A stretch of 64,000 nt of DNA from a virus: positions 62,001 through 126,000 of IMG/VR virus record IMGVR_UViG_3300046167_000825. The stretch is one strand, 5' to 3'. The position numbers and the translations under genes were made by a program. How positions within the stretch are numbered: the stretch's first letter is position 1; each line of letters starts with the position of its first letter. The notes below the pieces were generated by a model that was given only the letters and a program-made list of their open reading frames with translations, had not been told where the DNA came from and did not search any database. Positions 1 through 64,000 of the stretch are shown here, piece after piece.

Positions 1-1034
1 AACACTTTTAGGGTTTTGGGGACAGTGGTATTGAGATTGCTGTTATTTAGAGTCATATTGGAAGCACCCACTGTGTTTTTGATGCTCCCCGTTGTGACTG
101 AGTTCGTGATTTTACCATTCCCTAAGATTCTTTGACGGAAAGACCCACCCGTCTTGATTGTTTTGGTTTGTCTCCCAGCGAGAATATTATATTCGTCTAT
201 GTTGGCAGTGGGGGATGGGATAGTTGTCGTGAGAGATGTTTCACGGAGAGGATAGTTGCTCGGCAAACCGTCCTTTGGCCCACTGAAAGAGGTCTGCTCT
301 TGTCCCGTCACAATCTTATTGACGGTCTTCGAGTTGACAGACACTTGGTCAGTGTTCACCTCGAAGGTGTCTTTAGGGGAAACAGCGAACTTGGAGAGTT
401 CAGTGAAGACCACACCATTGGTCGCTGAGAAAACAATGGATTCATTACTAGAAATCCCTACATTTCTAGTGCCTTGTATTAGAACGGACAGTGGCAGATT
501 GTCTGGATCATCGAACTGGGAGGGTTCATTGATAAGCCCCTCGCCTTTAATTTCGATTCCAGAATCTTGTGCAATGAGAGAAACCCCGACATTCTTTTCA
601 CCATTGCCTCCCGCTTGCACTTGGAAAGCACCCTCACTCTTTGAGAGGAAAGACACTTTCTGAGAGTTGCTCCCTAGTTCGATTTGAATACCACTCCCAA
701 AGCGAACTTCAGCAGCGAAGTCTTTATCGCCATTTCTTCGACCAGTGACATTGAGAAAGGCTCTCCCGTTTTTCCCTACTGCAAACATATACGGTGTGGG
801 ATCGATATTGGGTTTTTCGATAGGGGGTGTAATCCTCGTCAAATAAGCGAGATGCTCTGATATATCCTTTTTGGAGGCATCTATAAGTGTGGGTTTCGGA
901 AAGATTTTGGCTGTGAGAGGTTTCCCATAGAGGTCTGGGTCGCTCCTATCATTTGAGATGACCGTCCCCATAACTTGTTCAATGAAGGGCATTTCGGTTT
1001 CGGGATCAACGCCCACATCTGTCTGTTCTGACAT
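1..1034 (-). CDS. virion structural protein, probably baseplate or spike associated (partial)
   Basis: Reads leftward from an ATG at 1034 and runs off the left edge, so only the first 344 codons are visible. The protein is rich in Ser, Asn, Gly and Thr, with short beta-prone segments (for example FGSGIQIELGSNSQKVSF) and an Asn/Thr/Ser-rich end. No signal peptide or enzyme motif is visible. It follows the baseplate-like gene at 1061-2014 on the same strand after 26 bases, the usual layout for a hub protein and its spike partner. The ATG has a poor Shine-Dalgarno; a TTG at 1064 that overlaps the upstream stop is an alternative start. The role is inferred from context only. Confidence 0.6.
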   Translation of the reverse strand, partial: MSEQTDVGVDPETEMPFIEQVMGTVISNDRSDPDLYGKPLTAKIFPKPTLIDASKKDISEHLAYLTRITPPIEKPNIDPTPYMFAVGKNGRAFLNVTGRRNGDKDFAAEVRFGSGIQIELGSNSQKVSFLSKSEGAFQVQAGGNGEKNVGVSLIAQDSGIEIKGEGLINEPSQFDDPDNLPLSVLIQGTRNVGISSNESIVFSATNGVVFTELSKFAVSPKDTFEVNTDQVSVNSKTVNKIVTGQEQTSFSGPKDGLPSNYPLRETSLTTTIPSPTANIDEYNILAGRQTKTIKTGGSFRQRILGNGKITNSVTTGSIKNTVGASNMTLNNSNLNTTVPKTLKV

Positions 1035-1060
1035 TGGGAGTGTGCCATCACTCGTGTGAG

Positions 1061-2014
1061 TCAATTCAATGCGATGTTCGGTGAGGTTTTCTTCCAGTTC
1101 GTTGTTGATTCGGTAAAAGATTTACCCCCATACACGGAAGGGTCATTATCGAAGGGATATACTTGGATGTAATCCTCATCAATCATCCCTAGACTTTGAA
1201 GGAACTTGAAGGGATTGAGATCCTCAGAGAACAAATCCGTGTTGAGATTCCCATCCCCATCAACTTCAAAGATGTCATTGGGAGTTAGAATCCCTAGTTC
1301 TGCCTCAGATTCTTGGAGAGCGAGAACTCTGAAGTCTGAGTCAAACAAACTGTACCCCGACCAATCATTACCATCAGAGAACATTTGAGTGGGGAGAGAG
1401 AAGGAATCCCTTTGGACAACACCACTGTAAGACCGAACCCCCGCTTGCACATTGAACAGATTGACACTTTGCGTGACAATACTTTGGTCGGCATCTCTTA
1501 TATGTATTTCATTGCCCCTTCTGTTTGTGAGAAGGACACTTTCGTCTAGGATTAAATCAGAACCAGAAGACGAACTAGCAAGGATATCCCCAGAGTTCAT
1601 AGAGCGTAGTTTATGGCGAACTCTGTTGTATGCCCCCTCAAAGAACTTAGCCCTCTCGTCATTCATGTCATATTGGTCTTGTTCAAAGGGTTGGGACATC
1701 ATCCAATCTTTCCCCATCGACAACCCAGCCCCAATCCAGTTCAGAACTACGGGTCTTTTTGAACCACCCTCCATTGTCCAACCAACGACAGCGAAGTCCC
1801 CAATCTGAGGCATACCCCCCAAAAACATCCTATTACCGATACAAGGGAAGGAGATGGGGATGGGTGTTCGATTAGACTCCGACCCGTTTTTAATACGGAG
1901 GAAGACATTCATATCCTCGTGGTTCACTTCAATCACTTCAGCAATTCGGATAGCCAAATAACCAATCGAATGGGGGTTTTCCGAATCATCTGCCGTTGGA
2001 TCATATTCTGACAT
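1061..2014 (-). CDS. baseplate hub/spike-like protein with N-terminal OB-like fold
   Basis: A 317-residue protein with a good ribosome site (GAGGTG, 6 bases before the ATG). Residues about 18-95 alternate short beta strands and glycines (GYLAIRIAEVIEV, then PQIGDFAVVGW, then RPVVLNWIG). This is the pattern of the OB-fold that begins gp5/VgrG-like baseplate spike proteins. A later stretch (about 140-200) contains GSDLILDESVLLTNRRGNEI, typical of the start of spike beta-prism regions. The C-terminus is acidic and has no recognisable domain. It is the first gene of a leftward pair, divergent from the plus-strand structural genes at 2101. Membership in the baseplate is inferred from fold pattern and context, not from a conserved catalytic motif. 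Confidence 0.55.
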   Translation of the reverse strand: MSEYDPTADDSENPHSIGYLAIRIAEVIEVNHEDMNVFLRIKNGSESNRTPIPISFPCIGNRMFLGGMPQIGDFAVVGWTMEGGSKRPVVLNWIGAGLSMGKDWMMSQPFEQDQYDMNDERAKFFEGAYNRVRHKLRSMNSGDILASSSSGSDLILDESVLLTNRRGNEIHIRDADQSIVTQSVNLFNVQAGVRSYSGVVQRDSFSLPTQMFSDGNDWSGYSLFDSDFRVLALQESEAELGILTPNDIFEVDGDGNLNTDLFSEDLNPFKFLQSLGMIDEDYIQVYPFDNDPSVYGGKSFTESTTNWKKTSPNIALN

Positions 2015-2100
2015 CTTAACACCTCGTTTCGTTTATCCTTTTATTATTGAAAGACTATGACAGTGTATGTCAGCAATCTGAAATAATTAAGGAGTTCATC

Positions 2101-2253
2101 ATGGCTAATTTACCCATTTATCTCACATTACCGAGCAGTCGTAAAGGCAAAAAAACTACTGGAACACCTAAATCGGGCGTTACGGGTGCTGGAAACGGTG
2201 GGGCGAAAGAGTATCCTAATGCGGGAACGAAGATTATTCGTAACCGACTGTAG
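2101..2253 (+). CDS. small basic protein of unknown function
   Basis: A 50-residue protein starting at the ATG at 2101, chosen because AAGGAG lies 6 bases upstream. An in-frame ATG at 2047 lacks a ribosome site. The protein is rich in Lys, Gly and Thr (SSRKGKKTTGTPKSGVTGAG) and ends in IIRNRL. It is probably disordered, has no transmembrane segment, and is not a family I recognise. It is the first plus-strand gene after the divergent region 2015-2100 and is followed 8 bases later by another small gene, so it probably belongs to the structural operon. Confidence 0.6.
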   Translation: MANLPIYLTLPSSRKGKKTTGTPKSGVTGAGNGGAKEYPNAGTKIIRNRL

Positions 2254-2261
2254 GAATAGAT

Positions 2262-2531
2262 ATGTTCAGAAGAAGCATTGATTATCGTGTAGATGGCGAG
2301 GAGGTTCGTCTTTCTATCCGTGTGCATGATTTTATTGTAGAGGAACACTCTCTCAAAAAATCGGACTTCCCACAGTTTGTTGGAAGTGTCCCGACTGTTT
2401 GGGTTGGGGATAAAGTTTCTGTCAAAAAAGTCGGTGCTTCTTCTTTTCTTCGTATTCAGTGTGGGGATATCAGAAAGATATATCTCCTATCAGAACACGA
2501 GATTCTTTCTCTTTGCTACGAAATGAGGTAG
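2262..2531 (+). CDS. hypothetical protein, 89 aa
   Basis: Starts at 2262 behind a weak TAGGAA site. The sequence alternates hydrophobic and charged residues (VRLSIRVHDFIVEEHSL, later VGSVPTVWVGDKVSVKKV), suggesting a small all-beta protein. No cysteine cluster, signal peptide or known motif is visible. It lies between a tiny basic protein and a large structural protein with gaps of 4-8 bases. Co-transcription with the virion genes is likely, but the function is unknown. Confidence 0.65.
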   Translation: MFRRSIDYRVDGEEVRLSIRVHDFIVEEHSLKKSDFPQFVGSVPTVWVGDKVSVKKVGASSFLRIQCGDIRKIYLLSEHEILSLCYEMR

Positions 2532-2535
2532 TCGG

Positions 2536-3447
2536 ATGTCTTTTTCTAATCAAGATCGGATAAATCTCGTCACGAAATCCCTTGTCGCTGGTGTTTTGGA
2601 TGGGAACTCCCTCAGTCAGTGGTATGAAACCCTTTTCCCCTTCACCTTCATGGTGGAGTCTGGGAAGGTTTTGACCCAACTTGATACCATCAGACAACAC
2701 CCCGCTTCGACTATCCTAGAAGCCCAAAACAATGTAGCCCTCCACTTACAAGGCATAGTCGCAGATTATTCTTCTTTGAATACTGCCATTCGATTGACAG
2801 AGGTGACCGACAGCAACAAGACCACATGGGCTGCTTATTCGGTACATGGTGACACTACTTCTCCTATGCTAGACAACTGGATTCAACCACAGTTAGTTCC
2901 CCAAGCAACTGGAAACCCTTCCAACGGTTATGGGATTCTCTTGTGGGATGGTGACCCATCGGCTGGTGGCGAACTGTTGTCCACGACAATCTATATGACG
3001 GGTGTTGGTGCTTCTCGTAGTGTGGCGTGGTTTTGGAACTACTCCAATGGGTTACTGTTGATATCTGAAATGTTCATAGCAGCACGACCAGCCTTTGACC
3101 CTTACATCACGGGTTTTCGTTATATCGGAACATCCATAGGATCAGTTTCGACTGACATCGACATCCTCACCACAGAGATTGAGCAACTGAAAGCCAGTTT
3201 TGATTTGTTTAAGGTCGAGATAGAAACACAAGTGTTGGCTCTCAAGAACATAGTGGAAGGTATCACGGTCACTTCTCTTGGTTCGGGTGTTGAATTAGGT
3301 CAGATGGGTGGCGTAGGAGAAATCGAACTAAAGACCTTGAAGGGAGGTGACCATGTTTCTATCACAGAAGCCAACGGGGAAGTCACCATCACTGTAGAGG
3401 GTGGTTCAAGGACTGGCATGATAACTCGATTTGTGAGAGGAGGTTGA
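2536..3447 (+). CDS. virion structural protein, unknown role
   Basis: A 303-residue protein with ribosome site GAGGTAG. The central part has aromatic, glycine-rich segments (GYGILLWDGDPSAGGELL and SRSVAWFWNYSNGLLL). A predicted coiled coil follows at about 205-245 (DIDILTTEIEQLKASFDLF), then a beta-rich tail ending in SRTGMITRFVRGG. The combination of coiled coil and beta tail is common in phage fibre or baseplate wedge proteins. It ends 1 base before the next gene's ATG, so the two are probably translationally coupled. No family is recognised; the structural role comes from context. Confidence 0.6.
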   Translation: MSFSNQDRINLVTKSLVAGVLDGNSLSQWYETLFPFTFMVESGKVLTQLDTIRQHPASTILEAQNNVALHLQGIVADYSSLNTAIRLTEVTDSNKTTWAAYSVHGDTTSPMLDNWIQPQLVPQATGNPSNGYGILLWDGDPSAGGELLSTTIYMTGVGASRSVAWFWNYSNGLLLISEMFIAARPAFDPYITGFRYIGTSIGSVSTDIDILTTEIEQLKASFDLFKVEIETQVLALKNIVEGITVTSLGSGVELGQMGGVGEIELKTLKGGDHVSITEANGEVTITVEGGSRTGMITRFVRGG

Positions 3448-3448
3448 T

Positions 3449-5320
3449 ATGGCTATTGTCACTATCGGTAGACCAGCGTATTTCTTTGTTCTCTTTGTAG
3501 ATGAAGACCAAAACCCCGTTTCTGTTGTGGGGACAACCATCCATCTTTTTACTTTTGATGAAGATGCCGAACTCGTTCTTGAAGATGGAGTTATGACACC
3601 CACCAATGAGGTTGGGAAGTTTATGTATTCCTTCATGATCCCAGAAGACTGGAGTTACGATTCCAATCTCTATGCCCACATGAGAGGGACAGACGATAAG
3701 GGTCTTAAATATCTCACAGAGCAACAGTTCGACTTATGGAATGAAGACGGGACACCTTATCGTAAGCCACCCCCACCACCTCCTATGTCGCATTGGAACA
3801 CAGACGATGGTGGTAACGGTGCTGATGGATTTGCTTCCAATACCGATTTGGCTTTCCAAACAGCACGAGTTCCGACAGCAGACGGTGCTGATGGCAACCT
3901 AGTCCTCTCAGAGGCATGGGGGAATACCACTCAAGACAGAGTGACAAAGACTGGTGTGATCGAAATAGACACAGTCGGACACACGACTGGCTTCGGTGGG
4001 GATTCTCAGTTTGTAGTTCGGATTGAGAGTCTTAATCAAGTTTATGAAGAGGTTGTTTTCCCAGCAACGGGGGACATATCTCAGTTCTCTCCTAGTTCGG
4101 TGATACACTTCACCATCACTGATTTCCAAGATGACAATCAAGACCGCAAGAAAGCCTTCGCTAAAGTAGTCCTTGATTTGGATATGTTGGTGAACTCAGT
4201 GGGGAGATGGGGCAGTGTGTTCCGTGTCACGACAACGCACATCACAGACACGGTTTCAGATGGGGGTGGTTCGTATAGCCACACCATCAATACTTTTTAT
4301 TATGATTCCAATCCCGAAACGCCCTCTTTTGATCAAGTGCTTTTTGAGGAAAACCTCCGTGTAGTTCGTCATCTCTCTGGGATTGCGTATTACACCAATG
4401 ACACAGTGTTCCGAGTGACCGTCAAAGACATCAATCACCTCAATAATGCTTCGGCTAAGGCATCCAAGAATCTTACAGTAGAAGCAGTTAATATCGATCT
4501 ACCGAAGTTGGAACACTCCCCTTTTGGAGTTGGTGCGGGTTATTTTTCGAGTTGGGACTCGAAGGTCAATCGGAACTTCGTGGATTACCAAAAAAACGAT
4601 TGGAAAGTCCAAGAGCCGAACTACCGTGTGATTGATCAGAATATTTATGTGCAAGCACACGCTGATGACACATGGAACAATGGGGTCACAAAGATATCCC
4701 CGTCCCTCCCAGTTCTGATTGACACTTACGAACAGACCTCCACCCCTCAATACGATGGTTTCGATGATGAAATCCACCGAACAGAGAGTGATTATGTCAC
4801 TGTTTGGGATAGCCTCAATCATTTGAACTCTGGTCAAGCGTTGGTGCAAGGGGGCTTCTTACAGATACCTCACACAGATTGGTCGCCTTATCTTCCTCTC
4901 GACCCTTTACCGAATCCCGATTACACGGGGATTGGGCAAGGTGCTTCTTATTATAGGACATTTGAAGCGACAGATGACGGAACAATCTCTCACTCAAACC
5001 TAGAGATGAGTATTTTCGGTCAGTTCGTTAATGGTTTGGAACAAGACCTCATCAATGGTGACCTTCAGATTTTCATCCGTAAGAAAGTTTCTGAGTCGGG
5101 TGCATCTGGTGTGAACTCCCCTCCTTTAATGGTTCATGGCACAGCATATAATCACACTCTTTTTGATGATGGTGTCACCAACGGTCAGATTCGTGAGTTT
5201 GTTGTGGGGAACACCCTCTCTGTCACTTTTGGTGGGTATGCTGTTAAAGAGGGGGTGTATATGGAAATCCGTATCACCAACCCTCTAGTAAAAATAGACT
5301 CAATGTCCGTGAGTTTTTAG
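3449..5320 (+). CDS. large virion structural protein (tail/fibre region)
   Basis: A 623-residue protein with a strong GAGGAGG site that overlaps the end of the preceding gene. The first ~110 residues form a beta-rich domain (MAIVTIGRPAYFFVLFVDED and so on), followed by a proline run (PPPPPPM) near residue 112 that looks like a hinge. The rest is acidic and beta-prone, with many Asp, Ser and Tyr residues and no cysteine pairs. No catalytic motif was found. It lies immediately before the endolysin gene and after another structural protein. A tail or baseplate component is the simplest reading, but the family is not recognised. Confidence 0.6.
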   Translation: MAIVTIGRPAYFFVLFVDEDQNPVSVVGTTIHLFTFDEDAELVLEDGVMTPTNEVGKFMYSFMIPEDWSYDSNLYAHMRGTDDKGLKYLTEQQFDLWNEDGTPYRKPPPPPPMSHWNTDDGGNGADGFASNTDLAFQTARVPTADGADGNLVLSEAWGNTTQDRVTKTGVIEIDTVGHTTGFGGDSQFVVRIESLNQVYEEVVFPATGDISQFSPSSVIHFTITDFQDDNQDRKKAFAKVVLDLDMLVNSVGRWGSVFRVTTTHITDTVSDGGGSYSHTINTFYYDSNPETPSFDQVLFEENLRVVRHLSGIAYYTNDTVFRVTVKDINHLNNASAKASKNLTVEAVNIDLPKLEHSPFGVGAGYFSSWDSKVNRNFVDYQKNDWKVQEPNYRVIDQNIYVQAHADDTWNNGVTKISPSLPVLIDTYEQTSTPQYDGFDDEIHRTESDYVTVWDSLNHLNSGQALVQGGFLQIPHTDWSPYLPLDPLPNPDYTGIGQGASYYRTFEATDDGTISHSNLEMSIFGQFVNGLEQDLINGDLQIFIRKKVSESGASGVNSPPLMVHGTAYNHTLFDDGVTNGQIREFVVGNTLSVTFGGYAVKEGVYMEIRITNPLVKIDSMSVSF

Positions 5321-5330
5321 AGGAGGCTGC

Positions 5331-6341
5331 ATGTCTTTAGACGAGAAGATTAAAACGATTTTGAAAGAGTTGGGTGTGGATGTTTTTTTCCACACAGATC
5401 CTAAAACAAATACCACCGTTGGCAGTTTCGTATTGCCAAAGGAAAAAGCGAAAAAACAAACAAAGGATAACTTAATGTATGACTTAAAACTGAATGACAA
5501 ATATCTCATCCCTATCGAGAAGGGTCAAGCCGTAGGAAAGGGTTGGAAATCACGTTCTGGTTATAAACCAATGGGTGTCACATGGCATTGGACTGCTGGA
5601 TGGGATTTAGAACGAGGTTGTTCTAAGATTCTTGGTGGTGCTAACGCTTCTCGGAAAGGAAAGGCATCTGCTCACTTTGGTGTGGGTCGTTCTTTTGATG
5701 AAGGGATTGATAGATATGTCACCATCGAAAACCGTTCGTGGCACGCTGGTGCGAATCAGACACTTCGTTGGGATGGCAAGCCTTGTGTTATCAATGGTGT
5801 TCGATACAGTGGTGCTTCCTACTGTATTGGAATCGAAACTGTGAATGTAGGCTATGCTCGTAAAGGTGTGAAAGCCAAAGAGGATTGGAGTGAGTGTGCT
5901 TCAGCCAATGGGACAGAGTACAAGATACAGCCTTGGACAGAAGAACAGATTGAAATGATGATTGCTCTAGGGAAACATATCCAAGAGAAATGGAGTCATC
6001 TCACTTGGGAAGACCACCATGATCATCAAGATTTATGTGCTGGTTATAAGACAGACAGTATTGGTTTTCCTTTCGCTCGTGTTCTCAGAGGTGTTTATAA
6101 CGACCCTTCCATCCCAGATGTGTGGTCACCCTTCCTCACAAATGAACAACGCCAACAAGCCCTCATCGATCTAGGTTATGACTTGGGTAAATGGGGTGCA
6201 GATGGCGATTGGGGTCGTATGTCCGACTCGGCTCTACGGGATTTCCAAGAGTTACACGGAATGGTTGAAAACGGTATGTGGACGACTTTCGTGTCCAAAA
6301 AAGTTTATACTGCACTAGAGGAAAAGGGGTTGAAGAAGTAG
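5331..6341 (+). CDS. endolysin: N-acetylmuramoyl-L-alanine amidase with C-terminal wall-binding domain
   Basis: A 336-residue lysis enzyme expected to cut the bond between N-acetylmuramic acid and L-alanine in peptidoglycan. The amidase_2 domain covers about residues 70-250. MGVTWHWTAGW contains the first zinc histidine (H86), SWHAGANQT the second (H138), and HHDHQDLCAGYKTD carries the conserved end of the site. Residues about 262-330 match a peptidoglycan-binding_1 repeat (ALIDLGYDLGKWGADGDWG, then ALRDFQELHG). No signal peptide is present, so export would need a holin or similar protein; the small membrane protein at 7629 is a candidate. Strong AGGAGG site. The residues before 60 are Lys-rich and have no known domain. 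Confidence 0.9.
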   Translation: MSLDEKIKTILKELGVDVFFHTDPKTNTTVGSFVLPKEKAKKQTKDNLMYDLKLNDKYLIPIEKGQAVGKGWKSRSGYKPMGVTWHWTAGWDLERGCSKILGGANASRKGKASAHFGVGRSFDEGIDRYVTIENRSWHAGANQTLRWDGKPCVINGVRYSGASYCIGIETVNVGYARKGVKAKEDWSECASANGTEYKIQPWTEEQIEMMIALGKHIQEKWSHLTWEDHHDHQDLCAGYKTDSIGFPFARVLRGVYNDPSIPDVWSPFLTNEQRQQALIDLGYDLGKWGADGDWGRMSDSALRDFQELHGMVENGMWTTFVSKKVYTALEEKGLKK

Positions 6342-6355
6342 GGTCTTTTCGTATA
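6326..6355 (+). promoter_or_regulatory. phage promoter-like element (class GGGATCG-N15-CCGTATA)
   Basis: GGGGTTGA, then exactly 15 bases, then TCGTATA, 32 bases before the ATG of the gene at 6388. It is one of eleven copies with identical spacing in this window. The upstream box overlaps the end of the endolysin gene. It is one of the two copies whose upstream box differs most from the consensus. Confidence 0.6.
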
Positions 6356-6387
6356 TATAAAAAGGCACATATAATAGGAGAATACAA

Positions 6388-7107
6388 ATGACAAAAAAAG
6401 CCTCAAAATTAGAACCAGACCTTCAAAAGGATTTGCTAGACAAGCCTCTTCATTGTTTGGAGGGGGTTGACCTCGTGGGTCTAACAATGAATGACGGTAT
6501 TCATTTAATAGAGCAGATTGTAGGAGAGATCAACGGCTACCTTCATGGGTCAAGTCTAGCGAAAAACCTCGCTCGTCAAAAGATCAACCGTCAGAAGAAG
6601 TTGGCTAATCTTTCGATAATCTTCGATAAACAACTTGAAGTAGTTATTTTTGAAGATCCCTCTCAAGAAGAAAATACTCAAAAAGAAACTATTCAAAAAA
6701 AGACACCCAAACCCAAGAAACCCAAGAAGAAAAAAACCCCAACTCCAGCCCCAACTCTCATTGTAACTGAAGGCTTTGAAATAGAAGAAACCCCCGATTT
6801 GGATTCTTTGATTGTAGAAGCCACGAAAAGGAACATCCCTTTGAAGGGTATCCCCAAAACAGTAGATGCCATTCGGGATCACATTAAGAAAGTTGTATTG
6901 GAAAGGGACGCAGAGTTACCCATAATTAAACCATCAAAACCCAGACCAACTCGTGTGGTTTCCATGACCCCCAACAAAGAAAAGAAACAATCTCGATTGT
7001 CTAAGTTGGTGGATTTGGCAAAAACAAGAGACTTAGAGGAACTTGAACAGTATGCCTCAAAGACACTGGGAGTAGAGGACACCGATGACAGCCAAGACAG
7101 ATTTTGA
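6388..7107 (+). CDS. hypothetical protein with Lys/Pro-rich linker
   Basis: A 239-residue protein preceded by a promoter-like element and an ATAGGAG site. Residues about 1-85 look helical. A low-complexity charged linker (KKTPKPKKPKKKKTPTPAP region, about 105-130) separates this from a second helical part that contains LDSLIVEATKRNIPLKGI. The basic linker suggests nucleic acid or membrane contact, but no motif supports a specific role. Its last 23 bases overlap the following KH-domain gene, so the two are probably coupled. Confidence 0.65.
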   Translation: MTKKASKLEPDLQKDLLDKPLHCLEGVDLVGLTMNDGIHLIEQIVGEINGYLHGSSLAKNLARQKINRQKKLANLSIIFDKQLEVVIFEDPSQEENTQKETIQKKTPKPKKPKKKKTPTPAPTLIVTEGFEIEETPDLDSLIVEATKRNIPLKGIPKTVDAIRDHIKKVVLERDAELPIIKPSKPRPTRVVSMTPNKEKKQSRLSKLVDLAKTRDLEELEQYASKTLGVEDTDDSQDRF

Positions 7108-7339
7108 AAACTTTTTGAATACCGTACTCGGTGTTCTATGTGAATATCCAGAGCGATGTGTAATTGATATCCATTCCTCTTCCCAATCCTCTTTTCTAGT
7201 GTCTATTAAAGTAGACCCCTCAGATTATGGGAAAGTGATAGGGCAAGGTGGTGAGATAGCGAAAGCAATACGAACCATCATTCGAGCGTATGCTGGGAAG
7301 CACCGTGTCAAGTTTCTATTTGAAATAGGTTCATTATGA
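7085..7339 (+). CDS. KH-domain RNA-binding protein (KhpA/YlqC-like)
   Basis: An 84-residue protein that is essentially a single KH domain. The segment SSFLVSIKVDPSDYGKVIG, then QGGEIAKAIRTIIRAYAGK carries the GxxG signature (GQGG) between two helices that defines nucleic-acid-binding KH folds. The length and the order 'DPSDYGKVIGQGG' resemble bacterial KhpA/YlqC proteins, which bind RNA and act with KhpB. It overlaps the upstream gene by 23 bases and the downstream gene by 4 (ATGA). A role in post-transcriptional control of host or phage RNA is an inference. Confidence 0.75.
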   Translation: MTAKTDFENFLNTVLGVLCEYPERCVIDIHSSSQSSFLVSIKVDPSDYGKVIGQGGEIAKAIRTIIRAYAGKHRVKFLFEIGSL

Positions 7340-7629
7340 ACTGGTGGTATTCGGGAACAAAAACCAAACGAAATGCTCTTCAAACATTGTCAGATCAGCA
7401 CATCCTAGAGTTCATCCAACAACATGAACTTGCTCGGAAAGACTTTGACGAGGCTTTCGCTGCTTGTTCCCTTGAGCGACAGTACTACCTCCAAGAGTTA
7501 TTGGATATCACTTCCAAGAGGGATAAAAGTCCCGTTATGGATGCCGTTCAAAAAGCAGATAAGATTCAAAAGAGGGGCAATCGTTTGGCGTACTTTCATG
7601 GGAAACCTCGAAAGAAAAGGAGTTCGTAA
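7336..7629 (+). CDS. hypothetical protein, 97 aa
   Basis: Starts in an ATGA overlap with the KH-domain gene. The protein is helical and charged (HELARKDFDEAFAACSLERQ) and ends in a basic tail (GKPRKKRSS). No known domain, membrane segment or cysteine cluster. Overlapping junctions on both sides place it in the same operon as the KH protein and the small membrane protein. The function is not recognised. Confidence 0.65.
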   Translation: MNWWYSGTKTKRNALQTLSDQHILEFIQQHELARKDFDEAFAACSLERQYYLQELLDITSKRDKSPVMDAVQKADKIQKRGNRLAYFHGKPRKKRSS

Positions 7630-7955
7630 TGGAAAAGTTGCCCTTATCCTCAAAAAAGTTTTTAGCCTATCTTCTAGCAGACATCGGCTGGAAGATGATT
7701 ATCGGTGTCTTAATTTACAAGAATTGTGAAGGCAATAATCAAGTGCTATTATTATCAATAGTGGGTATATCGGGTTTCGTACAAACTGGGTATATTCTAG
7801 GGCAAGCCGCATTAGATCGGTATGTTCGTATCGCTCAAATAACTGCAAAATCTATACAAGGAGAGAATCATGTATCTACCAAAAATAACCAACAATCAGA
7901 ACAAGAACAAAGCCACGAAAACTCTGCCGAAATTGGCTCAACCGAGCAAGAGTAG
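7629..7955 (+). CDS. small two-span membrane protein; holin candidate
   Basis: A 108-residue protein with two hydrophobic stretches, about residues 8-30 (LAYLLADIGWKMIIGVLIY) and 37-58 (LLLSIVGISGFVQTGYILG). A hydrophilic Gln/Glu/Ser-rich tail follows. Size and topology fit a class II-type holin, and an endolysin without signal peptide is encoded 1.3 kb upstream, but no holin family motif is recognised. The tail overlaps the next gene by 86 bases in another frame, so its final residues may be only loosely constrained. Confidence 0.55.
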   Translation: MEKLPLSSKKFLAYLLADIGWKMIIGVLIYKNCEGNNQVLLLSIVGISGFVQTGYILGQAALDRYVRIAQITAKSIQGENHVSTKNNQQSEQEQSHENSAEIGSTEQE

Positions 7956-8325
7956 GGAGATTCTTGAGACAAACAGTATCCCAGCCTTCTCTGAAAGACG
8001 TTTGAACGCCAAACATCGTAAAGGTATTTTGGTGAAGACCCCAGCCACACAAAAAACGACCACAGAGACCGTTGTGGTGGATAAGCCTAGAACACCCGTA
8101 AAGAGTGTGGAAGAAGCCCTAGAACTCACCACAGCCCCCACAGAAGTTGTAGAAGAAGTTGTAGAAGAAGTTGTTGCTGTTGAGACCGAGGCTAGTGAAG
8201 AAACCGTAGATTTGGAGTCTTTGACGAAGAAGCAACTAATTGAAGTGGCGAAGGTAGAAAAGGTGACTTACAAGAATCTGACCAAAGCCGAGTTGTTGGA
8301 AGCACTTTATATTGTAATGGCATAA
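7870..8325 (+). CDS. hypothetical protein with C-terminal SAP/Rho-N-like helix pair
   Basis: A 151-residue protein whose ATG at 7870 has a strong AAGGAG site and lies inside the 3' end of the previous gene. The first half is Thr/Lys-rich and probably disordered. A short tandem repeat at 8145-8180 encodes VVEEVVEEVV. The last ~40 residues (LESLTKKQLIEVAKVEKV, then YKNLTKAELLEALY) match the pattern of small SAP/HeH/Rho N-terminal helix-turn-helix modules that bind nucleic acid. The domain call rests on a short pattern and is tentative. Confidence 0.6.
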   Translation: MYLPKITNNQNKNKATKTLPKLAQPSKSREILETNSIPAFSERRLNAKHRKGILVKTPATQKTTTETVVVDKPRTPVKSVEEALELTTAPTEVVEEVVEEVVAVETEASEETVDLESLTKKQLIEVAKVEKVTYKNLTKAELLEALYIVMA

Positions 8326-8336
8326 GGGGGGCGACT

Positions 8337-8900
8337 ATGAGTGATAAGAATAGATTTGGTGGTTTGAACCCAAAGGGCTTATATGTTCCTATGTCAGATG
8401 TTGAGCAAGAAACCTTAATGGTGCTTTCCCAACGTCAAGCCTTCCGTGTTCATATCGTGGATTGGGGTTGGCACAACGCCCCCCAGATTATTGTGGGTGA
8501 TCATCGTCTTTCGATCCAGTTCACGATGACCTTCAATAAGCCCGAAGTCCCACAGCCGTGCTATTACTTTGATTTACAGTTGTATGCTGCGGGCATTAAA
8601 GTATTTCAAGAGAGGCAAGCATTGGTGTATGGAGGGCAACCTCAAATGATAGGGGCTGGCTTACAAATAACACTCGCTTGGGATATTGCTATTGCACATA
8701 TTGATCCTAAACTTGTGAAAGCAGTCACGGGTGCGACTGGTCTGACTTCTCGATTGCAAGATAAAGACACGGGTGCTATGACACTATTCGGGAATATGTC
8801 CTTGTCAAACTCCGACCGAGAAGCGATGGTGAAGATGCGTCACTCTGAAAGCCTCATCCGTTTGGATAATCAGAACTCCGTGAAAAAGTTTAAGAAATAA
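8337..8900 (+). CDS. hypothetical protein, 187 aa
   Basis: Preceded by GGGGGCG, 6 bases before the ATG. The protein appears soluble, mixed alpha/beta, with segments FRVHIVDWGWHNAPQIIVG and PQPCYYFDLQLYAAGIKVFQ. No catalytic or zinc motif is recognised. It is the last gene before a promoter and hairpin at 8913-8975, so it probably closes the operon that begins at 6388. Confidence 0.65.
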   Translation: MSDKNRFGGLNPKGLYVPMSDVEQETLMVLSQRQAFRVHIVDWGWHNAPQIIVGDHRLSIQFTMTFNKPEVPQPCYYFDLQLYAAGIKVFQERQALVYGGQPQMIGAGLQITLAWDIAIAHIDPKLVKAVTGATGLTSRLQDKDTGAMTLFGNMSLSNSDREAMVKMRHSESLIRLDNQNSVKKFKK

Positions 8901-8912
8901 ACTTTGCCATTT

Positions 8913-8942
8913 GGGATCGTTTCCAAACTCAACCTCCGTATA
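8913..8942 (+). promoter_or_regulatory. phage promoter-like element (exact consensus)
   Basis: GGGATCGT at 8913-8920, 15 bases, CCGTATA at 8936-8942, followed 34 bases later by the ATG at 8976. The downstream box forms part of the left arm of the hairpin at 8931-8970. Confidence 0.75.
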
Positions 8943-8975
8943 TAAAACAGACCAGTTATATACGGAGGTTTTTTT
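8931..8975 (+). terminator. perfect 15-bp hairpin with T-run, overlapping a promoter
   Basis: AACCTCCGTATATAA (8931-8945) pairs perfectly with TTATATACGGAGGTT (8956-8970) across a 10-base loop, followed by T residues to 8975 and then the ATG at 8976. This has the form of an intrinsic terminator for transcripts coming from 8900. The left arm contains the promoter's CCGTATA box, so transcripts starting at this promoter would lack that arm and could not fold the hairpin. The right arm contains the GGAGG ribosome site of the next gene. Confidence 0.7.
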
Positions 8976-9851
8976 ATGTCAAATGTTTTGCACACCCCAG
9001 AGTCACACTCTGAACACCCCGACTTTGAGGAGTATCTCTCCATTCTTTTGTTGGAAGAGGAGATATCAGTAAATAATGTTTCTGAGAGAATCCAAGAACT
9101 TATAAAGCCAGCAACCCTATCCAAATCAATGGAACAAACAATCACAACACAAGTTAACAGAAGGCTAATTGAACTAGCCATACCAACCCCCCCACCAAAG
9201 GAACAAAGCACTATGCCTACAACCCAATTTTTGAACCAAATGGATAAAGGATGTTTATATGCCACCGAACTCTTGGATAACAATGAGAACGCTGTCTATG
9301 ATATTTTAACCTTCGTGAAAAGGGTTTCCAACCGAAAACGAGGAGGCAAAATCCGAGTCCCCTCAAAGGTTCGTGAAACTCTATTGCCGATTTCAAACTC
9401 CCCCACCACCTTCAGTTCTTTCCTTGTATCTCTTTTAACTCATTGCTTATGTCAGATAACGGCAGAAGACCTCAATGCGACTTACCAGTTTGTGACGGGT
9501 CGAAAACACAACTATTCTAAGCCTCGTCAAGTCCTAGAACATGCAGAGAAAACACACTGGAAGGACACAGAGATTATCTTTCGTGGCGATTTGGATGAGA
9601 TGGCAGCAGAGGTCGGGGTATTCTTTGATGAACCTACGGATCTCACTGAACCTACGGATCTCCACCAAACCGTCCGAGACTTGTTGGGTATGGTGGAGAA
9701 ACAATCCAAACAAATACAATACTTGTCAAGCATTGTATTGGCTAACCAACAAGCCCCCAATGAGGACAACAAGGTTTCTTTCTCTATGGATAAAGAGGAA
9801 CTCCTTCAATATCTCATTCAAAACAACAAACTCAATTTAACCATCAACTAG
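8976..9851 (+). CDS. hypothetical protein, 291 aa
   Basis: First gene after the promoter/hairpin at 8913-8975, with GGAGG as ribosome site inside the hairpin. Mostly helical and acidic, no transmembrane segment. An 18-base direct repeat encodes EPTDLTEPTDL at about residues 219-229, just before a predicted coiled coil (RDLLGMVEKQSKQIQYLSSI). No family is recognised. It shares an operon with the next gene, 9 bases away, and ends before the terminator at 10623. Confidence 0.65.
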   Translation: MSNVLHTPESHSEHPDFEEYLSILLLEEEISVNNVSERIQELIKPATLSKSMEQTITTQVNRRLIELAIPTPPPKEQSTMPTTQFLNQMDKGCLYATELLDNNENAVYDILTFVKRVSNRKRGGKIRVPSKVRETLLPISNSPTTFSSFLVSLLTHCLCQITAEDLNATYQFVTGRKHNYSKPRQVLEHAEKTHWKDTEIIFRGDLDEMAAEVGVFFDEPTDLTEPTDLHQTVRDLLGMVEKQSKQIQYLSSIVLANQQAPNEDNKVSFSMDKEELLQYLIQNNKLNLTIN

Positions 9852-9860
9852 GAGTACAAC

Positions 9861-10598
9861 ATGTCTAAGTACATTCCATCCATCAGCCCCTTAACCGAAA
9901 GCAAACTTCCCCACACAAAATGGGTTGCTGAGGTGCTTCCTTTCCTTACTGAGTCCGAAGAAGAAATCTGTTTTTCAAAGAAGCAAGAGCAAGTTCTCCT
10001 CTCAGCAGTCACGGGTGATAAAGATAATCTCCCTCAAGCCCAAAGTTTATTCAAAGGGTTGGGATTAAGTAAAAAATATAGAGGATACCTCTTTTCTTAT
10101 CTCACACTCAAAGCCTCAAAGACACTCGGACACCTTGTATCGATCCGTGACATCATGTTGGCATACAAGGCTATCTGTGGTAATGCTTGTCACCCCGACT
10201 ACCCCTTACTGGTGGCGAACTATGGTGGCTTCTATGTCATGCCAACGAATGCTTCCACAGTGTATGAAGCCAACAGCACAAGCCTTGCAGAAGACCATGT
10301 GCAGAATGTGACGGAGTTGCTTATGTCTGTCACGAAGTCAAAAAGAAAATCTTATGACACCAGCAATCTCCAAACACTTGAAGAGTTGGAAGTGACAAAC
10401 AAGACATTGGAAAAGAAGGACATGGAGTTTGTGTTCCAGTTCGCTCATAACAATGATCTTCTGAGAGAATTAATGACCGAACTTCAAGATTCCACTCCCG
10501 ATGTAGACCTTCAACGGTCGGTGGATTTATTCGCTCAGAACTCTATGATGTACGATTTCTTTTCTTTCATGCGAGAGAAGGGTATCTCTATTGCATAA
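9861..10598 (+). CDS. hypothetical protein, 245 aa
   Basis: Ribosome site TAGGAG lies 7 bases before the ATG. Helical protein with a Tyr/Gly-rich middle (LLVANYGGFYVMPTNAS) and an acidic C-terminal half. No catalytic or binding motif is recognised. Together with the gene at 8976 it forms a two-gene unit bounded by a promoter upstream and a terminator 25 bases downstream. Confidence 0.65.
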   Translation: MSKYIPSISPLTESKLPHTKWVAEVLPFLTESEEEICFSKKQEQVLLSAVTGDKDNLPQAQSLFKGLGLSKKYRGYLFSYLTLKASKTLGHLVSIRDIMLAYKAICGNACHPDYPLLVANYGGFYVMPTNASTVYEANSTSLAEDHVQNVTELLMSVTKSKRKSYDTSNLQTLEELEVTNKTLEKKDMEFVFQFAHNNDLLRELMTELQDSTPDVDLQRSVDLFAQNSMMYDFFSFMREKGISIA

Positions 10599-10622
10599 AC
10601 ATTGACTAGACGATTTTCCAAC

Positions 10623-10656
10623 AGCCTCCCGTCAATTCTGTGGGAGGCTTTTTTTT
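10623..10656 (+). terminator. intrinsic terminator
   Basis: AGCCTCCC (10623-10630) pairs with GGGAGGCT (10642-10649) across an 11-base loop and is followed by a run of eight T residues (10649-10656). It closes the 8976-10598 unit, just before the exonuclease gene. Confidence 0.85.
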
Positions 10657-10667
10657 AGAGGTATGAA

Positions 10668-11249
10668 ATGAAGATATTGTGGTTTGACCTAGAAACAACT
10701 GGCTTAGACAAAGACACCAACACCATCCTTGAGATAGGGATTGTCGTTACGGACATGGAGGGGAATGTTTTGAGTGCTTGGGACACCAAGATTAAACCCA
10801 CACCCAACGACATAGCACGGGCATCAAAACGAGCCTTGGAGATTAACGGCTACACCACAAAAGGGTGGGAGGATGCTCCAACTCCAGAGGAAATTGCCCC
10901 CATCATTCGTGAGAAGTTCAATGGGAAATATATTCTCGGTGGTCATAATGTCGCTCACTTTGACGTACCCTTTCTGAAAGCGTGGTTGAAGAAACACAAC
11001 CAAGACCCCAACATTGGATATAGATTTTTAGACACCATGAGTACGGCAGTCGAACATCTTTTCCCTTGTGGGCTGAAATCAGCCTCCCTTGTCAATATCC
11101 GAAAGGCATTGAATATTGAAACGGGGAAAGCACACACTGCTCTTGCTGACACACTCGCTTGTGCTGAGGCATACCGTCAAATGGCTCGTTCCTCTCTTAT
11201 CAAACGACTATGGTGGTCGTATGTCATCCCCAAGAGGATGAAGCAATAA
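10668..11249 (+). CDS. DnaQ-like 3'-5' exonuclease (DEDDh)
   Basis: A 193-residue protein with the three exonuclease motifs of the DnaQ/RNase T superfamily. Exo I is WFDLETTGLD (D7, E9 as metal ligands), Exo II is LGGHNVAHFDVPFL with its Asp, and Exo III is AHTALADTLACAEAY with the His-x4-Asp signature of the DEDDh subgroup. It probably trims 3' ends during phage DNA replication or degrades host nucleic acid. The DNA polymerase at 31703 has its own exonuclease domain, so this is an additional enzyme. AGAGG site 6 bases before the ATG, just after a terminator. Confidence 0.9.
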   Translation: MKILWFDLETTGLDKDTNTILEIGIVVTDMEGNVLSAWDTKIKPTPNDIARASKRALEINGYTTKGWEDAPTPEEIAPIIREKFNGKYILGGHNVAHFDVPFLKAWLKKHNQDPNIGYRFLDTMSTAVEHLFPCGLKSASLVNIRKALNIETGKAHTALADTLACAEAYRQMARSSLIKRLWWSYVIPKRMKQ

Positions 11250-11289
11250 ACTGTCTATTCTCAACTATCATTGAACTGGATTGTATTCA

Positions 11290-12732
11290 ATGAAACTTAA
11301 TTTTATCTACCCCATAAAGGCTTCTGATTTACCCAAAGTCGTTGCGATTTCCATGAAGATGGGGGTTAAGGCTTTTTTGTCCAAAGCCCCCTTCTTGAAA
11401 GAGAAGGTAAAACCCTCCTTAAAGAAGTTACGCATTGAAACAGAAGAGGGACTGCCCGTGAGAGTTTCATATTCTCCCCTCACGGGATTGATAAAAGTCA
11501 ATCCCGAAATGCGACAAATCCGAGATAACCGAAAGGGAATCGTACCCAATCTTCTGTTGGCGTTGGGTATGGGCTATTATGACTTTGGTTTGAGTAAGTC
11601 CGACCAGTTGTATTGGAGAAACCTCACAAGGCGAGAAAAGGTGGACTTGACCCTTCTGAAGCGTTCATCCTTTTCAGTGAGCCAAGTGGGGAAACCTCGT
11701 GTTCTGTTTGCCACCGAGTTATTGAAACACACTATCTTTCAAACACCCTCTGCTCTTTTAGAAACCTTTTTTGATGTGGGGACATCCGATATCATCGAAT
11801 TATCTCCCACGAGATTCAGAGGGCTAGGTCTTACGAGGGGCGAACGGAAGGAACAAATTGAAACTTCCAGTTCTCTGATCGACAGAAAAACAGTGTCTTT
11901 AGAAGATGCTTTGGATATCGCTGGAATCACTGGGTTGACTGACGACATGCGAGAGGCTGGTTACCGAACTGAACTAGATTATGACCAATCGGGGATTATG
12001 GAGTTCAGAGCCTATTCTGGTTCAAGAGTCGTCCTACAAATGAAGCGTTACTTCTTTGATGATATCATCAAAAATGAATATTTCACCCTCAGTGAAGACT
12101 TGCAAAGACAAGGGTTAGGGATGAAAGCCTTCGCCACACAATTGACCTCAGCCATCAAACATGGTGTTGAAAAGATACAGTTGGTGGCAGAGAGGGAGGA
12201 TGCCTCTGGGTTGTTTGGATACAATGTTTGGTGGAGATTCGGTTTTGATGGTCACCTCGATAGTGGGAGATATGGGTCTTCCCTCGAAGCAAAAGCATGG
12301 TGGAAGCAAGCCGTTGTAGAAAAGATTCTTGGTGCATCCGATATGACTGCCCAGAAACAGTTCTACGGTATGGTCGAGAGGTTGAGACGAAAAACAGAGG
12401 AAGGCTCTTTCTCCAACTCAGCCTTCCAATATTTTATGGATGTCACCCTTGATGGTGAATACAGCAACTTAAAAGCCTTTCAAGCACCTAGTCGCAAAGA
12501 CTTCTTAGCCCTCGTGGATTTCTTTAATAAAGTTTCCCCCGAATCACCTTTTTTGAAAACAGAAGATTTGTCCTACAAGTCCCAGAGAATCCAGCGATTG
12601 ATGGAACTAGAAGGTTTTGAAGATTGGTGGCAACAATACGGGGATAAGTGGAACGCTTCATTGGATTTATCCTCTGGGGTAGAAAGCCCCTCAGTAGGTC
12701 TAGTTCGCAATTATATACGAGGACGGCAATGA
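11290..12732 (+). CDS. GNAT-domain protein, first of three tandem paralogues
   Basis: 480 residues from the ATG at 11290; a TTG at 11281 in frame is an alternative and neither has a strong ribosome site. Residues about 237-322 resemble a GNAT acetyltransferase core: EDLQRQGLGMKAFATQL (acetyl-CoA loop QRQGLG, about 272-277), then the strand KIQLVAERE and GYNVWWRFGFDG. The end (about 435-465) carries MELEGFEDWWQQYGDKW, then SLDLSSG, which recurs in the next two genes. The N-terminal region (LTGLIKVNPEMRQI, then LALGMGYYDFGLS) is also shared with them. Acetyl transfer and the substrate are inferred and not shown. Confidence 0.65.
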   Translation: MKLNFIYPIKASDLPKVVAISMKMGVKAFLSKAPFLKEKVKPSLKKLRIETEEGLPVRVSYSPLTGLIKVNPEMRQIRDNRKGIVPNLLLALGMGYYDFGLSKSDQLYWRNLTRREKVDLTLLKRSSFSVSQVGKPRVLFATELLKHTIFQTPSALLETFFDVGTSDIIELSPTRFRGLGLTRGERKEQIETSSSLIDRKTVSLEDALDIAGITGLTDDMREAGYRTELDYDQSGIMEFRAYSGSRVVLQMKRYFFDDIIKNEYFTLSEDLQRQGLGMKAFATQLTSAIKHGVEKIQLVAEREDASGLFGYNVWWRFGFDGHLDSGRYGSSLEAKAWWKQAVVEKILGASDMTAQKQFYGMVERLRRKTEEGSFSNSAFQYFMDVTLDGEYSNLKAFQAPSRKDFLALVDFFNKVSPESPFLKTEDLSYKSQRIQRLMELEGFEDWWQQYGDKWNASLDLSSGVESPSVGLVRNYIRGRQ

Positions 12733-14771
12733 TATATGAAACAACCCCCAGACCCCCTTCGGATAGAAAAGGGTTTACGATAACATCCTTGAAAGACCTC
12801 TTTCATTTGGTTGATAAATACCCAACCAAAGAACCGTATATCATTGCTTGGGAATATGTTTTCATGGACTATTCTTGGGTTTGGATACATCCGAGAGTGT
12901 TGAAAGAAAGTAAACACATGCCAGAGTTCTGGATTCAGTTGGAGGACTGGAGAACAAAGGGCAATCTAGTTCGGTCAGATAACAAAAGTTGGGGTGATAA
13001 AAAGAAAAAATATGCCAAATTAACACAGCCCGTTGATGCAAAGAACTCGGAGGCACTTCGTTTTCCGAAGATTCTTGGAAGGGGTGTTCTTTCAATTGCT
13101 TATGGGACTTCACCAGAGAAAGCAGAACTCTTTAAGAAAAAATGTCTTGCTATCATAAAACGCTTTCAAGGGGATGATTCCCTCGCAGATATTAACGATC
13201 TGTACCCCCGAAAGATGAAGGTCACGGTTAGCGTTATCGAAACCTCTGAGAAATGGGTTATCAACTACGCAGAAGGAGTCCTAGAGATCAATGCTAGTGC
13301 GTTCTTGGGGCAGAGCCTTTCAAGGCAACAGATGCTGTTGTTGAGAGGATTCGGTTTGGCTTATTTCTCTTTGAAACTACGCCCGTCTGATATGAAGAAA
13401 TGGTTCAAGTATTACCGAGTCAAAAAACCCATTGCCAACCGTAAGTTCTATCACCCAGACATCACAAAACTTCAGATAAGTTGGGCAAGTGGTTTGGCTG
13501 ACTTCGTGTTGGGTGAAGAAACCTCTGTGATGAAGACCTTCAGAGAGTACTTCCAGAGAACCTCCGTTGGGGCTAGTCGGGTTGACCTCTCTCAGTTCCC
13601 AACTGAAATGGCTAGTTCGGTGATGGCATCTAGTATTGAACTAGCCGAACCCTTCAAAAACACTCCGTTTCAGAACCTTGAAACCAATGATATCCTAGAT
13701 ATTATGGGTTTGAGCGATGCTGCCGTTGCCACTCCCACTTTACTGGGAGGTTTGACGGGTGCTAATAAAGTGGTTGCCACTGACAACACCTTCAGAGATA
13801 TTGTGGCATACTCCATAGAAACCGATGAGGGGGGTAATGCTGAATGGGATCTTGGTGAGGGTAAAGCCGTATCAATTGCTAGAACCATTTGGTACAACAA
13901 GAAGACGGGTGTGTCTGCCATAGAGAATGACCTTTTTGAACTAGATGAGTCTTTTCAAGGGAAAGGTATTGGGGTTCGGATGGTTTCAAATCAGATAGAT
14001 ATGTGTCTAGCGAAGGGCATTCAAAAAATCATGTGCTATGCCGCAAGAGGTGATGATGAATATGTGGGCTACAAGGTGTGGCACAAAATGGGTTATGATG
14101 CCCTCCTAACTCCCAAGAATCTTGATGAGCACTCCGATGATGAAGATGGTTTCTATTGGTGGGTCTTGAAATCCCTAGAAAAGAAAATAAATGAATACCC
14201 CGAAGATATCTTGCACCGAGAAGTGGATCTTCTCTTACAAAAAGCCGTGGGGTCAAAGAAACCCAGTTATTTCAGAAGCCTCCCCACCCCATTCTTTTCT
14301 CGTTATATGAACATTCGCTTTGAAGAACCACCCTTTGCCAATGATTGGTCAGACCTCGTGCCGACTTTATCCAGAGCAGAGATTTTTCAATACTATTCTT
14401 TCTTGAGTGCTCAAATGAGTAAAGGTGACATCGTCAGTTTCAATCTGTTCAAAGACTTAGAACTCAGTATCACGAAAGACACCATACAAAATCTTATGGA
14501 TGTTGAAGGTTTTGAGGATTGGTGGGGTGAGAACGGTGGTGGATATAAAGCCACTCTTGATTTGAGTGAGGGTGTCAATAGCCCCGCTTATATGATTCTC
14601 TCTTTATACCGTCAAAAGAAGGGCTTGACAAAGATGTCCTCAGACGATCTATTGACTAAGGCAATGGGGTATCTTTCATCGAAAGACATCGCCCTCTTTG
14701 ATGAGGCTCGGAGAGAACTCCGTGTGGCTTCAAAATCTGTTTCTCGCATCGCCACTCTTTGGCTTGCATAA
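12729..14771 (+). CDS. GNAT-domain protein, second tandem paralogue
   Basis: 680 residues from the ATG at 12729, which overlaps the previous stop (ATGA) and has a GAGGA site. Residues about 175-225 repeat the N-terminal domain of its neighbours (EKWVINYAEGVLEIN, then GLAYFSLKLRPSD). A GNAT-like core lies at about 380-460 with DESFQGKGIGVRMVS (loop QGKGIG at about 410-415) and GYKVWHKMGYDALL. The C-terminal signature is MDVEGFEDWWGENGGGY, then LDLSEG. The protein ends in KSVSRIATLWLA, similar to a motif at the end of the third paralogue. Large size and triplication suggest a structural or packaged protein, but this is inference. Confidence 0.65.
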   Translation: MIYETTPRPPSDRKGFTITSLKDLFHLVDKYPTKEPYIIAWEYVFMDYSWVWIHPRVLKESKHMPEFWIQLEDWRTKGNLVRSDNKSWGDKKKKYAKLTQPVDAKNSEALRFPKILGRGVLSIAYGTSPEKAELFKKKCLAIIKRFQGDDSLADINDLYPRKMKVTVSVIETSEKWVINYAEGVLEINASAFLGQSLSRQQMLLLRGFGLAYFSLKLRPSDMKKWFKYYRVKKPIANRKFYHPDITKLQISWASGLADFVLGEETSVMKTFREYFQRTSVGASRVDLSQFPTEMASSVMASSIELAEPFKNTPFQNLETNDILDIMGLSDAAVATPTLLGGLTGANKVVATDNTFRDIVAYSIETDEGGNAEWDLGEGKAVSIARTIWYNKKTGVSAIENDLFELDESFQGKGIGVRMVSNQIDMCLAKGIQKIMCYAARGDDEYVGYKVWHKMGYDALLTPKNLDEHSDDEDGFYWWVLKSLEKKINEYPEDILHREVDLLLQKAVGSKKPSYFRSLPTPFFSRYMNIRFEEPPFANDWSDLVPTLSRAEIFQYYSFLSAQMSKGDIVSFNLFKDLELSITKDTIQNLMDVEGFEDWWGENGGGYKATLDLSEGVNSPAYMILSLYRQKKGLTKMSSDDLLTKAMGYLSSKDIALFDEARRELRVASKSVSRIATLWLA

Positions 14772-14818
14772 TTTATCTATATCTCTATTTATGTGATGAC
14801 TTTTATTAGGAGTATTCT

Positions 14819-17140
14819 ATGAAAAAACAAGCAAAACTCTCTCGGATTCCAGCAGAGGATGAAACTTCAATCGGTGTCCCTATGAAGTTTTTGGGGAAGC
14901 CTTACACAGTTACAGCCCCAGAAAGCCAAATGGATGAGATATCTATGTTGTGGGCGAACTGGAAACCCTCCATGACAATGTTGAATAAAAATAGTCTTTC
15001 ATACAAGACAGTCCCGAAGTTCAAACGGGGTGTTCGGAACTTGATGAGTAAGAACAGTTTTATGCTCTCTATGTCAGATGAGAAATGGGTTTTCAACTGG
15101 TCATTGGCTCAACAGACTCTCGAAATCAATGTCCAAGCGAAAATGTCGAAAGCGAAAATCAGACGATTGGCTGCCTTTGCTTTTGGGATTATGATGTATG
15201 ACACGGGCCTCAAGCCAAAATCTCGAATCTTTTTCAAGCGTAAAATCAAGAGAGAGAAGCCCCCATTACAAGGTATCCAAAAATATCTCGGTTTCTTGAA
15301 AGACGGTATGGCGTTGGGTCGTGCAAGAGCCGCTTTCGCTTTCGGCTTTATGATGCACTTGGAACAAGTCAGTAAAAAGTTTTTTGGTCATCCCCTCCAT
15401 GCAATGGTGGGAGAGGTCTTCTTCGACAAAAACAACTTTGTTGTTGATGAAGAAACACAATACACCCGCTTTGAGATAGATGAAGAAAGTCCTCTTGGTT
15501 ATGAGTTTGACTCAGAGCGTTTTGACCTTGTTTATAAAGGGAAATCAGAAAGTCAGATTGCTGCAATGAAACGGGTTACTGTTGCTGGGATGGATTATGA
15601 AACAGCCCTAGATTCTACTGGGATTGCCCCCTTCACAAACGCTTTGAAAAAATATATCACCAATGCCGTGAATGACCCTCAGAGCCGAAAACACTCTGAA
15701 GTTCTTAGGGGTTTAGGATTAGGTCAGTCTTCTCAGTTTGATCCCAACAAGTTCGAGTTACGGCTTAATGTTGGTTCAAGTAGTATAGGCTTTCGTCTTA
15801 CTTATAATGGCAGACATTGTTGTAACGGGTCTCGTAGTCAAATGACAAAAAACACACACTACAACGCTTTGTGTGAAGTGTCTAGTTCTTTTCAAGGATT
15901 GGGTGCTGGGATGCACATGTCGGCTTCTCAGATTGAACACGCAATGAAAACGGGTAAGAAGAAGATTAAGGTTTCTGCCGCTTTGGATGGTGGTTGGAGA
16001 ACTTGGAACAAGTTCGGTTTTGAGTCCAATAACCCAGTTATGGGTATAGTCAATGGTGCAAAAAGTTGGTGTGAGAAGTCTGTCGATGCCAAAATCTACG
16101 AGATGGGTTATGTAGATCGTCAACAAGTGATGACGGATCTCATGGTGGGTATGGTTCAACAACTCGGGGGGGCTTCTGCCTTCAGTGGTGCAAGCACGAC
16201 TCAAACTGGCCCCGTTACTCCAGTATTACCTTCAGATTCAAATGCAGATATTGCAGAAATCTTGAAGGAAGTGATTGATACCTCTGGTTCGTATTCGGGA
16301 GCGATGAAAAGGATGCTTCAAGCCGCTGGACTCCCACCAACGGCAAACAAAAGACATATAACCACTTGGTTTGCTGGTAATACCGTCACAGTGGCTCAAC
16401 AACAGAAAGTACATGATTATTTCACTTCGGGTAGTTCTGGCTTTGAAGATAAGTTCCGTAGATTGCGTGGTTATCCTCCTCGTGCGGGGCAATCAAGATC
16501 AAATGTTAATACCTCTCAAATGAACTCAGATATCAAAGGGTTAATAGAGTCTTTTGGTTGGTTTGGTGGTGAAGCCTTTAACGGCACATCCGTTCTTAAC
16601 CTCATCAAATCTCCTCAGTTCGATGTTGTTTTTGGTTATGATAACTTGCCTAAAATTGTGGCGTTCTTCCGTTCTAAAAACTATGAGGATCAAGTTCCAG
16701 CACTCACGAAAGCAAAACTCACTCCTAGAACACAGTACATGCAAGATTGTATGGAACTAGAGGGTTTCTCAAAGTGGTGGTCAGAGGGTGGTGGTCGCAA
16801 TTGGAGTGGAACACTTGACCTCACAGACGGGAAATACTCTATTGCTGTTTTGGCGATGGATCATTATCGAAAAATGAAAGTTCAAAACAAGCCCGATGTT
16901 TATGCAGAGGATTCAGCCTTTCAGCGTGCTCGTGTTGCAAGTGACATGACTTCTATTATTGATGCTGATATCCTTGAGAACTTTGTCAATATACCAGAAT
17001 CTGAAGAATGTGGTGGTGGTCTTCTTCGTATGGATATTGCTTTGATGGAACAAGCAACTCGTAATGCTCGTCTTGAAAAGAAGGACTTGGAAAAAGGTGG
17101 TCTTGTTCGTGTTGCTTCTCGTTGGTTGGGTGGAGAGTAA
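14819..17140 (+). CDS. GNAT-domain protein, third tandem paralogue
   Basis: 773 residues with a TAGGAG site. The N-terminal domain matches the others (WVFNWSLAQQTLEIN, then FAFGIMMYDTGLKPKS). The GNAT-like core is at about 310-405, with VSSSFQGLGAGMHMSASQIE (loop QGLGAG at 359-364) and GWRTWNKFGFES. A long insertion follows (about 430-600), before MELEGFSKWWSEGGGRNW, then LDLTDG. The C-terminus GGLVRVASRWLGGE resembles the end of the second paralogue and the start of the reading frame at 17140. Its stop overlaps that ATG (TAATG). Confidence 0.65.
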   Translation: MKKQAKLSRIPAEDETSIGVPMKFLGKPYTVTAPESQMDEISMLWANWKPSMTMLNKNSLSYKTVPKFKRGVRNLMSKNSFMLSMSDEKWVFNWSLAQQTLEINVQAKMSKAKIRRLAAFAFGIMMYDTGLKPKSRIFFKRKIKREKPPLQGIQKYLGFLKDGMALGRARAAFAFGFMMHLEQVSKKFFGHPLHAMVGEVFFDKNNFVVDEETQYTRFEIDEESPLGYEFDSERFDLVYKGKSESQIAAMKRVTVAGMDYETALDSTGIAPFTNALKKYITNAVNDPQSRKHSEVLRGLGLGQSSQFDPNKFELRLNVGSSSIGFRLTYNGRHCCNGSRSQMTKNTHYNALCEVSSSFQGLGAGMHMSASQIEHAMKTGKKKIKVSAALDGGWRTWNKFGFESNNPVMGIVNGAKSWCEKSVDAKIYEMGYVDRQQVMTDLMVGMVQQLGGASAFSGASTTQTGPVTPVLPSDSNADIAEILKEVIDTSGSYSGAMKRMLQAAGLPPTANKRHITTWFAGNTVTVAQQQKVHDYFTSGSSGFEDKFRRLRGYPPRAGQSRSNVNTSQMNSDIKGLIESFGWFGGEAFNGTSVLNLIKSPQFDVVFGYDNLPKIVAFFRSKNYEDQVPALTKAKLTPRTQYMQDCMELEGFSKWWSEGGGRNWSGTLDLTDGKYSIAVLAMDHYRKMKVQNKPDVYAEDSAFQRARVASDMTSIIDADILENFVNIPESEECGGGLLRMDIALMEQATRNARLEKKDLEKGGLVRVASRWLGGE

Positions 17141-17187
17141 TGAAGAGCCTCGTTTCTCGCATTGCTTCTCGGCACATGGGTGATGAA

Positions 17188-17217
17188 GGGATCGCTTTCA
17201 ATAGGACTTTCCGTATA
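17188..17217 (+). promoter_or_regulatory. phage promoter-like element
   Basis: GGGATCGC, 15 bases, CCGTATA, ending 31 bases before the ATG at 17248. It lies inside the open reading frame that begins at 17140, which supports 17248 as the start used from this promoter. Confidence 0.7.
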
Positions 17218-17247
17218 AGAGTTGCACACCAACTTGAGGAGAGAACT

Positions 17248-17724
17248 ATGACAGCATCCTTCACCCCCGTGACTGAGTTACAACCGAGAAAGAAATGGCG
17301 TAAGAAAATCATTTACGCTGGGTTGTTCCTTGATGACACCACTAGAGCCAACTTGGTTCGGTGGTGGAATCAACAAGAAGGGACAGAAGCACTCCACGAA
17401 AAACAGATTGTCCACCACCTCACTATGGTTTTTAAGCCCTCTCAAGAAGATGTTGAGAATATGCCATTGGGTAAGATCGTGAAGATGTCCGTCATTGGCT
17501 ATGGTCAAGACGATAAAGCCCAAGCCCTTTTCGTTAAAATTGAGGGAGGGGTTCGGTCACAGAACACTAAACCTCATATCACGATGGCTATCTCTTCAAG
17601 TGGTTCTGCAAAGAACTCCAATGACTTGGACATTATCCCTTTAACGGGGCCGACCTTTGAGGGTATCTTTGGATACAGTGGTAAAGGGAAGGATTATCAA
17701 CAAATTGCTTGGGAATCCGAATAA
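17248..17724 (+). CDS. 2H phosphoesterase-like protein
   Basis: 158 residues from the ATG at 17248, which has a GAGGAGAG site and a promoter 31 bases upstream. The same frame is open back to an ATG at 17140 that overlaps the previous stop, so a form longer by 36 residues is possible. Two H-x-T motifs about 55 residues apart (VHHLTMVFKP and KPHITMAIS) are the signature of the 2H superfamily, which cuts or joins 2',3'-cyclic or other phosphodiester bonds in RNA and small nucleotides. KIIYAGLFLDD before the first motif and VIGYGQDDKAQALFVK between them fit that fold. Substrate unknown: RNA repair, or removal of cyclic nucleotide signals as in phage Acb1, are candidates. Confidence 0.7.
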   Translation: MTASFTPVTELQPRKKWRKKIIYAGLFLDDTTRANLVRWWNQQEGTEALHEKQIVHHLTMVFKPSQEDVENMPLGKIVKMSVIGYGQDDKAQALFVKIEGGVRSQNTKPHITMAISSSGSAKNSNDLDIIPLTGPTFEGIFGYSGKGKDYQQIAWESE

Positions 17725-17741
17725 ATATTGAGAGGATAGGT

Positions 17742-18053
17742 ATGATGGAACAGACTTTACAAGGAGTTTCTATCATGCTTCCCCCTTCTTCGGTATCCAC
17801 TACCATCGACAATTACATCTGGGATCTCGCCCAGCACCAACCACTCATAGACGACTTGGAGAAAAACCTTCAAGTGATCTGTTTGTTTCACCCCGAAAGA
17901 GAAATCCTTTATCTGATAGATGATTATTACCATCTACCCGTAGCAATAAAGAAAATCACAACTAACCCTAGAGAAGACATCCAAGAACTAGCGTATCTTT
18001 GGTTCTCTCTCATACAACTAGCACGAGGACGATATGCCACAATCACTGCTTGA
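17742..18053 (+). CDS. hypothetical protein, 103 aa
   Basis: Start at 17742 chosen for the GAGAGGATAGG site; an in-frame ATG at 17709 inside the preceding gene has none. The protein is mixed alpha/beta (NLQVICLFHPEREILYLID) with a helical end (DIQELAYLWFSLIQLARGRY). No recognised domain. Its 3' end overlaps the next gene by 20 bases. Confidence 0.6.
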   Translation: MMEQTLQGVSIMLPPSSVSTTIDNYIWDLAQHQPLIDDLEKNLQVICLFHPEREILYLIDDYYHLPVAIKKITTNPREDIQELAYLWFSLIQLARGRYATITA

Positions 18054-18321
18054 CAGAATGGATTACACACAACTTAAAAGCCTTGCTGAGTCACGAGGGT
18101 GCTTACCCGAAGAACCTCATAACAGTGAAGAGATACGAAAAGCCATCCACGATTGGGAGATGGATCGTGGCTTACCCTTCAAGGGTTTGAGAGAGATTGC
18201 CACGAAAAATACCGAGAACACTACCAACTTGAGTGAGGTCTTACAAGCCCTTTCTGAGTTACAGACAACGGTCAATGAAGTCAATGACCGATTGAAACGA
18301 TTAGAGAACAAACATGCGTAG
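18034..18321 (+). CDS. hypothetical protein with C-terminal coiled coil
   Basis: A 95-residue protein with site CACGAGG before the ATG. The first part (MDYTQLKSLAESRGCL) resembles short SAP-like helices. The end is a heptad coiled coil (LQALSELQTTVNEVNDRLKR), so the protein probably oligomerises. It overlaps genes on both sides, including the 38-residue membrane peptide that follows. Function unknown. Confidence 0.6.
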   Translation: MPQSLLDRMDYTQLKSLAESRGCLPEEPHNSEEIRKAIHDWEMDRGLPFKGLREIATKNTENTTNLSEVLQALSELQTTVNEVNDRLKRLENKHA

Positions 18322-18430
18322 ATTTCTGAAACACAAAATGAAGTACGTTTTCTTAGGGGTTGTCATCACGACAGTCATCGGTGCTTCAATGATAAAGGTG
18401 ACTCTCAAGCCTACTCGGAGTTATGTATGA
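18314..18430 (+). CDS. 38-aa single-span membrane peptide
   Basis: The frame MRRFLKHKMKYVFLGVVITT and on starts at 18314, overlapping the previous stop by 8 bases, and ends in an ATGA overlap with the next gene. A basic start (RR..KHK) is followed by one hydrophobic span (VFLGVVITTVIGASMI) and a short tail. This is the layout of a small type II or signal-anchor membrane peptide. Tight packing between two genes supports expression; no family is recognised. Confidence 0.5.
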   Translation: MRRFLKHKMKYVFLGVVITTVIGASMIKVTLKPTRSYV

Positions 18431-19152
18431 AACTTATCTCTTTTAGGGGTGTGCGAACTACAAGTGATTTGAAGCAAGCCCTAGATTCTTTAGAGGCTCG
18501 TCTAGCGAAAGTCGGGGGAGTCCATTTGAAGATATCCTCTAGTGATGTTTCTCCTTTAGGTGGGTTGGGTCGTGAGATTCGTATGAACCTTGAGGGTGAC
18601 CACACCAAAGAGGAATTGATGTGCCTCTTATGGGGGAACGCCATACCTTGTGGGTTCACACCCATCGACCGTTATCCCAACTTGAACACCGACACGAAAA
18701 ATGTATTTCATTTTTATGGTGCTTGGCAGATATTGCTGGATAATCATTTGAAAGAAGGGCAAGGAGAGTTTGCTTTTTCATCCCTCGTCTGTGCTTGTCA
18801 GTGCGAACTAGGTGTGTGGGAGGGTGGTCGTGCCATAGAGAGAGCGATACAAGCCCATCTACACCGTCTTGGTTATTCTGTGGGTGCTATCACTGGTTCT
18901 ATCTCTGAACTAGACTTGAGGGCTTTCAATGCGTTGGGTTTGTCTAGCCTCCCTCTCGAAACCATTTTGAAAAGACTCACTTCATTTGAGAAGCCGAAGC
19001 CTAGCCCACAAGAAACCCAGACGGGACATCTTGTTTTACCCGATATTGAACATCAAGTGTATTCGTATGGTAATGTGGCAACGACTCAGACCACGAATGG
19101 TGCTTTGATTACAAAACGAGGCTACGGTAGGATAATTATAGATTTTCCTTGA
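18427..19152 (+). CDS. hypothetical protein with a peptidoglycan-binding-like segment
   Basis: A 241-residue protein starting in an ATGA overlap. Residues about 135-170 (AIERAIQAHLHRLGYSVGAI, then SELDLRAFNALGL) resemble a PG_binding_1 repeat, which usually reads L-x-x-LGY-x-x-G-x-hydrophobic-D/T-G then an aromatic helix. The rest (LLWGNAIPCGFTPIDRY, and a Thr/Gly-rich tail) is unassigned. No signal peptide. It could be a virion or lysis accessory protein, but the domain call is weak. A promoter begins 3 bases after its stop. Confidence 0.5.
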   Translation: MKLISFRGVRTTSDLKQALDSLEARLAKVGGVHLKISSSDVSPLGGLGREIRMNLEGDHTKEELMCLLWGNAIPCGFTPIDRYPNLNTDTKNVFHFYGAWQILLDNHLKEGQGEFAFSSLVCACQCELGVWEGGRAIERAIQAHLHRLGYSVGAITGSISELDLRAFNALGLSSLPLETILKRLTSFEKPKPSPQETQTGHLVLPDIEHQVYSYGNVATTQTTNGALITKRGYGRIIIDFP

Positions 19153-19154
19153 AA

Positions 19155-19184
19155 GGGATCGTGTCCTAGATTCTTTTCCGTATA
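19155..19184 (+). promoter_or_regulatory. phage promoter-like element (exact consensus)
   Basis: GGGATCGT, 15 bases, CCGTATA, 33 bases before the ATG at 19217. The upstream in-frame ATG at 19184 lies inside the element and would not be on a transcript started here. Confidence 0.75.
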
Positions 19185-19216
19185 TGCCTCTGAAACTATT
19201 TAACCCAGAGGTATTT

Positions 19217-20821
19217 ATGGATGAGATATTGAAGAAAGCCTATACGAAGTTGCAGAAGGTTCGTGAGGACACAGAGTTGGAGATACGGAACTCCACTTAC
19301 ATAAAAGACAAGATTGTTCTGTTGGATGGTCGAGAAATCGACTTCAAGTTGAGGTATTATCAAGCCCAGATGGTGGTACATCTTCTGACAATGAGAAGAT
19401 TCGTGGTAGGGGATGACACGGGTTTGGGTAAAACTCTTGAGGCAATTGCTTCCCTTTGTTATTTGTGGGAGAAGAATCCAGCCAAAAAAGTGATTGTGAT
19501 GACAAACAAATCGGTGGTGGGTCAGTGGGCATCCGAGTTTGAGAAGTTCACGGAAGGTGTCACCACATATCAAATTAAAGGCACGAAGAAGAAGCGACAG
19601 AAGCAGTTGGATGAGTTTTGGTCACACGAGGACACCCCTTCAGTTGCTATTATGGGATATCGCAGTGCTTGCTCGGACTTTGAGATTCTCCAGCATTGGA
19701 CAGATTACAATATTGTGTTTGATGAAGCAACGGCATTTAAGACACCTACCACACAAGTACATCAAGTTTGTAAGCATCTTGCTAGTAATGCTGACCGTGC
19801 TTTCGGACTCACAGCAACCCTAATCAAGAACAATTTATTGGAGGGGTGGGGTATTTATAAGGTGATTGTCCCCGACCTCTTCACACCCCATAAGAACGCT
19901 TTCGTGAAGCAGTTCTGTGTGACTCGCTTACAGAAGATTAAAGGTGGTCGGAAGATACCTATTATTGTGGGTTATCGGAAACGGGATATCATGCGTTTCC
20001 GTGATATGATTGACCCCTTCTATCTCGGTCGACCCAAGCACTCTGTGGCATCTGAACTCCCCGTCTTAACCACAAAGAAACTTCGTGTTGGTATGACGAC
20101 ATTCCAACATCAGAAATACCAAGAAGCCTTGACGGGATTGCTAGAACTAGGGACTGGTGAGGAAAAGGAAGTCACGAAACTAACGGCTATTATCTACTGT
20201 CAAGAGATAGCCAATCACCCTTGTTTGATTGAGTGTGATGGTGCATCTGAGAAGTACAACACTTTGGAACAAATGCTGACAGAGGGTGGTGACCTTTATG
20301 GAGAGAAGGTCATTGTCTACACTCGTTTTCGCAAGTTGGTGGATCACTGCATCCCCCTACTTGAGAAGAAGAAGATTAAATGTGTTCGTGTGACTGGTTC
20401 AGAGAATGAGGATCAACGGAAGGACTCCCAAGACATATTCCAAAATCTGGAATCTGGAACGAATGTCATTTGGTTGACGGCTGCTGGTGGGGAAGCGATC
20501 AATCTCCAAAGTGCGAAGGCGATTATTTTCTATGATAGTCCTTGGAGTGCTGGAGATTACTTGCAAATACTCGGTCGCATGATCCGTATTGGTTCGCCCA
20601 ATGACCGTTGTTACGCCATCCATCTAGTCTGTGAAGACACAGTCGATGAGAGAGTGATGGATGTCTTGAGCCGAAAGATGAAACTCATTGAAAGTATCAT
20701 CGGAAAGCGATTAAAAGGTGAAGAGGGATCGGAAAATGATGAGAATACCGTAATAAAACAGACGAGTGAACTCGGAGATATTTTCTCAGCCCTCCAACAA
20801 GACGCAAGGAAGAAAAAATGA
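19217..20821 (+). CDS. SNF2-family DEAD/H-like ATPase/helicase
   Basis: 534 residues. Start taken at 19217 (MDEILKK) because AGAGG precedes it and the alternative ATG at 19184 is inside the promoter. Helicase superfamily 2 motifs appear in order: LRYYQAQMV (Q-like), VVGDDTGLGKTLEA (Walker A, about 65-73), VMTNKSVVGQW (Ia), VFDEATAFK (DEAH-type Walker B, about 169-172), LTAT (III), VIVYTRFRKLVD (IV), WLTAAGGEAINLQSA (V) and YLQILGRMIRIGSPN (VI). Probably an ATP-driven DNA translocase that remodels protein-DNA complexes or branched DNA during replication. It overlaps the next gene by 4 bases, linking it to the replicative helicase. Confidence 0.9.
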   Translation: MDEILKKAYTKLQKVREDTELEIRNSTYIKDKIVLLDGREIDFKLRYYQAQMVVHLLTMRRFVVGDDTGLGKTLEAIASLCYLWEKNPAKKVIVMTNKSVVGQWASEFEKFTEGVTTYQIKGTKKKRQKQLDEFWSHEDTPSVAIMGYRSACSDFEILQHWTDYNIVFDEATAFKTPTTQVHQVCKHLASNADRAFGLTATLIKNNLLEGWGIYKVIVPDLFTPHKNAFVKQFCVTRLQKIKGGRKIPIIVGYRKRDIMRFRDMIDPFYLGRPKHSVASELPVLTTKKLRVGMTTFQHQKYQEALTGLLELGTGEEKEVTKLTAIIYCQEIANHPCLIECDGASEKYNTLEQMLTEGGDLYGEKVIVYTRFRKLVDHCIPLLEKKKIKCVRVTGSENEDQRKDSQDIFQNLESGTNVIWLTAAGGEAINLQSAKAIIFYDSPWSAGDYLQILGRMIRIGSPNDRCYAIHLVCEDTVDERVMDVLSRKMKLIESIIGKRLKGEEGSENDENTVIKQTSELGDIFSALQQDARKKK

Positions 20822-21579
20822 AACACCCCCACGCCAACCCAAAATGCAAGGCTTGTAAAGGAGAAGGCAAAATCCGTATCCAAACCAAGAATGCCCCTCC
20901 CAAAGAAAAGTTGTGTGACTGCACCATAGCCTCTCGTCTGCTGAAAAATGCTGACAATGGGTGGTACGGGGTATCCTCTGCACCAAAAGTGTCAGAAAGT
21001 CCTTTGTCGGAAGTTTTAGATAGCAATGTGTGGATGACTGCACCCATTGATTGGATGAAAGCCCATGTTCGTCACATTGCTATACGGAAACCGTTATCGT
21101 GGCGATACAAGGTCATCACCGATAAAGAGTTGATGGCTTCTTGGTTGGCGACTGCTGCTCTCGCTGGAGTTGATATCCTAGACAAAGAAGCGTACTCGGT
21201 CACGACTGCCAAACTGTCAATTGAGGATTTGGTTCAGCCGTATGATCTTGTTATTATTCGATTGGGTGTCAAAGCGGCAAGGAACTCGGCTATGCCAGAG
21301 GTATTATTGGAAGCCCTTGCTTTGAGAGATCACTTAGAACTCCCCACATGGGTGTGGGATCAGCCGAGCAGACCTTTACATGAGGGGCATCGGTGTTGGT
21401 CTATGCAAGTGCAAGTGGAACTCAATGCGTGGGCGAGAGTGAAGCACAATGGGATTGCGAGGGTATCCTCCCCATTGGTTGAGGATTTATCCGACACTTT
21501 GACCCCGAATAGACATCGCACCCAATCTTCAAATCGACCAAAAATAAGAACCTTATCATCATCTACGAGAAAGAAATGA
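20818..21579 (+). CDS. zinc-finger protein beside the replicative helicase
   Basis: 253 residues, starting in an ATGA overlap with the SNF2 gene and ending in one with the helicase gene. The N-terminus has CKACKGEGKIR and then CDC, a four-cysteine zinc-binding pattern like the DnaJ or primase-associated type. A later part (PYDLVIIRLGVKAARNSAMP) reads like a degenerate ATPase sensor region, although no Walker A motif is present. Position directly before a DnaB-like helicase suggests a helicase loader or partner; this is inference from gene order. The C-terminus is basic and disordered. Confidence 0.6.
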   Translation: MKHPHANPKCKACKGEGKIRIQTKNAPPKEKLCDCTIASRLLKNADNGWYGVSSAPKVSESPLSEVLDSNVWMTAPIDWMKAHVRHIAIRKPLSWRYKVITDKELMASWLATAALAGVDILDKEAYSVTTAKLSIEDLVQPYDLVIIRLGVKAARNSAMPEVLLEALALRDHLELPTWVWDQPSRPLHEGHRCWSMQVQVELNAWARVKHNGIARVSSPLVEDLSDTLTPNRHRTQSSNRPKIRTLSSSTRKK

Positions 21580-23090
21580 AAACACTCTTACGATCAGCCT
21601 TTCAAGTACAATCCTCTGAATCCCTTGATTTCGCCTTACAGAACTACAACCTCATTCGGGGCTCTGGATTATCCTTTGACCTCCCCGAAGACACCACGAT
21701 ATGGAAGTACATTGTTGACTTTGTTCGTGACCACCAACATGTCCCCAATATAGGAACATTGCGAACACACTTTGACCGTATCCAAGAACATACCGTGGCA
21801 GATAGGCTTGAAATGTTGTCGATGGAGAAACCCAAAGTTCAAGGGGATTTCCGTGTTCACCTCAATGTGTTGGTGGAGGATAAACGCCTCAGAAAAATGA
21901 ATCAAATCCTAGCCGATGCCAAATCTATCTTGACAACGGGTATTCAAATCAAAGAGGGGAAAAAGACTAGAGTGATGAAAGGCCCAGTCGACTCAGTTCG
22001 CTTTATCCTTGACAACTCTCAAGAGGTTGTTGCACCCGTAACGGGAGAACGCTTATCGGGGGATGTCACAAGTGACGGTGTTGACTTTTGGGATGAGTAT
22101 GAACGAGTGGAGAGTGACCCTTTGGCTGGAATGGGGCAGTTCTGTGGGATTGAACAAATCGACACGGCTATTCGTGGTGCGAAGAAACAAGAGTTGTGGC
22201 TTCATGCCGCTTTCACGGGAGGGTTGAAGAGTACCTTCACTCTGAACTGGGCATACAACCAAGCCGTCTATTATAAGTTCAGTTCGTGCTTCTTCTCATT
22301 GGAAATGCCTTACAAACAAGTACGAAGAATCTTGTATGCCATGCACAGTGGTCACGAGAAGTTCGATAAAGTTCGCCCCAAAGGAAAAGGGGATGGTGTA
22401 ACGGTTCAAGGGATACAGTTCGGGGAACTCTCAGCCAAAGCAAGGAAGTTCGTGAAAGAGTATGTAGTTCCCGATTTCAATGACCCAGAGAACAACTATG
22501 GTTCAATATACATCGAAGTGGCTGACCCCGACAAGGAAGCCATTAAAGTCGCTGACATTCGTTCCCGTGCCGAAACCATATTCGCCAAGAACCCCTTCAA
22601 AATACTCTTTGTCGACCACGCTCTATTGGTTGCCCCCCGTAAGTGGGTGTCAAGCACCACAGAACGATTAAACGAGGTTCTGAGGGACTGTAAGCGAATG
22701 GCTATGAACTTCAATCGTGGTGAAGGTATGGCAGTGTTGTGTTTGTTTCAGATATCTCGTGAGGGATTTAAGAGTGCCATGAAGAAAGGGGAGAAAGACC
22801 CAGAGAAAAGAGGGGAGTATGATCTCACGATGTTGTCGTATGCAAATGAAGCCGAGCGAAGTTCGGATATTGTGACAGCGACTTGGGTGGATGATGACCT
22901 CCGAAAAGAGTCTTTGGTGAAGTTCCAGTGTTTGAAGACTCGTGATCACGCCCCCTTTGAGCGTTTCACGGCTAGTGTTCATTGGGAAACTAGGCGAGTG
23001 AAAACCCTTGACCCCAACGAACACGGGCTGAATGTTGAGGAAGTGGGTCAGAGTATAGACGATCAAATCGAAGCCGTTCTCCCCGTTTGA
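21576..23090 (+). CDS. DnaB-like replicative DNA helicase
   Basis: 504 residues with a RecA-type core. Walker A at about 212-220 reads AFTGGLKST, with Leu instead of the usual Gly before the Lys. Further core elements are SSCFFSLEMPYKQVRRILYA (motif Ia/H1a of DnaB), FKILFVDHALLV (Walker B), and an arginine-finger-like RGEYDLTMLSYANEAERSSD. The N-terminal ~150 residues are helical, as in DnaB primase-interaction domains. It should unwind DNA 5'-3' at the phage replication fork. A promoter begins at its last codons. Confidence 0.85.
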   Translation: MKTLLRSAFQVQSSESLDFALQNYNLIRGSGLSFDLPEDTTIWKYIVDFVRDHQHVPNIGTLRTHFDRIQEHTVADRLEMLSMEKPKVQGDFRVHLNVLVEDKRLRKMNQILADAKSILTTGIQIKEGKKTRVMKGPVDSVRFILDNSQEVVAPVTGERLSGDVTSDGVDFWDEYERVESDPLAGMGQFCGIEQIDTAIRGAKKQELWLHAAFTGGLKSTFTLNWAYNQAVYYKFSSCFFSLEMPYKQVRRILYAMHSGHEKFDKVRPKGKGDGVTVQGIQFGELSAKARKFVKEYVVPDFNDPENNYGSIYIEVADPDKEAIKVADIRSRAETIFAKNPFKILFVDHALLVAPRKWVSSTTERLNEVLRDCKRMAMNFNRGEGMAVLCLFQISREGFKSAMKKGEKDPEKRGEYDLTMLSYANEAERSSDIVTATWVDDDLRKESLVKFQCLKTRDHAPFERFTASVHWETRRVKTLDPNEHGLNVEEVGQSIDDQIEAVLPV

Positions 23091-23118
23091 GGTCGTTCTG
23101 AGTGTGTGTTTCCGTATA
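23089..23118 (+). promoter_or_regulatory. phage promoter-like element
   Basis: GAGGTCGT, 15 bases, CCGTATA, 31 bases before the ATG at 23149. The upstream box overlaps the helicase stop codon. Confidence 0.65.
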
Positions 23119-23148
23119 AGGTTCACACACTCAAACTTGGAGAGCACA

Positions 23149-23535
23149 ATGAGAGTAACATCATTCAAAAGTGGTAGTAAGCGTAAATCCAGTATGGAAT
23201 ATTACAAGGATATTTACCTCAATATAAATGGCACTGACACGAAAGTGGGGCTGATTGGTAAAACGGGGTGGGGGGAGTATCTGGAATACCGAGTGTACTT
23301 CTTCAAAAATGACTTTGATGTTGCAAGCAGATCGATGCGTTTGCTCCACCATAATATCAGCCACAATCTCACTCAAAACACATCCCCCAATAAAGATGAA
23401 TCTGTGATCTTGATGCAAACCTACGACAATCTTAAAGAAGCAAATGGCTATGCCAAACGAGTCTTCAAGGACACTAAGACATTAAAGACAGAAATGTTCA
23501 ATGTCTATCTTAAACTACTACAAGCACTTGGGTGA
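23149..23535 (+). CDS. hypothetical protein, paralogue of the next gene
   Basis: 128 residues from the ATG at 23149 (site TTGGAGAG). The ATG at 23104 in the same frame lies within the promoter. The C-terminal ~25 residues (KDTKTLKTEMFNVYLKLLQA) match the next gene (HSKETLKEEMFNIYIKLLQP), and both share the YRV strand near the middle. The pair are tandem paralogues. Beta-rich core and helical tail; no known family. Confidence 0.65.
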   Translation: MRVTSFKSGSKRKSSMEYYKDIYLNINGTDTKVGLIGKTGWGEYLEYRVYFFKNDFDVASRSMRLLHHNISHNLTQNTSPNKDESVILMQTYDNLKEANGYAKRVFKDTKTLKTEMFNVYLKLLQALG

Positions 23536-23590
23536 GTCATGTTCCGAAAACACCCAGATCATATACTACAAACGGCAACGATAGGTCAAG

Positions 23591-23926
23591 TTGACCGACA
23601 TAGATTCGCAAATGCTGGGATCGATGGTGATATACCGAAAATGCCTAGATATCCAATGGCACACCAAAGACAAGAAATACCTCAAACTAGGTGCGTTGAC
23701 TCCCATCAAAATGGGGAAGGGACTCATTGAGTACCGTGTGTTTTATGTATGTCCCAATTATAAGATGGGGAGTTCCAATAACTCTCACGATGGTTGGATT
23801 CTCATGGATATCTTCCCTAGCGAAGAAGAAGCCAAGGAATACATACACAGTGTGTTTCACAGCAAAGAAACCTTAAAAGAAGAAATGTTTAATATATACA
23901 TCAAACTCCTACAACCAATTGGGTAA
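23591..23926 (+). CDS. hypothetical protein, tandem paralogue; start uncertain
   Basis: 111 residues if a TTG at 23591 (AGG at 23582) is used; ATGs at 23612 and 23624 are alternatives without ribosome sites. It is paralogous to 23149-23535 through the shared end (EEMFNIYIKLLQPIG) and through GLIEYRVFYV against EYLEYRVYFF. An ATG at 23539 opens a different frame that covers the expected N-terminus, so a frameshift or an unusual start is possible. Function unknown. Confidence 0.5.
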   Translation: MTDIDSQMLGSMVIYRKCLDIQWHTKDKKYLKLGALTPIKMGKGLIEYRVFYVCPNYKMGSSNNSHDGWILMDIFPSEEEAKEYIHSVFHSKETLKEEMFNIYIKLLQPIG

Positions 23927-23934
23927 AGTGAAAA

Positions 23935-24177
23935 ATGCAACGATCTGAACACGAAATCAAGTTTATTAAAGAGTACTGCAAAAGGATGATGACGGTGGTG
24001 TGTGCTAACTACGCAAGAGAGCAAGCATATCCCCCCATCACCGAGCCGTACTTTTCTATGATGAAAGAGATGGGTTTATTGGGTAAGAAAGACCCCAATG
24101 CACCGACCGCAAAGGGTTGGAAGACTGCCACAACACAACTACGCAAAGGGGGTTCTATGCCCTACAGAGCCAAATAA
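23935..24177 (+). CDS. hypothetical protein, 80 aa
   Basis: Starts 8 bases after the previous stop with a weak AGTGAAA site. Helical, basic protein (EIKFIKEYCKRMMTVVC, later AKGWKTATTQLRKGG). The order of helices with a terminal basic turn could suit a small DNA-binding protein, but no motif is clear. Followed by an AAGGAG site for the next gene. Confidence 0.55.
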   Translation: MQRSEHEIKFIKEYCKRMMTVVCANYAREQAYPPITEPYFSMMKEMGLLGKKDPNAPTAKGWKTATTQLRKGGSMPYRAK

Positions 24178-24188
24178 GGAGAACTATT

Positions 24189-24758
24189 ATGGGTGGAAAC
24201 GGTTATTCAAGCGATGACAATCGCTCTATGCAACTCAACGACAATAACGACAGATACTATTCCTCACGAGGCATTGATCGTGACGATGATTATGACGATG
24301 ATGGAGATTATGGGGATTCTCTTTATGGTTCAAAGCCCGTAGCCGAGTTTAAGGGGTACATAGAGATTACTGAGTTCCTCCCCTACTTTGAGAGATGGAT
24401 TGAGAACCTAAAAATCAATACGGGTAAAGCATACGAAACCACAACTGTGTTCAAGGGTTTCACCACCAAAGGCTATGTTCCCTACTTTATCGGTTTCAAC
24501 TATTTCGATAAAGAGCAAGCCGTTACTTGGGGCTACTACCGAACTCGTGCTTTGATTGATTACTTGGCAGACAAGAACTTGGGCTGGACAATGTATCGGA
24601 GTGAGATCATTGAGTACAAGGTTGGGGATTGGAATAACTTTAATTATTCAGCCGAAAGGGTTTTGTGGGCGAACCACTTGATCTATAAGAAGAACGGATT
24701 GGATTTCCCAAACCTTGAAGAAGCCAAGAACATGTTCCTCACAGTACAAGAAGATTAA
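24189..24758 (+). CDS. hypothetical protein, 189 aa, acidic N-terminus
   Basis: Start at 24189 chosen for the AAGGAG site. The first ~45 residues are Asp/Tyr/Ser-rich and probably disordered (RDDDYDDDGDYGDSLYG). The rest is aromatic and mixed alpha/beta (TEFLPYFERWIENL, KGYVPYFIGFNYFDKEQAV). No recognised domain. It is the last gene before the methyltransferase cluster, 2 bases upstream of it. Confidence 0.6.
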   Translation: MGGNGYSSDDNRSMQLNDNNDRYYSSRGIDRDDDYDDDGDYGDSLYGSKPVAEFKGYIEITEFLPYFERWIENLKINTGKAYETTTVFKGFTTKGYVPYFIGFNYFDKEQAVTWGYYRTRALIDYLADKNLGWTMYRSEIIEYKVGDWNNFNYSAERVLWANHLIYKKNGLDFPNLEEAKNMFLTVQED

Positions 24759-24760
24759 AG

Positions 24761-25354
24761 ATGACTATACTATCCATAAATCAAGGGGATTGCTTGGAGC
24801 ATTTGACAACGATGCCAGACGGTTCTGTTGACAGTGTATTGTGTGATCCACCCTATGGGTTGAAGTTCTTCTCACACAACGGTGGGTTTGATAACATAGG
24901 GAACGCCACCCAACAGAAAGAATGGCATCGTGAATGGGTGACACACGCATATCGGCTGTTGAAACCCAACGGTGTTATCAAAGCCTTTTCTAGTCCACGA
25001 ACTCTGCACCATCTGTTGGCGATAATGGTGGAGATCGGCTTTGAGGTGTCCGTAGATTCTTGGTTGTATGTGTCTGGGCGACCAAAGACCATTGATGTGG
25101 CAAAGAGTATTACGGCTTACGAACTAACGGGTTCTTCCTATCAAGGGAAGTTCCACGAACTATCCAAAGGACACAAGAGGTCGAAACTAGACATAGACGA
25201 CTATGTGAATCGAGGGAAGTTCTTCACAAAGGGGCATCAAGAAACCCTAGATTTTGAACTAACCGAGAACGGTCAGAAATGGGATGGATGGCAGTACGGA
25301 TTGAAACCAGCATTTGAACCAATAATTATGGGCTATAAAGGAGCAAAACAATGA
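24761..25354 (+). CDS. DNA methyltransferase, catalytic first module only
   Basis: 197 residues matching the N-terminal third of phage DNA methyltransferases of the DPPY type (adenine-N6 or cytosine-N4). Visible parts are the start LSINQGDCLEHLTTMPDGSV, the catalytic motif IV VLCDPPYGLKF (DPPY at 29-32), LLKPNGVIKAF, the conserved loop LYVSGRPKTIDVAKS, and the end YGLKPAFEPIIMGYKG. The SAM-binding FxGxG motif, normally C-terminal in this permuted order, is absent, so the chain cannot be a complete enzyme alone. Its stop overlaps the next gene (ATGA), a paralogue of the same module that carries an intein. Confidence 0.8.
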   Translation: MTILSINQGDCLEHLTTMPDGSVDSVLCDPPYGLKFFSHNGGFDNIGNATQQKEWHREWVTHAYRLLKPNGVIKAFSSPRTLHHLLAIMVEIGFEVSVDSWLYVSGRPKTIDVAKSITAYELTGSSYQGKFHELSKGHKRSKLDIDDYVNRGKFFTKGHQETLDFELTENGQKWDGWQYGLKPAFEPIIMGYKGAKQ

Positions 25355-27261
25355 CAACATTAACACTAATGAATGGCGATTGTGTCGCCAAGATGAAAGA
25401 GATGGCAGACGAATCTGTGGATGCTGTTCTGTGTGACCCCCCGTACGGACTGAAGTTCATGAACAAGGATTTCGATGATTTGGGTGAGGGGAAACAACAG
25501 AGAGAGTGGCATGTCCAATGGGTGAAAGAAGCCTTTCGAGTTCTGAAACCGAATGGGGTTATGAAAGCCTTTGGGGGAACTAGAACCTACCAACATCTTC
25601 TTGCAGCAATGGCAGAAGTGGGATTCTCTGTTGACCTTTCTGTCTGGGCATACGGATGTCTATCGGAAGACACCGAAATACTTACGGGCGAAGGGTGGGT
25701 TGAACAATCAAAACTCAATAATGGTTCTATGGTTGTGTCCTATTGTATAGACAAGGACACTTATCAAGTGCAAGCCGTTGAGGAGGTAGTTCGATATGAA
25801 TACAAGGATACCGCTTACAGAATACAATCAGATCATACAGACCAAATCGTGTCCCGAAACCATCGTTGCATTGTTGAACGAGAGGGAGAAAGAACTTTTC
25901 TTTTCGCAGAACACTTGCAAGCAAACGAAGTCGTACCCTTTGTGGAGAGTGTGTCGATACGAGGGTTGCGAAACGATCTTTCAAACGGATACAACACGGC
26001 ACGGGCTAAGAAAGAAACTCTGTTCGACCATTCGAGCACACTATCCGACAAAGACTTGCAAGGGGTGTCACAAGGAGTTTCAAACCAGAGAGAAAACAAC
26101 AAAGTATTGTTCGAGGGCATGTCGACCACCTACATGGGTGACGAAAGTATGCAAGGGGTGCAACAAAGAGTTTCAAACAAAGAGATCCTCACAGACTTGG
26201 TGCAAGCGAGAATGTATGACACTGCCGAAGATCACAAAAGAGTGTCAAGGTTGTGGGAAAGAGTTTCAAGTACCAGATGGGAAAGTGGGGCGAGCAAGGT
26301 TGTATTGCAAGCAAGAATGTCAGAGGAAACCAAAGGTGGAATTGACTTGTTATGTCTGCCAAAAGGTGATCCTAGTGAGAGCAAGAAGATTAGAGCGAGC
26401 AAAAAATCCAACTTGTTCAAGGCAGTGCAACGGAGTTCTGAGGGGCGAGGAATGGAAAGCACACGCTCACAAGGGGCGGGCGAACTGGTCACAAGAGAGC
26501 GAACAAGCCTTAGTGGAGAGAATGACGGGAAGCACCAACCCAGCGTGGAAGGGTGGGGTGACCTATCGCAATCGCAAGGGGAACTACATAACTCAGAGTA
26601 TCGCTTATGTGAGATGCCCAACCGAGTACACCTCAATGGCGAGGAAAGACGGGTATGTGATGGAACATCGTTTGAAAGTGGCACAAGCAGTTGGCAGACC
26701 ACTGACGAGAACCGAATGTGTTCATCACATCAATCACAACGCAGAGGACAATCGGTTGGAGAACTTGATGTTGTTCAAGAACAATCGGGATCACAAACTG
26801 TACGAAGCACATGGGAAACCCGAACCACTTTGGCAACCGTCACCCCAATAGAGTACGAGGGCATTGTATGGTGTGTGAAAGTACCAACGGGTGCTTTTGT
26901 CGCTAGACGGAATGGCAAGGTCTTTGTTACGGGGAACTCTGGCTTCCCAAAATCCCTGAATATAAGTAAGAAACTGGACTCAAGACATAAAGCCCGAACG
27001 GGTGAGGAAGGGGCTATCATTGGTTTCACGAAAGGAGTTGGTGGCGAGAACATCAATGATATCGTGGCTGGTAAAGAAGTGCGAACCACAGATGAAGAAG
27101 GTGGCAAAGGTGTGGGTGCTTACGGTACGGGTGCGAAGCAAGTAGCCGTTGATGTTCCCGTCAGAGAGTGGGTCACAGACGAAGCGAAGACTTGGGAAGG
27201 CTGGGGCACGTCTTTGAAGCCAGCCTTTGAGCCAGTGTGTGTAGGATACAAAAGAGTATGA
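25351..27261 (+). CDS. DNA methyltransferase first module interrupted by an intein
   Basis: A 636-residue precursor with an AAAGGAG site. Residues 1-102 and 530-636 are the extein halves, together 209 residues, and align with the gene at 24761: DPPY at 29-32, VLKPNGVMKAFGG, then VWAYG joined to SGFPKSLNISKKL, and the end WGTSLKPAFEPVCVGYK. The intein occupies residues 103-529. After splicing, the extein is again only the first module of a permuted methyltransferase, without the FxGxG motif. The intein frame is open throughout although it contains an entire HNH gene in another frame. Splicing is predicted from motifs. Confidence 0.85.
   Translation: MTTLTLMNGDCVAKMKEMADESVDAVLCDPPYGLKFMNKDFDDLGEGKQQREWHVQWVKEAFRVLKPNGVMKAFGGTRTYQHLLAAMAEVGFSVDLSVWAYGCLSEDTEILTGEGWVEQSKLNNGSMVVSYCIDKDTYQVQAVEEVVRYEYKDTAYRIQSDHTDQIVSRNHRCIVEREGERTFLFAEHLQANEVVPFVESVSIRGLRNDLSNGYNTARAKKETLFDHSSTLSDKDLQGVSQGVSNQRENNKVLFEGMSTTYMGDESMQGVQQRVSNKEILTDLVQARMYDTAEDHKRVSRLWERVSSTRWESGASKVVLQARMSEETKGGIDLLCLPKGDPSESKKIRASKKSNLFKAVQRSSEGRGMESTRSQGAGELVTRERTSLSGENDGKHQPSVEGWGDLSQSQGELHNSEYRLCEMPNRVHLNGEERRVCDGTSFESGTSSWQTTDENRMCSSHQSQRRGQSVGELDVVQEQSGSQTVRSTWETRTTLATVTPIEYEGIVWCVKVPTGAFVARRNGKVFVTGNSGFPKSLNISKKLDSRHKARTGEEGAIIGFTKGVGGENINDIVAGKEVRTTDEEGGKGVGAYGTGAKQVAVDVPVREWVTDEAKTWEGWGTSLKPAFEPVCVGYKRV
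25781..25798 (+). promoter_or_regulatory. Shine-Dalgarno and start of the nested HNH gene
   Basis: AGGAGGT at 25781-25787 followed by 8 bases and ATG at 25796, wholly inside intein coding sequence. It is among the strongest ribosome sites in the window and decides the start of the out-of-frame HNH gene. Confidence 0.8.
25796..26851 (+). CDS. HNH homing endonuclease nested out of frame in the intein
   Basis: 351 residues in the +1 frame relative to the methyltransferase/intein. Four Cys-x2-Cys ... Cys-x3-Cys zinc-finger-like repeats are visible: C88/C91/C105/C109, C119/C122/C136/C140, C150/C153/C171/C175 and C185/C188/C207/C211. A weaker fifth lies at 53-76. NPAWKGG precedes the HNH core: MEHRLKVAQAVGRPL (E290, H291), CVHHINHNAEDNRLENLMLF (H310, H311, N319, N323). 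This core is homologous to the free-standing gene at 27330. The stop at 26849 falls just before intein block F, so the gene fills the space of an endonuclease domain. It should cut intein-less alleles; the target is inferred. Confidence 0.88.
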   Translation: MNTRIPLTEYNQIIQTKSCPETIVALLNEREKELFFSQNTCKQTKSYPLWRVCRYEGCETIFQTDTTRHGLRKKLCSTIRAHYPTKTCKGCHKEFQTREKTTKYCSRACRPPTWVTKVCKGCNKEFQTKRSSQTWCKRECMTLPKITKECQGCGKEFQVPDGKVGRARLYCKQECQRKPKVELTCYVCQKVILVRARRLERAKNPTCSRQCNGVLRGEEWKAHAHKGRANWSQESEQALVERMTGSTNPAWKGGVTYRNRKGNYITQSIAYVRCPTEYTSMARKDGYVMEHRLKVAQAVGRPLTRTECVHHINHNAEDNRLENLMLFKNNRDHKLYEAHGKPEPLWQPSPQ

Positions 27262-27329
27262 CTTTTCTTGCGAACCACTATTTTGTCTGCTACCCTAATA
27301 CAACCAACCAACAGCGAAAGGAGTTTGTT

Positions 27330-27941
27330 ATGGATTGTGTGTGTAAGGGCTGTGGGAAAGACTTTCGTGTTTCTCCCAGTGTTATCCGAAAGGGTGGTGG
27401 TAAGTATTGTTCAAGGGCTTGCACGAAAAAAGGTGAGAACCGAGAGTGTCCTACATGTGGTTCGCAGTTTTATGTCAAGAACGCAGAAATCAAGAGGGGC
27501 TATGGCACATACTGTTCGAGAGAGTGTGCCAACCCAGCACGAGGATTGAGTGGTGAAAACCATCCTCAATGGAAGGGTGGTAAGTACAAGCATGGTGACG
27601 GTTATATAATGGTGCGTGTAGGCACGGATAAATACGAACTAGAGCATCGTGTAGTGATGGCGAACCATTTGGGTCGGGAACTGAAAACCCACGAGCATGT
27701 TCATCACATCAATGGTGTGAAGGATGACAACCGTATAGAGAATCTTGAACTGACTACGGCAAGCCAGCACACGAAAGAGCATCACGCTCCCAAGAAGGAT
27801 TTATCGACTTGGATGGCAGTCGCTTGTTTGAGTTGTGGGAATGTCTTCGCTGAACGGAAGAAAAAGGTAGAGAGAAACCCGAACTGTTTTTGCAACAGAG
27901 ATTGTTATATCGCTGGCAAGAAAAAGAGAGTTGTGCAATGA
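27330..27941 (+). CDS. free-standing zinc-finger HNH endonuclease
   Basis: 203 residues from the ATG at 27330 (site AAAGGAG); upstream in-frame ATGs overlap the methyltransferase end and lack sites. Two Cys4 repeats (C5/C8/C27/C31 and C40/C43/C62/C66) are followed by NHPQWKGG, the HNH core YELEHRVVMANHLGREL (E105, H106) with HVHHINGVKDDNRIENLEL, and a third Cys4 unit at about 166-192. The core matches the nested HNH gene 0.5 kb upstream. A homing endonuclease placed right behind the intein-bearing gene could promote mobility of this cluster; that is inference. Confidence 0.87.
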   Translation: MDCVCKGCGKDFRVSPSVIRKGGGKYCSRACTKKGENRECPTCGSQFYVKNAEIKRGYGTYCSRECANPARGLSGENHPQWKGGKYKHGDGYIMVRVGTDKYELEHRVVMANHLGRELKTHEHVHHINGVKDDNRIENLELTTASQHTKEHHAPKKDLSTWMAVACLSCGNVFAERKKKVERNPNCFCNRDCYIAGKKKRVVQ

Positions 27942-28225
27942 ACAAGTGTAATAAATGTGGGAAAGAATTGAGTATGTATTATGTGACGGTGGGCGTGATG
28001 GGGAACTTCTGTGGAACAGAGTGCCTAGAAGCCTACCGAACTTATTTACAGAAACAAACTGAACAGAATGCCTACAAGAATCTTTGCAAACTGATTTATG
28101 CAATGAATAGAGTGATGCTCTCCCAAGACCCTTCCGAAAAGGATGTCATCTTCATAAAGAGGGTAGAAGCAGAGGTTTTGAATATGAAAGACTGGATCAC
28201 ACAACTAGCAAAAGTAGAGCAATGA
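27938..28225 (+). CDS. small zinc-binding protein, 95 aa
   Basis: Begins in an ATGA overlap with the HNH gene. MNKCNKCGKELSMYYV followed by FCGTECLEAY forms a Cys-x2-Cys ... Cys-x3-Cys unit like one finger of the neighbouring endonucleases, but there is no HNH core. The rest is helical. It may be a detached finger or a small regulatory zinc protein. Its stop overlaps a further small frame at 28222. Confidence 0.65.
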   Translation: MNKCNKCGKELSMYYVTVGVMGNFCGTECLEAYRTYLQKQTEQNAYKNLCKLIYAMNRVMLSQDPSEKDVIFIKRVEAEVLNMKDWITQLAKVEQ

Positions 28226-28341
28226 CAGATTTTTGGAAAAAACTAGATGAGGCTTTCGCCTATATCTTTCAAACAAAGAAGAAAAATGACAATACTAAAA
28301 TTAATGAAAGGCGATTGCCTCGAAAAAATGAAGAACCTTGA
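28222..28341 (+). CDS. possible 39-aa leader peptide
   Basis: An ATG overlapping the preceding stop (ATGA) opens a 39-codon frame (MTDFWKKLDEAFAYIFQTKK and on) that ends 56 bases inside the methyltransferase gene starting at 28286. Translation through it would bring ribosomes to the weak methyltransferase start. The coding signal is slight and the product has no known domain. Confidence 0.3.
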   Translation: MTDFWKKLDEAFAYIFQTKKKNDNTKINERRLPRKNEEP

Positions 28342-29980
28342 AAGTTCTTCTGTCCCCTCTATCTTATGCGACCCACCTTACGGCTTGGAGTTCATCACTG
28401 AACTAGAAGGGAAATCACGGAACTTGATGAACCCCACTAGCGAAGCAGATATCAAACGGAAAGAAGACTATGGGAACTCGTACGCTGGGCGTGCCTCCAA
28501 CCTTCCCGATTTGGGTAAGTTCGGACAGTATGGGAAAGGGGTACAAGAGTGGCACAAGGGTTGGGTTGGGGCTTGTCATAGGGTATTGTCAGAAGACGGC
28601 TCGTTGATGGCTTTCAATTCCAGCAAGACCTCTCACCGAATGATAGCCGCTATGGTCGAACTAGGGTTTCACATTTCTATTGATGCTTGGGTATATCTGT
28701 CTGGGATGCCCAAAGCACGAGACTTAGGGGCTGGTGTAGGTTGGTATACAAACTTGAAGCCCTCTTATGAACCTATCATTGTGTGCCGAAAACAAAAAGG
28801 AGAAACTATGCACAAATCACATTTAATTTATATCGGACGGAAGCCTTTGAGCGAGAGGAACATCGCAGAGAATGTTTTGAAGCACGGGACGGGTGCGATG
28901 AACATTGATGCTTGTCGAATAGGTGACGAGGAGCGAACTTACACGGGAAGTGGTGAATCTCAAATGAGATACAATGACGACCGTGCTGGTTTGGCAGATG
29001 GGAGAGGAAAAGAACTTGAGTTCACGGTAAAAGGTCGATGGCCCGCAAACTCTATCTTCTCTAGTTCATGTGCCAAGATTCTTACAAAGCAGATTGGGGC
29101 AGAGGCTTCCACTTATTTTTTCATTTCTGAGGATCGTTTTGATAACCACAATTCGTATAACAACAACAAGGAGAACACTATGAATGTACCATCAGATTTA
29201 TTAGACTATTTACACACGATGATTACCCCCACACATGTGGGAGGGGAAAGTCTCATCATCCAAGAGGGCTTGAACGATCACGACTTCAGCCAATACACCG
29301 ACAATCAATGGCACGGTTGTATCGCTGTTGGAACACCGACAGAGGAAACAAGCAAGGAACTTATGAGAGTCATGAAGGCTGGTGCTCATTTGATGTTGAT
29401 AGCCCCCGAAGAAGAACCCACTGGTTATAAGGGTGCTTGTCAGATTGAGGACACGGGATTTGAAATCAGAGATTCTATATTTTGGGCGAGAGAAACCGAC
29501 CCAGAGAATCCCAACTTCATGTACATGCCAAAGGCTTCACGGAGTGAGAGAGAACTAGGCACAGAGCATTTGAAAAAAGTCAGTGGTGCTGAAGCCGTTG
29601 ATCGGAAAGAAGGTTCTGCTGGGATGGACAACCCCCGTGCTGGTGCTGGTAGAACAGCCACAGAGATTGGTAATTTTCATCCGACTGTCAAGCCCATTGG
29701 GATTATGGAATGGTTGGCTCGTGATGTACCAAAAGGTGCGACAGTTCTAGACCCATTTATGGGTTCTGGCACTATGGGTATCGCTTGTGTGAAGACGGGA
29801 CACTCTTATATAGGCACAGAGATTGACGAGAGTTACTTCCCTATTGCAGATGCTCGTATCCGTCATTGGAATGAAACCTATTGTGCTTGGGATAGTGCTG
29901 AGGTCATTTCTGACCTAGATGAGGAAGAGACAGAGGATGTCCTAGCCCCTATCGACTTGAACAGTTTCTTGGGTTTTTAG
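28286..29980 (+). CDS. complete DNA methyltransferase built of three modules
   Basis: 564 residues. Module 1 (1-174) has the catalytic CDPPYGLEF (29-32), VYLSGMPKARD and LKPSYEPIIVCRK. Module 2 (from Met 175) has IYIGRKPLSERNIAENVL, GAMNIDACRIG and GRWPANSIF, the target-recognition part. Module 3 (from Met 299) ends with PTVKPIGIMEWLARD and the SAM-binding LDPFMGSGTMGIACVK (489-496) and IGTEIDESYF. This is the permuted order of DPPY-type amino-methyltransferases. Both internal Mets have strong in-frame ribosome sites (28797, 29168), so the gene looks like three fused genes. An extra domain (about 299-400) lies between modules 2 and 3. Start at 28286 has a weak AAGAAG site. Confidence 0.85.
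   Translation: MTILKLMKGDCLEKMKNLESSSVPSILCDPPYGLEFITELEGKSRNLMNPTSEADIKRKEDYGNSYAGRASNLPDLGKFGQYGKGVQEWHKGWVGACHRVLSEDGSLMAFNSSKTSHRMIAAMVELGFHISIDAWVYLSGMPKARDLGAGVGWYTNLKPSYEPIIVCRKQKGETMHKSHLIYIGRKPLSERNIAENVLKHGTGAMNIDACRIGDEERTYTGSGESQMRYNDDRAGLADGRGKELEFTVKGRWPANSIFSSSCAKILTKQIGAEASTYFFISEDRFDNHNSYNNNKENTMNVPSDLLDYLHTMITPTHVGGESLIIQEGLNDHDFSQYTDNQWHGCIAVGTPTEETSKELMRVMKAGAHLMLIAPEEEPTGYKGACQIEDTGFEIRDSIFWARETDPENPNFMYMPKASRSERELGTEHLKKVSGAEAVDRKEGSAGMDNPRAGAGRTATEIGNFHPTVKPIGIMEWLARDVPKGATVLDPFMGSGTMGIACVKTGHSYIGTEIDESYFPIADARIRHWNETYCAWDSAEVISDLDEEETEDVLAPIDLNSFLGF
28796..28810 (+). promoter_or_regulatory. internal in-frame Shine-Dalgarno and ATG, start of module 2
   Basis: AAAAGGAG followed by AAACT and ATG at 28808, in frame with the methyltransferase. 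It falls exactly at the junction of modules 1 and 2, where free-standing copies of module 2 also begin. Confidence 0.65.
29168..29182 (+). promoter_or_regulatory. internal in-frame Shine-Dalgarno and ATG, start of module 3
   Basis: AAGGAG, six bases, ATG at 29180, in frame with the methyltransferase. It follows the end of module 2 (TYFFISEDRF) and precedes the SAM-binding half, so that half could be made separately. Confidence 0.65.
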
Positions 29981-30352
29981 ATGGGATATAGCAGAAAAAT
30001 AGGGCGTTATTCGTATGAATGGTCTTCGGAAACATTGGAGTCTTTTAAGGGGGAGATCACTTTGGTTTCTATCAATAGAGTTTCCACAGACACAGTCATT
30101 GGGTTTATCCGTGACACATTAGATTATCGACTAGCCTTGTTCAAGGAAATCCCATCAAGGGGTGGCAAGGATTACCCCATTGTACTTCTCACACTTGAGG
30201 GGGATTATGAGGTCATTAGAGGACATAATACTGTTGTGTGGCATATCCACAATGGTTCAAATGGACTTGCTTGTCATGTTTTCACAGAGGAAGACCTAGT
30301 TCGATTGCCTCATTTGAAAACGCAAGACTGGCAATGTATAACGGTGACCTAG
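29981..30352 (+). CDS. hypothetical protein, 123 aa
   Basis: The ATG directly follows the methyltransferase stop. Mixed alpha/beta protein (ITLVSINRVSTDTVIGFI, then YPIVLLTLEGDYEVIRGHNT and VVWHIHNG). The pattern GDYEVIRGHNT loosely recalls ParB/Srx-like nucleotide-binding folds (DG-x-HR), but the key residues are not all present. No firm assignment. Confidence 0.6.
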   Translation: MGYSRKIGRYSYEWSSETLESFKGEITLVSINRVSTDTVIGFIRDTLDYRLALFKEIPSRGGKDYPIVLLTLEGDYEVIRGHNTVVWHIHNGSNGLACHVFTEEDLVRLPHLKTQDWQCITVT

Positions 30353-30353
30353 A

Positions 30354-30908
30354 ATGTCAAAACGAGCAAAAAGAATACAAGACAATATTTCCATCGAGTT
30401 GGTGCTTCAAGATATTGGATATCCCGTTCGTGGTGGTGGTATGCGTGAGGAACAATTTCCTTGTGATTTACACGGGGATGGTCAAGACGGTGCATTTTCA
30501 GCACGAGTTTATCCAGAGAGTTCCTCGTGGTATTGTTTTGCTTGTGGGAAAAGTCGGGATGCCATCGAAACCTACCGAGATAAGTTTGGGTTGGAGTTCG
30601 GAGAGGCATGTGAAGTAATAGAGAAGAAGTATGGGTTGTCTGTTTGGAAATGGACAGCGAGAGAAGAAACACAACAAGAAGAAACAATAGAAGACACATC
30701 GGATCAAGATTTTGAAAGTATGCGACAGAGAGTAGAAAGAGTGTTGTATATGGTTCAGAGAGAAAAACCCATGCAAGAGGTTCTTGCCTTTTGGGAAGGG
30801 TATGATTGTGTCTTATGGCATTTGGAGAAAGATTTATGGGATTATCAACGAGCAACTGCTGGATTAAAAAGAATCCATACCAGTTTAATAGGGAGGAAGC
30901 CCTCATGA
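30354..30908 (+). CDS. orphan CHC2 primase zinc-finger protein
   Basis: 184 residues with a DnaG-type CHC2 zinc finger at about 30-95: FPCDLHGDGQDGAFSARVYP then WYCFACGKSRDAIE (C37, H40, C61, C64), followed by the helix FGEACEVIEKKYGL. In primases this finger reads the DNA template. The TOPRIM catalytic domain that should follow is absent; the remainder is an acidic, helical region. It may work with a separate catalytic subunit encoded elsewhere or act as a DNA-binding regulator. It lies 0.8 kb upstream of the DNA polymerase gene, consistent with a replication role. Confidence 0.75.
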   Translation: MSKRAKRIQDNISIELVLQDIGYPVRGGGMREEQFPCDLHGDGQDGAFSARVYPESSSWYCFACGKSRDAIETYRDKFGLEFGEACEVIEKKYGLSVWKWTAREETQQEETIEDTSDQDFESMRQRVERVLYMVQREKPMQEVLAFWEGYDCVLWHLEKDLWDYQRATAGLKRIHTSLIGRKPS

Positions 30909-31060
30909 CGAAGCACTTTGATATGTTGCCGAGCCTCCTTCAAATAGAGGTGAGGGCTTTACACGACAGAAGGTTATCACTCACACCTATCGAACGCAGA
31001 AGGTATCTTTGGTTGGCTAAGAAAGCCCTTTATCTCTATGCCTTGAAAGCCTCGTTATGA
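30905..31060 (+). CDS. hypothetical protein, 51 aa
   Basis: Start in an ATGA overlap with the CHC2 gene, preceded by GGGAGGA. Helical, basic protein (MTKHFDMLPSLLQIEVRALH, later IERRRYLWLAKKALYLYAL). Ends in another ATGA overlap. Tight coupling supports expression; no family recognised. Confidence 0.6.
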   Translation: MTKHFDMLPSLLQIEVRALHDRRLSLTPIERRRYLWLAKKALYLYALKASL

Positions 31061-31227
31061 CAGAGAAGCACCACCGACATTTGGCTTGGTTACGAGAAGC
31101 CGAACACCGTATTTTATCGTATTTATCTCTTATGGAATACAATGAGCGAACTGAGGGTGAAGCCCACGAACTTGTGAAGCATCTCTTGCAAGTTTCCAAT
31201 CAGATATTGCAACTGGAGAATCTGTGA
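31057..31227 (+). CDS. hypothetical protein, 56 aa
   Basis: An ATG overlapping the previous stop opens a 56-codon frame (MTEKHHRHLAWLREAEHRIL and on) that ends in a GTGA overlap with the next gene. Helical with heptad-like leucines at the end (LVKHLLQVSNQILQLENL). Gene packing supports it; the function is unknown. Confidence 0.55.
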   Translation: MTEKHHRHLAWLREAEHRILSYLSLMEYNERTEGEAHELVKHLLQVSNQILQLENL

Positions 31228-31649
31228 GGGGTGTTCGAGAAGCAAAAATATCTTGTCCAGAACAAGGGGATTTTTTGTTGTTGTGGGCTATCCCAAAAGA
31301 GAACAATCCGAGAGGTGTCTTTTCAGTTTTGGAGAACACGGCATGGGATTGTCTAGTTGGTAAGGTGAGTGGTGAAGTGTTGTCCCACGCTTTTCATGGT
31401 TGGGCGACACCTTTAGTTCGAGAACTCCCCCCACCACCCAAACAGATTCTTAGAAAGATGAAGGGGGAGGAATGTTGGATGCAGAAAGAGTGTGTAATGC
31501 ACAACAAGAAATGTTATCCCCACATGGATGTTCCAAATTGTTTTGAACCAGAGGAAGAATCCATCAGACACATTGTGAATTATATACTAGCAATGATGAA
31601 GCATGGTTATCGGGTAGTTTGGGTTGAGGGAAAAGAGTTTCAGATTTAG
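31224..31649 (+). CDS. hypothetical protein, 141 aa, GTG start
   Basis: Starts at GTG 31224 overlapping the previous stop, with GGAG 7 bases upstream. Beta-rich first half (DFLLLWAIPKENNPRGVFSV) and a cysteine-containing second half (ECWMQKECVMHNKKCYPHM) that may bind a metal. The last ~25 residues form a helix and strand (HIVNYILAMMKHGYRVVWV). Not a family I recognise. The promoter for the polymerase gene overlaps its stop. Confidence 0.6.
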   Translation: MRGVREAKISCPEQGDFLLLWAIPKENNPRGVFSVLENTAWDCLVGKVSGEVLSHAFHGWATPLVRELPPPPKQILRKMKGEECWMQKECVMHNKKCYPHMDVPNCFEPEEESIRHIVNYILAMMKHGYRVVWVEGKEFQI

Positions 31650-31677
31650 GATCGTTTCCCGTTTGGTTCTCCGTATA
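31648..31677 (+). promoter_or_regulatory. phage promoter-like element for the DNA polymerase gene
   Basis: AGGATCGT, 15 bases, CCGTATA, ending 26 bases before the ATG at 31703, the shortest leader of the eleven copies. Confidence 0.7.
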
Positions 31678-31702
31678 ATAAAAAACAAACAAGGAGAAGA
31701 AG

Positions 31703-34399
31703 ATGAACCTCAATGACTTTCTATTCGACAAACATGGCAGAAGTAAAGCGTCTGCCCCCACAGCCACAATGAAAGAGTGGATGAGAGATTATCGCTTTGA
31801 ATTAGTGACAAATGACACCATCGCAAAAGTGGTGGATGAATGTATTGAGGCTGGTTTGTACGGGATAGACTTGGAAACAACGGGTCTTGATAACCGAGTT
31901 TACAACAACAGAACAGTCGATCAAATTGTTGGTATATGCCTCGCTCCGAAAGCCCATGTGGGCTATTACATTCCCGTTCGTCATCGGGAGGATGGGGCAG
32001 AGAGAAATGTGTCAATATCGTTGGTTGAGAGTGAAATCAAACGATTGTCTGAAGCAGACTCAGTGGGCATTTTCCACAATGCGAAGTTCGATCTCGTGTT
32101 CCTTGAAAACAGTGGGATGGGGATGTGGGATTCACACAAGGGCTTTGAGGATACTTTCATCCTTGCTTACTTATCCGACACGAGGATGCGTAGGAAAGGT
32201 TTGAAATACCTCACCAACAACTTGTTGGGGTTAGAGATGATCGAACTCAAAGAGTTGTTCCCACAAGACCATAAAGGGAAACTAGATTACTCTTTGCTTG
32301 ACCCCTCTCTCCCAGAGGTGTTGGCGTATGCTGCGAGTGATGCCGTTTGTACTTATATGTTATTCAAGGAGTTCCACCCGAAAGTCATTGGTGACAAAGC
32401 CGAGCCAGATCAGTCTGTTGTGTATGCTATGGAGAAGGGGTGTCTAGCAGCAACAAGATGGATGGAGAAGAATAAGATGCCCACTGACCGAGAGGTCATT
32501 AAAGAATTGATTAAACTTGGTCAGCAAGAAATGTTCGACTCATTGGAAGAAGTCTATCTCACTGCCAAAGATATTCTCGGTAGAGAAGTCGCACCGAGTT
32601 GGTTCTATTATTTGAAAGAGAACTTTGACCCCTCACCCACCCAGCCGATCAAAGACCAAATTGACAACGCAAAGAACCACGAGAAGCGAATGGGCGTGGT
32701 TGAAGTAGACACCGTGCATAAAGAGGTCAAGAGCCTCCTAGACGGTCGTAAAACGGAGATACGGGAGTTTCCCTTTGTCTATGACATTCTCTCAGCCAAA
32801 CAGTTGGGGACAATGATGTGGGAGATGGGTATTGGAGGTTTGAAAGTCACAGACAAGAGCCGAGAGAAGCATGAAGCCGACCCTAAGAAAGACTTACAGA
32901 TTAAGACCACCAAAGATGAGATGGATCGTTTGATGAACACGATGGGTGATAAGTTCCCTTTCATGAATAAAATCAAACGGTTTCGTGAAACACAGAAGGC
33001 TTTGTCTACCAATCTCCTCCCTATGTATGAGGATGCAGACGAGAATGGCGACCTCAGAATTAATTTCAAGCAACAAGGAACTGACACGGGGAGATTTACT
33101 ACGCCAGGGACTAAGGATCGTGGTGAGGGATTACACGGAGGCACAAGGTTCAATCTTCATTCTCTACCCTCCACTTATGACCCAAGTCGTCCAGAGTGTA
33201 TGAGAAGACTCCGAGAGTGTATAAAAGCCCGTGAGGGTATGTTCCTAGCAGCCATTGACTTCAGTGGTGAGGAATTGCGTATTGTAACCAATCTATCGGG
33301 AGAGCCTTTGTGGTTGGAGCAATTTTTCCGATGTTCTGATTGCGATACCCACTTTGATAGGAAAGAACGTCCACCCAAGTTTTGTCCGAATTGTGGTTCT
33401 GATAAAATCGGTGACTTGCACTCATTGACGGCTCTCTCTATCTTTGGTAAAGAAGCCAAGAAAGACCCCCGATGGAAAGCCCTTCGTGGTCAAGGGAAAG
33501 CCACGAACTTCGCTCTTTGTTATGGTGGTGGTCGTGGGGCAGTAATGCGTGCCGTTGGTGTTGATGAGAATGAAGGTGCGAGGATTAAAGCCCAGTTCGA
33601 TAAGACCTACAAGGGTCTATCTACTTGGTGGGGTCAGCAGAAAGAAAAAGCAGTGCAGAAAGGGTGGGTGCAGACCTCTTTCGGTCGGAAATACCCCGTG
33701 CCAGATGCTCTCTTGCCGAAGAAAGGTATGACACATGGTATTCCCAACAGTGGTTTGATTGCGAAAGCCCAACGGAACTCTATCAATGGCCCCATTCAAG
33801 GCACTGGTGCAGATATCTTGAAGATCGCTATGTGGCACATTTATCACGAAGCAAAGAAACGAGATTGGTTAGACCGAGCGAGAATACTTGCTTGTATGCA
33901 CGATGAAATCTTGTTTGAGATTGAAGGGGAAATCCTTGAAGAAGCCATTGATGTCTACACCGAAATTATGGCACAGAAGACAGTCGCCTCAAGACGGTGG
34001 CGAGTTCCCTTGACGGTCGATGTTGAGATAGGGAAGAACTGGAAAGTTCCGTATGACCTCTATGCTATCCGAAACGGTGAAGAAGCCATGCCAGAGGAAC
34101 TAGCCCCTTACCTCAATCAAGAACGAATAAAAGAATCCGTGAAAGACAAAACCCCCGAAGAAGATAAACCCGAAGAGATCCAACTCAAGGGGGGTGTCTT
34201 TGAGTTCGTGATTACGAAGGACAAGTCTTACGGGCTAGGCGACTGTCTTGCCAAAGTGCTGTTCAAAGCCAATAACAGTGGTACGAAACCTCTCCGTGTC
34301 CTCACAAGAGGGGGTGGGGTCATACTAGATGTTGAGGATGGCTTCCTCGTTAATCCATATATTTTCACAGAAGAAGCAACCGTTGAGGGATTGGTATGA
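31703..34399 (+). CDS. polA: family A DNA polymerase with 3'-5' exonuclease and inserted zinc ribbon
   Basis: 898 residues, site AAGGAGAAG. The exonuclease domain spans about 40-230: GIDLETTGLD (D56, E58), FHNAKFDLVFL (Exo II) and YAASDAVCTYMLF (Exo III). Polymerase motifs are motif A LAAIDFSGEELRIVTNLSG (D519), the O-helix RGQGKATNFALCYGG (595-609) and motif C ACMHDEILFEI (HDE at 733-735). No 5' nuclease domain is present. Between motif A and the O-helix a zinc ribbon is inserted: CSDC at 544-547 and CPNC at 561-564. The C-terminal ~100 residues beyond the palm are extra. This should be the main replicative polymerase of the phage. Confidence 0.93.
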   Translation: MNLNDFLFDKHGRSKASAPTATMKEWMRDYRFELVTNDTIAKVVDECIEAGLYGIDLETTGLDNRVYNNRTVDQIVGICLAPKAHVGYYIPVRHREDGAERNVSISLVESEIKRLSEADSVGIFHNAKFDLVFLENSGMGMWDSHKGFEDTFILAYLSDTRMRRKGLKYLTNNLLGLEMIELKELFPQDHKGKLDYSLLDPSLPEVLAYAASDAVCTYMLFKEFHPKVIGDKAEPDQSVVYAMEKGCLAATRWMEKNKMPTDREVIKELIKLGQQEMFDSLEEVYLTAKDILGREVAPSWFYYLKENFDPSPTQPIKDQIDNAKNHEKRMGVVEVDTVHKEVKSLLDGRKTEIREFPFVYDILSAKQLGTMMWEMGIGGLKVTDKSREKHEADPKKDLQIKTTKDEMDRLMNTMGDKFPFMNKIKRFRETQKALSTNLLPMYEDADENGDLRINFKQQGTDTGRFTTPGTKDRGEGLHGGTRFNLHSLPSTYDPSRPECMRRLRECIKAREGMFLAAIDFSGEELRIVTNLSGEPLWLEQFFRCSDCDTHFDRKERPPKFCPNCGSDKIGDLHSLTALSIFGKEAKKDPRWKALRGQGKATNFALCYGGGRGAVMRAVGVDENEGARIKAQFDKTYKGLSTWWGQQKEKAVQKGWVQTSFGRKYPVPDALLPKKGMTHGIPNSGLIAKAQRNSINGPIQGTGADILKIAMWHIYHEAKKRDWLDRARILACMHDEILFEIEGEILEEAIDVYTEIMAQKTVASRRWRVPLTVDVEIGKNWKVPYDLYAIRNGEEAMPEELAPYLNQERIKESVKDKTPEEDKPEEIQLKGGVFEFVITKDKSYGLGDCLAKVLFKANNSGTKPLRVLTRGGGVILDVEDGFLVNPYIFTEEATVEGLV

Positions 34400-34548
34400 A
34401 ATACAAAATCGTCAGACATTATCGAGATATAAATAAACGCTCACGAACCATCAAGAGGGGTTTTTCTCTTGAGGAAGCCCAAGCACATTGCCGTGACCCT
34501 AAAACCAGCACTGAAACCTATTTTGATGGCTATACGGAGGACACATGA
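34396..34548 (+). CDS. conserved small phage protein, 50 aa
   Basis: Starts in an ATGA overlap with the polymerase gene and ends the same way with the next. MKYKIVRHYRDINKRSRTIK, then LEEAQAHCRDPKTSTETYF and GYTED, follows a pattern common in small proteins of many phages of actinobacteria and others (GhTLEEAQAHC-DPETSS). No function is established for that group as far as I know. Basic first half, one conserved Cys. Confidence 0.7.
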   Translation: MKYKIVRHYRDINKRSRTIKRGFSLEEAQAHCRDPKTSTETYFDGYTEDT

Positions 34549-34763
34549 TAGACGAACATAAAAGAGCAAACGAGCAGTACTTCCGAAAGGTGCTTTCATT
34601 GGTGGCTGAGAACGGTGTTTACACCTACCCACACATTGCAGAAGCCTACACTGTCAGAGGGGGGGTCTTTTATGGAACTAAGAATGGTGTGAAAAGAATG
34701 AGAGAGGTCACCCCCAAAGGCTTCCACAAGCATATAAAGTTAAAGGGCAAAAAAAATGACTGA
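34545..34763 (+). CDS. hypothetical protein, 72 aa
   Basis: Start in an ATGA overlap, site ACGGAGG. Small basic helical protein (HKRANEQYFRKVLSLVAENG, then GFHKHIKLKGKKND) that could bind nucleic acid. No family recognised. The last 8 bases overlap the next gene. Confidence 0.6.
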   Translation: MIDEHKRANEQYFRKVLSLVAENGVYTYPHIAEAYTVRGGVFYGTKNGVKRMREVTPKGFHKHIKLKGKKND

Positions 34764-34965
34764 GGATGAGATCAAGATGAACGCAGTGGCTATCGCTGAG
34801 GGTTGGTACGACAAAGAACCCTCCGAAAAAGAATGGGTGTCGGCTTTCCAACATCTCATTGACACGGGGATGTGTTGGCAATTACAAGGGTGGTTTGGTC
34901 GTACCGCTATGTCTTTAATAGAACAAGGGGTTTGTCACCCACCAAAAGGAAACACCAATGAATAG
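34756..34965 (+). CDS. conserved small phage protein, 69 aa
   Basis: Acidic helical start followed by the conserved core HLIDTGMCWQLQGWFGRTAM, then LIEQGVCHPP. This 'dTG-x-CWqLQG-x-x-GR-x-A-x-x-LI-x-xG-x-C' pattern recurs in small proteins of many tailed phages, where the function is not settled. Overlaps genes on both sides by 8 bases. Confidence 0.7.
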   Translation: MTEDEIKMNAVAIAEGWYDKEPSEKEWVSAFQHLIDTGMCWQLQGWFGRTAMSLIEQGVCHPPKGNTNE

Positions 34966-35755
34966 CCATGCCACAGAAGACTTCCTATCCGAGTGTATGA
35001 TAGGACAGAAAAAGATATCCGAGAAAGACTTCGGGCAGCAGTTCTGTCGTGTCTGTAAAAACCAAGAATGTCATCGTGCTGGTTGGGGGGAATCCCAATG
35101 GGTGCAGAGAATGACGACTCAAGTTGATAGATTATTGGATAACCCCACTTTCGCTGACCCCCGTGACCCCCAGTATCGTCAAATCCGAGAACATGATTTC
35201 CCAGACTTGTTGAAAGAAGCCATCCGTGTCGAAATCATAGAGCAGAAAGGGGACTGGAGTATTCCGAGTGAAGTCGATGTTATGACGAGCGTGGGAGCAA
35301 AGGGTGTCCAAGTCCTACCCGAACTAGCCCCTAGTTCAACTACACAAGAGGAAAAGACACCCCAAAACGGACACCCAGAGAAACCCGCCCCAATCATACA
35401 TTCGGAACTAAATGTACCCCAAAATAATCCGAGTGATAGTCTGACATCTGAACAAGCCCAATCAAATCCTCAGATAAATCCTCAAGAAAAAAAGGGTGTG
35501 TCTATCTATACCAATACCCCTTTCCCGAAAGAGGGTTTAATGATTGACGGGTCAAGCCCAGTGCAGAAAACTAACGCAGATCAGCCTCCTACGAACCCTA
35601 TGGGGAGTTCCCCAGTTCGACAACCTAGCAGATTTACTCTGGATAGTTGGTCAGCCCCCGAACTATCTAAGCCGAAAAATCTAGTCAAAAAAGGTGCGAG
35701 AATCCAAATGGGTGGCACACCTTCTCCTAATAAAGGCAATCCCGATGACAAATAA
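34958..35755 (+). CDS. hypothetical protein with Cys-His N-terminal domain and disordered tail
   Basis: 265 residues. The first ~110 form a structured part with CRVCKNQECHRAGWGESQWV, a zinc-like cysteine cluster, followed by NPTFADPRDPQYRQIREHDF and a helix. This N-terminal arrangement is one I associate with hypothetical proteins in other phages. Residues about 120-265 are Pro/Ser/Asn/Gln-rich and disordered. Overlaps the next gene by 11 bases. No function assigned. Confidence 0.65.
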   Translation: MNSHATEDFLSECMIGQKKISEKDFGQQFCRVCKNQECHRAGWGESQWVQRMTTQVDRLLDNPTFADPRDPQYRQIREHDFPDLLKEAIRVEIIEQKGDWSIPSEVDVMTSVGAKGVQVLPELAPSSTTQEEKTPQNGHPEKPAPIIHSELNVPQNNPSDSLTSEQAQSNPQINPQEKKGVSIYTNTPFPKEGLMIDGSSPVQKTNADQPPTNPMGSSPVRQPSRFTLDSWSAPELSKPKNLVKKGARIQMGGTPSPNKGNPDDK

Positions 35756-35987
35756 GGATTATGTTTATACGATTGATCACGAGGCGAAGCATGTTTGTTT
35801 ACCTCCTCCTAGATTGGCGGGTGATATTGGTTCTCCCCCTAGTTGGGCGTGCTATGCTCGAAGTCATAGATTCAAGGTTTATTTCAAGGGGTATTCTAAT
35901 GGGATACTCACTCAAGAATCTTGGGAAAAGCACATTCAAAAAAACGAAACATTTATAATCAATTCAAACGATATGGAGAAAGAATGA
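35745..35987 (+). CDS. hypothetical protein, 80 aa
   Basis: Start at 35745 (MTNKDYVYTIDHEAKHVCLP), overlapping the previous gene by 11 bases; an earlier in-frame ATG at 35694 lies deep in that gene. Contains PPSWACYARSHRFKVYFKGY, an aromatic beta-rich segment. Ends in an ATGA overlap. No family recognised. Confidence 0.55.
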   Translation: MTNKDYVYTIDHEAKHVCLPPPRLAGDIGSPPSWACYARSHRFKVYFKGYSNGILTQESWEKHIQKNETFIINSNDMEKE

Positions 35988-36490
35988 ACATACACGAAAA
36001 ATTGTGGGAGAACTACAAGCAGAACACCACAAAAGACATATATGACCAAGAGGGGTCATATAACATTATGTACCAAGCCGAGATTCTTGGTGATGGTGGG
36101 CAGACGATTTCATTTAAGGCTTTAGATCGTCATCATGAGTATGACTTTGAATCTGTGTATGGGCAAGTTGATGTTGCTTTATATGAGCAAGATGCTCTCT
36201 TTGTACGGAACTTTGAGAGGGCAGTTGGAGAGAAATCTTTGGAAGGTATTGTTGACGAGATGTTCCCCCAGTGGAAAGAAGATTGGGATATACCCAACAA
36301 TGACCTTTATTCAAACTTGAACATGGAAGATTTACTAGAGGACATCTGTTGGCATAAAGATGGGATGCAGAGATTCATGACTTTCTTCGGCTATGCCCGA
36401 TTGCTCAATAGTGATATTTGGTTCGACACTAATTATGTCGCACCCTTCCATGAAGATCCGAACCAGTTGAAACTTGACTTTGGTGTATAA
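35984..36490 (+). CDS. hypothetical protein, 168 aa
   Basis: Start in an ATGA overlap, with GGAG about 10 bases upstream. Acidic, aromatic protein (NIHEKLWENYKQNTTKDIYD; later DLYSNLNMEDLLEDICWHKD), mixed alpha/beta, no cysteine cluster or membrane span. Stop overlaps the next ATG by one base. Unknown function. Confidence 0.6.
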   Translation: MNIHEKLWENYKQNTTKDIYDQEGSYNIMYQAEILGDGGQTISFKALDRHHEYDFESVYGQVDVALYEQDALFVRNFERAVGEKSLEGIVDEMFPQWKEDWDIPNNDLYSNLNMEDLLEDICWHKDGMQRFMTFFGYARLLNSDIWFDTNYVAPFHEDPNQLKLDFGV

Positions 36491-36909
36491 TGAAAACCTT
36501 CACTATGAAATATTGTGGGTGTGAATACACTTGGGACGTGGAAGTCATTTGGGAGGCGACCTCCTCATTTGAGGGCGAGGCTTTACCTCTCACCGAACTA
36601 GAACACACTCTCGATTGGGATTGCTGGAGTGGTGAGATGTATCCGAGCAACCTTCTCTATCACTATCAAAGGGTGATTGATGCTGATCTTCATTTCCCTA
36701 TAATAGTGACAAGAAACCAGTGGGGGAACATCGATCATGTTGTGGATGGTATGCACCGTATCGTTAAAGCCTTTGCTCATAGTCACGAGAAAATAATGGC
36801 TAAAGAGATAGGGGTAGATTGGCTCACGGGGTTGCCTACTATATCAAAGAATTGTTATTGTGGTGTGTGTGGCTGTGACCCATGTGATTGCAATTGGGGC
36901 AACGAATAA
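36490..36909 (+). CDS. ParB/Srx-like fold protein with Cys-rich tail
   Basis: 139 residues. The middle (FPIIVTRNQWGNIDHVVDGM, then HRIVKAFAHSHEKIMAKEI) contains D-G-x-H-R, the signature of ParB-like and sulfiredoxin-like nucleotide-binding folds. In phages such domains occur in regulators and in nucleases. The C-terminus CYCGVCGCDPCDC has six Cys residues and probably binds zinc. The nucleotide used and the activity are not evident. Confidence 0.6.
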   Translation: MKTFTMKYCGCEYTWDVEVIWEATSSFEGEALPLTELEHTLDWDCWSGEMYPSNLLYHYQRVIDADLHFPIIVTRNQWGNIDHVVDGMHRIVKAFAHSHEKIMAKEIGVDWLTGLPTISKNCYCGVCGCDPCDCNWGNE

Positions 36910-37112
36910 TGAAAATCACAGAGGGAAATAGACGGATAAGAGATGCAAGAATATCTTATAAAGGGAGAGGGGGTGTGATTCTACGAGCGAGAGTCGGGAG
37001 AAAGCCCACACCCATAATGGCAGAGATACAGTTCCAGTTTGGGGATAGAGAAACGCACGATATCTCTGAGGCTTATTGGGACACAGAGAAAAAACTTTGG
37101 GTGGTGGGATGA
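36909..37112 (+). CDS. hypothetical protein, 67 aa
   Basis: ATG overlaps the previous stop (TAATG). Basic, beta-rich protein (RRIRDARISYKGRGGVILRA, then IMAEIQFQFGD). The arginine content may indicate nucleic acid binding. Ends in an ATGA overlap with the methyltransferase fragment that follows. Confidence 0.55.
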   Translation: MKITEGNRRIRDARISYKGRGGVILRARVGRKPTPIMAEIQFQFGDRETHDISEAYWDTEKKLWVVG

Positions 37113-37537
37113 TTATTACAATAGGAAGAAAGCCTTTTAAGGGTGCAGTCATAGACAATGTCATGAAGAATCACTGTGGGGGGATCAACATAGACCCTTG
37201 TCGGATTACCTTTCAGACAGACGGGGTGCGAAAAGAAACCAAGCGAACCCCAAGAGATGACACAGCCGTATGGACTGACAAGAACAGTGGTATGAAGAAA
37301 GAGAACTCTTTGTATGCCGATGCCGACCCACGAGGTCGCTTCCCCGCCAATGTTCTGTTCTCAGAGAGTGTTACCCACCACTTACCCAAAGCGACACAAG
37401 GTCACTGGGCTAATGCGAAGGTCACGGGCTATGGTGATCGTATCGGTTCGGGGACAGTTGAATATCCTGATGTTGGTGAAAAAGATCAAAGTGGTGGCTC
37501 GGTAGCAAAATACTTCTTCATTTTGCGAGGTGTTTGA
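37109..37537 (+). CDS. free-standing methyltransferase middle module (target-recognition part)
   Basis: 142 residues. MIITIGRKPFKGAVIDNVMK, then CGGINIDPCRI, then RGRFPANVLFSESV and SGGSVAKYFFILRG follow the same order as residues 175-298 of the methyltransferase at 28286 (GRKP, NV, NIDACRI, RWPANSIF, YFFI). No DPPY and no FxGxG motif is present, so it lacks both catalytic and SAM-binding parts. It could supply alternative specificity in trans to other modules. Starts in an ATGA overlap; its stop overlaps the next ATG. Confidence 0.72.
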   Translation: MIITIGRKPFKGAVIDNVMKNHCGGINIDPCRITFQTDGVRKETKRTPRDDTAVWTDKNSGMKKENSLYADADPRGRFPANVLFSESVTHHLPKATQGHWANAKVTGYGDRIGSGTVEYPDVGEKDQSGGSVAKYFFILRGV

Positions 37538-37713
37538 TGCTTATTATAGGTTTCTTTCTACTGGGGTGTCACCACAGAACGGTTGGAGTGATAGACATTA
37601 TTGATAATGGTGTCTGTGCTGTCCAGATTGATGAGGCTACCACAATACTAGTCAATGGGTCGAAATGTAAAGGACTTAAAGAGGGCGACAGCCTTTTAAT
37701 GGAGATGAAATGA
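37537..37713 (+). CDS. putative small lipoprotein, 58 aa
   Basis: The ATG at 37537 overlaps the preceding stop. MLIIGFFLLGCHHRTVGVID has a short hydrophobic start and a lipobox-like LLGC, as in bacterial lipoproteins processed by signal peptidase II. The signal region lacks the usual basic residues, so export is not certain. The mature part (VIDIIDNGVCAVQIDEATTI) looks like a small beta barrel. Phage lipoproteins often block superinfection; that role here is inference only. Confidence 0.5.
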   Translation: MLIIGFFLLGCHHRTVGVIDIIDNGVCAVQIDEATTILVNGSKCKGLKEGDSLLMEMK

Positions 37714-37754
37714 TTATTACGATTGGGAGAAAACCTTATTTCAAAAAAGTCTAG
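37710..37754 (+). pseudogene. deletion relic of the methyltransferase middle module
   Basis: A 14-codon frame, MIITIGRKPYFKKV, starting in an ATGA overlap. The first nine residues equal the start of the modules at 37109 and 40575. The last five (YFKKV) equal the end of the 40575 module (RYFKKVGK). The middle ~85 codons are missing, as expected from an internal deletion between short similar sequences. Confidence 0.7.
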
Positions 37755-37758
37755 TATT

Positions 37759-37788
37759 GGGATCGCTGCTCTGATTGATTTCCGTATA
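37759..37788 (+). promoter_or_regulatory. phage promoter-like element
   Basis: GGGATCGC, 15 bases, CCGTATA, 33 bases before the ATG at 37821. It begins 5 bases after the methyltransferase relic. Confidence 0.72.
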
Positions 37789-37820
37789 GAAAAGGAACAA
37801 TTAAAAGACGAGGTGGTCGC

Positions 37821-38153
37821 ATGAGTAGAACGGGAACTTGGGTACTAGCCCAACAATGGGAAAATGAGAATTGGTCACCACACGAAGGTGATTACATGGA
37901 TTATTCCCCACACGATTTTGCGATCTCTCAACCAGAATGGCATGCAGTGTTCGGTGAATGTGTGGGGTTGCTCTTTCAAGCCCTCACGGAGCAAGGTGGT
38001 GGGGAAACACCCGCACGGATTCTGTATAGTAAGGCAGAGAATATGGCTGTCGATATCATTGCTATACAGAGAGAGAAGAGCATAGCCGAAGCCTATAAAG
38101 AACTTGGATATGAAATGGCTAACACCGAGTCATCAGATGAACTACCCTTTTAA
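37821..38153 (+). CDS. hypothetical protein, 110 aa
   Basis: First gene behind a promoter element, site GAGGTGG. Acidic helical protein (WVLAQQWENENWSPHEGDYM; later EKSIAEAYKELGYEM). No known domain. Followed 10 bases later by dUTPase, which suggests a shared operon for DNA metabolism. Confidence 0.6.
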   Translation: MSRTGTWVLAQQWENENWSPHEGDYMDYSPHDFAISQPEWHAVFGECVGLLFQALTEQGGGETPARILYSKAENMAVDIIAIQREKSIAEAYKELGYEMANTESSDELPF

Positions 38154-38163
38154 GGAGGATACG

Positions 38164-38610
38164 ATGAAAGTTAAAATCAAAAAACTACACGAAGATGCAG
38201 TCATACCGAAATACGCACATGAGAGTGATGCTGGAATGGATTTACACTGTGTTCGGAGAGGTTGGGATGACTATGGGAATGTTGTTTATTTCACTGGGCT
38301 TGCCTTTGAGATACCGAGTGGGTATGTGGGGTTGCTATTCCCCCGTAGTTCGGTCTGTAAGAAGGAACTCTCGCTCACGAACTCAGTGGGTGTCATAGAT
38401 TCTGGTTATCGGGGTGAAGTCATGATGAAGTTCAGCAACACCGAGAACCCAAAAGAACCGTATCTCTACACAGAAGGGAAAATCTATGAGGTAGGGGAAC
38501 GAATCGGTCAGTTGATTATCATGCCCTACCCCAAGATTGAGTTCGTCTTATCAGACGAGTTGGGGGATTCTGAGAGAGGATCTGGTGGTTATGGTTCAAC
38601 GGGACAATGA
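38164..38610 (+). CDS. dut: dUTP diphosphatase (dUTPase)
   Basis: 148 residues from the ATG at 38164 (site AAGGAGG). All five trimeric dUTPase motifs are present in order: HESDAGMDLHC (1), FPRSSVCKK (2), SVGVIDSGYRGEVMMKF (3, catalytic Asp and Tyr), GERIGQLIIMP (4) and GSGGYGSTG (5, closes over the substrate). The enzyme converts dUTP to dUMP and pyrophosphate. This limits uracil in phage DNA and feeds dTMP synthesis; the thymidine-kinase-like gene at 42438 is in the same region. Confidence 0.95.
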   Translation: MKVKIKKLHEDAVIPKYAHESDAGMDLHCVRRGWDDYGNVVYFTGLAFEIPSGYVGLLFPRSSVCKKELSLTNSVGVIDSGYRGEVMMKFSNTENPKEPYLYTEGKIYEVGERIGQLIIMPYPKIEFVLSDELGDSERGSGGYGSTGQ

Positions 38611-38629
38611 TAAACAAAAAGGAGGTCTT

Positions 38630-39163
38630 ATGGATTATGTGAAGCAAACCCTAGTTTCTTCAATACAGAGTATTATCGGAACGTCTGAGGGCAACATGCA
38701 CTACATTGCGACTCATGTGCGTGATGGTAAGCGAGTACCACTTCGCTTGCTTGACATCCAAGGGGCAAGGGGTCGGAGAGCCTTTGAGTTGGAAACGCTA
38801 CGGAGATACACGACTCTTTGTGTTCAAAGGGGTGAAACCCACAGTTATTTCCTCATGGAGGTCTTTATGTTGATGGCTGTGGAGAGGGGTTTGAAGGAAG
38901 TGGGCGTGGTTTTACATCAGAGGCTAACTCCCACTCAAATTGTTGCTTCGGCAGAACAAGTTTTCCCTCTGAAAGATTGGCTTGCTGCATCGAAGATGTC
39001 AGATGAGATGCTGTTATCTGACGAGAAGCATGCCCCGAAAGTGATGGAAACTGTCATTGAGGTGGAAGACGAGGAAGACGAGGAAGATGTACTAGAAGAG
39101 GACAAGGGGAAAGAGGGGGATAGCGATGATGACGATGACGATGACTGGGGAGGTTGGTTATGA
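38630..39163 (+). CDS. hypothetical protein with long acidic tail
   Basis: 177 residues from the ATG at 38630 (site AAGGAGG). Residues 1-125 are helical (LVSSIQSIIGTSEGNMHYIA, LETLRRYTTLCVQRGE). The last ~45 are almost only Asp and Glu (EVEDEEDEEDVLEEDKGKEG, then DDDDDDDWGGWL). An acidic tail ending in aromatics is typical of DNA mimics and of the protein-binding tip of phage single-strand DNA-binding proteins. No OB-fold motif is clear, so an SSB-like role is only a possibility. Confidence 0.6.
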   Translation: MDYVKQTLVSSIQSIIGTSEGNMHYIATHVRDGKRVPLRLLDIQGARGRRAFELETLRRYTTLCVQRGETHSYFLMEVFMLMAVERGLKEVGVVLHQRLTPTQIVASAEQVFPLKDWLAASKMSDEMLLSDEKHAPKVMETVIEVEDEEDEEDVLEEDKGKEGDSDDDDDDDWGGWL

Positions 39164-39369
39164 AAGTGACTGTAAAGATTGTGGGGGATAAAGGGTATAT
39201 CGAGAAGGGTGTGATAGGTGTTGGTTTTGGGGCTTGGGGGAGGGCTGGGAGTATAAAAGTACAACTTGGTCTGCCCGATTTCCCGAAGTCTTTACCACAA
39301 GAAGAATGGCGAAGCATCACGGCAGATAGGATTGTTGATGTTGAAACCAACACCCCACGAAAGACATGA
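39160..39369 (+). CDS. hypothetical protein, 69 aa, tandem paralogue 1
   Basis: ATG overlaps the previous stop. Beta-rich protein: VKIVGDKGYIEKGVIGVGFG, then LGLPDFPKSLPQEEWRSITA. The spacing of the strand, the LGL turn and the Q-x-x-W-x-x-I-x-A-D-R end is shared with the next gene, so the two are tandem paralogues. Function unknown. Confidence 0.6.
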   Translation: MKVTVKIVGDKGYIEKGVIGVGFGAWGRAGSIKVQLGLPDFPKSLPQEEWRSITADRIVDVETNTPRKT

Positions 39370-39575
39370 GTGGGTATGATGTACGAGTGAAGGTGAAAGA
39401 CGGTGTTCCCTATGTCATTAAAAAGACAATAGGGGAAACTTATGCTTCTTGGGCACATAGCGAGAAGTCCTTAATACCGAGAACACTGGGGCTAAATGAA
39501 AGACCCGTTGCAGTGTCACAAACACAATGGAATAAGATCAAGGCAGACCGAAAGGTCACAATACGACTGACATAA
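39366..39575 (+). CDS. hypothetical protein, 69 aa, tandem paralogue 2
   Basis: ATG overlaps the previous stop (ATGA). VRVKVKDGVPYVIKKTIGET, then LGLNERPVAVSQTQWNKIKA and DRKVTI align with the gene before it at Gly/Leu/Trp/Asp-Arg positions. Basic beta-rich protein of unknown function. Confidence 0.6.
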   Translation: MSGYDVRVKVKDGVPYVIKKTIGETYASWAHSEKSLIPRTLGLNERPVAVSQTQWNKIKADRKVTIRLT

Positions 39576-39590
39576 AAAGGGAGCGAGGAA

Positions 39591-39800
39591 ATGACAGAAG
39601 AAATTACAGTGGAAAGCACAGTCCAGAAGTTTTTGGTGTTGAAGATGTTTTCCGAAACTATGTATGTGGGAAACATCAATCAGTTCGTGGGCATCATAAA
39701 TGGTGATGATCACGACAATATCCGAGAGTTTTACCCCAATAAAGACATCCAGTTTTTCAAGGATGTCCTTGATAAATTAAATGAAAGTTACGAAGTATAA
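39591..39800 (+). CDS. hypothetical protein, 69 aa
   Basis: Acidic helical protein (VQKFLVLKMFSETMYVGNIN; end FFKDVLDKLNESYEV). Ribosome site GAGCGAGG. No motif recognised. Separated by 8 bases from the next gene, so co-transcribed. Confidence 0.55.
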   Translation: MTEEITVESTVQKFLVLKMFSETMYVGNINQFVGIINGDDHDNIREFYPNKDIQFFKDVLDKLNESYEV

Positions 39801-39808
39801 AGGAGCAA

Positions 39809-40117
39809 ATGATGAACCTAGAATTATCAGACAGAGAGCAAATGTTGTTGGAAAGTGTCTTACGGATGGTATTGAGTGACCTATTAGATGGCGACCCAAT
39901 GGTAGTTGAGGATTACACAGCCGTTCTCACAAATCTGAACAATGGGGTTTTTGGGGAGAAGCAATATAAGTTTGATGACCCCAATGATTGGATGACGACC
40001 CTCCTTGATTTACGCACTCTCTTAGATCGCCTCAATCCAGAGTGGGTTGAGATATGTAAAGAACGAGGTGTTGAATCATACATCGAAGAAGATTCTGATT
40101 ACGAGCCTCTTGATTAA
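39809..40117 (+). CDS. hypothetical protein, 102 aa
   Basis: Two adjacent ATGs (39809, 39812) follow AAAGGAG. Acidic, all-helical protein (LSDREQMLLESVLRMVLSDL, later LDLRTLLDRLNPEWVEICKE). No known domain or membrane segment. Confidence 0.6.
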   Translation: MMNLELSDREQMLLESVLRMVLSDLLDGDPMVVEDYTAVLTNLNNGVFGEKQYKFDDPNDWMTTLLDLRTLLDRLNPEWVEICKERGVESYIEEDSDYEPLD

Positions 40118-40129
40118 GGTTGTGCTGAT

Positions 40130-40321
40130 ATGTTGAAAAAGTTTTTAGAGAGAATCGGTTTTGTTATAGGTCACCCTAGAACCTTGTCCCACAAAGAGAA
40201 TAACCTCTTGAGGGAAGAGGGCTTGATGTCATCATGTGAGGTCGCTTGGGAATCTTTCGACTGCAAACATTGGTTTATACGGAACAACAAAACCAGTGAA
40301 ATGCGAGTGGTGACCAAATGA
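40130..40321 (+). CDS. hypothetical protein, 63 aa
   Basis: Small protein with helical start (MLKKFLERIGFVIGHPRTLS) and a C-terminal strand pattern (VAWESFDCKHWFIRNNKTSE). Weak ribosome site. The stop overlaps the next ATG. No family recognised. Confidence 0.55.
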   Translation: MLKKFLERIGFVIGHPRTLSHKENNLLREEGLMSSCEVAWESFDCKHWFIRNNKTSEMRVVTK

Positions 40322-40560
40322 TTATCAATATATTTCTGACATTGATAGCGATGGTGTTTCTGACGACAGTTTTCTTTGAGGCATTGACCCCTTTGTTTGA
40401 GATGTTTTTCCCAAAAACAGTCACTCAATGGGGGCTGAGGAAGAAACGGATAGAACTGAACAAGATAGAGCAAGAGAACTTGCTTCTAGGACAGAAGAAA
40501 GAAGCCATCCAGAAACAGAAAGCCTTAGAAGATTTTCTTCGGGAACATAACCTTTCATAA
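40318..40560 (+). CDS. small membrane-anchored coiled-coil protein
   Basis: 80 residues. Residues 2-32 are hydrophobic (IINIFLTLIAMVFLTTVFFE), followed by a charged helix with heptads (RIELNKIEQENLLLGQKKEA). The layout is an N-terminal membrane anchor with a cytoplasmic or periplasmic coiled coil, similar in shape to spanin or Rz-like proteins, but no signature confirms that. Starts in an ATGA overlap. Confidence 0.6.
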   Translation: MIINIFLTLIAMVFLTTVFFEALTPLFEMFFPKTVTQWGLRKKRIELNKIEQENLLLGQKKEAIQKQKALEDFLREHNLS

Positions 40561-40574
40561 CATACGGACAGATA

Positions 40575-40886
40575 ATGATTATCACAATAGGTAGGAAGCC
40601 TTTCAAGGGTGCAGTAGTGGACAATGTGAAAGACAACGCTTGTGGTGGGTTAAACATCAATGAAACCCGTATTGGAACAGAGGGAGGTCGAACCAACAAA
40701 GGGGGCTATCAAGATTCTTTTGTGGGAGGCACAGTGGATTACAAAACCTCTGGGGTTGAAACCGATCTCACACCGAAAGGGAGATGGGCTGCGAATGTGA
40801 TAATCAATACTGCTTCTTCTCGGGCTTTAGATGAACAAAGTGGGGGTACTGTTGCAAGCAGATATTTCAAAAAGGTGGGCAAATGA
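40575..40886 (+). CDS. free-standing methyltransferase middle module, second copy
   Basis: 103 residues. MIITIGRKPFKGAVVDNVKD, then CGGLNINETRIG, then GRWAANVIINTASSRAL and DEQSGGTVASRYFKK. It is paralogous to 37109-37537 and to the middle of the methyltransferase at 28286. DEQSGG and SRYF are hallmark strings of the recognition part of phage amino-methyltransferases. Catalytic and SAM-binding parts are missing. Ends in an ATGA overlap with the PLD-like gene. Confidence 0.72.
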   Translation: MIITIGRKPFKGAVVDNVKDNACGGLNINETRIGTEGGRTNKGGYQDSFVGGTVDYKTSGVETDLTPKGRWAANVIINTASSRALDEQSGGTVASRYFKKVGK

Positions 40887-41656
40887 AGAATCTTAATGAG
40901 GGTTTGTTGTCTGGACATGCGAGTCGGTCATTCCAGTGTGAAGTGGAAGCCCATTTTCGTGACTTGGAAGAAGTTTTGGTCAATGAGATACAGCAACACG
41001 ATATCATCTTAGGTTGTGTCGCTTGGGTTAGTTCGCCAAAGGTCGTGGAAGCACTTGCTGGTAAAACCACTTGCTTGATTGTCGATAGGAAGTTCCCCCG
41101 ATTGAATAAGAACATGAAAGAGATGTACCAGTTGCTTCAAATGAATGACAAATCACCGATTTATCGGATGTTGAAAAACGGACATGGGTGGGATGAATAC
41201 TTCTGTTATTCCAATGGGGGTAAGACATTGCCGTACACGATGTATGGAGATTGGAACTTTGAGTCGGGCATGTACTATGTCGATGGAGGACACTTCCGAT
41301 ATATGCACCACAAGTTCCTCTTGATGCTCAAAGAAAAGGGTCAGTGTTCTTGTGGGAAAATCCTTTATGAACCGACAGTGTGGACGGGGTCATATAACTT
41401 CACGAAGAACGCCAAGACTGGATTGGAGAACGCTATGATTATCCGAAACAACGGAGTGGGTGCTTCCTATCTAGGGGAGTTCCTTGAAGTTTTCCACAAC
41501 CACGCTCTCCAATTGAATATCCTCGATTGGGAAACTATGGAAAAAACGGGTTGGAAGGAAACAGATAGTGGGTATCCTATGCCATTATGTCGTCTTCATA
41601 ACTATTTCCCATTGGGTTGGTTCGATAGTTGTGGGTACGAATCAGAGGAGATTTAG
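40883..41656 (+). CDS. phospholipase D-like nuclease (single variant HKD motif)
   Basis: 257 residues. RYMHHKFLLMLKEKG (H142, K144) followed by VWTGSYNFTKNAKTGLENAM (TGSYNFT 168-174, E182) is the PLDc_2 pattern. Members cut or join phosphodiester bonds in DNA, RNA or lipids through a His nucleophile. The Asp of HxK-x4-D is replaced by Leu, and only one motif is present, so a dimer would be needed. A cysteine pair (CSCGK, 155-158) sits between the motif halves. Likely a DNA/RNA nuclease in the phage replication operon. Confidence 0.72.
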   Translation: MKNLNEGLLSGHASRSFQCEVEAHFRDLEEVLVNEIQQHDIILGCVAWVSSPKVVEALAGKTTCLIVDRKFPRLNKNMKEMYQLLQMNDKSPIYRMLKNGHGWDEYFCYSNGGKTLPYTMYGDWNFESGMYYVDGGHFRYMHHKFLLMLKEKGQCSCGKILYEPTVWTGSYNFTKNAKTGLENAMIIRNNGVGASYLGEFLEVFHNHALQLNILDWETMEKTGWKETDSGYPMPLCRLHNYFPLGWFDSCGYESEEI

Positions 41657-41657
41657 T

Positions 41658-41834
41658 ATGCCGATTTATGAATATAAATGTAAAGAGTGTAAGGTCAAAA
41701 AAGAAGAACTACAAGGTTTTGATGACCCAGCCCCAAAGTGTGAGAAGTGTGAGAAAGAAATGGTGCGACTTATCTCTCAGACCTCTTTTCAGTTGAAAGG
41801 GGGTGGTTGGTACAAGGATGGATATCAAAAATGA
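41658..41834 (+). CDS. FmdB-type zinc ribbon protein
   Basis: 58 residues from the ATG at 41658 (site GAGGAG). MPIYEYKCKECKVKKEELQG, then PKCEKCEKEMVRLIS, is the FmdB/CxxC-CxxC regulatory zinc ribbon. Such proteins are common in bacteria and phages and have been linked to transcription control, though the molecular role is unclear. Overlaps the next gene as ATGA. Confidence 0.85.
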   Translation: MPIYEYKCKECKVKKEELQGFDDPAPKCEKCEKEMVRLISQTSFQLKGGGWYKDGYQK

Positions 41835-42445
41835 TCACAGTTGCTCGCAAACCCGTAGAAACCTACCGCACTCTCCTCATTGATCCTCCTTGGAAGATGT
41901 GTTCGGGGGGGAGTACAACCATCAACCCTAAGTTTAAGTATCCTTTACAGAAACAAAAAGATATCGTGGCTACGGTCAAGGGTTGGTTAAAAGAGTATCC
42001 AGTGGCAGAAGAAGCCCATTGTTATATTTGGGGGATAAACTCTTTTTCAACTGGGGGTTCAAGAGGCTTGCTTGATACGATTGACCTCTGTGAACAGATT
42101 GGGTTCAAACCCGTCACTTTCTTGGTTTGGACTAAACCACAAGGGAATCCAACCCCTTATGGGCTAAGGAATACCGAACTGTGCTTGTTTGGGGCGAAAT
42201 GGCGAAATGGTCAGAGTGATAGAGTTATGTACAAGGCAAAGAAAGATTCTGAGAGTGTTGTCGGTCGGGGCTTAACCTCTTCTGTTGATTTCATTCATGC
42301 TTCTCGGAGAGAACATAGCCGAAAGCCTCTTGAGTTCTATGACTTGATTGAGCAACGCTCCAATGGCCCCTATCTTGAATTGTATTCAAGGTCTAAAAGA
42401 TTTAATTGGACATGTGTTGGTAATGAAGTGGGGAAATATGTTTGA
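41831..42445 (+). CDS. MT-A70 family DNA adenine-N6 methyltransferase
   Basis: 204 residues from the ATG at 41831, which overlaps the FmdB stop; upstream in-frame ATGs lie in that gene. YRTLLIDPPWKM contains the catalytic DPPW (18-21). HCYIWGINSFS, PVTFLVWTKPQGNPTPYGLR and NTELCLFGAK follow the MT-A70 order, ending with ASRREHSRKPLEFYDLIEQR and the SAM-site-like YLELYSR. It transfers a methyl group to adenine N6 in DNA (or RNA in the eukaryotic branch). It is independent of the DPPY-type methyltransferases at 24761-29980. Confidence 0.85.
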   Translation: MITVARKPVETYRTLLIDPPWKMCSGGSTTINPKFKYPLQKQKDIVATVKGWLKEYPVAEEAHCYIWGINSFSTGGSRGLLDTIDLCEQIGFKPVTFLVWTKPQGNPTPYGLRNTELCLFGAKWRNGQSDRVMYKAKKDSESVVGRGLTSSVDFIHASRREHSRKPLEFYDLIEQRSNGPYLELYSRSKRFNWTCVGNEVGKYV

Positions 42446-42935
42446 GGGTTTATTAAAGGGTTCGATGGCAATGTCTGTCGGCTGTACAAAGAGTGGTAAG
42501 ACCAAATATCTTTCTGAGTTACACTCTCGGATGGTGTTGAAGAAGCAAGTGTGTGGTTATTTCCAAGCGAAGAAGGGTGAGAAGGGTTTCTATGTGTCTG
42601 AACCTTCTCAGATATTTGAACGAGGGAAGAATCTCCCAATTTTGTTGATTGATAACATCCACTTGATGTCACCAGAGGTCACAGAAATCCTAACCATTCT
42701 GAAGATATCCAAACAGTTGTATGTCACCAGTGAGGAGATCACCCCTTATGGGTTGGCTTATCCTCATGTGGGGAAACTCCTTTGTCACGCAGACCAAGTG
42801 ACAAAACTTTCTGCCGTTTGTACGAAATGTGGAGCAGATGCTCGGTACACTTATGTGAAGGCAAAGAAAGATAACGAAAAGCAAATCAAAGTAGAGCCAA
42901 GATGCTTCACCCATTGGCAAAAGAGGACATTATGA
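42438..42935 (+). CDS. thymidine-kinase-like protein with altered active site
   Basis: 165 residues from the ATG at 42438 (site GTGGGGA), overlapping the previous gene by 8 bases. Walker A is VGCTKSGKTKYL (14-22). LLIDNIHLM (about 70-77) occupies the place of the usual IDEaQF motif, so the catalytic Glu is replaced by Asn. ITPYGLAYPHVGKLLCHADQ and KLSAVCTKCGADARYTY match the lasso and zinc region, with C128, C131, C156 and H159 as likely zinc ligands. Shorter than typical type II thymidine kinases (~190). Activity may be lost or changed. Confidence 0.7.
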   Translation: MFEGLLKGSMAMSVGCTKSGKTKYLSELHSRMVLKKQVCGYFQAKKGEKGFYVSEPSQIFERGKNLPILLIDNIHLMSPEVTEILTILKISKQLYVTSEEITPYGLAYPHVGKLLCHADQVTKLSAVCTKCGADARYTYVKAKKDNEKQIKVEPRCFTHWQKRTL

Positions 42936-43126
42936 GAAACATACTTTTGTGGGGGGCGATTCCAATGTTGTACCTTCTTATACAGAGTGCTAGGATTGGG
43001 TCAGTCCATTACACCGCGAATATAGATTGTGACAGTCTGAAAGGCGACCGTCAATCCTTTATTGTGTGTTCTAGGAAAAAAAGAGTGGCACAACGAAATA
43101 TGAAGAGGTTCTGGGATGGATATTGA
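42932..43126 (+). CDS. small membrane protein, 64 aa
   Basis: Starts in an ATGA overlap with the kinase-like gene. One hydrophobic segment near the N-terminus (ILLWGAIPMLYLLIQSA, about 4-20) and a basic tail (CSRKKRVAQRNMKRFWDGY). An anchored, possibly exported small protein; no family recognised. Overlaps the next gene by 11 bases. Confidence 0.6.
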   Translation: MRNILLWGAIPMLYLLIQSARIGSVHYTANIDCDSLKGDRQSFIVCSRKKRVAQRNMKRFWDGY

Positions 43127-43985
43127 ATCTAAAATGAAAAATCTCACCCAACAGTTGGTGGCACAAAATCCCGAACTAGGTGCAGTTCTTAAACAAGTTG
43201 AGGGGAAGGGCTTCGAGGAACAAGTCGAGGCGTTAGTTCCAGTGCTCATGGGGATATCCAAGAATCTTGATTTGGCTTCACTGATGGATGCCAATGATAT
43301 CATTTACACCAATGAACAAGGCACGGAAAGGTTGAATCCCAAATACGAAGCCTATCTTGCAGAGAGACTTCAATTCGATGGGGATATTCCCGAACTCCGA
43401 ACTGAGAATCTTCCGAGAGGGAATAAACCAGCCGTTCCCGTGAGTACTCAATCGAAGAATCCCACGATGATTGGGTCGCAGTTGGAACAAGCCTCTGAGA
43501 AAATACTAGATCAGTTTCGGTCGAGCAGTTCAACGGCTTTAACAAAGACGGATGACCCAGAAGATTATCAAAGGGGTCAATTGCCAGTCGCTCAAACAGT
43601 TGAAGGTTTGTCTGCAAAGGAGTACTTCGCTTTGACTCCCGTTGAGAAAAAAGAACACACTTGGAGGTTCATCTCCACCACGCAAGGGAGAGTGTCTGCT
43701 GTCCCCGTCATTGCTGATGTTCTATTAGAGATGTTTGCGAAGAAGAAACATGCGATTTATTACGGGAAGGGGTCAGAGATGGTTCGGGAACACACTTGGA
43801 CATTGAGTCTAGTGGATGGAGCGAACTCCACACAGAGCAACTTCTCTTACATTGATATCGTGGCGAGGTCATTCGTCCGTGACTTTGAGGCTGGTGTGAA
43901 AGGGAAATCCTTCACGATTGACCCAATAAATAGAGTGGCTGATCGGCTATTCGGTTGGAAGATAACCATTTGGGATCGATCATAG
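43116..43985 (+). CDS. hypothetical protein, 289 aa
   Basis: Helical start (MKNLTQQLVAQNPELGAVLK), a Pro/Ser/Gln-rich middle (about 100-165), then a structured C-terminal domain (EKKEHTWRFISTTQGRVSAV; HAIYYGKGSEMVREHTWTL; FVRDFEAGVKGKSFTI). Several Trp and His residues, no Walker or metal motif. It is the last gene of the operon starting at 37821; the next promoter overlaps its end. Unknown function. Confidence 0.6.
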   Translation: MDIESKMKNLTQQLVAQNPELGAVLKQVEGKGFEEQVEALVPVLMGISKNLDLASLMDANDIIYTNEQGTERLNPKYEAYLAERLQFDGDIPELRTENLPRGNKPAVPVSTQSKNPTMIGSQLEQASEKILDQFRSSSSTALTKTDDPEDYQRGQLPVAQTVEGLSAKEYFALTPVEKKEHTWRFISTTQGRVSAVPVIADVLLEMFAKKKHAIYYGKGSEMVREHTWTLSLVDGANSTQSNFSYIDIVARSFVRDFEAGVKGKSFTIDPINRVADRLFGWKITIWDRS

Positions 43986-44001
43986 ATTCTTTATTCGTAT
44001 A
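43972..44001 (+). promoter_or_regulatory. phage promoter-like element
   Basis: GGGATCGA, 15 bases, TCGTATA, 38 bases before the ATG at 44039. Confidence 0.7.
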
Positions 44002-44038
44002 GAAAGTGTCAGTAACAACAAACACATTGGAGAACTAA

Positions 44039-44350
44039 ATGACACAAATCTACGAAATACTTGAAGCAATAAAAGCAAACACGAATCACATTGTCGTGAT
44101 GACCCCCTCAGAAGATGAGAGTCGCATTATCGTCAATGAATTGCGAACTGCCCAAACTTTTGCTGGACACGGTCGAGTGTTCTTCAAGGACAATACAAGA
44201 ATCTCTATCATCACCGCGGGGGATACCTACGATGAAGGTGTCACGGACTATTCTCTTTTGCACTGGGCTTGGTATAATCAACCAGAAGCAAACAAAATGA
44301 AAAAGGCACAACAATGGGAAGCGAAGGCGAAGGAAATCCTCACGAAGTAA
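44039..44350 (+). CDS. hypothetical protein, 103 aa
   Basis: First gene behind its own promoter, site TTGGAGA. Begins as MTQIYEILEAIKANTNHIVV, then TPSEDESRIIVNELR, and has a strand pattern ISIITAGDTYDEGV. The order of beta strand, Ser/Glu loop and helix loosely recalls P-loop-less ATPase halves, but no Walker A is present. The helical tail is basic. Overlaps the next gene by 37 bases. Confidence 0.6.
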   Translation: MTQIYEILEAIKANTNHIVVMTPSEDESRIIVNELRTAQTFAGHGRVFFKDNTRISIITAGDTYDEGVTDYSLLHWAWYNQPEANKMKKAQQWEAKAKEILTK

Positions 44351-44751
44351 AAAGACTTTACACTGTGATATTGAAGGGAGGCACTTCTTTTGAAGTTGGT
44401 ATTCCTTATTCGGGGGCTGTGGCACATGATGGTGTTCACAGCCTTCATCATATCTACTGCACGAGTGAAACACTGGATATGATTTTATCTCTAGGGGCTA
44501 CCTCCTCTACGGTATATCACGAGAGTGAGAATGAAGAACAGCGAGCCGAGAGGAAGTTGCTCCACCGAGAAGACTTACAGAAGGTGTTCCCAACATCCGA
44601 GTGTGGTTCTTGTTTTTGGTTCGACCTCTCCACCAAGAATCTGTGTGGGGCTATCGACTGGGAGGATGAACGAAAAAAAGCCTCTTTGGAGTTTCACAAA
44701 GAGGCTATCGGTTCTCTACACAAGTGTCCTATTAGGTCAGAGGCACTGTGA
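44314..44751 (+). CDS. hypothetical protein with cysteine cluster
   Basis: 145 residues starting inside the previous gene (site AAAGGC). VKRLYTVILKGGTSFEVGIP is beta-rich; CGSCFWFDLSTKNLCGAI and a later C form a likely metal site, similar to the Fe-S or zinc-type 'C-x2-C-x-F ... C' found in small phage proteins. The 3' end overlaps the convergent gene at 44732 by 20 bases and contains that operon's terminator on the opposite strand. Confidence 0.6.
   Translation: MGSEGEGNPHEVKRLYTVILKGGTSFEVGIPYSGAVAHDGVHSLHHIYCTSETLDMILSLGATSSTVYHESENEEQRAERKLLHREDLQKVFPTSECGSCFWFDLSTKNLCGAIDWEDERKKASLEFHKEAIGSLHKCPIRSEAL
44673..44706 (-). terminator. intrinsic terminator of the minus-strand operon
   Basis: On the minus strand, AGCCTCTTTG (44706-44697) pairs perfectly with CAAAGAGGCT (44688-44679) across an 8-base loop, followed by seven T residues (44679-44673). 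It lies 26 bases past the stop of the leftward gene 44732-45526 and inside the coding region of the convergent gene. Confidence 0.85.
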
Positions 44752-45526
44752 GGATACCATCGTCAATGACAAGTCTGAGGGTTTTATTCTCATCGAGGTA
44801 AAACTCTAGTTCGTCACTGAGGTGAGCATGGACATCATATTCAGAGGCATACCACCAATGAACAGCGTGTCGTGAGGAAACTTTATCCCATGCCTTATGG
44901 TAGGGCGTGAAATCTTTCTTTTCAAGATAAGCAAAGACAAAGAGTAAATCAATCCAATAGAACTGTTCTGCCATTTCGGGTTCAAGTTCCCAAACACCAG
45001 CGTTGTGTTGTTCCATACGATAGAGGGCTGCATCAATCTCAGCCATAGAGGAACGCAAACGAAAGAGGGTTTCCCAATCAATATCAAGGAACATTGCCCC
45101 CCTCGCCATGAGCCGAGCGTACTCCTTACTCTTATTCACGAGATACCAACCGATAGTAGCGTATGCCAATTGGAATTGTTTATACACTGTCGGTTTCTCG
45201 AACCAACGGAACATCTTCTTCCCAAAGGTCGTGACAAGGTCACCCTCTGGAGGTTGACTCTCTTTCCATTCAGCGAACAACTTAAACAACTTGAGTGGGT
45301 CTGTTTGTCTAGTGATTGAAGGGTTTGCGGCATGGAACGCAGACATTGTGTACTGAGAATCCTTTCGGATGGTTTCCGAGAGGATTCTCCGAGACCAAAA
45401 GATGATCTCAGAAAAGGGTAGATGCTCAATGCCTTCAGCCAACCAAATGGGGTCGGGTTTTTGACCCGAAAAAACAGCCATAAAATCGGTAGTGTTCTGT
45501 GGGGGTGGTGGGTAAATATCAAACAT
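44732..45526 (-). CDS. hypothetical protein, 264 aa
   Basis: Reads leftward behind its own promoter element (45555-45584), site AAAGGAG. Helical, Trp- and aromatic-rich (IWLAEGIEHLPFSEIIFWSR; FGKKMFRWFEKPTVYKQFQL; MAEQFYWIDLLFVFAYLEK). The last ~25 residues (LEFYLDENKTLRLVIDDGIL) form a short beta unit. No family recognised. It ends in a convergent overlap with 44314-44751 and has a strong terminator. Confidence 0.65.
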   Translation of the reverse strand: MFDIYPPPPQNTTDFMAVFSGQKPDPIWLAEGIEHLPFSEIIFWSRRILSETIRKDSQYTMSAFHAANPSITRQTDPLKLFKLFAEWKESQPPEGDLVTTFGKKMFRWFEKPTVYKQFQLAYATIGWYLVNKSKEYARLMARGAMFLDIDWETLFRLRSSMAEIDAALYRMEQHNAGVWELEPEMAEQFYWIDLLFVFAYLEKKDFTPYHKAWDKVSSRHAVHWWYASEYDVHAHLSDELEFYLDENKTLRLVIDDGILTVPLT

Positions 45527-45554
45527 TTGTGTCTCCTTTTATGATTTCATCTTA

Positions 45555-45584
45555 TATACGGAAAGAGAACACGTTCACGATCCC
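45555..45584 (-). promoter_or_regulatory. phage promoter-like element (exact consensus, minus strand)
   Basis: On the minus strand GGGATCGT, 15 bases, CCGTATA, 29 bases before the ATG at 45526. The upstream box overlaps the last codons of the gene 45575-46378. Confidence 0.75.
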
Positions 45585-46378
45585 ACTCTCTTTGCCCACT
45601 TCTTATTGGGGCAAGAGGCACAAGGTTGGACACAAGCCTTTTTCACACGATCCTTCTCCTCAGAAACCATAATCCCAGCACCATAATTAGCAGACATCAC
45701 GGCACAATTGAATAATCCTCCCGTGTAACGACCATCGGAGTTATGACAGTAACCAAAGATTTGACCGTCATCCCTAACCCGTAAACGAGCACCCACTGCC
45801 AAAGGTTGATCATGAACCAAAGCCCAACGGTGTGCATCGTAGAAAGTCGGCTTGGAGGTGTGATCATATACCGTGTGACCACGCAAGAAAGCCATATTCA
45901 AAATGTCTATGACCTCCAGTTCATCTTCTGTGAAACCAACCCAACCTTCGGAAAGGGTTTCTTCTGGCTCAGAATCGGGGTTGTGCGACCAATCAACGAC
46001 TTCTGACTCCTCCTCTAGTTCTAGTTCAGTGGGTTCTACACAAAGGGTCTTATCGTCCGATTCTGAGGCTTCTTGTACTTCTAGTTCTAGTTCAGAGGGC
46101 TTCCAGTATTCTCTACCACCCTCCGATTTCTGAAGTGTCAGCAAGCCCATTTCTTGGACTCTCTCACAGACGGCATCCCACTTGTCGCTTGAAAGACGGG
46201 AAATACCGTAGTACTTCGTGACGACTCTTTTCCACTCTGAGTTGTCTTTGCTCTTACGACCGAGACCACTTTTCAGTGTTCCTACATATTGGGAAACAAC
46301 ATTGAAAAGGGCTTGGCACGCTCCATCGAGGGTTTTTTCTTCTGAGGGTTGTATGAAAGTTGATAGTATGTCACTCAT
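45575..46378 (-). CDS. hypothetical protein with acidic centre and C-terminal Cys cluster
   Basis: 267 residues, leftward, site AAGGAG, start in an ATGA overlap with the previous gene. The N-terminal ~95 residues are helical (DKWDAVCERVQEMGLLTLQK), perhaps a winged-helix. Residues 96-150 are Glu/Ser-rich. The C-terminal part (GARLRVRDDGQIFGYCHNSD, then RVKKACVQPCASCPNKKW) carries four Cys residues in a zinc-like arrangement. Function unknown; the helical plus zinc layout could suit a DNA-binding regulator. Confidence 0.6.
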   Translation of the reverse strand: MSDILSTFIQPSEEKTLDGACQALFNVVSQYVGTLKSGLGRKSKDNSEWKRVVTKYYGISRLSSDKWDAVCERVQEMGLLTLQKSEGGREYWKPSELELEVQEASESDDKTLCVEPTELELEEESEVVDWSHNPDSEPEETLSEGWVGFTEDELEVIDILNMAFLRGHTVYDHTSKPTFYDAHRWALVHDQPLAVGARLRVRDDGQIFGYCHNSDGRYTGGLFNCAVMSANYGAGIMVSEEKDRVKKACVQPCASCPNKKWAKRVGS

Positions 46379-46863
46379 TGTGCATTCTCCTTATATTGAT
46401 CAAACCATTTGGGTGTGGGGGTGTGTTTCCAAGTGGGTATCAACCCATTCTTAAAAATCTTATTTGCTATATAATATTGATAGGAAGCGTGGGGGTTGTC
46501 TAGTTTCCATTTCACATCCATTGCCAGAACGAAAGGAGTCCTATCACCCAACAAAGGCACGAGAGCCTTCGCACACTCTTTAATTACAAGATGCGACTTG
46601 TGAATCTTACCATACCGTCTAGTGTATTCTTCACCAAGACCGTTGCCGTAAGCGATAACCCACTCCCAGTTCCCCAAACTCTCTCTTGCCCACTTGGTAC
46701 AAGGGTGGTTCTTGTGGGTGGGTTTATAAGGTGCTTCAAGCCCCCAGAGGTGAAGGTTGGTGCAAAGTATTTGAGCAACTTCTAGTGGCATTTTGATTGC
46801 GTGTGCCTCACATGACTCCCGTGCTGAGATTAAGGGGTCTTCATTGACAGCAAATAAGTTCAT
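46375..46863 (-). CDS. conserved phage/bacterial protein of unknown function
   Basis: 162 residues from the ATG at 46863 (site AAGGAGAG); the longer frame to 46923 would start before the promoter's -10 box. MNLFAVNEDPLISARESCEA, HAIKMPLEVAQILCT, then YKPTHKNHPCTKWARESLGN and EEYTRRYGKIHKS follow a conserved family pattern I know from many phages: His/Lys near 'KHxxKM', then THxNHPC, then EYTxRYGKxHKS. I am not aware of a firmly established activity. The conserved His, Cys, Arg and Tyr residues suggest an enzyme. Confidence 0.7.
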   Translation of the reverse strand: MNLFAVNEDPLISARESCEAHAIKMPLEVAQILCTNLHLWGLEAPYKPTHKNHPCTKWARESLGNWEWVIAYGNGLGEEYTRRYGKIHKSHLVIKECAKALVPLLGDRTPFVLAMDVKWKLDNPHASYQYYIANKIFKNGLIPTWKHTPTPKWFDQYKENAQ

Positions 46864-46891
46864 TGTTCTCTCCTTGTTTATTGGAAACATT

Positions 46892-46921
46892 GATACGGAG
46901 AAATCTATTGTGAGCGATCCC
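46892..46921 (-). promoter_or_regulatory. phage promoter-like element (minus strand)
   Basis: On the minus strand GGGATCGC, 15 bases, CCGTATC, 29 bases before the ATG at 46863. It stands back to back with the plus-strand copy at 46943. Confidence 0.7.
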
Positions 46922-46942
46922 ACACCTCTTTCTTATTTAAGT

Positions 46943-46972
46943 GCGGTTGCATTTCCGTTTGACTTCCGTATA
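46943..46972 (+). promoter_or_regulatory. phage promoter-like element for the Rad52-like gene
   Basis: GCGGTTGC, 15 bases, CCGTATA, 31 bases before the ATG at 47003. The upstream box departs from consensus at three positions, and 21 bases separate it from the divergent minus-strand element. Confidence 0.62.
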
Positions 46973-47002
46973 GAGAGTGTCACTAAAACACGAGGTATTA
47001 CA

Positions 47003-47695
47003 ATGACTACTAAAACCACTAAAACCACTACTAAACCACGCACTACTAAACCACGCACTAGAAAAACACCAACAAAAGACCTTTTCGCAAACCTAGACCG
47101 ACCATTCTCTGACCAAGATGTCAAGTGGCGTGTCGGTCGTCAATCCCGTGATGGCAAGAAAGCGGCTTTGCTCGCTTATGTAGATGCACGCTCCGTTCAA
47201 GCCCGTTTTGATGGGGCAGTCGGAAAAGAAAACTGGTCTGTGACCTATGTTCCATTTGGCGATACGGGTGCAGTTATGGCTACTGTGTCAGTCCGTATCA
47301 ATGGTGAGTGGGTGTCCAAGTCTGACATTGGTTCTCCATCCAATGTAGAGAGAGAAAAAGGGGCTGTGTCTGATGCCTTTAAGCGTGCTTCTGTCGCTTG
47401 GGGTGTGGGAAGACACCTCTATGACCTCCCCGAAACTTGGCGACCAATCATTGCCGCTAAGCCTTCTGACCCCCGTGCCTTTTGGGTTAAGGGTGGTTAT
47501 ATCACCCCACCTCGTATGGCTGATTTCAAACCAAAGGTCACAGAGGACGAAGAACTGAAGCGATTTGAAGAAGCAATCAAAGGTGAGTTCAACATCTCCC
47601 TTGCAGAAGCGATTGCTCTGGCTGGTAACGATCTAGATACACGCCAACTCCGTGTGGCTTTCTATACAACCCAAAAGGAAGCGAAAGCCTCCTAG
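47003..47695 (+). CDS. Rad52/Sak-like single-strand annealing protein
   Basis: 230 residues from the ATG at 47003 (site CGAGGT). The first ~28 residues are a Thr/Lys/Arg-rich simple repeat. Residues about 30-140 match the Rad52_Rad22 domain: DVKWRVGRQSRDGKKAALLA, YVDARSVQARFDGAVG, NWSVTYVPF, VSVRINGEWVSKSDIG, and SDAFKRASVAWGVGRHLYDL. Such proteins coat single strands and anneal complementary DNA in phage recombination and replication. It lies behind a divergent promoter and a good terminator follows its stop. The C-terminal ~40 residues are an acidic helix that may bind partners. Confidence 0.9.
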   Translation: MTTKTTKTTTKPRTTKPRTRKTPTKDLFANLDRPFSDQDVKWRVGRQSRDGKKAALLAYVDARSVQARFDGAVGKENWSVTYVPFGDTGAVMATVSVRINGEWVSKSDIGSPSNVEREKGAVSDAFKRASVAWGVGRHLYDLPETWRPIIAAKPSDPRAFWVKGGYITPPRMADFKPKVTEDEELKRFEEAIKGEFNISLAEAIALAGNDLDTRQLRVAFYTTQKEAKAS

Positions 47696-47706
47696 TCTTC
47701 CCCACT

Positions 47707-47740
47707 CCATCACTTGCCCTTTTGGGTGAGTGGTGGTTTT
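47707..47740 (+). terminator. intrinsic terminator after the Rad52-like gene
   Basis: CCATCACTTGCCC (47707-47719) pairs with GGGTGAGTGGTGG (47724-47736) with three G-U pairs, a four-base loop, and a following TTTTATT. It lies 11 bases after the stop at 47695. Confidence 0.75.
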
Positions 47741-47779
47741 ATTCACCCCCATTAGATTCTTGAAATCTCTGGAGAACAC

Positions 47780-48313
47780 ATGACATCATTAAACAATGAC
47801 GAACTAAAGCGAACTTTAATCACGAAACTCTTTGAAAAAATGATCGAGAAAGACGATATCAACACAGATGAAGCCGTTCTCTTGATGCGAGCCCTTGGGC
47901 GATATGCCGAAGAACATTATGAAATCCCACCCACAATCAAAAAACAGATGACGAAGTTCATTGAAACAAACGAAGACACCGTGACTATGATTTTCAATAG
48001 CGACATCGAAACCATCATGGCTTTTCTCCGTCAAAAGTATATCAACTGGGAGAGTCAAGAAACCTTTGAGAGCCTAGCCACAATCAATGAGTTCTATGTG
48101 GCATTGATGGGCTTGTGGATGATAGACGAGTATGACCCCACCGAGGGGAAAGCGTGGTCTCTCCTCACAGAAACAACCTCGTATGTCGAGAACAATATGA
48201 ATCGCTTCACACCCTCAAAGAAGATGGTCAGTCATTTTCACAACCCATCAAGTATGAACCCAATCCAAGACTTGTGGAAGGCGATGAAAGGTCACCCCAC
48301 AATCTCCGTCTGA
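47780..48313 (+). CDS. hypothetical protein, 177 aa
   Basis: Site TGGAGAA, ATG at 47780. Acidic helical protein (LKRTLITKLFEKMIEKDDIN; DEAVLLMRALGRYAEEHYEI; FNSDIETIMAFLRQKYINWE). It has no cysteines and no catalytic motif. Its last 86 bases overlap the end of a convergent minus-strand gene, and a hairpin with T-run lies 76 bases past its stop. Confidence 0.62.
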   Translation: MTSLNNDELKRTLITKLFEKMIEKDDINTDEAVLLMRALGRYAEEHYEIPPTIKKQMTKFIETNEDTVTMIFNSDIETIMAFLRQKYINWESQETFESLATINEFYVALMGLWMIDEYDPTEGKAWSLLTETTSYVENNMNRFTPSKKMVSHFHNPSSMNPIQDLWKAMKGHPTISV

Positions 48314-48566
48314 AACAATCAGCGATGGAATACATTATGGCACTGAAATAAATGTTCTCTTTATAGGGGGCATCTATCTCTAAAACCAAAAGGCGATAAC
48401 CAATGATGGTATCGCCTTTTTTGTTTTCACCTACAAGAACTCGTGTTTTTGCTTTCCACTCGGGGTGGTAAGACACTTCAAGAATCTCGTGGCCCTTAAT
48501 GCACCAATCTCCTTGTAAGTCTTCTTTCCAAACATGAATGATATCGTTTTCAATTTCCAGTGACAT
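48228..48566 (-). CDS. hypothetical protein, 112 aa
   Basis: Leftward frame from the ATG at 48566 (site GGAGGAGATT-like, reading GAGGAGATTC); the longer frame to 48737 lies within the upstream gene. Beta-rich first part (MSLEIENDIIHVWKEDLQGD; HEILEVSYHPEWKAKTRVLV; GYRLLVLEID). The 3' third overlaps the convergent gene 47780-48313. The hairpin at 48389-48422 lies inside its coding region, so the true extent is less certain. Confidence 0.5.
   Translation of the reverse strand: MSLEIENDIIHVWKEDLQGDWCIKGHEILEVSYHPEWKAKTRVLVGENKKGDTIIGYRLLVLEIDAPYKENIYFSAIMYSIADCFRRRLWGDLSSPSTSLGLGSYLMGCEND
48389..48422 (+). terminator. intrinsic terminator, plus strand
   Basis: AAAGGCGATA (48389-48398) pairs perfectly with TATCGCCTTT (48410-48419) across 11 bases and is followed by T residues to 48422. 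It would stop transcripts of 47780-48313. The hairpin also exists on the minus strand, within the gene 48228-48566. Confidence 0.8.
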
Positions 48567-48936
48567 GGATGTGAATCTCCTCTCCTCTGTTGATGGTAGT
48601 GGTAGCAACAATCTTCCCCTTCCCTCCAAACAAAAGAATACGAACATTGGGTGTGTCTGTCCTTTTATAGAACGGAGCAAACCCAGAAATAAGATGACCA
48701 TCAACACAATGTTGGTGGTTGAACTTCCCGTATACAATCACATCTTCAACAATAGCACCCTTCTCCAAATATCTCGAAGCAACCACAACACCCTCTTTCA
48801 ATCGAATATGGGCTTTGGGGTTAGTCTGTTTCGGGACTAGCAAAGGACGGTCACAAGACACACAAAGAACATAAGAAGCATAAACTTTCTGCTTCAAACC
48901 ACAACGGCAAGTGATTTCCTCTGCGTGTTTCAACAT
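48550..48936 (-). CDS. zinc ribbon plus SET-like domain protein (tentative)
   Basis: 128 residues, leftward, site AAAAGGA. The N-terminus has CRCGLKQKVYASYVLCVSCD, a four-Cys zinc ribbon. The rest resembles a short SET domain in outline: LKEGVVVASRYLEKGAIVED at the start, FNHQHC in the middle, and TPNVRILLFGGKGKIVATTT, then INRGEEIHIHV at the end, matching the 'N-H-x-C-x-P-N ... AxxxIxxGEEI' order of protein-lysine methyltransferases. Some spacing is unusual, so activity is uncertain. Overlaps the next minus-strand gene by 17 bases. Confidence 0.5.
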   Translation of the reverse strand: MLKHAEEITCRCGLKQKVYASYVLCVSCDRPLLVPKQTNPKAHIRLKEGVVVASRYLEKGAIVEDVIVYGKFNHQHCVDGHLISGFAPFYKRTDTPNVRILLFGGKGKIVATTTINRGEEIHIHVTGN

Positions 48937-49205
48937 GTTTTTTTCCTTTTGAAAAAAGTTAGTTATTTTTTATATGTTTCATAGTTATTATACACGGTGT
49001 AGTTCTAGTTCGTACATCTTATCTGGCATATTGGAGAACTACCGAAAGAGTGCTTCCCATATAAAACATTTATATTTGATTTGATTTATTTATAACTCTC
49101 ACCAAAACCCTAGAGTTTATCTTGTGTTTCGTTCGCTGAACAGTGTTTGGGCGAGTTAATAAATGTTTCTCTAGGAGGTCTGAGTTGTAGTTCGGTGAGT
49201 AGATC
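48937..49205 (+). other. AT-rich intergenic region without a recognised gene
   Basis: Between two minus-strand genes. On the minus strand it contains GTGTATAATAAC about 85 bases before the ATG at 48936, which resembles a sigma-70 -10 box, but no matching -35 box was found. No copy of the GGGATCG-N15-CCGTATA element is present. No reading frame with a ribosome site was seen. Confidence 0.5.
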
Positions 49206-49237
49206 AAAAAAAAGGCTTGGAGTTTCCCCCAAGCCTT
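49206..49237 (-). terminator. intrinsic terminator of the coiled-coil fibre gene
   Basis: On the minus strand AAGGCTTGG (49237-49229) pairs with CCAAGCCTT (49220-49212) and is followed by eight T residues (49213-49206). It lies 23 bases past the stop of the leftward fibre gene. Confidence 0.85.
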
Positions 49238-49259
49238 TCAAGCATAAACCAGAAAGAGG

Positions 49260-51746
49260 CTAGTCTTTCAAGCCCATGTAATCAACAGTGATGATATCTT
49301 GGGTGTTCAGAACACCACCGAACTCAACCTTGTAATAACGAATCAGTCCAGCATTTGGATGAACGGTGTTCGCCAAAGGGTGAGCAGTTGTGGGAGTAAC
49401 ATCAGTGTTTGTCTGTCCAGCCAAATTGTGACTGTCACCAGCATTGGTATCGGTCTGTCCAATAGTTAAAGACAACACTTGTGCTCGCCAAGCCGATTCA
49501 ACTTTTGATCCGTACTTGATAGGATAACGAACGAACTCGTCACTGGTATCATAATCACCGTATGTGGCGGGGTAATTGACTGGATTAACCACTGCAACAA
49601 CTTTGTATTCGTCTGCACTTTGAAGTGTCGCACTTGAGTTTCGTTGGATTAAACGGACACCGTTTTTATACACACGAACACTTGACCAATAGGTGTTGTT
49701 ATTGAGATGAGAACTATTCCCACTGTTCGCTGGATTAGTCGGATTAGGAGCATTGGCTAACAAAGAACCCAAGACAAGAATCTGATTATTCCCAGCCACT
49801 GTTGGAATACGGAACTCATGTAAGTCACCGAAACCACCCCCGTTTGTGCCACTTGTGTTGGTCGCATCAGCGTCATAGACCTCAGAAGCGTAGGCTTGAA
49901 GATCGTTAGCATCATCCAAACGGGCAAAGTCGGCATACTGATGACTCATAGGAGCGACAGTCAAACGACCAGTGTCTACGGGAGCAGTGCTAGATTGTTC
50001 GAGAGCAGCATCCAGTTCTTGGATAGCATCTTTGAATGAACCCGTCTTCGTGATGATGTGTGTAGAACCCGAACCAGTAGAATCAAAGTCAGTCTTCGTT
50101 CCGTCATTCTCTAAACCAACAGCCGTTTCAATGCTATCCATCTCTGTGTTGATATCACCAATGTCAGAAGTATTGGTAGCAATGTCAGAAGTATTGGTCG
50201 CAATATTTCCAGCATTCGTTCCAATGTCTGTGGCATTTTGAGTAATGTCACCTTCATTGGTTGTGACACGACCTTCAAGAGCCGTGAGGTCAGTGTTGAG
50301 TTGAGCGATGTCACCTTCGTTGGTAGCAACTTTTCCGTCAATAACACTGGAATCAACCGTCCAACCAGAATCGGCAGAACCCGATACAACGATATTACCG
50401 CTGTCTTGAATATTAGCATTGGTGTTGTCGATGATGTCAATTGTGTTGTTTGGCGAAGCGTTGTTCCAAACCAAACCGTCATTCTGATTGGCATAAAAGG
50501 TATTCACACCGTCAGAGAAATAACCAGCACTAGCGACCTTGTAATAATCACCAGCCTCTTTTTGCGTGAGAGTGGTCGAAAGGTCGGTAGCAGAGGTATT
50601 ATTTGCACCACCCGAAACTGTTCCAACATACTCAAAAGCAGAACCGAGATTGGAGATGCTCGTTGCGTTCGCTTGAACGGCAGTATCAAGAGCAGAAATG
50701 TCAGCCGTTACGGTTGATCCAGAGATGTAAGTCCCACTATTGGAATAAGCCGTGTTGATAAAACCAAGAGAGGTTTGAGTGGCATCAAGTTCAGTTTGAA
50801 GACCACCGATATTTGTTGCGTTGGTGGAAATATCCCCTTCGGCAGTCGTCAAACGAAGATCGAGATTGGTAATGTCTGTGGCATTTGTTCCAATACTTGC
50901 TAGATTGGCAGCGATATCTCCGTCATTACTTACAATCGCAGCATCCAAAAGACTCAAAGCATTTGAAACATCGGTTGCACTTTGCAGATAGGTGCTTGAA
51001 CCCAAATTGAAAGCCGTAGCACTTGTAATGTTGGTGATACCAAGTCGATTTTCTACATTTGACTCAAGAGTGTCAATGTTTGCTTGCAAGCCTTGATCAG
51101 CAGAAATCAGTGCTTGTTCGATAGTATCCAATGCACTATCAAGTCCTTCGATAGCACCGAAGACACTAGTGATAGTGGCGGCAGTAAGATAGTTCGTTCC
51201 AGCGAAGCCAGCAATACCACTTGGATTTGCGACATTCAGACCGAGAGTAGCATTTACATCACCACGAAGGGTTGTAATATCCCCAGCATTTGTTCCAATG
51301 CCAGCCGTGTTGGTGGCAATATTGGATGTGTTGGTGGCGATGTTTCCAGCATTTGTAGAAATGCCCGTTTCAGCCGTTTTGAGAGCAGTGTCAATCGCTT
51401 CAATAACACTTGTCCAGTCAGTTAAAATGGCTGGAGCAACGGGTGCAGCACTTGAAGTGAGGTTTATTGTTCCGAAAGTGAAGGTGTCGTTAGCGGTATC
51501 ATAAGTGATTCCAGCACCAAGAACGGTAGCCAAAGAACCCAAACGAGCATCAAGGTCTGAGTCAATTGCCGTTTCAATAGTGGCTTCCAAAGCATTCAAG
51601 TCAGCGATATTGGCTACGGCAGCATTGCCATTCGTTAAGGAAGAATCGACAAGGAAACTAGCATATTGTGTGGTGCTTGAAAAGTGATCGGAGGTCAGTT
51701 GATCGTCCCCGAACTGTCCAGACCGAATAGAGATATTAAGAGCCAT
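49260..51746 (-). CDS. long coiled-coil tail fibre protein
   Basis: 828 residues, leftward, site AAAAGGAG. From about residue 130 to 560 it is built of heptad and 11-residue repeats such as GISTNAGNIATNTSNIATNT, NEGDIAQLNTDLTALEGRV and NEGDITQNATDIGTNAGNIA. These form trimeric coiled-coil stalks like those of phage fibres and bacterial adhesins. Two non-repeat domains interrupt (near 370-460) and the last ~250 residues are a globular tip (VYKNGVRLIQRNSSATLQSA). It should be a receptor-binding or side fibre. It is transcribed opposite to the other fibre genes and has its own terminator. Confidence 0.85.
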   Translation of the reverse strand: MALNISIRSGQFGDDQLTSDHFSSTTQYASFLVDSSLTNGNAAVANIADLNALEATIETAIDSDLDARLGSLATVLGAGITYDTANDTFTFGTINLTSSAAPVAPAILTDWTSVIEAIDTALKTAETGISTNAGNIATNTSNIATNTAGIGTNAGDITTLRGDVNATLGLNVANPSGIAGFAGTNYLTAATITSVFGAIEGLDSALDTIEQALISADQGLQANIDTLESNVENRLGITNITSATAFNLGSSTYLQSATDVSNALSLLDAAIVSNDGDIAANLASIGTNATDITNLDLRLTTAEGDISTNATNIGGLQTELDATQTSLGFINTAYSNSGTYISGSTVTADISALDTAVQANATSISNLGSAFEYVGTVSGGANNTSATDLSTTLTQKEAGDYYKVASAGYFSDGVNTFYANQNDGLVWNNASPNNTIDIIDNTNANIQDSGNIVVSGSADSGWTVDSSVIDGKVATNEGDIAQLNTDLTALEGRVTTNEGDITQNATDIGTNAGNIATNTSDIATNTSDIGDINTEMDSIETAVGLENDGTKTDFDSTGSGSTHIITKTGSFKDAIQELDAALEQSSTAPVDTGRLTVAPMSHQYADFARLDDANDLQAYASEVYDADATNTSGTNGGGFGDLHEFRIPTVAGNNQILVLGSLLANAPNPTNPANSGNSSHLNNNTYWSSVRVYKNGVRLIQRNSSATLQSADEYKVVAVVNPVNYPATYGDYDTSDEFVRYPIKYGSKVESAWRAQVLSLTIGQTDTNAGDSHNLAGQTNTDVTPTTAHPLANTVHPNAGLIRYYKVEFGGVLNTQDIITVDYMGLKD

Positions 51747-51772
51747 AATGGTTCTCCTTTTTTAGATTAAGA

Positions 51773-51805
51773 GGGTGTTTCAAAAAATGGGTTTTGAGCA
51801 CACCC
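51773..51805 (+). repeat. imperfect inverted repeat in the divergent fibre promoter region
   Basis: GGGTGTTTCAAAA (51773-51785) can pair with TTTTGAGCACACCC (51792-51805) with one small bulge. It lies in the 159-base gap between the leftward fibre gene and the rightward gene at 51906. No T-run follows, so it is more likely an operator or leader structure than a terminator. The rest of the gap has a TATATAA at about 51860 but no clear promoter. Confidence 0.45.
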
Positions 51806-51905
51806 ATCTTCAGATAAGGGTTTGAAATAAAGTAATTATTGGTCTGAGATAATCTGTCTATATAAGTCGGACGGTAGAATGTGAAGATTATGGAGATGTG
51901 ATACT

Positions 51906-54302
51906 ATGGCTCAAGCATTGATACAATCTCTCCTCAATGGTGACCCCAATACCGTTGTTGAGGGTCAGTCAAGAAATGACTTATCCTTTGGGGATAAGGT
52001 CTATCTGAAAAGTGTGAGTGATGGTGCGAACACCTATTCTTGGAATCTTTTGTATAAACCCGAAGATTCAACAGCAAGTCTCTCTGGGAATCCGACATCA
52101 GTGGCGGTTGGTTTTTTTGAGGTAGATAAAGAGGGGTCATATCTAGTTCGCTTGATTGTTAATGCGGGTGCTTCGGGAGAATCCACGCAGTATCTTCGTC
52201 TGAGAGCCTTGACTCAATTTGGGAACTTGCATCTTGTGTCAGCGGGAGAGCGTAAAACCTTCCAAGAATCTATCCCGTCAGATATTGATATATCGGGTTG
52301 GACGAACGACCAAAATCGTAATCTCCTCACTTTATTGGATTTCATCAAGCCTTTGGTTTCATCTGGGCGTGTTTTATATGTCGATGCCAATGACGGCACA
52401 AAGGAATACGGCAATCATTCTTCCATTCAAGAAGCCATTGACTACGCTTCAGCAACAAGTCCGAGCGAGAACGCACCCTACACCATAATGATACGGGCTG
52501 GTGTTTACACGGGTGACATCACCTTAAAGCCTCATGTCCATCTCGTTGGTTTTTCGGGTGATAGTTCAGTGGAGGATAGACGAGTTGTCATAGATGGTTT
52601 AATCACGACTGACCTCCCGAATATAGGCGATCAATCTTTCGTCACCAATCTCTATATTAAAGGGGATGTCGCAACGACCAACCCCCTCGTGACCAAAAGT
52701 GGAAATGGGACATTAAGTTTTGTTCGTACTCATATCATGCAAACATCTTCTAGTGTCGGTCAAGGTGCGACTCTTTCTGTCGAAGATGGTGTAGTCAATT
52801 TGGATAACTGTAAGGTGACAGCCAATGATGGGGGGTTAGACGATCAGTTCGCTCTAGTTCAGAAAGGTGCTTCCGTCATCAATGCTCGGAGAACGGAGTT
52901 CGTTGCCCCTTCTTGTATCCATCTCAATGTAGATCGAGAACCAGCCAACACAATGAAAGCCAACTTCGTGAGTTGTGAGATTTCCTCAACGGGTGGCGTG
53001 ACCAGTTCGGCTGTGAGTGGTCAATCCCAAGCAAACTTCGACCATTGTTTGTTTGATGTGAACAGTGGGAAAGCCTTTGATATAAACTCTGGTGGGGGTT
53101 CATTGGTCACGGGTGATATCGTCATACAATTAAGATGGTCGTTCATCCCCACAGAAGTTTATTGGGATGTGAATGACACTGACGGTTTGAATGAAATCCG
53201 TGTCGGGGCAATTCAGTGGAGTGGTCTCCAAGAATCTGGAATTGTTGGTTTGCCACCCCATGCCGTGAAGATAACACCTCTTGTTGGGGGTGACACCATT
53301 GGTTATGACGGTGCTGCTTCTGCTGATAACATTCAAGATGCCATTGATGAAACATATTCTCTCACAAATATAACGGGTGGGAATGTCGGAACGGGAACGA
53401 GAGTCTTCAAGCAGAAGAACTCCAATGTCCTAGAGTTCAAAACACTTGTGGGAGATGGAACTGTCAGTGTCAGTTCGACCACAAACGAGATTCAGTTGGG
53501 CTTCAGTGGGGCAGTCAGTTCGATATACCAAGACAATACCTCCATCACTATCGTGGACGAGGGTGGGTTAGCCGATGGGAGTATCCTCATCAATATAGAT
53601 GGTGTGGATTATTGGATGTTCGACACCAATGGTTCTTTCCTCCCTATGAATACGGGAACACAAGACATCGGCTCACCGACCAATAGAGTTCAGAGTATCT
53701 ATGTCGATGCCATTTCCTCAGTACATTTCGTCTATGACGATGGGGCTTCTCAGTTTGATTACCCTCTCAATATAGATGTCACTGACACTTCCAAACCAGA
53801 GTTGTTGTTCAATGGTGTCCCCATCGCCACTCCTTTTGAGGAGAAGTTCTATGAGGTGAAGGGTACAGACATTGGGTGGTACAACGATGTCAAACTGTTG
53901 GCTTCTCCTCTCAAATATGACAGTGGTTACACGGGTGTACCCGTCCTATTAATTGAAGACACCACAATGGCTGGGACAAGTGCCACCAATGACAAAGGAC
54001 AAGCCATAAATCTCAAGAACCTCACAGTGGTATTGCGATTGAGTGGGGAGAATGGCACAATTGACGACACCATTCTGACAGAGATTGTTGTGGATGTTTA
54101 TGTGGGCAGTGAAGAAGCCAGTTTCTCAGTGACTGGCTATTCTTTCGATACACTACAAGAGATAGAGTTGCCTTTGGATATCCCGAATATCCCCCCCGAA
54201 GAAAAAATCCGAGTGGAGATATTTTTTATACGAAACCCTAACAGTAGTGTTGAGATTCCAGTTTTACCTCTAGGGGTGAAGTTTGGTTATGTCCTACAAT
54301 AA
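51906..54302 (+). CDS. tail fibre/spike protein with beta-helix domain
   Basis: 798 residues, site ATGGAGATG. The N-terminal ~150 residues (GDKVYLKSVSDGANTYSWNL; EGSYLVRLIVNAGASGESTQ) match the next gene and probably attach to the tail. Residues about 155-430 form a pectate-lyase-like right-handed beta-helix: RVLYVDANDGTKEYGNHSSI, QEAIDYA, IMIRAGVYTGDITLKPHVHL, and short repeating strands after it. Such folds bind or cut surface polysaccharides. The C-terminal part is a beta-rich tip. Tandem paralogue of 54315-57833. Confidence 0.8.
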   Translation: MAQALIQSLLNGDPNTVVEGQSRNDLSFGDKVYLKSVSDGANTYSWNLLYKPEDSTASLSGNPTSVAVGFFEVDKEGSYLVRLIVNAGASGESTQYLRLRALTQFGNLHLVSAGERKTFQESIPSDIDISGWTNDQNRNLLTLLDFIKPLVSSGRVLYVDANDGTKEYGNHSSIQEAIDYASATSPSENAPYTIMIRAGVYTGDITLKPHVHLVGFSGDSSVEDRRVVIDGLITTDLPNIGDQSFVTNLYIKGDVATTNPLVTKSGNGTLSFVRTHIMQTSSSVGQGATLSVEDGVVNLDNCKVTANDGGLDDQFALVQKGASVINARRTEFVAPSCIHLNVDREPANTMKANFVSCEISSTGGVTSSAVSGQSQANFDHCLFDVNSGKAFDINSGGGSLVTGDIVIQLRWSFIPTEVYWDVNDTDGLNEIRVGAIQWSGLQESGIVGLPPHAVKITPLVGGDTIGYDGAASADNIQDAIDETYSLTNITGGNVGTGTRVFKQKNSNVLEFKTLVGDGTVSVSSTTNEIQLGFSGAVSSIYQDNTSITIVDEGGLADGSILINIDGVDYWMFDTNGSFLPMNTGTQDIGSPTNRVQSIYVDAISSVHFVYDDGASQFDYPLNIDVTDTSKPELLFNGVPIATPFEEKFYEVKGTDIGWYNDVKLLASPLKYDSGYTGVPVLLIEDTTMAGTSATNDKGQAINLKNLTVVLRLSGENGTIDDTILTEIVVDVYVGSEEASFSVTGYSFDTLQEIELPLDIPNIPPEEKIRVEIFFIRNPNSSVEIPVLPLGVKFGYVLQ

Positions 54303-54314
54303 TGGAGATTAAAA

Positions 54315-57300
54315 ATGGCTATTGCTTCAATTAAATCAACAAGAAACTCAGACCCAGCAACCTCTCTCGTTGATTCCAGTCGAGAGGATGTTCTTAGTGG
54401 GGATGTCATCACTTTAGAAAGTATTGGAGTGGGTGTCACCACCCATTCGTGGAGCATTATGTTCTCCCCCGATGGTTCTAGTGCCTCTCTCACTTCCACC
54501 AACGCTGCTGTCACTCAGTTCGCTATTGATGAGGAAGGTTCATATCTATTAAGGCTGATTGTCGATGCGGGATTACCCACAGAACATTCTATGTATGTTC
54601 GCCACCGAGTTTTGACTCAGTTCGCTGGATTGCAATTGGTTGCCGCTGGTGAAAGACGGGATGAAGAAGCGATAATACCAAATGACATCGGGATTTATGG
54701 TTGGGCATACGAGCAGAATGGTAACCTCCGTAAGATTCTTGAAATCCTAAAGCCGATTGCTATGAGTGGTCGAGTTGTTCATGTCGATTCAAATCTAGGA
54801 ACACAAGGTTATGGTGATTTCGCCACCATCCAAGAAGCCATTGATTTCTCTGTTCTGGATGGAGCAAGTGAAAGCCAGCCTTATGTCGTGTTAATCAATG
54901 AAGGTGTCTACGAAGAGACTCTGACTCTCCAACCTTTCGTGCATTTGGTGGGAACTCAACATAAAAGCACCCAAGATGTGCCAGACCTCACAGCCAAGCC
55001 GAAGTTGTCACCACGAGTGGTTGTGAAATCGGAAGTGTCACACGATGCTACTCTCACAGCCAATAGTGAATTGGCTATCCTTGTCGGGCTTCATTTCTTA
55101 TGTGAGGTAACGACTGCCAACCCCATGTTTGCTAAGACGGGTGAGGGTGTCCTCCAAGCAAATGCTTGTACATTCGAGGGTACTGCCATCACTGTCGGAC
55201 AAGGGGCATTGATTGATCTCCAAGAGGGTCGCTTTGTCGGGATGGACTGTCGCTTCCGAATGGATGAAACTGGGGATATCGGGAACTTCGCTTTCTTACA
55301 GAGTGGGGAAGACACCACATCTCTCTTAGATTCTTGTGTTTTCACAGCACCCTCTTGTTTGGCAATCAACCCGAATCAACATAATGTCGGTGGGGTCATC
55401 AATGTCCTCCGTGATTGTATTGTTAGTTCGGCCCAGTATGGACTCGCCACCAACGGAACATCGACTGTCATCAATTCATCTCTGAGAGATGGGGTAGAGA
55501 ATATATCTATCAACTGGTTGGGGTCGTCTTACGGTGTGTCGAACTCTGGGAATAGCGAGCAGACTATCCTTTTCTCTGAAATTGAAGGGGATATCTATTG
55601 GAACAAAGACAACACAAACCACAATAATACCTTGAAAGTGGGGGCAGTCGTTTTTGAAACCCTCAACGAAAGTGGTACGGGGAGTGCTATTTCGGTAGAG
55701 GCTCTCGCTAATGCTCTTTCTATCAGTTTTGATAACACCCTCAGTTCTTTGGTCAGCACAAATGTCCAAGATGCCCTCTCCGAACTAGAGAGTTTACTCG
55801 CCAACAAAGTCGAATCTGCCGTCAATATAGGGACTGGCTCTGAGGTTTTCAAACAGAAGACGGGGACAGACCTAGAACTGAGAACAGTTCTAGGAACGGG
55901 TGGTATCAATGTCGCTCTCAGTGGTACTGGTGATGAACTAGAAATCTCCTACACGGGTGCGGGTGTTTCTAATCAAATCAATCAAGATGACTCTTCTGTC
56001 GTTGTGACAGACACGGGTGTCCTCGCCACAATAGACTTCACCATCAATGCCACAAATGAATGGCGTATAGACGGTGTGGGTGACCTTTTATCTATGAATG
56101 GTGGTGCGTTGGGGGCTAGTACTTCTTATATCCCTAGTCTTTATTTAGAAGCCCTCCAATGGGATGTGACTACGGGTGTGACGGTATCAGAAGGGCAGAT
56201 GGCTTGGAATGACACTGCTGGCACAATGGACATTGGTTTGAAAGGTGGGAATGTAACCCTTCAAGTCGGTCAAGAGGAGGTGTTCCACGCTGTTAATGAC
56301 GACACCACCCAGATAAACGATGGGCAAGCCGTTTTTATCAGTGGAGCGAACGGGGCTTCGGGGCAACTTAAAGTCCAACGGGCTTCTTATGACACAGCCA
56401 ATGCTCACAGTTGTGTGGGACTTGCTACCGAGAATCTTATATACCCCAATGGTCAAGGCTTTGTCACGACCTTTGGTTTGGTGCGAGGGATTGATACGAG
56501 TGGTTTGGCTGGGGCTGTTGGTGACCCCGTTTATTTGGAGGTGGATGGTGATTTAACAACTGTCAAACCAGATGCAGCCACGAATATAAACCACCGAACT
56601 GTGGAGATTGGTTACCTCGTGAAGAAAGGCAACAATGGTCAGATTTTTGTGCGAGTCCGTGATGTTCATTTGGAGAATTGGCAAGAAGATGCAAGTGGGA
56701 ACTTACTCCCCCTCCAAAACAATGCTTTCAACATTGGTTCTCCCTCTTACATTGTGAATAGTATCTACGCCAATGCTTACAATTCAATCCGATTTATAGA
56801 TCCCAGCACAACAGAAGAGTTCCATTTCCGAGTGGATACAACCTCATCAATGCCTCGAATGAAAATCGGTGACATGTTCGTGGCGGGTGTTCCCGACACA
56901 GAGAATATGGAGAATATGCCCCCTCTAGCACTTGCAGAGATAACCACTATGAAGGCAGAGGGTTTTCGTCCTCTTTTATGGGATGTTTCTGGGAACGGGC
57001 AACACATACTAATTAAAGATGCAGTTCAGAATGTGACTCCTTCCGTCCTTAAACTAGGGGATAAAGAAATTGTAACATTATCAGAGGATGATTTTTTGAT
57101 TTCTGACGATGCTCATGACACCTTTATGGTGTATAGCACCACTGAACATACTTGGAGAACGCAGAGTAAGGCTTCGATGACAGTACCCTACAACAATCTA
57201 ACGGGGAAGCCGACACTTTTGAGTGATTTCACGAATGATGTTGGATTCCTTACAACCGTAGGAAACATAGACTACAATCAGATTTCAAACACTCCCTCTG

Positions 57301-57833
57301 ATCTATCGGATTTCAATAACGATCTCACGATTGCGTACGACACCTTGACTGGCAGACCGACTCTGTTCGATGGTCAGTACAGTTCTTTGACGGGAACTCC
57401 GAGTATCCCTTCTGCTATCAATGACCTCTCAATGCCAAATGGTGGCTCAAATGGCGATGTTCTCACAAGGAATGGGAATGATGTTGAGTACACTGACACT
57501 AAAGATATCCACTTGGACAGTATTTACGCCCATTCGATGTTGGCACAAGGCAACCCCACCAAACCAGTCGTAGCAGAGTTCGGGAAACTCCACTTCATCT
57601 CGTTGGTTGACCAGCATGTCACGCTGAATCTCCCAGCCGCTTCAAGTGTCGGGAACTTCAAGACAATCAAAATCAAACTCATAGAAAGATCGGGTGAATG
57701 GACATTGACTATCAAACCCGATGGGACAGACGAGATAGATAAAGCCAATGCCGATATCGTGTGGAATAACAACACCTTCTTGATGAAATCAATCACGCTA
57801 TATTCAGACGGCTCTAACTGGTGGTTAATCTAA
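54315..57833 (+). CDS. tail fibre/spike protein with beta-helix and collagen-like end
   Basis: 1172 residues, site TGGAG. N-terminal attachment domain and beta-helix (VVHVDSNLGTQGYGDFATIQ; VLINEGVYEETLTLQPFVHL) match the gene before it. A middle domain (INDGQAVFISGANGASGQLK, GLVRGIDTSGLAGAVGDPVY) is of a type common in phage fibres. Near 960-1060 come tandem repeats NNLTGKPTLLSDFTND, YDTLTGRPTLFDGQYSSLTG typical of fibre shafts. The end (HVTLNLPAASSVGNFKTIKI) resembles a C-terminal beta tip. Its stop overlaps the next ATG (TAATG). Confidence 0.82.
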   Translation: MAIASIKSTRNSDPATSLVDSSREDVLSGDVITLESIGVGVTTHSWSIMFSPDGSSASLTSTNAAVTQFAIDEEGSYLLRLIVDAGLPTEHSMYVRHRVLTQFAGLQLVAAGERRDEEAIIPNDIGIYGWAYEQNGNLRKILEILKPIAMSGRVVHVDSNLGTQGYGDFATIQEAIDFSVLDGASESQPYVVLINEGVYEETLTLQPFVHLVGTQHKSTQDVPDLTAKPKLSPRVVVKSEVSHDATLTANSELAILVGLHFLCEVTTANPMFAKTGEGVLQANACTFEGTAITVGQGALIDLQEGRFVGMDCRFRMDETGDIGNFAFLQSGEDTTSLLDSCVFTAPSCLAINPNQHNVGGVINVLRDCIVSSAQYGLATNGTSTVINSSLRDGVENISINWLGSSYGVSNSGNSEQTILFSEIEGDIYWNKDNTNHNNTLKVGAVVFETLNESGTGSAISVEALANALSISFDNTLSSLVSTNVQDALSELESLLANKVESAVNIGTGSEVFKQKTGTDLELRTVLGTGGINVALSGTGDELEISYTGAGVSNQINQDDSSVVVTDTGVLATIDFTINATNEWRIDGVGDLLSMNGGALGASTSYIPSLYLEALQWDVTTGVTVSEGQMAWNDTAGTMDIGLKGGNVTLQVGQEEVFHAVNDDTTQINDGQAVFISGANGASGQLKVQRASYDTANAHSCVGLATENLIYPNGQGFVTTFGLVRGIDTSGLAGAVGDPVYLEVDGDLTTVKPDAATNINHRTVEIGYLVKKGNNGQIFVRVRDVHLENWQEDASGNLLPLQNNAFNIGSPSYIVNSIYANAYNSIRFIDPSTTEEFHFRVDTTSSMPRMKIGDMFVAGVPDTENMENMPPLALAEITTMKAEGFRPLLWDVSGNGQHILIKDAVQNVTPSVLKLGDKEIVTLSEDDFLISDDAHDTFMVYSTTEHTWRTQSKASMTVPYNNLTGKPTLLSDFTNDVGFLTTVGNIDYNQISNTPSDLSDFNNDLTIAYDTLTGRPTLFDGQYSSLTGTPSIPSAINDLSMPNGGSNGDVLTRNGNDVEYTDTKDIHLDSIYAHSMLAQGNPTKPVVAEFGKLHFISLVDQHVTLNLPAASSVGNFKTIKIKLIERSGEWTLTIKPDGTDEIDKANADIVWNNNTFLMKSITLYSDGSNWWLI

Positions 57834-60800
57834 TGGGATTATTCTTACCCTCAAATGGTATCTCAACCTACGGCTACGGTGGTTATGGTGTTGCTCCTTT
57901 CGGGGCGACAAATCCACCCACACAGCAAAGCCTTATTTCGGGTTTCGGTCAAAGTCTTATCTTTGGTGGAGTCAGCACCTTCCCAGCACCACCCATTGCT
58001 TCAGTCGATGGCTTCGGTGGGCATTTCGGTCTTGGGGTTTATGGTACAAGAGGAACAAGTCTCACGAGAGTCAGTTCAGCGAGAGCAGTGGATGGGAACA
58101 CCCTCGAAATCTTCTTTTCGGCTGATGTCCTAGAGGATGCTTCTTATTATGCTGTGGCTTCTTACAAGATTCTTGAAACACTTGGTGCGGCATGTGATAT
58201 CACTAGCGTGGAAAAGGGTCGGGTCGGAGAACTAGGGCTTAGTTCTGTCATTGTCAAACACAACGGAACGACAATGGGAGGCTATTACCAAGTCCTCGTA
58301 GAGAATCTCACAGACACCTCCCATAATCCAATACTCCCAGAAGAAGGTTCAAAAGCCTTCTTCTGTGGATTAAGACCTACCACAGAAGTTTCTGCCGAAT
58401 CTATTGACGGCAATGTCATTATCACTTTCAATGAAGGAATCGAAAGTGGAGGAGATGACACCTCTAATTACTTGTGGGAATATGATTATCCAGTAAATGT
58501 CACCGTGACAAATATCTCCCAACCCCAAGAAAATAAGGTCGAACTAGAACTACAAGGTTTGACACATACTGACTATTTACTCACGCTGGGAAGACTTCCC
58601 AGCATCCTATTCTCTGATAATGTGGGTTCAAACTATGTTTTTACGGGATTAGGGGAGGCTTCGAGAGTTCCTTCTGGGTTATTAATTTCTAAAGAACAGA
58701 ATGATGCTTTCCTAGTTCGCTTTCCCGATGAGCATGGGGATATCCAACCCAACTCGGCTTACACCGTAGAACTCTCCTTTGATTTGAGCACACCTCACAT
58801 CCGACCTTATTATCTGACAGAACCCGTCATGGAGATATTTGTTTCGGATGGTTTGGTTGAGATTGGTTTGGTGTTCAAAGAGATAGATGGTGTTGGTGTC
58901 ATTGAGATGAACAGTGGTCTTTATTCAACTCAAGTCATCTCTGATTGGAGAAGAACTCGTCAAGATTTGAAACTCATTCGGAATGAGAGATATGGTTTTT
59001 ATGCCCTTGAGGTAAATGGGGCATGTTTGCTTTCTATTCCATTGGGTTCTTTGACGGGGATTGATGTACATGGAGTGGGAGTTTCCTTTAACTTCAATCC
59101 GTATTATCGGTTGTTACACTTCCTTATAGAAAAGGTTATCTTCACGGCTTCTCAGACGATATATACCACCTCTGGGAACTTTATCCATAACAGTGTCTTG
59201 AACATACGAGGGAACTCCACCTCCGTCCAAGAGATACTCCTAACCCAACACGGCCCCCTCACTAAAGGATGGGGAGATGCAACGCCCGCCACTGATCAAG
59301 ATGTGGCTGTGTTTGTTAATGGTGTGGCAGTTGAAGTTGAGGCTGTCAATCCTTACGAGGGTGCAATCCAGCCTCTCATTCCTATCCCTTTAATGCCTAG
59401 TGGTCTGATTGATGTGCGTGTTGATTACAAGTGGCACAAAAGCCCTATTATGCAGATGGCTGGATTGAATACGGAGGGTTTGACACTGAATAAATGGGAC
59501 AGAGCAAATCATCTCCATGACACCAGACCCAACAACTCCTCAAGAGGGAAAGAGAACATAGGGAGATTCCCCTTCGGTGTGGTGTTGCCATTCGGAGAAC
59601 GCAAACAACCAAAACTGGTTTCCCACAGATACATTGGTTTTGAGCGAGATTACAGTGCTGTTCTGAACTCACCCACCACAATGATGTTGAACCAAGACCC
59701 ACATAGAGTGGCTATCCCCGAACTACACGAGATGGTGAATGGGGAGGTACATTCTCTCGATGGGAACTCCACGCCCAGCGACAATGGTTGGGGCGTGTCT
59801 GAGATAAGTGCGAATATCAATGGTGACGGGACATTCACGACAAATGGGAAGGGTCAGTTCTATAAAGAGATAGACTTCGCTTTCCCTAAGAGTGTGGTGT
59901 TTGCCTCTCGATTCCAAGTGAAAGAATATGAACTGACGGGTGTCTTCACCAATGTCGCCTTCGGTGTGAAAACAAATCATTTTTTACACATGGTGGGGAT
60001 GCTAGAAATAAATGGTGTGCAGCACATTGGACTTTGCACGAACTTCGATGAACCCCATCTGCAAGATTCTTGGAATATCGGACTCGAACAGACAGTCGAT
60101 CTCATCTCGCAAAATCAATTCAAGATCGCCACAGAGGATTACCCCCTCGTTTCGTCATTGGCAACCCTTCGCTTCCAAGTCTTTAATGGCACGCAAGTCG
60201 GAACATACACTGTGATTGAAGCGACACCCCTAACTACTGGGGAAACAATCGTGGAGTTCAGCCCTCCAATGTCAGCCCCATACACCGAATGGGAAAATAG
60301 CCCCGTCACGCTGAACTTTGAGCATCTGTTCTCGGATTTCAATCAGACTTATCGGTTGGTGTCTAACACCGAAAGCCGTGAGGTGCAGTTGTTTATTGGT
60401 GGGGCAGTCAGTGGATTGGCGTTTGAAGACGTGGTTGAAACCACCGTTGTGCGAACTAGAGATGCCTTCAACTTCACAGAAGGTGTTTTCTCTGGAGGAC
60501 TACTAAGCAACGGCTACAAAAACACGACAATTGATTATTCATTGATTCAATTCGGAACGACACCCAAGAACGCTCTCTTGTACTCAAGGGGACATGTCAT
60601 CTCTGAGCATTTCTCCCAAGTTCCAAGTGATTGGTTCGTGCTAGGGGATTACGGACAAGCAATCATAGATGTCGACCGTATGGATTTGAGAGGGCAAGGG
60701 GGATACACTTTCCACCGTATTGAGCCTTTCTTCCAAAAGAAAGTCATTTCCGATACAGATTTATTCTTCCAAGTGGATGAAGGCGATATCGAAGTTCGAG

Positions 60801-62998
60801 TGGATGACGGAGTGCGGCTCATCTTATTCAAGAATCTTCTATTTGATACAGATGTCTCTGGGAAGAAACACCTCGTCAATCTCACGAAGGAAGTTCTGAA
60901 TGGGAGTTTAAGTTTTGAGGAGGCTGACTGGGAAACAACGGCTCTCTACTCTCAACTGAATGACATATATCATATAGCACATGGAACAATTGCCCCTAGT
61001 CCTATCCCTTGTGATTATCAACCCCCCAAGTTTGAAGCCAAGAAAGATATCACACCGAATGGTCAAGGGTTGTCCATTGAGTTCCGACTCCAACAAGTGA
61101 AGTGGGATGGGGGTCTTAGCGGGACTTCGCTGCTGTTCCAGCAAGGCGATTATTCCGTGCTAGTTCAGTTCGGAAATAATGAGTTCACAGTAGGTTTGCC
61201 AACGGGCGTGGTAAATACATACCCTTTCATGCACATAGGGGAATACCACACCTACCGATTGGTTCTCGATGTCATAACATCAACCTTAAATATCCTTGCA
61301 GACGACACCCTTGTAGATTCATTAGCCCTCCCTCTGTTCGCTGACATCTCTGACCCAAGTGTTGTTATCACCAGTGAGGAAGAGTGCTTGCTAGACTATC
61401 TCACGGTTCTCCAAAGACCCAACGCCACAGCCCAACGAACAATCGGTGTGTGGAAACAAGGAGTTCAGACAGACTTAGACTCGTGGGAAGTGCCAAGAAC
61501 AGATTCCCATTTCCTCCCCAACAGTTCAAGCATTTCCGTGATAGAAGAAATGGACTGGCGAGAGATGATGGATGTACGCCTCCACCGAGATGCTGGGTGG
61601 GGTTTGACCTTGTATCGGACAGACTTAGCCCCACCACCTTATTTTGATGGTGTGTGGGCAACCGAAACGACCGACCCCTCTGCTGGTTGGATTAACATCG
61701 AATATGATGATTTACCCCCGTCAGAAAGTCCAGTGGGAATGATTTCTTTTGGGGCTGACATTGGGTACTCCGTGTGGCGACTGTTCCGTTATCGTATGTA
61801 CCTCACAGCGAAGGAAGATTGGAGTTCGCCCCACCACATGATTCTCAACCAAGCAAATGTGCTGACCTCCGATGAGATACACAAGGACATCACAATTGAG
61901 TTGTGTGAAGTGGAGAGTCTTTCCAACCAAGTGATTAGTTTAATCCCGACTGATTTGTTTGCAGAGAATATCTTTGTGGTGCGAGTGGAAGACATCGTTC
62001 TCCCTAGTTCGATGTGGGAGTTCGATGAACAATCTCAGAGTATCTTCGTGAAACAGCCATTGGGTTTCACGGAGGGTAAGCCCTACATTGGATTGGTTCA
62101 TAGCCATGAGGGAATCTTGATGGTGGGGGAGTATCACATTGAGGATGCGAACCAAGAGATTCTTGAGATACGGGAACATTACACAGCCCACATCTCTTAC
62201 GCCCCCTCTAGGACAACTCGGACAAAGACTTATCTGAAAAACCAAGAGGTTCTTTCTTCCATCACTTTATTGAATGAAGGAACACCTCCCGTACCCAAGT
62301 CGCAGATTGCAGATGCCATCAGAGAAGTCGTCTTTGGTTCGGGTGTTAATATAGTTCAAGATGTCTTGAACAATGACCCCGACTTCTTCTTAAATGACCC
62401 TTCCAAGTCTGTCCAGTTCAGAGATCCCAATGAAAGATATGAAAACTTAGAGTTCATTGAGAAGGAACTCGGTTCAGATGAACCCATCACGATTGCTTGC
62501 GATGACTTCAACGAGATCGATATCAGAGGCTCAAAGTTCTCAGAGAATGTGGAGGTCGTGAAGCAAACCCCTCAACAAATCGGTCATGTCATGCACTTAT
62601 CTGGTGGGGCATATCTAGGGAAGACACTCGGGGGGACAAATGCCGTTCTGTACCCCAATGCTCCCGCCACACAAGTAGGGAAAGGATCAGTCCAACGACA
62701 ATGTCTTATTAAACTTAGTGTGAAATCTATTCTGAGAGGGAACACGGAAGAAGCCCTAGAAGAAACAATCCCAACCCCAAATGACGGGGGGTCTTGTGAT
62801 ATGGTTCTCACAGATTATGCCAACCTACACACGCACATCGCTCCTTGGGGTACTATGATAGCGTTAGGTCAGAACTCATTGTTGTACGGTGCTAGTTCTG
62901 TTCAACCAACTGGCGTGCCAAGTTCTGGCACGGGGGTGACCCTTGAAGGAGGACTCCCTTTACCTCAACCAACCACAACTACAATAACTGTTCCATAA
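57833..62998 (+). CDS. very large virion protein (1721 aa), tail fibre or baseplate
   Basis: Start at 57833, where the ATG overlaps the previous stop; an ATG at 57821 lies inside that gene. The N-terminus is Gly/Tyr-rich (GISTYGYGGYGVAPFGATNP). Several beta-sandwich segments follow, including ISSARAVDGNTLEIFFSADV-type fibronectin-like strands (read as VSSARAVDGNTLEIFF) and lectin/laminin-G-like stretches (GLSIEFRLQQVKWDGGLSGT; YHTYRLVLDVITSTLNILAD). The C-terminal ~250 residues look like a separate domain. It could link fibres to the baseplate or bind a surface glycan. No catalytic motif recognised. Confidence 0.7.
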   Translation: MGLFLPSNGISTYGYGGYGVAPFGATNPPTQQSLISGFGQSLIFGGVSTFPAPPIASVDGFGGHFGLGVYGTRGTSLTRVSSARAVDGNTLEIFFSADVLEDASYYAVASYKILETLGAACDITSVEKGRVGELGLSSVIVKHNGTTMGGYYQVLVENLTDTSHNPILPEEGSKAFFCGLRPTTEVSAESIDGNVIITFNEGIESGGDDTSNYLWEYDYPVNVTVTNISQPQENKVELELQGLTHTDYLLTLGRLPSILFSDNVGSNYVFTGLGEASRVPSGLLISKEQNDAFLVRFPDEHGDIQPNSAYTVELSFDLSTPHIRPYYLTEPVMEIFVSDGLVEIGLVFKEIDGVGVIEMNSGLYSTQVISDWRRTRQDLKLIRNERYGFYALEVNGACLLSIPLGSLTGIDVHGVGVSFNFNPYYRLLHFLIEKVIFTASQTIYTTSGNFIHNSVLNIRGNSTSVQEILLTQHGPLTKGWGDATPATDQDVAVFVNGVAVEVEAVNPYEGAIQPLIPIPLMPSGLIDVRVDYKWHKSPIMQMAGLNTEGLTLNKWDRANHLHDTRPNNSSRGKENIGRFPFGVVLPFGERKQPKLVSHRYIGFERDYSAVLNSPTTMMLNQDPHRVAIPELHEMVNGEVHSLDGNSTPSDNGWGVSEISANINGDGTFTTNGKGQFYKEIDFAFPKSVVFASRFQVKEYELTGVFTNVAFGVKTNHFLHMVGMLEINGVQHIGLCTNFDEPHLQDSWNIGLEQTVDLISQNQFKIATEDYPLVSSLATLRFQVFNGTQVGTYTVIEATPLTTGETIVEFSPPMSAPYTEWENSPVTLNFEHLFSDFNQTYRLVSNTESREVQLFIGGAVSGLAFEDVVETTVVRTRDAFNFTEGVFSGGLLSNGYKNTTIDYSLIQFGTTPKNALLYSRGHVISEHFSQVPSDWFVLGDYGQAIIDVDRMDLRGQGGYTFHRIEPFFQKKVISDTDLFFQVDEGDIEVRVDDGVRLILFKNLLFDTDVSGKKHLVNLTKEVLNGSLSFEEADWETTALYSQLNDIYHIAHGTIAPSPIPCDYQPPKFEAKKDITPNGQGLSIEFRLQQVKWDGGLSGTSLLFQQGDYSVLVQFGNNEFTVGLPTGVVNTYPFMHIGEYHTYRLVLDVITSTLNILADDTLVDSLALPLFADISDPSVVITSEEECLLDYLTVLQRPNATAQRTIGVWKQGVQTDLDSWEVPRTDSHFLPNSSSISVIEEMDWREMMDVRLHRDAGWGLTLYRTDLAPPPYFDGVWATETTDPSAGWINIEYDDLPPSESPVGMISFGADIGYSVWRLFRYRMYLTAKEDWSSPHHMILNQANVLTSDEIHKDITIELCEVESLSNQVISLIPTDLFAENIFVVRVEDIVLPSSMWEFDEQSQSIFVKQPLGFTEGKPYIGLVHSHEGILMVGEYHIEDANQEILEIREHYTAHISYAPSRTTRTKTYLKNQEVLSSITLLNEGTPPVPKSQIADAIREVVFGSGVNIVQDVLNNDPDFFLNDPSKSVQFRDPNERYENLEFIEKELGSDEPITIACDDFNEIDIRGSKFSENVEVVKQTPQQIGHVMHLSGGAYLGKTLGGTNAVLYPNAPATQVGKGSVQRQCLIKLSVKSILRGNTEEALEETIPTPNDGGSCDMVLTDYANLHTHIAPWGTMIALGQNSLLYGASSVQPTGVPSSGTGVTLEGGLPLPQPTTTTITVP

Positions 62999-63047
62999 TT
63001 CTTCTATTGAAAGAAATAGATAACCCCAACACATTGGTGGAGATAAA

Positions 63048-63677
63048 ATGAAAAAAGATAAAATGAATCCTATGCGTGAAAATCTGAATGTCGGTTTCCA
63101 ACTAGCCCCTAGTGAAATTGGACAGTTTGTTAAGAAGGGGAGCATCATATTTGATATGTATGATCACGCAACGGGCGAGAGAACGTACTTCGAGAAAGAC
63201 AATGTCATTACATTGGATGCTGGTATCCACGCTGCTCGTTTATTCAAAGACAATGCCGAACCGAACTTCGGGATGTTTATGTTAGCGTGTGGGACGGGTG
63301 CAACTGGTGCGTTGTTATCCCCCGATGCTCCAGACCCCCGTCAGAGAAAACTCAACAACGAAATTGAAAGAAAAGGTTTCTCAGCAACAACTTTCAGAGA
63401 CTCTTTAGGGAACGCTGTGGCTTACCCCACCAACATTGTGGATTTCACATGCACTTACGGTGAAGCAGAAGCAGTGGGGCCTCTCAACGAAATGGGTTTA
63501 TTATCACCCCTTTCAGAGAACCCAGCCCAAAAGACACCGAACCCAAATAACTTCCCAACTAGAGATACAACAGTGGATGTCACGCAATATGATGTTCTTC
63601 TGAACTATCTCACTTTTGGTGTGATCACCAAGCCCTCAACGGCTACCCTAAGCATTTCCTGGCGAATTACGTTTTAA
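63048..63677 (+). CDS. virion protein, tail fibre region, 209 aa
   Basis: Site GGTGGAG. Domain-like start (VKKGSIIFDMYDHATGERTY, then NVITLDAGIHAARLFKD) and an Ala/Gly-rich loop (ACGTGATGALLSPDAPD), then beta strands ending in TATLSISWRITF, a pattern seen at the end of virion assembly and fibre-attachment proteins. It lies between two large tail genes. Family not recognised; structural role inferred. Confidence 0.65.
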   Translation: MKKDKMNPMRENLNVGFQLAPSEIGQFVKKGSIIFDMYDHATGERTYFEKDNVITLDAGIHAARLFKDNAEPNFGMFMLACGTGATGALLSPDAPDPRQRKLNNEIERKGFSATTFRDSLGNAVAYPTNIVDFTCTYGEAEAVGPLNEMGLLSPLSENPAQKTPNPNNFPTRDTTVDVTQYDVLLNYLTFGVITKPSTATLSISWRITF

Positions 63678-63727
63678 GAGATGTTTGGGATTTTGGGTTT
63701 TTTATAGATTTATGGAGATAGGATAAC

Positions 63728-64000
63728 ATGGCAATACATAAGAAATATTATACGGGTTCGACAGTATCAAGGGATTTGCCCACTGGCGAGCATTCGTTTT
63801 CTCAAGTGGTGTATCAGAGTGGTAAGCCCATTCTCGATGCTGAACTCAACCACGATCAAGATATCAAGCAAGAGATTCAGAAACTCTTAGGAGATGTCCA
63901 TCTTCCCTCTGGGTTCTTCCGTCATCAAACTAGACGGGACAACGAGGCTCAAGATTTTGAGTATGTGGCTGACACCAATACCTTCTTGATAAATAAACTT
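63728..64000 (+). CDS. virion/baseplate protein (partial, runs off the right edge)
   Basis: ATG at 63728 (site GGAGATAGG) opens a frame that continues past 64000; 91 codons are visible. MAIHKKYYTGSTVSRDLPTG, then FSQVVYQSGKPILDAELNHD and QEIQKLLGDVHLPSGFF. The 'VVYQ-x-G-x-P-x-LDAELN' opening is a pattern I associate with large baseplate or fibre-attachment proteins of several myovirus-like phages. Only the beginning is present, so the assignment is provisional. Confidence 0.6.
   Translation, partial: MAIHKKYYTGSTVSRDLPTGEHSFSQVVYQSGKPILDAELNHDQDIKQEIQKLLGDVHLPSGFFRHQTRRDNEAQDFEYVADTNTFLINKL

Follow-up and report, generated by a model that had tools for sequence, protein, structure and literature searches.

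An HNH endonuclease gene nested out of frame within an intein of a giant-phage methyltransferase

A DNA methyltransferase gene of a giant phage carries an in-frame intein, and within this intein an HNH endonuclease gene is nested in the +1 reading frame. The gene lies in the window, by which we mean the whole 64,000-nt stretch analyzed, taken from a 289-kb virus record (IMG/VR IMGVR_UViG_3300046167_000825, positions 62,001 to 126,000). The arrangement is confirmed as real, with no sequencing artefact involved. We consider it very probable that this is a mobile intein whose splicing and homing functions reside in two overlapping genes. Descriptions of large inteins have the endonuclease and the splicing domain form one polypeptide, or have the intein encoded by split genes. 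What we describe is likely, in our assessment, to be a third and widespread mobile-intein architecture, in which the endonuclease is overprinted and has its own ribosome binding site (mostly also its own sigma-70 promoter), block B and a helix are encoded by the same nucleotides, and elsewhere the host frame only supplies a spacer free of stops.

From the evidence below we infer splicing, expression of the HNH protein, cleavage, and a homing cycle, as follows. The methyltransferase frame would be read straight through, giving extein, the half of the splicing domain with blocks A and B, a disordered spacer, the half with blocks F and G, and extein again, and the two-half Hint domain would excise the intein together with the spacer. 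The HNH endonuclease would be made as a separate protein from an internal +1 start with its own Shine-Dalgarno sequence, probably helped in many relatives by an internal promoter. This enzyme would then cut intein-free methyltransferase alleles near YG|SGFPK (joined site GCATACGGA|TCTGGCTTCCCA), and repair of the cut allele would copy the intein in.

The methyltransferase gene, its intein, and the nested gene

The methyltransferase ORF (25351-27261; all features of the locus are on the plus strand) encodes 636 aa and is uninterrupted. Its N-extein (25351..25656) comprises 102 aa ending in ...SVWAYG, of which residues 23-101 match Pfam N6_N4_Mtase (E=1.3e-9); the methyltransferase also matches the DNA methyltransferase family phrog_67 (E=9e-26). 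The intein follows at 25657..26937 as 427 codons (C1-N427) in frame with both exteins, and is delimited by alignment, profile, AF2 and Foldseek results and by empty alleles. As the sequence-only reading had stated, blocks A, B, F, and G are all in the methyltransferase frame, which the exact ORF and an alignment of 41 inteins bear out. In that alignment, block A (CLSEDTEILT) occupies 25657..25686. Block B (TDQIVSRNHRCIVER, with the core TDQIVSRNHRC) is at 25837..25881, under HNH codons about 14-29, and is double-coding, as judged from the alignment and from constraint in both frames (see below). Blocks F and G (PIEYEGIVWCVKVPTGAFVARRNGKVFVTGN, 26848..26937) read VWCVKVPTGAF...VFVTGN, followed by Ser at +1; they are defined by the alignments and by a synonymous ratio of ~1.0 from codon 396 onward. 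The C-extein (26938..27261) runs from SGFPKSLN to ...GYKRV and a stop, and intein-free homologues continue ...YG|SGFPKS... across the junction. Empty alleles with exact YG|SGFPK junctions were found in related jumbo-phage loci (L006, L008-L011).

Several lines of evidence indicate a genuine intein. In the 41 inteins (alignment A1), C1, the block B residues His69 and Arg70, and the terminal T425-G426-N427 are invariant, as is the Ser at +1 in 27 sequences (alignment A2). The residue set of a cis-splicing Hint-type intein is thus present (N-terminal Cys, block B His, C-terminal Asn, and +1 Ser). Compared with PDB sequences, the intein profile finds the AceL NrdHF intein 6zgq (E=4e-8), and the same entry is the best Foldseek match of the AF2 model (E=2e-5, prob 1.00), whose top matches are inteins, hedgehog domains, and bacterial intein-like (BIL) Hint domains. 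The model has a confident Hint fold at residues 1-100 and 390-427; in these two splicing halves, residues 1-90 and 391-427 are all beta with pLDDT 94-98, and pLDDT is <50 for most of residues 115-361. By its predicted structure, then, the splicing domain in the window is a real Hint fold. Against the intein reading, the Pfam intein model PF14890 matches the window only weakly, at 19.9 bits compared with a curated cut-off of 35.8; its match is broken up by the long spacer.

Inteins usually have His in the penultimate position, ahead of the C-terminal Asn; here it is Gly. This could be taken to favor a dead or vestigial intein that is no longer spliced, its spacer kept as a tolerated loop as has been proposed for the ShiLan domain (see below). 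Close HNH relatives that sit in the same host gene with no splicing domain (L048, L054, L060, L066, and others) point the same way, given that splicing is evidently not always needed. However, a dead intein would be expected to lose C1, the block B His, the C-terminal Asn, and the +1 Ser, all of which are invariant, and we rate loss of splicing as quite improbable.

The nested HNH gene occupies 25796..26851 (351 codons, +1 frame), as supported by Pfam HNH_3, by PHROG matches, and by host-frame synonymous constraint. A Shine-Dalgarno sequence, AGGAGGT (25781..25787), lies about 9 nt 5' of its ATG, as read from the sequence and supported by statistics over homologous starts, and a TAG stop in the HNH frame (25787-25789) lies two codons 5' of the ATG. 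The HNH stop (26849-26851) coincides with intein codon 398, within the TPIEY that opens block F. In the host frame, most of the region beneath is a stop-free spacer (intein residues about 101-390, 25957..26826), predicted to be disordered from its pLDDT and further characterized by the synonymous test. It had been claimed from the letters alone that the HNH gene stands in the exact place of an in-frame endonuclease domain, from just before block B to just before block F. The substitution holds, but the gene is not confined to the space between the blocks: it overlies all of block B (HNH codons about 1-50) and extends into the opening of block F.

The HNH ORF matches Pfam HNH_3 above its cut-off (E=1.4e-6) and PHROG HNH families (down to E=2.5e-20). 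The HNH domain itself spans HNH residues 291-331 (26666..26788), where it is marked by HNH_3 and by invariant residues; across the 34 sequences of the HNH alignment, E290-H291-R292, H310, N319, and N323 do not vary. Upstream of it, four tandem zinc-finger-like units (25958..26271) repeat a 29-nt core four times at a spacing of 99/93/93 nt. Since these steps are multiples of three, both frames survive duplication. The coordinates, length, and frame originally given for this gene are exact. Within the HNH alignment, the extra zinc-finger-like units occur in the window, partly in L015, and in no other sequence. Two confident helices are predicted within HNH residues 1-38 (7-38), in the HNH-frame reading of the codons of the block B region. 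The whole HNH model, which is bead-like and multi-domain, has no significant Foldseek match in the PDB, and the HNH profile has no match among PDB sequences; the HNH call thus rests on Pfam and PHROGs. On the basis of these matches, membership in the HNH family, with zinc-finger-like and presumably DNA-binding units, is real.

A free-standing HNH endonuclease gene is located directly 3' of the methyltransferase (window 27330-27941; HNH_3, E=2e-12), and its product aligns with the nested HNH at 31% identity. The window also contains two more methyltransferase paralogues that lack an intein (24761-25354 and 28247-29980). Their sites read YV|SGRPK and YL|SGMPK, respectively, not YG|SGFPK, and perhaps such sequences would resist the HNH.

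Recurrence of the nesting and selection on both frames

Viral contigs were searched with the HNH protein alone, ignoring the host frame, which yielded 80 loci with 75 distinct HNH sequences. At 78 of the 80 loci a longer open frame encloses the HNH, and the +1 relation between the two never varies. A second set was assembled by picking inteins at the same site by their conserved C-terminus, whatever their endonuclease, and gave 78 unique inteins. The stop counts from 63 loci of this second set are not unbiased, because selection by the C-terminus needs an open host frame. The HNH core motif is in frame +1 in 61 of the 78, and this core-motif search found the HNH in frame 0 in none and in +2 in none. 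Among isolated phages, a search of the 50,697 phage records of INPHARED found the arrangement just once, in LR756508.1, the 484-kb record of an uncultured phage, which is unannotated.

These counts bear on the possibility that the HNH was originally an in-frame domain, as endonucleases are in most known large inteins, and that an assembly error or a real indel shifted its frame. The sequence-only reading had itself named a sequencing indel as what would overturn it, and had proposed a comparison of reading frames among inteins of the same site. That comparison has now been made, and the in-frame endonucleases at the site are LAGLIDADG enzymes, never this HNH. Recurrence of one and the same +1 relation in about 60 unique inteins, with no other frame seen, excludes an indel. 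Moreover, every relative would have needed compensating indels at both flanks, and the host frame is free of stops in 73 of 73 nested loci. We give this explanation practically no credence.

The host frame might instead be open by composition bias alone, with the HNH gene having broken the methyltransferase so that there is no read-through. The read-through segment is indeed of low complexity and predicted to be disordered. However, 73 of the 75 distinct HNH relatives have no host-frame stop, compared with about 602 expected in total (within-gene synonymous shuffles), and the two exceptions, which are the un-nested loci L027 and L072, have 16 and 17, near chance. The third frame of the HNH-picked relatives contains 802 stops versus 736 expected. 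When the HNH of the window is synonymously recoded, a mean of about 19-26 host-frame stops results, and never the zero observed. Blocks F/G and the C-extein, past the HNH, are conserved as well as the N side is. Composition bias as the sole cause is vanishingly improbable.

Selection was also assessed by how often two sequences with the same host-frame residue at a position also have the same codon, relative to the expectation from third-base usage in the exteins. In the host frame this ratio stays at 1.0-1.1 in both exteins, block A, and blocks F/G, and is 1.6-4.5 across almost all of the HNH ORF. Its boundaries are sharp. The ratio jumps from 1.21 (codons 41-45) to 1.62 (codons 46-50), where the HNH starts at codon 47, and drops from 1.96 (codons 391-395) to 1.06 (codons 396-400), where the HNH stops at codon 398. 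The mirror measure, on synonymous sites of the HNH frame, is 2.1-2.6 over HNH codons 1-30 (above block B), 1.0-1.3 for most of the HNH body, and 1.4-2.0 for the last 20 HNH codons. High mirror ratios at both ends imply that both frames are fully constrained along about 50 codons at block B and another 15 or so near block F. Over the HNH core, synonymous sites of the HNH frame are near-neutral, which implies that the host frame needs little there beyond the absence of stops, and between the shared ends this freedom from stops seems to be nearly all that is required of it. Judged by these ratios, both frames are conserved coding sequence under selection.

Proposed expression and spread of the nested gene

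An ATG or GTG is present at the homologous HNH start in 34 of 62 relatives. With about half lacking one, initiation at the homologous ATG in every relative was rejected, and this lack also speaks for another possibility, namely that the HNH is produced by programmed ribosomal frameshifting as a fusion of methyltransferase-N, intein-N, and HNH, with no internal initiation. Against frameshifting, the window has its HNH-frame stop just upstream of the ATG with AGGAGGT over it, the HNH frame opens just 1-5 codons 5' of the start in eight loci of the ATG/GTG group, and host-frame synonymous constraint begins at the HNH start codon. Frameshifting as the source of the protein is very unlikely in our view. 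A Shine-Dalgarno match of at least 5 nt occurs in a minority of the ATG loci (8 of 28), versus about 4% at control positions, and that of the window is one of the two best among ATG loci.

For 39 of 63 relatives, the highest-scoring sigma-70-like promoter places its -10 element at intein nt 85, about 48 nt 5' of the HNH ATG. The best cases have TTGACA-N17-TGnTATAAT at intein nt 62-90 (L034, L129, L021, L059, L023, L019, and others). Promoter scores fall on synonymous recoding (combined z 7.5, although the loci are related and z therefore overstates their independence). Nothing promoter-like was found in 12 LAGLIDADG inteins of the same site (z -1.4). For the window, the promoter scan did not support an internal promoter like that of its relatives, so that the HNH there would be translated from the methyltransferase transcript. 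The string TACCATAAAGCC is conserved at intein codons 17-20 in most inteins with a nested HNH and is absent from the window; its third bases are fixed even where the residue varies.

Other inteins occupy the same site. About a dozen have an in-frame LAGLIDADG domain instead (e.g., L168, LAGLIDADG_3, E=1e-8), and there are also minimal inteins (L169, of 140 aa, and L170). The LAGLIDADG intein of L148 matches the methyltransferase intein of phage Bobi at 100% identity and its ShiLan counterpart at 98.5%; the methyltransferase intein of Bobi, Lilac, and ShiLan (gp65) is the subject of PMC9957025. Nine loci (L142, L117, L119, L123, L125, L129, L141, L155, and L178) have one to four stops in the HNH-frame match and an open host frame; L142 and L052 are on the same contig. 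In the usual homing cycle, the endonuclease decays earlier than the intein. HNH-frame stops within an intact host frame fit this cycle, as decaying endonucleases.

For pairs of loci, identity of both the splicing domain and the HNH can be about 0.8 where extein identity is about 0.4, and extein and intein similarity are hardly correlated (r = 0.14-0.17). The intein parts are thus far more alike than the host proteins, which indicates that the intein has moved laterally between divergent host proteins. This movement and the patchy distribution bear indirectly on the proposed cutting of element-free alleles with co-conversion.

The same HNH lineage, as placed by its tree, is also nested in the +1 frame of the same methyltransferase with no splicing domain present, between GFPKS and GTALKP. 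These intein-less nested loci ("type 2") include L048, L054, L060, L066, L067, L077, L085-L088, and L092. Of 24 intein-less inserts, 18 have in the host frame a CxC near one end and a CxxC (CxxCG[KL]P) near the other, and in a separate scan 73 of 79 methyltransferases had neither HNH nor CxC/CxxC motifs. The placement of these cysteines suggests that a zinc clasp may hold the unspliced loop of the intein-less inserts. Elsewhere, the HNH gene is free between two separate methyltransferase halves, with a host frame full of stops (L072, 2113-3661), or antisense between two methyltransferase gene halves near the SGFPK site (L027, 2998-3717).

Such settings raise the question of whether the HNH is a separate mobile gene, parasitic on intein or methyltransferase, that would not mobilize the intein itself. 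The intein-less, free-standing (L072), and antisense (L027) occurrences of the lineage are in its favor, as is the only moderate correlation between HNH and splicing-domain identity (0.39). On the other hand, the HNH takes exactly the position of the LAGLIDADG endonuclease domain in inteins of the same site, and the HNH and the splicing domain have been transferred as a pair between divergent host proteins. We regard an independent parasite as unlikely, and a mobile intein with two overlapping genes remains the reading that we prefer.

Significance and comparison with known systems

About 350 double-coded codons, recurring in about 60 unique inteins, are unusual for same-strand overlaps in DNA viruses. 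If the proposed architecture is true, splicing and homing could be expressed and lost independently, and mobile inteins could separate splicing from spreading. It opens questions of how endonucleases are gained or swapped (one site hosts both an in-frame LAGLIDADG and an out-of-frame HNH), of homing-endonuclease expression independent of the host protein, and of the length of spacer tolerated by a splicing Hint domain. Genome annotation pipelines are likely to overlook the nested gene.

Known arrangements were considered in turn. A canonical large intein was rejected, as the HNH core motif is in frame 0 in no intein of the unique set. A split intein with a free endonuclease gene was rejected because there is one uninterrupted ORF. 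No group I or group II intron or other known RNA was matched by Rfam in the window or its relatives.

Split inteins of fractured genes have a free endonuclease gene between the fragments (cited in PMC3229294). The likeness is that the endonuclease is a protein of its own, encoded where the endonuclease domain would be. However, in fractured genes the intein is cut in two and there is no overlap, whereas here the intein gene is whole and the endonuclease is overprinted on it. Group I introns provide another parallel, in that homing endonuclease genes are nested in a self-splicing element and are translated separately. They differ in that it is the RNA that is spliced and that no open host frame has to be maintained. 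I-PfoP3I is an example of an HNH homing endonuclease in group I introns (PMC3428280).

Closer to hand is the LAGLIDADG intein in gp65 of Bobi, Lilac, and ShiLan, which shares the YG|SGFPK site and has a related splicing domain and near-identical F/G blocks. In that intein, by contrast, the endonuclease is in frame, and there is neither a nested gene nor a promoter-like sequence.

The sequence-only reading had treated the arrangement as not known to be described. For the intein, this stands: in the literature within reach (mostly non-subscription), a scope that excludes the preprint 10.1101/2025.01.02.630785 ('non-canonical architecture', actinobacteriophage inteins), we came across no intein described as having its endonuclease out of frame. 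For the nesting as such it does not stand, given that out-of-frame HNH insertions in phage methyltransferases, explicitly with no splicing domains and in another frame, have been published (PMC11855218; Applejack, PMC12613952). They include the ShiLan domain, which is known from the mycobacteriophages ShiLan, Mantra, Filuzino, and others (PMC9957025, PMC11855218; Genes 2025). Like the intein described here, the ShiLan domain has an out-of-frame zinc-finger/HNH gene within a stop-free insertion, the methyltransferase that carries it belongs to the same family, and it is patchily distributed. Unlike it, the ShiLan domain has no splicing domain and its HNH is in the third (+2) frame, compared with a Hint intein, the +1 frame, and a double-coding block B here. 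The ShiLan insertion is also further downstream, between ...VVARKP and AFEPIVVARKP, and its HNH is about 28-31% identical to the nested HNH here. Identity with the ShiLan domain was rejected on the grounds of the splicing domain, the +1 frame, and the different site. The intein-less +1 cousins are the nearest analogues of the ShiLan insertions, yet they too have another frame and another site. Because one HNH lineage occurs both with and without an intein, it links the published and unexplained ShiLan-type insertions to inteins. What is new is thus a variant of the mobile intein, for which the ShiLan insertion is the closest, and a partial, precedent.

Follow-up and report, generated by a model that had tools for sequence, protein, structure and literature searches.

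A probable re-fused split DNA methyltransferase gene in a very large phage, with candidate ribosome start sites at both joints

Can a single phage gene be the product of three formerly separate genes and still carry the start signals of two of them? This question is raised by a gene encoding a 564-residue DNA methyltransferase (positions 28286-29980, + strand; an upstream in-frame ATG lies at 28247) in a 64,000-nucleotide stretch (positions 62,001 to 126,000, hereafter the window) of the 289,014-base virus record IMGVR_UViG_3300046167_000825. A sequence-only reading had described it as a three-module gene with in-frame ribosome sites at both module borders, had noted that free-standing module 2 genes start at the matching point, and had proposed that three genes were fused by loss of stops while keeping their starts, so that full-length and shorter products may coexist. 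The observation itself is confirmed by our analysis, whereas its interpretation is only partly supported: the fusion of three once-separate genes that kept their starts is strongly supported by relatives, but the route, the origin of module 2, and the existence of shorter products require refinement.

Two candidate internal start sites at the module borders

The gene contains AAGGAG at 28797-28802 followed, after 5 nt, by an ATG at 28808 (M175), and a second AAGGAG at 29168-29173 followed, after 6 nt, by an ATG at 29180 (M299), both in frame. To assess whether these sites exceed chance, we scored the pairing of the 14 bases upstream of each ATG with the 16S tail. The two sites reach -8.7 and -8.5 kcal/mol, against a mean of -1.9 for 230 other in-frame internal ATGs in the curated + strand genes of the window, only one of which is as strong, and they are the only in-frame AAGGAG-N4-9-ATG sites inside those genes. 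The RNA around them (-30 to +30) is unusually unstructured, with -3.6 and -2.1 kcal/mol compared with -10.8 +/- 3.3 for internal ATGs and -5.7 for real starts. With a looser ORF set, 9 and 10 of 354 ATGs have a Shine-Dalgarno (SD) sequence as strong, but none combines it with equally open RNA. If the amino acid sequence is taken as given, however, synonymous resampling yields an SD this strong about 20% of the time at each border and 4% at both, so that codon choice alone is weak evidence and the argument rests on position, openness, and relatives. The gene's own start at 28286 has a weak SD (-1.8).

The protein matches the PF01555 profile (E-value 1.2e-26, above the gathering score) and has the motif order of beta-class N6/N4 amino-methyltransferases, with DPPY (28370-28381) before and DPFMGSG (29750-29770) after the variable region. 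A Foldseek search retrieved the solved beta-class enzymes CcrM and M.BceJIV at probability 1.00, but with an rmsd of 11-12 Å over the whole chain; the predicted model of the full chain is of moderate quality (pLDDT 74.8, pTM 0.76). In ordinary single-chain relatives (PHROG 67; e.g., Mycobacterium phage PattyP gp61, Arthrobacter phage Colucci gp85, and many IMG/VR contigs), the chain runs DPPY, EPIVxARKPL, variable region, GRWPAN, FFxYxAKASRSER, HPTVKP, and FxGSG without a break. The window gene shares this order and the conserved blocks RKPL, GRWPAN, KASRSER, and HPTVKP but, in contrast with this usual form (one uninterrupted chain with one first half), it is interrupted twice, with 17 and about 130 extra residues at the joints.

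Module 1 (28286-28807), the N-terminal catalytic half, ends EPIIVCRKQKGET. At the first joint, where uninterrupted relatives read EPIxxxRKPL straight through, the gene reads EPIIVCRKQKGET-MHKSHLIYIGRKPL, with the strand and RK motif present on both sides (EPIIVCRK...LIYIGRKP), as expected if two complete gene ends were joined; both are modeled as separate strands. Module 2 (28808-29122), inferred to be the target-recognition region, reads MHKSHLIYIGRKP ... GRWPAN ... ASTYFF. Two free-standing module 2 genes elsewhere in the window (37109-37537 and 40575-40886, both +) start with MIITIGRKPF, matching M175-HKSHLIYIGRKPL, in agreement with the sequence-only reading. A poorly conserved linker, ISEDRFDNHNSYNNNKENT (29123-29179), modeled with low confidence, holds the second SD. 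Module 3 (29180-29980), the SAM-binding half, then starts with its own degenerate first half (RVMKAGAHLMLIAPE ... EDTGFEIRDSI), in which GTPT (GTPTEE, 29330-29347) stands where DPPY would be, before it rejoins FMYMPKASRSER, with NFHPTVKP at 29672 and the DPFMGSG motif. The homology of free-standing module 3 begins about 5 residues after M299, and a profile scan places the parts as 1-2-1'-3. A predicted structure of module 3 alone was too poor to use (pLDDT 57.7).

Separate and partly fused modules in related phages

The search for relatives in which stops still separate the modules, the check proposed with the original observation, came out in favor of the fusion. Contig IMGVR_UViG_3300025669_002088 (loci designated here L039, L127, and L207) has, right after a DnaB-like helicase, a stand-alone module 3 (3914-5263; 49-51% identical, with the same GTPT motif) followed by six module 1 and six module 2 genes, many of them overlapping as ATGA or GTGA. 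Contig 3300031774_003338 (L258) has a module 2 and then module 1 (2792-3361), module 2 (3358-3780), and module 3 (3780-4481), that is, the order of the fused gene with stops in place and with ATGA and TAATG overlaps. Contig 3300017962_004729 (L219) is similar. Free-standing module 1 genes end just after the EPxxxxRK-like strand, and nearly all free-standing module 2 genes begin with a short I/V-rich stretch before RKP, the same border as in the window gene.

INTERMEDIATES. Four other contigs have module 2 fused in frame to module 3: L126 (9539-10756), L218 (11037-12479, in a 435.8-kb contig), L261 (10004-11278), and L312 (7380-8873). Counting the window gene, three of five fused genes carry a strong SD-ATG at the module 2/module 3 joint: the window gene (-8.5), L218 (AAGGAG-N5-ATG, -7.7, in another codon phase), and L312 (AGGAG-N7-ATG, -7.4, in an exceptionally open stretch of its locus). 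In none of these three loci does another internal in-frame ATG match the site in both SD strength and openness, so the second internal start of the window gene has counterparts in two other fused genes. By contrast, L126 has an ATG with only a weak SD (-1.8) and L261 has no Met at the joint, so that internal initiation is not universal in fused forms. "Loss of stops" is too simple a description of the joining, since the separate genes overlap as ATGA or TAATG and a small frame-restoring indel is needed: the L126 joint (GAAGATAAACTCATG) differs from the L258 stop-start overlap (GAAGATAACTAATG) by one inserted base and a few changes, which shows how such an indel can fuse overlapping genes and keep the start. 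In L128, a close relative of L126, module 2 is truncated and out of frame whereas module 3 is intact from its own ATG, a natural hint that module 3 is made independently.

Phylogenetic analysis supports this ancestry for two of the three modules. Ten module 1 sequences of the split kind, including the fused one, form one side of a branch with 98/99 support against 52 ordinary ones, and eight module 3 sequences form a 100/100 group apart from ordinary chains, with free and fused forms intermixed. Module 2 of the fused gene falls instead among ordinary chains (98/92 branch), although its branch is long and the test against grouping it with free-standing copies is weak and was made after seeing the tree (p-AU 0.033). 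It may therefore have been swapped in, the fused gene being partly a recombinant. A search with the phage DNA polymerase found no viral contig, but tblastn led to the syntenic huge phage LR745208.1, which has ordinary single-chain enzymes; at the same place, between the DnaB helicase and the primase/polymerase genes, stands one ordinary single-chain gene. A scan of genome contigs gave only five relatives, none of which showed split modules in the module scan.

In the window's record we found three module 1 copies (24761, 25351, and fused), three module 2 copies (37109, 40575, and fused), and one module 3, that of the fused gene, although all genomes compared here are metagenomic and records may be incomplete. 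A match at 168924 of the record is not a free module 3 but lies in a whole, separate, small MboIIA-like methyltransferase (DIPY ... DPCGGS) at 168483-169139 of the record (L010 2984-3640). Among the free-standing module 1 genes, copy A (24761-25354, +) carries AAAGGAG for the next gene in its last codons and overlaps it by ATGA, whereas copy B (25351-27261, +) is interrupted by an intein-like insert.

A probably re-fused split enzyme, with possible use of its internal starts

Our best explanation, held with moderate confidence, is that the gene is a re-fused form of a split beta-class N6/N4 amino-methyltransferase that some large phages encode as separate parts. In this view, the relatives keep separate, translationally overlapping genes, with one module 3 found per locus and often several module 1 and module 2 genes, whereas here small frame-restoring changes at the stop/start overlaps joined one module 1, one module 2, and the only module 3 found in the record, leaving both SD-ATG signals intact. 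As module 1 lacks the SAM motif and module 3 lacks DPPY, free-standing module 1 genes would need a module 3. The message would be read as the full chain (564 aa) and, from 28808 and 29180, as module 2-3 (390 aa), like the genes of L126, L218, L261, and L312, and module 3 alone (266 aa), like the genes of L039, L219, and L258, which would let the free-standing module 1 and module 2 genes of this phage pair with a SAM-binding subunit. Our analysis establishes the anatomy of the gene, the existence of the relatives, the ancestry of modules 1 and 3, and the strength of the two sites; in contrast, the use of the internal starts and thus the existence of shorter products, which is plausible, the assembly of the parts into an active enzyme, target recognition by module 2, and methylation of phage DNA are inferred from sequence alone.

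Several alternatives were weighed against this scenario. The fusion could be real but the enzyme work only as one chain, the SD-ATG signals being unused relics of a recent fusion. The absence of a Met at the L261 joint, the weak site of L126, and the 4% synonymous chance of both SDs given the protein are compatible with such fossil starts, but we consider them less likely because strong, open sites occur at the same joint in three distantly related fused genes, in more than one codon phase, and because the record has free module 1 and 2 genes but no other module 3 was found in it. Much less likely is a fission in progress, in which an unsplit ancestor gained internal starts first and the free-standing modules split off later by gaining stops. 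Uninterrupted single-chain relatives are indeed common, one of them at the syntenic place in LR745208.1, and the inner order of the split clade in the module 1 tree is weak (87/21); however, module 3 carries a second, DPPY-less first half that ordinary chains lack, the first joint carries both gene ends, and fused and free forms are mixed in the module 3 tree.

An assembly or sequencing indel is also very unlikely. In a metagenomic record, a 1-2 nt error would suffice to fuse genes that, in relatives, overlap by 1-4 nt, but two independent errors would be needed, the module 2-3 join recurs in four other contigs, and the 19-codon linker at the second joint is open. A simple insertion into a canonical chain was rejected because module 3 brings a second first half and modules 1 and 3 belong to the split clades.

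Precedents exist for each step of the proposed scenario. The naturally split methyltransferases M.AquI and M.EcoHK31I are likewise single enzymes assembled from two polypeptides (PMC3404938, which also covers artificial split enzymes), but they belong to the cytosine C5 class, have two parts, and show no multiplied interchangeable parts. In the unrelated Type I enzyme EcoKI, an engineered fusion of the overlapping HsdM and HsdS genes, made by removing a frameshift, is functional and still needs free M subunit in vitro (PMC3510504), with no internal start described. Internal in-frame starts supply a C-terminal subunit from a larger gene in the unrelated Cas11b, inside cas8b (PMC11899642), and RpnS, inside RpnL (PMC10327210); here, there are two candidate internal starts in one gene, together with comparative evidence that the parts were once genes. 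Catalogued phages seem to hold already two-part versions of this enzyme, as suggested by the profile lengths and matches of PHROG 6025 (192 aa, module 1-like) and PHROG 3008 (244 aa, module 2 plus the C-terminal part of module 3). By contrast, a three-part system with a DPPY-less shared module 3 and multiplied module 1 and 2 genes was not found in INPHARED, where no record covered 80% of the module 3 query, and literature searches found no description of it, which shows only absence from the library searched.

A more speculative possibility, which remains tentative, is that some large phages run a combinatorial methyltransferase in which one SAM-binding subunit (module 3, itself a pseudo-methyltransferase without DPPY) is shared by several interchangeable catalytic halves and target-recognition parts, giving many methylation specificities from a small parts list, with fused genes such as this one keeping internal starts so that the shared subunit is still made on its own. 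Such an enzyme would give a phage a cheap way to change the methylation pattern that protects it from restriction. The set of contigs, with all modules separate, module 2-3 fused, or all three fused with starts kept, is also an unusually complete series for how overlapping genes become one gene, and makes it directly testable whether the old start sites stay in use to keep subunits in supply.

Inserts and further fusions in the methyltransferase loci

The intein-like insert of module 1 copy B (25657-26937; CLSEDTEILTGEGW ... VFVTGN|SG) contains an HNH endonuclease encoded in another reading frame of the same DNA (25796-26851). LR756508.1 has the same layout (L013 4959-7310, HNH at 5332-6216). 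This element is related to the "hidden HNH" ShiLan element in phage methylases (PMC11855218), but here splicing motifs seem present (Pfam Intein_splicing, E-value 0.0017, below cut-off). Between copy B and the fused gene lie an HNH endonuclease gene with an SD-like AAAGGAG (27330-27941) and a small zinc-finger gene (27938-28225; zf-FCS, just below cut-off), a possible cause of the splitting, as with homing endonucleases in T4. In L128, module 3 (9842-11254) is interrupted by an intein-like insert between NFHP and TVKP.

In three module 1 genes of split systems (L261 11350-11400, L218 14566-14620, and L128 14193-14240), a short insert (8, 14, and 15 nt, respectively) splits the glycine codon after DPPY: GGN is followed by a stop (TAA, TAG, and TGA) and then by a GGN from which the normal frame resumes. 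Although a further split or inactivation is not excluded, this looks like the take-off/landing layout of T4 gene 60 bypassing (PMC5009743). It affects 3 of 151 DPPYG sites, all three in split systems. Another joining of module 2 to a downstream gene is found in L126 (17051-18646) and L128 (15502-18141), where a free-standing module 2 is fused in frame to a cytosine-C5 methyltransferase (GGASRYFKQIKPSGLIVLSLFDGLSCG); L128 has an internal Met at the joint and an intein further on. Finally, the 484-kb phage LR756508.1 carries a tandem array of four methyltransferase genes (L028 154-4764), one lacking the middle region (EPIALARKKGD...GSRFFYCPKA) and one lacking DPPY (TCITESNETS).
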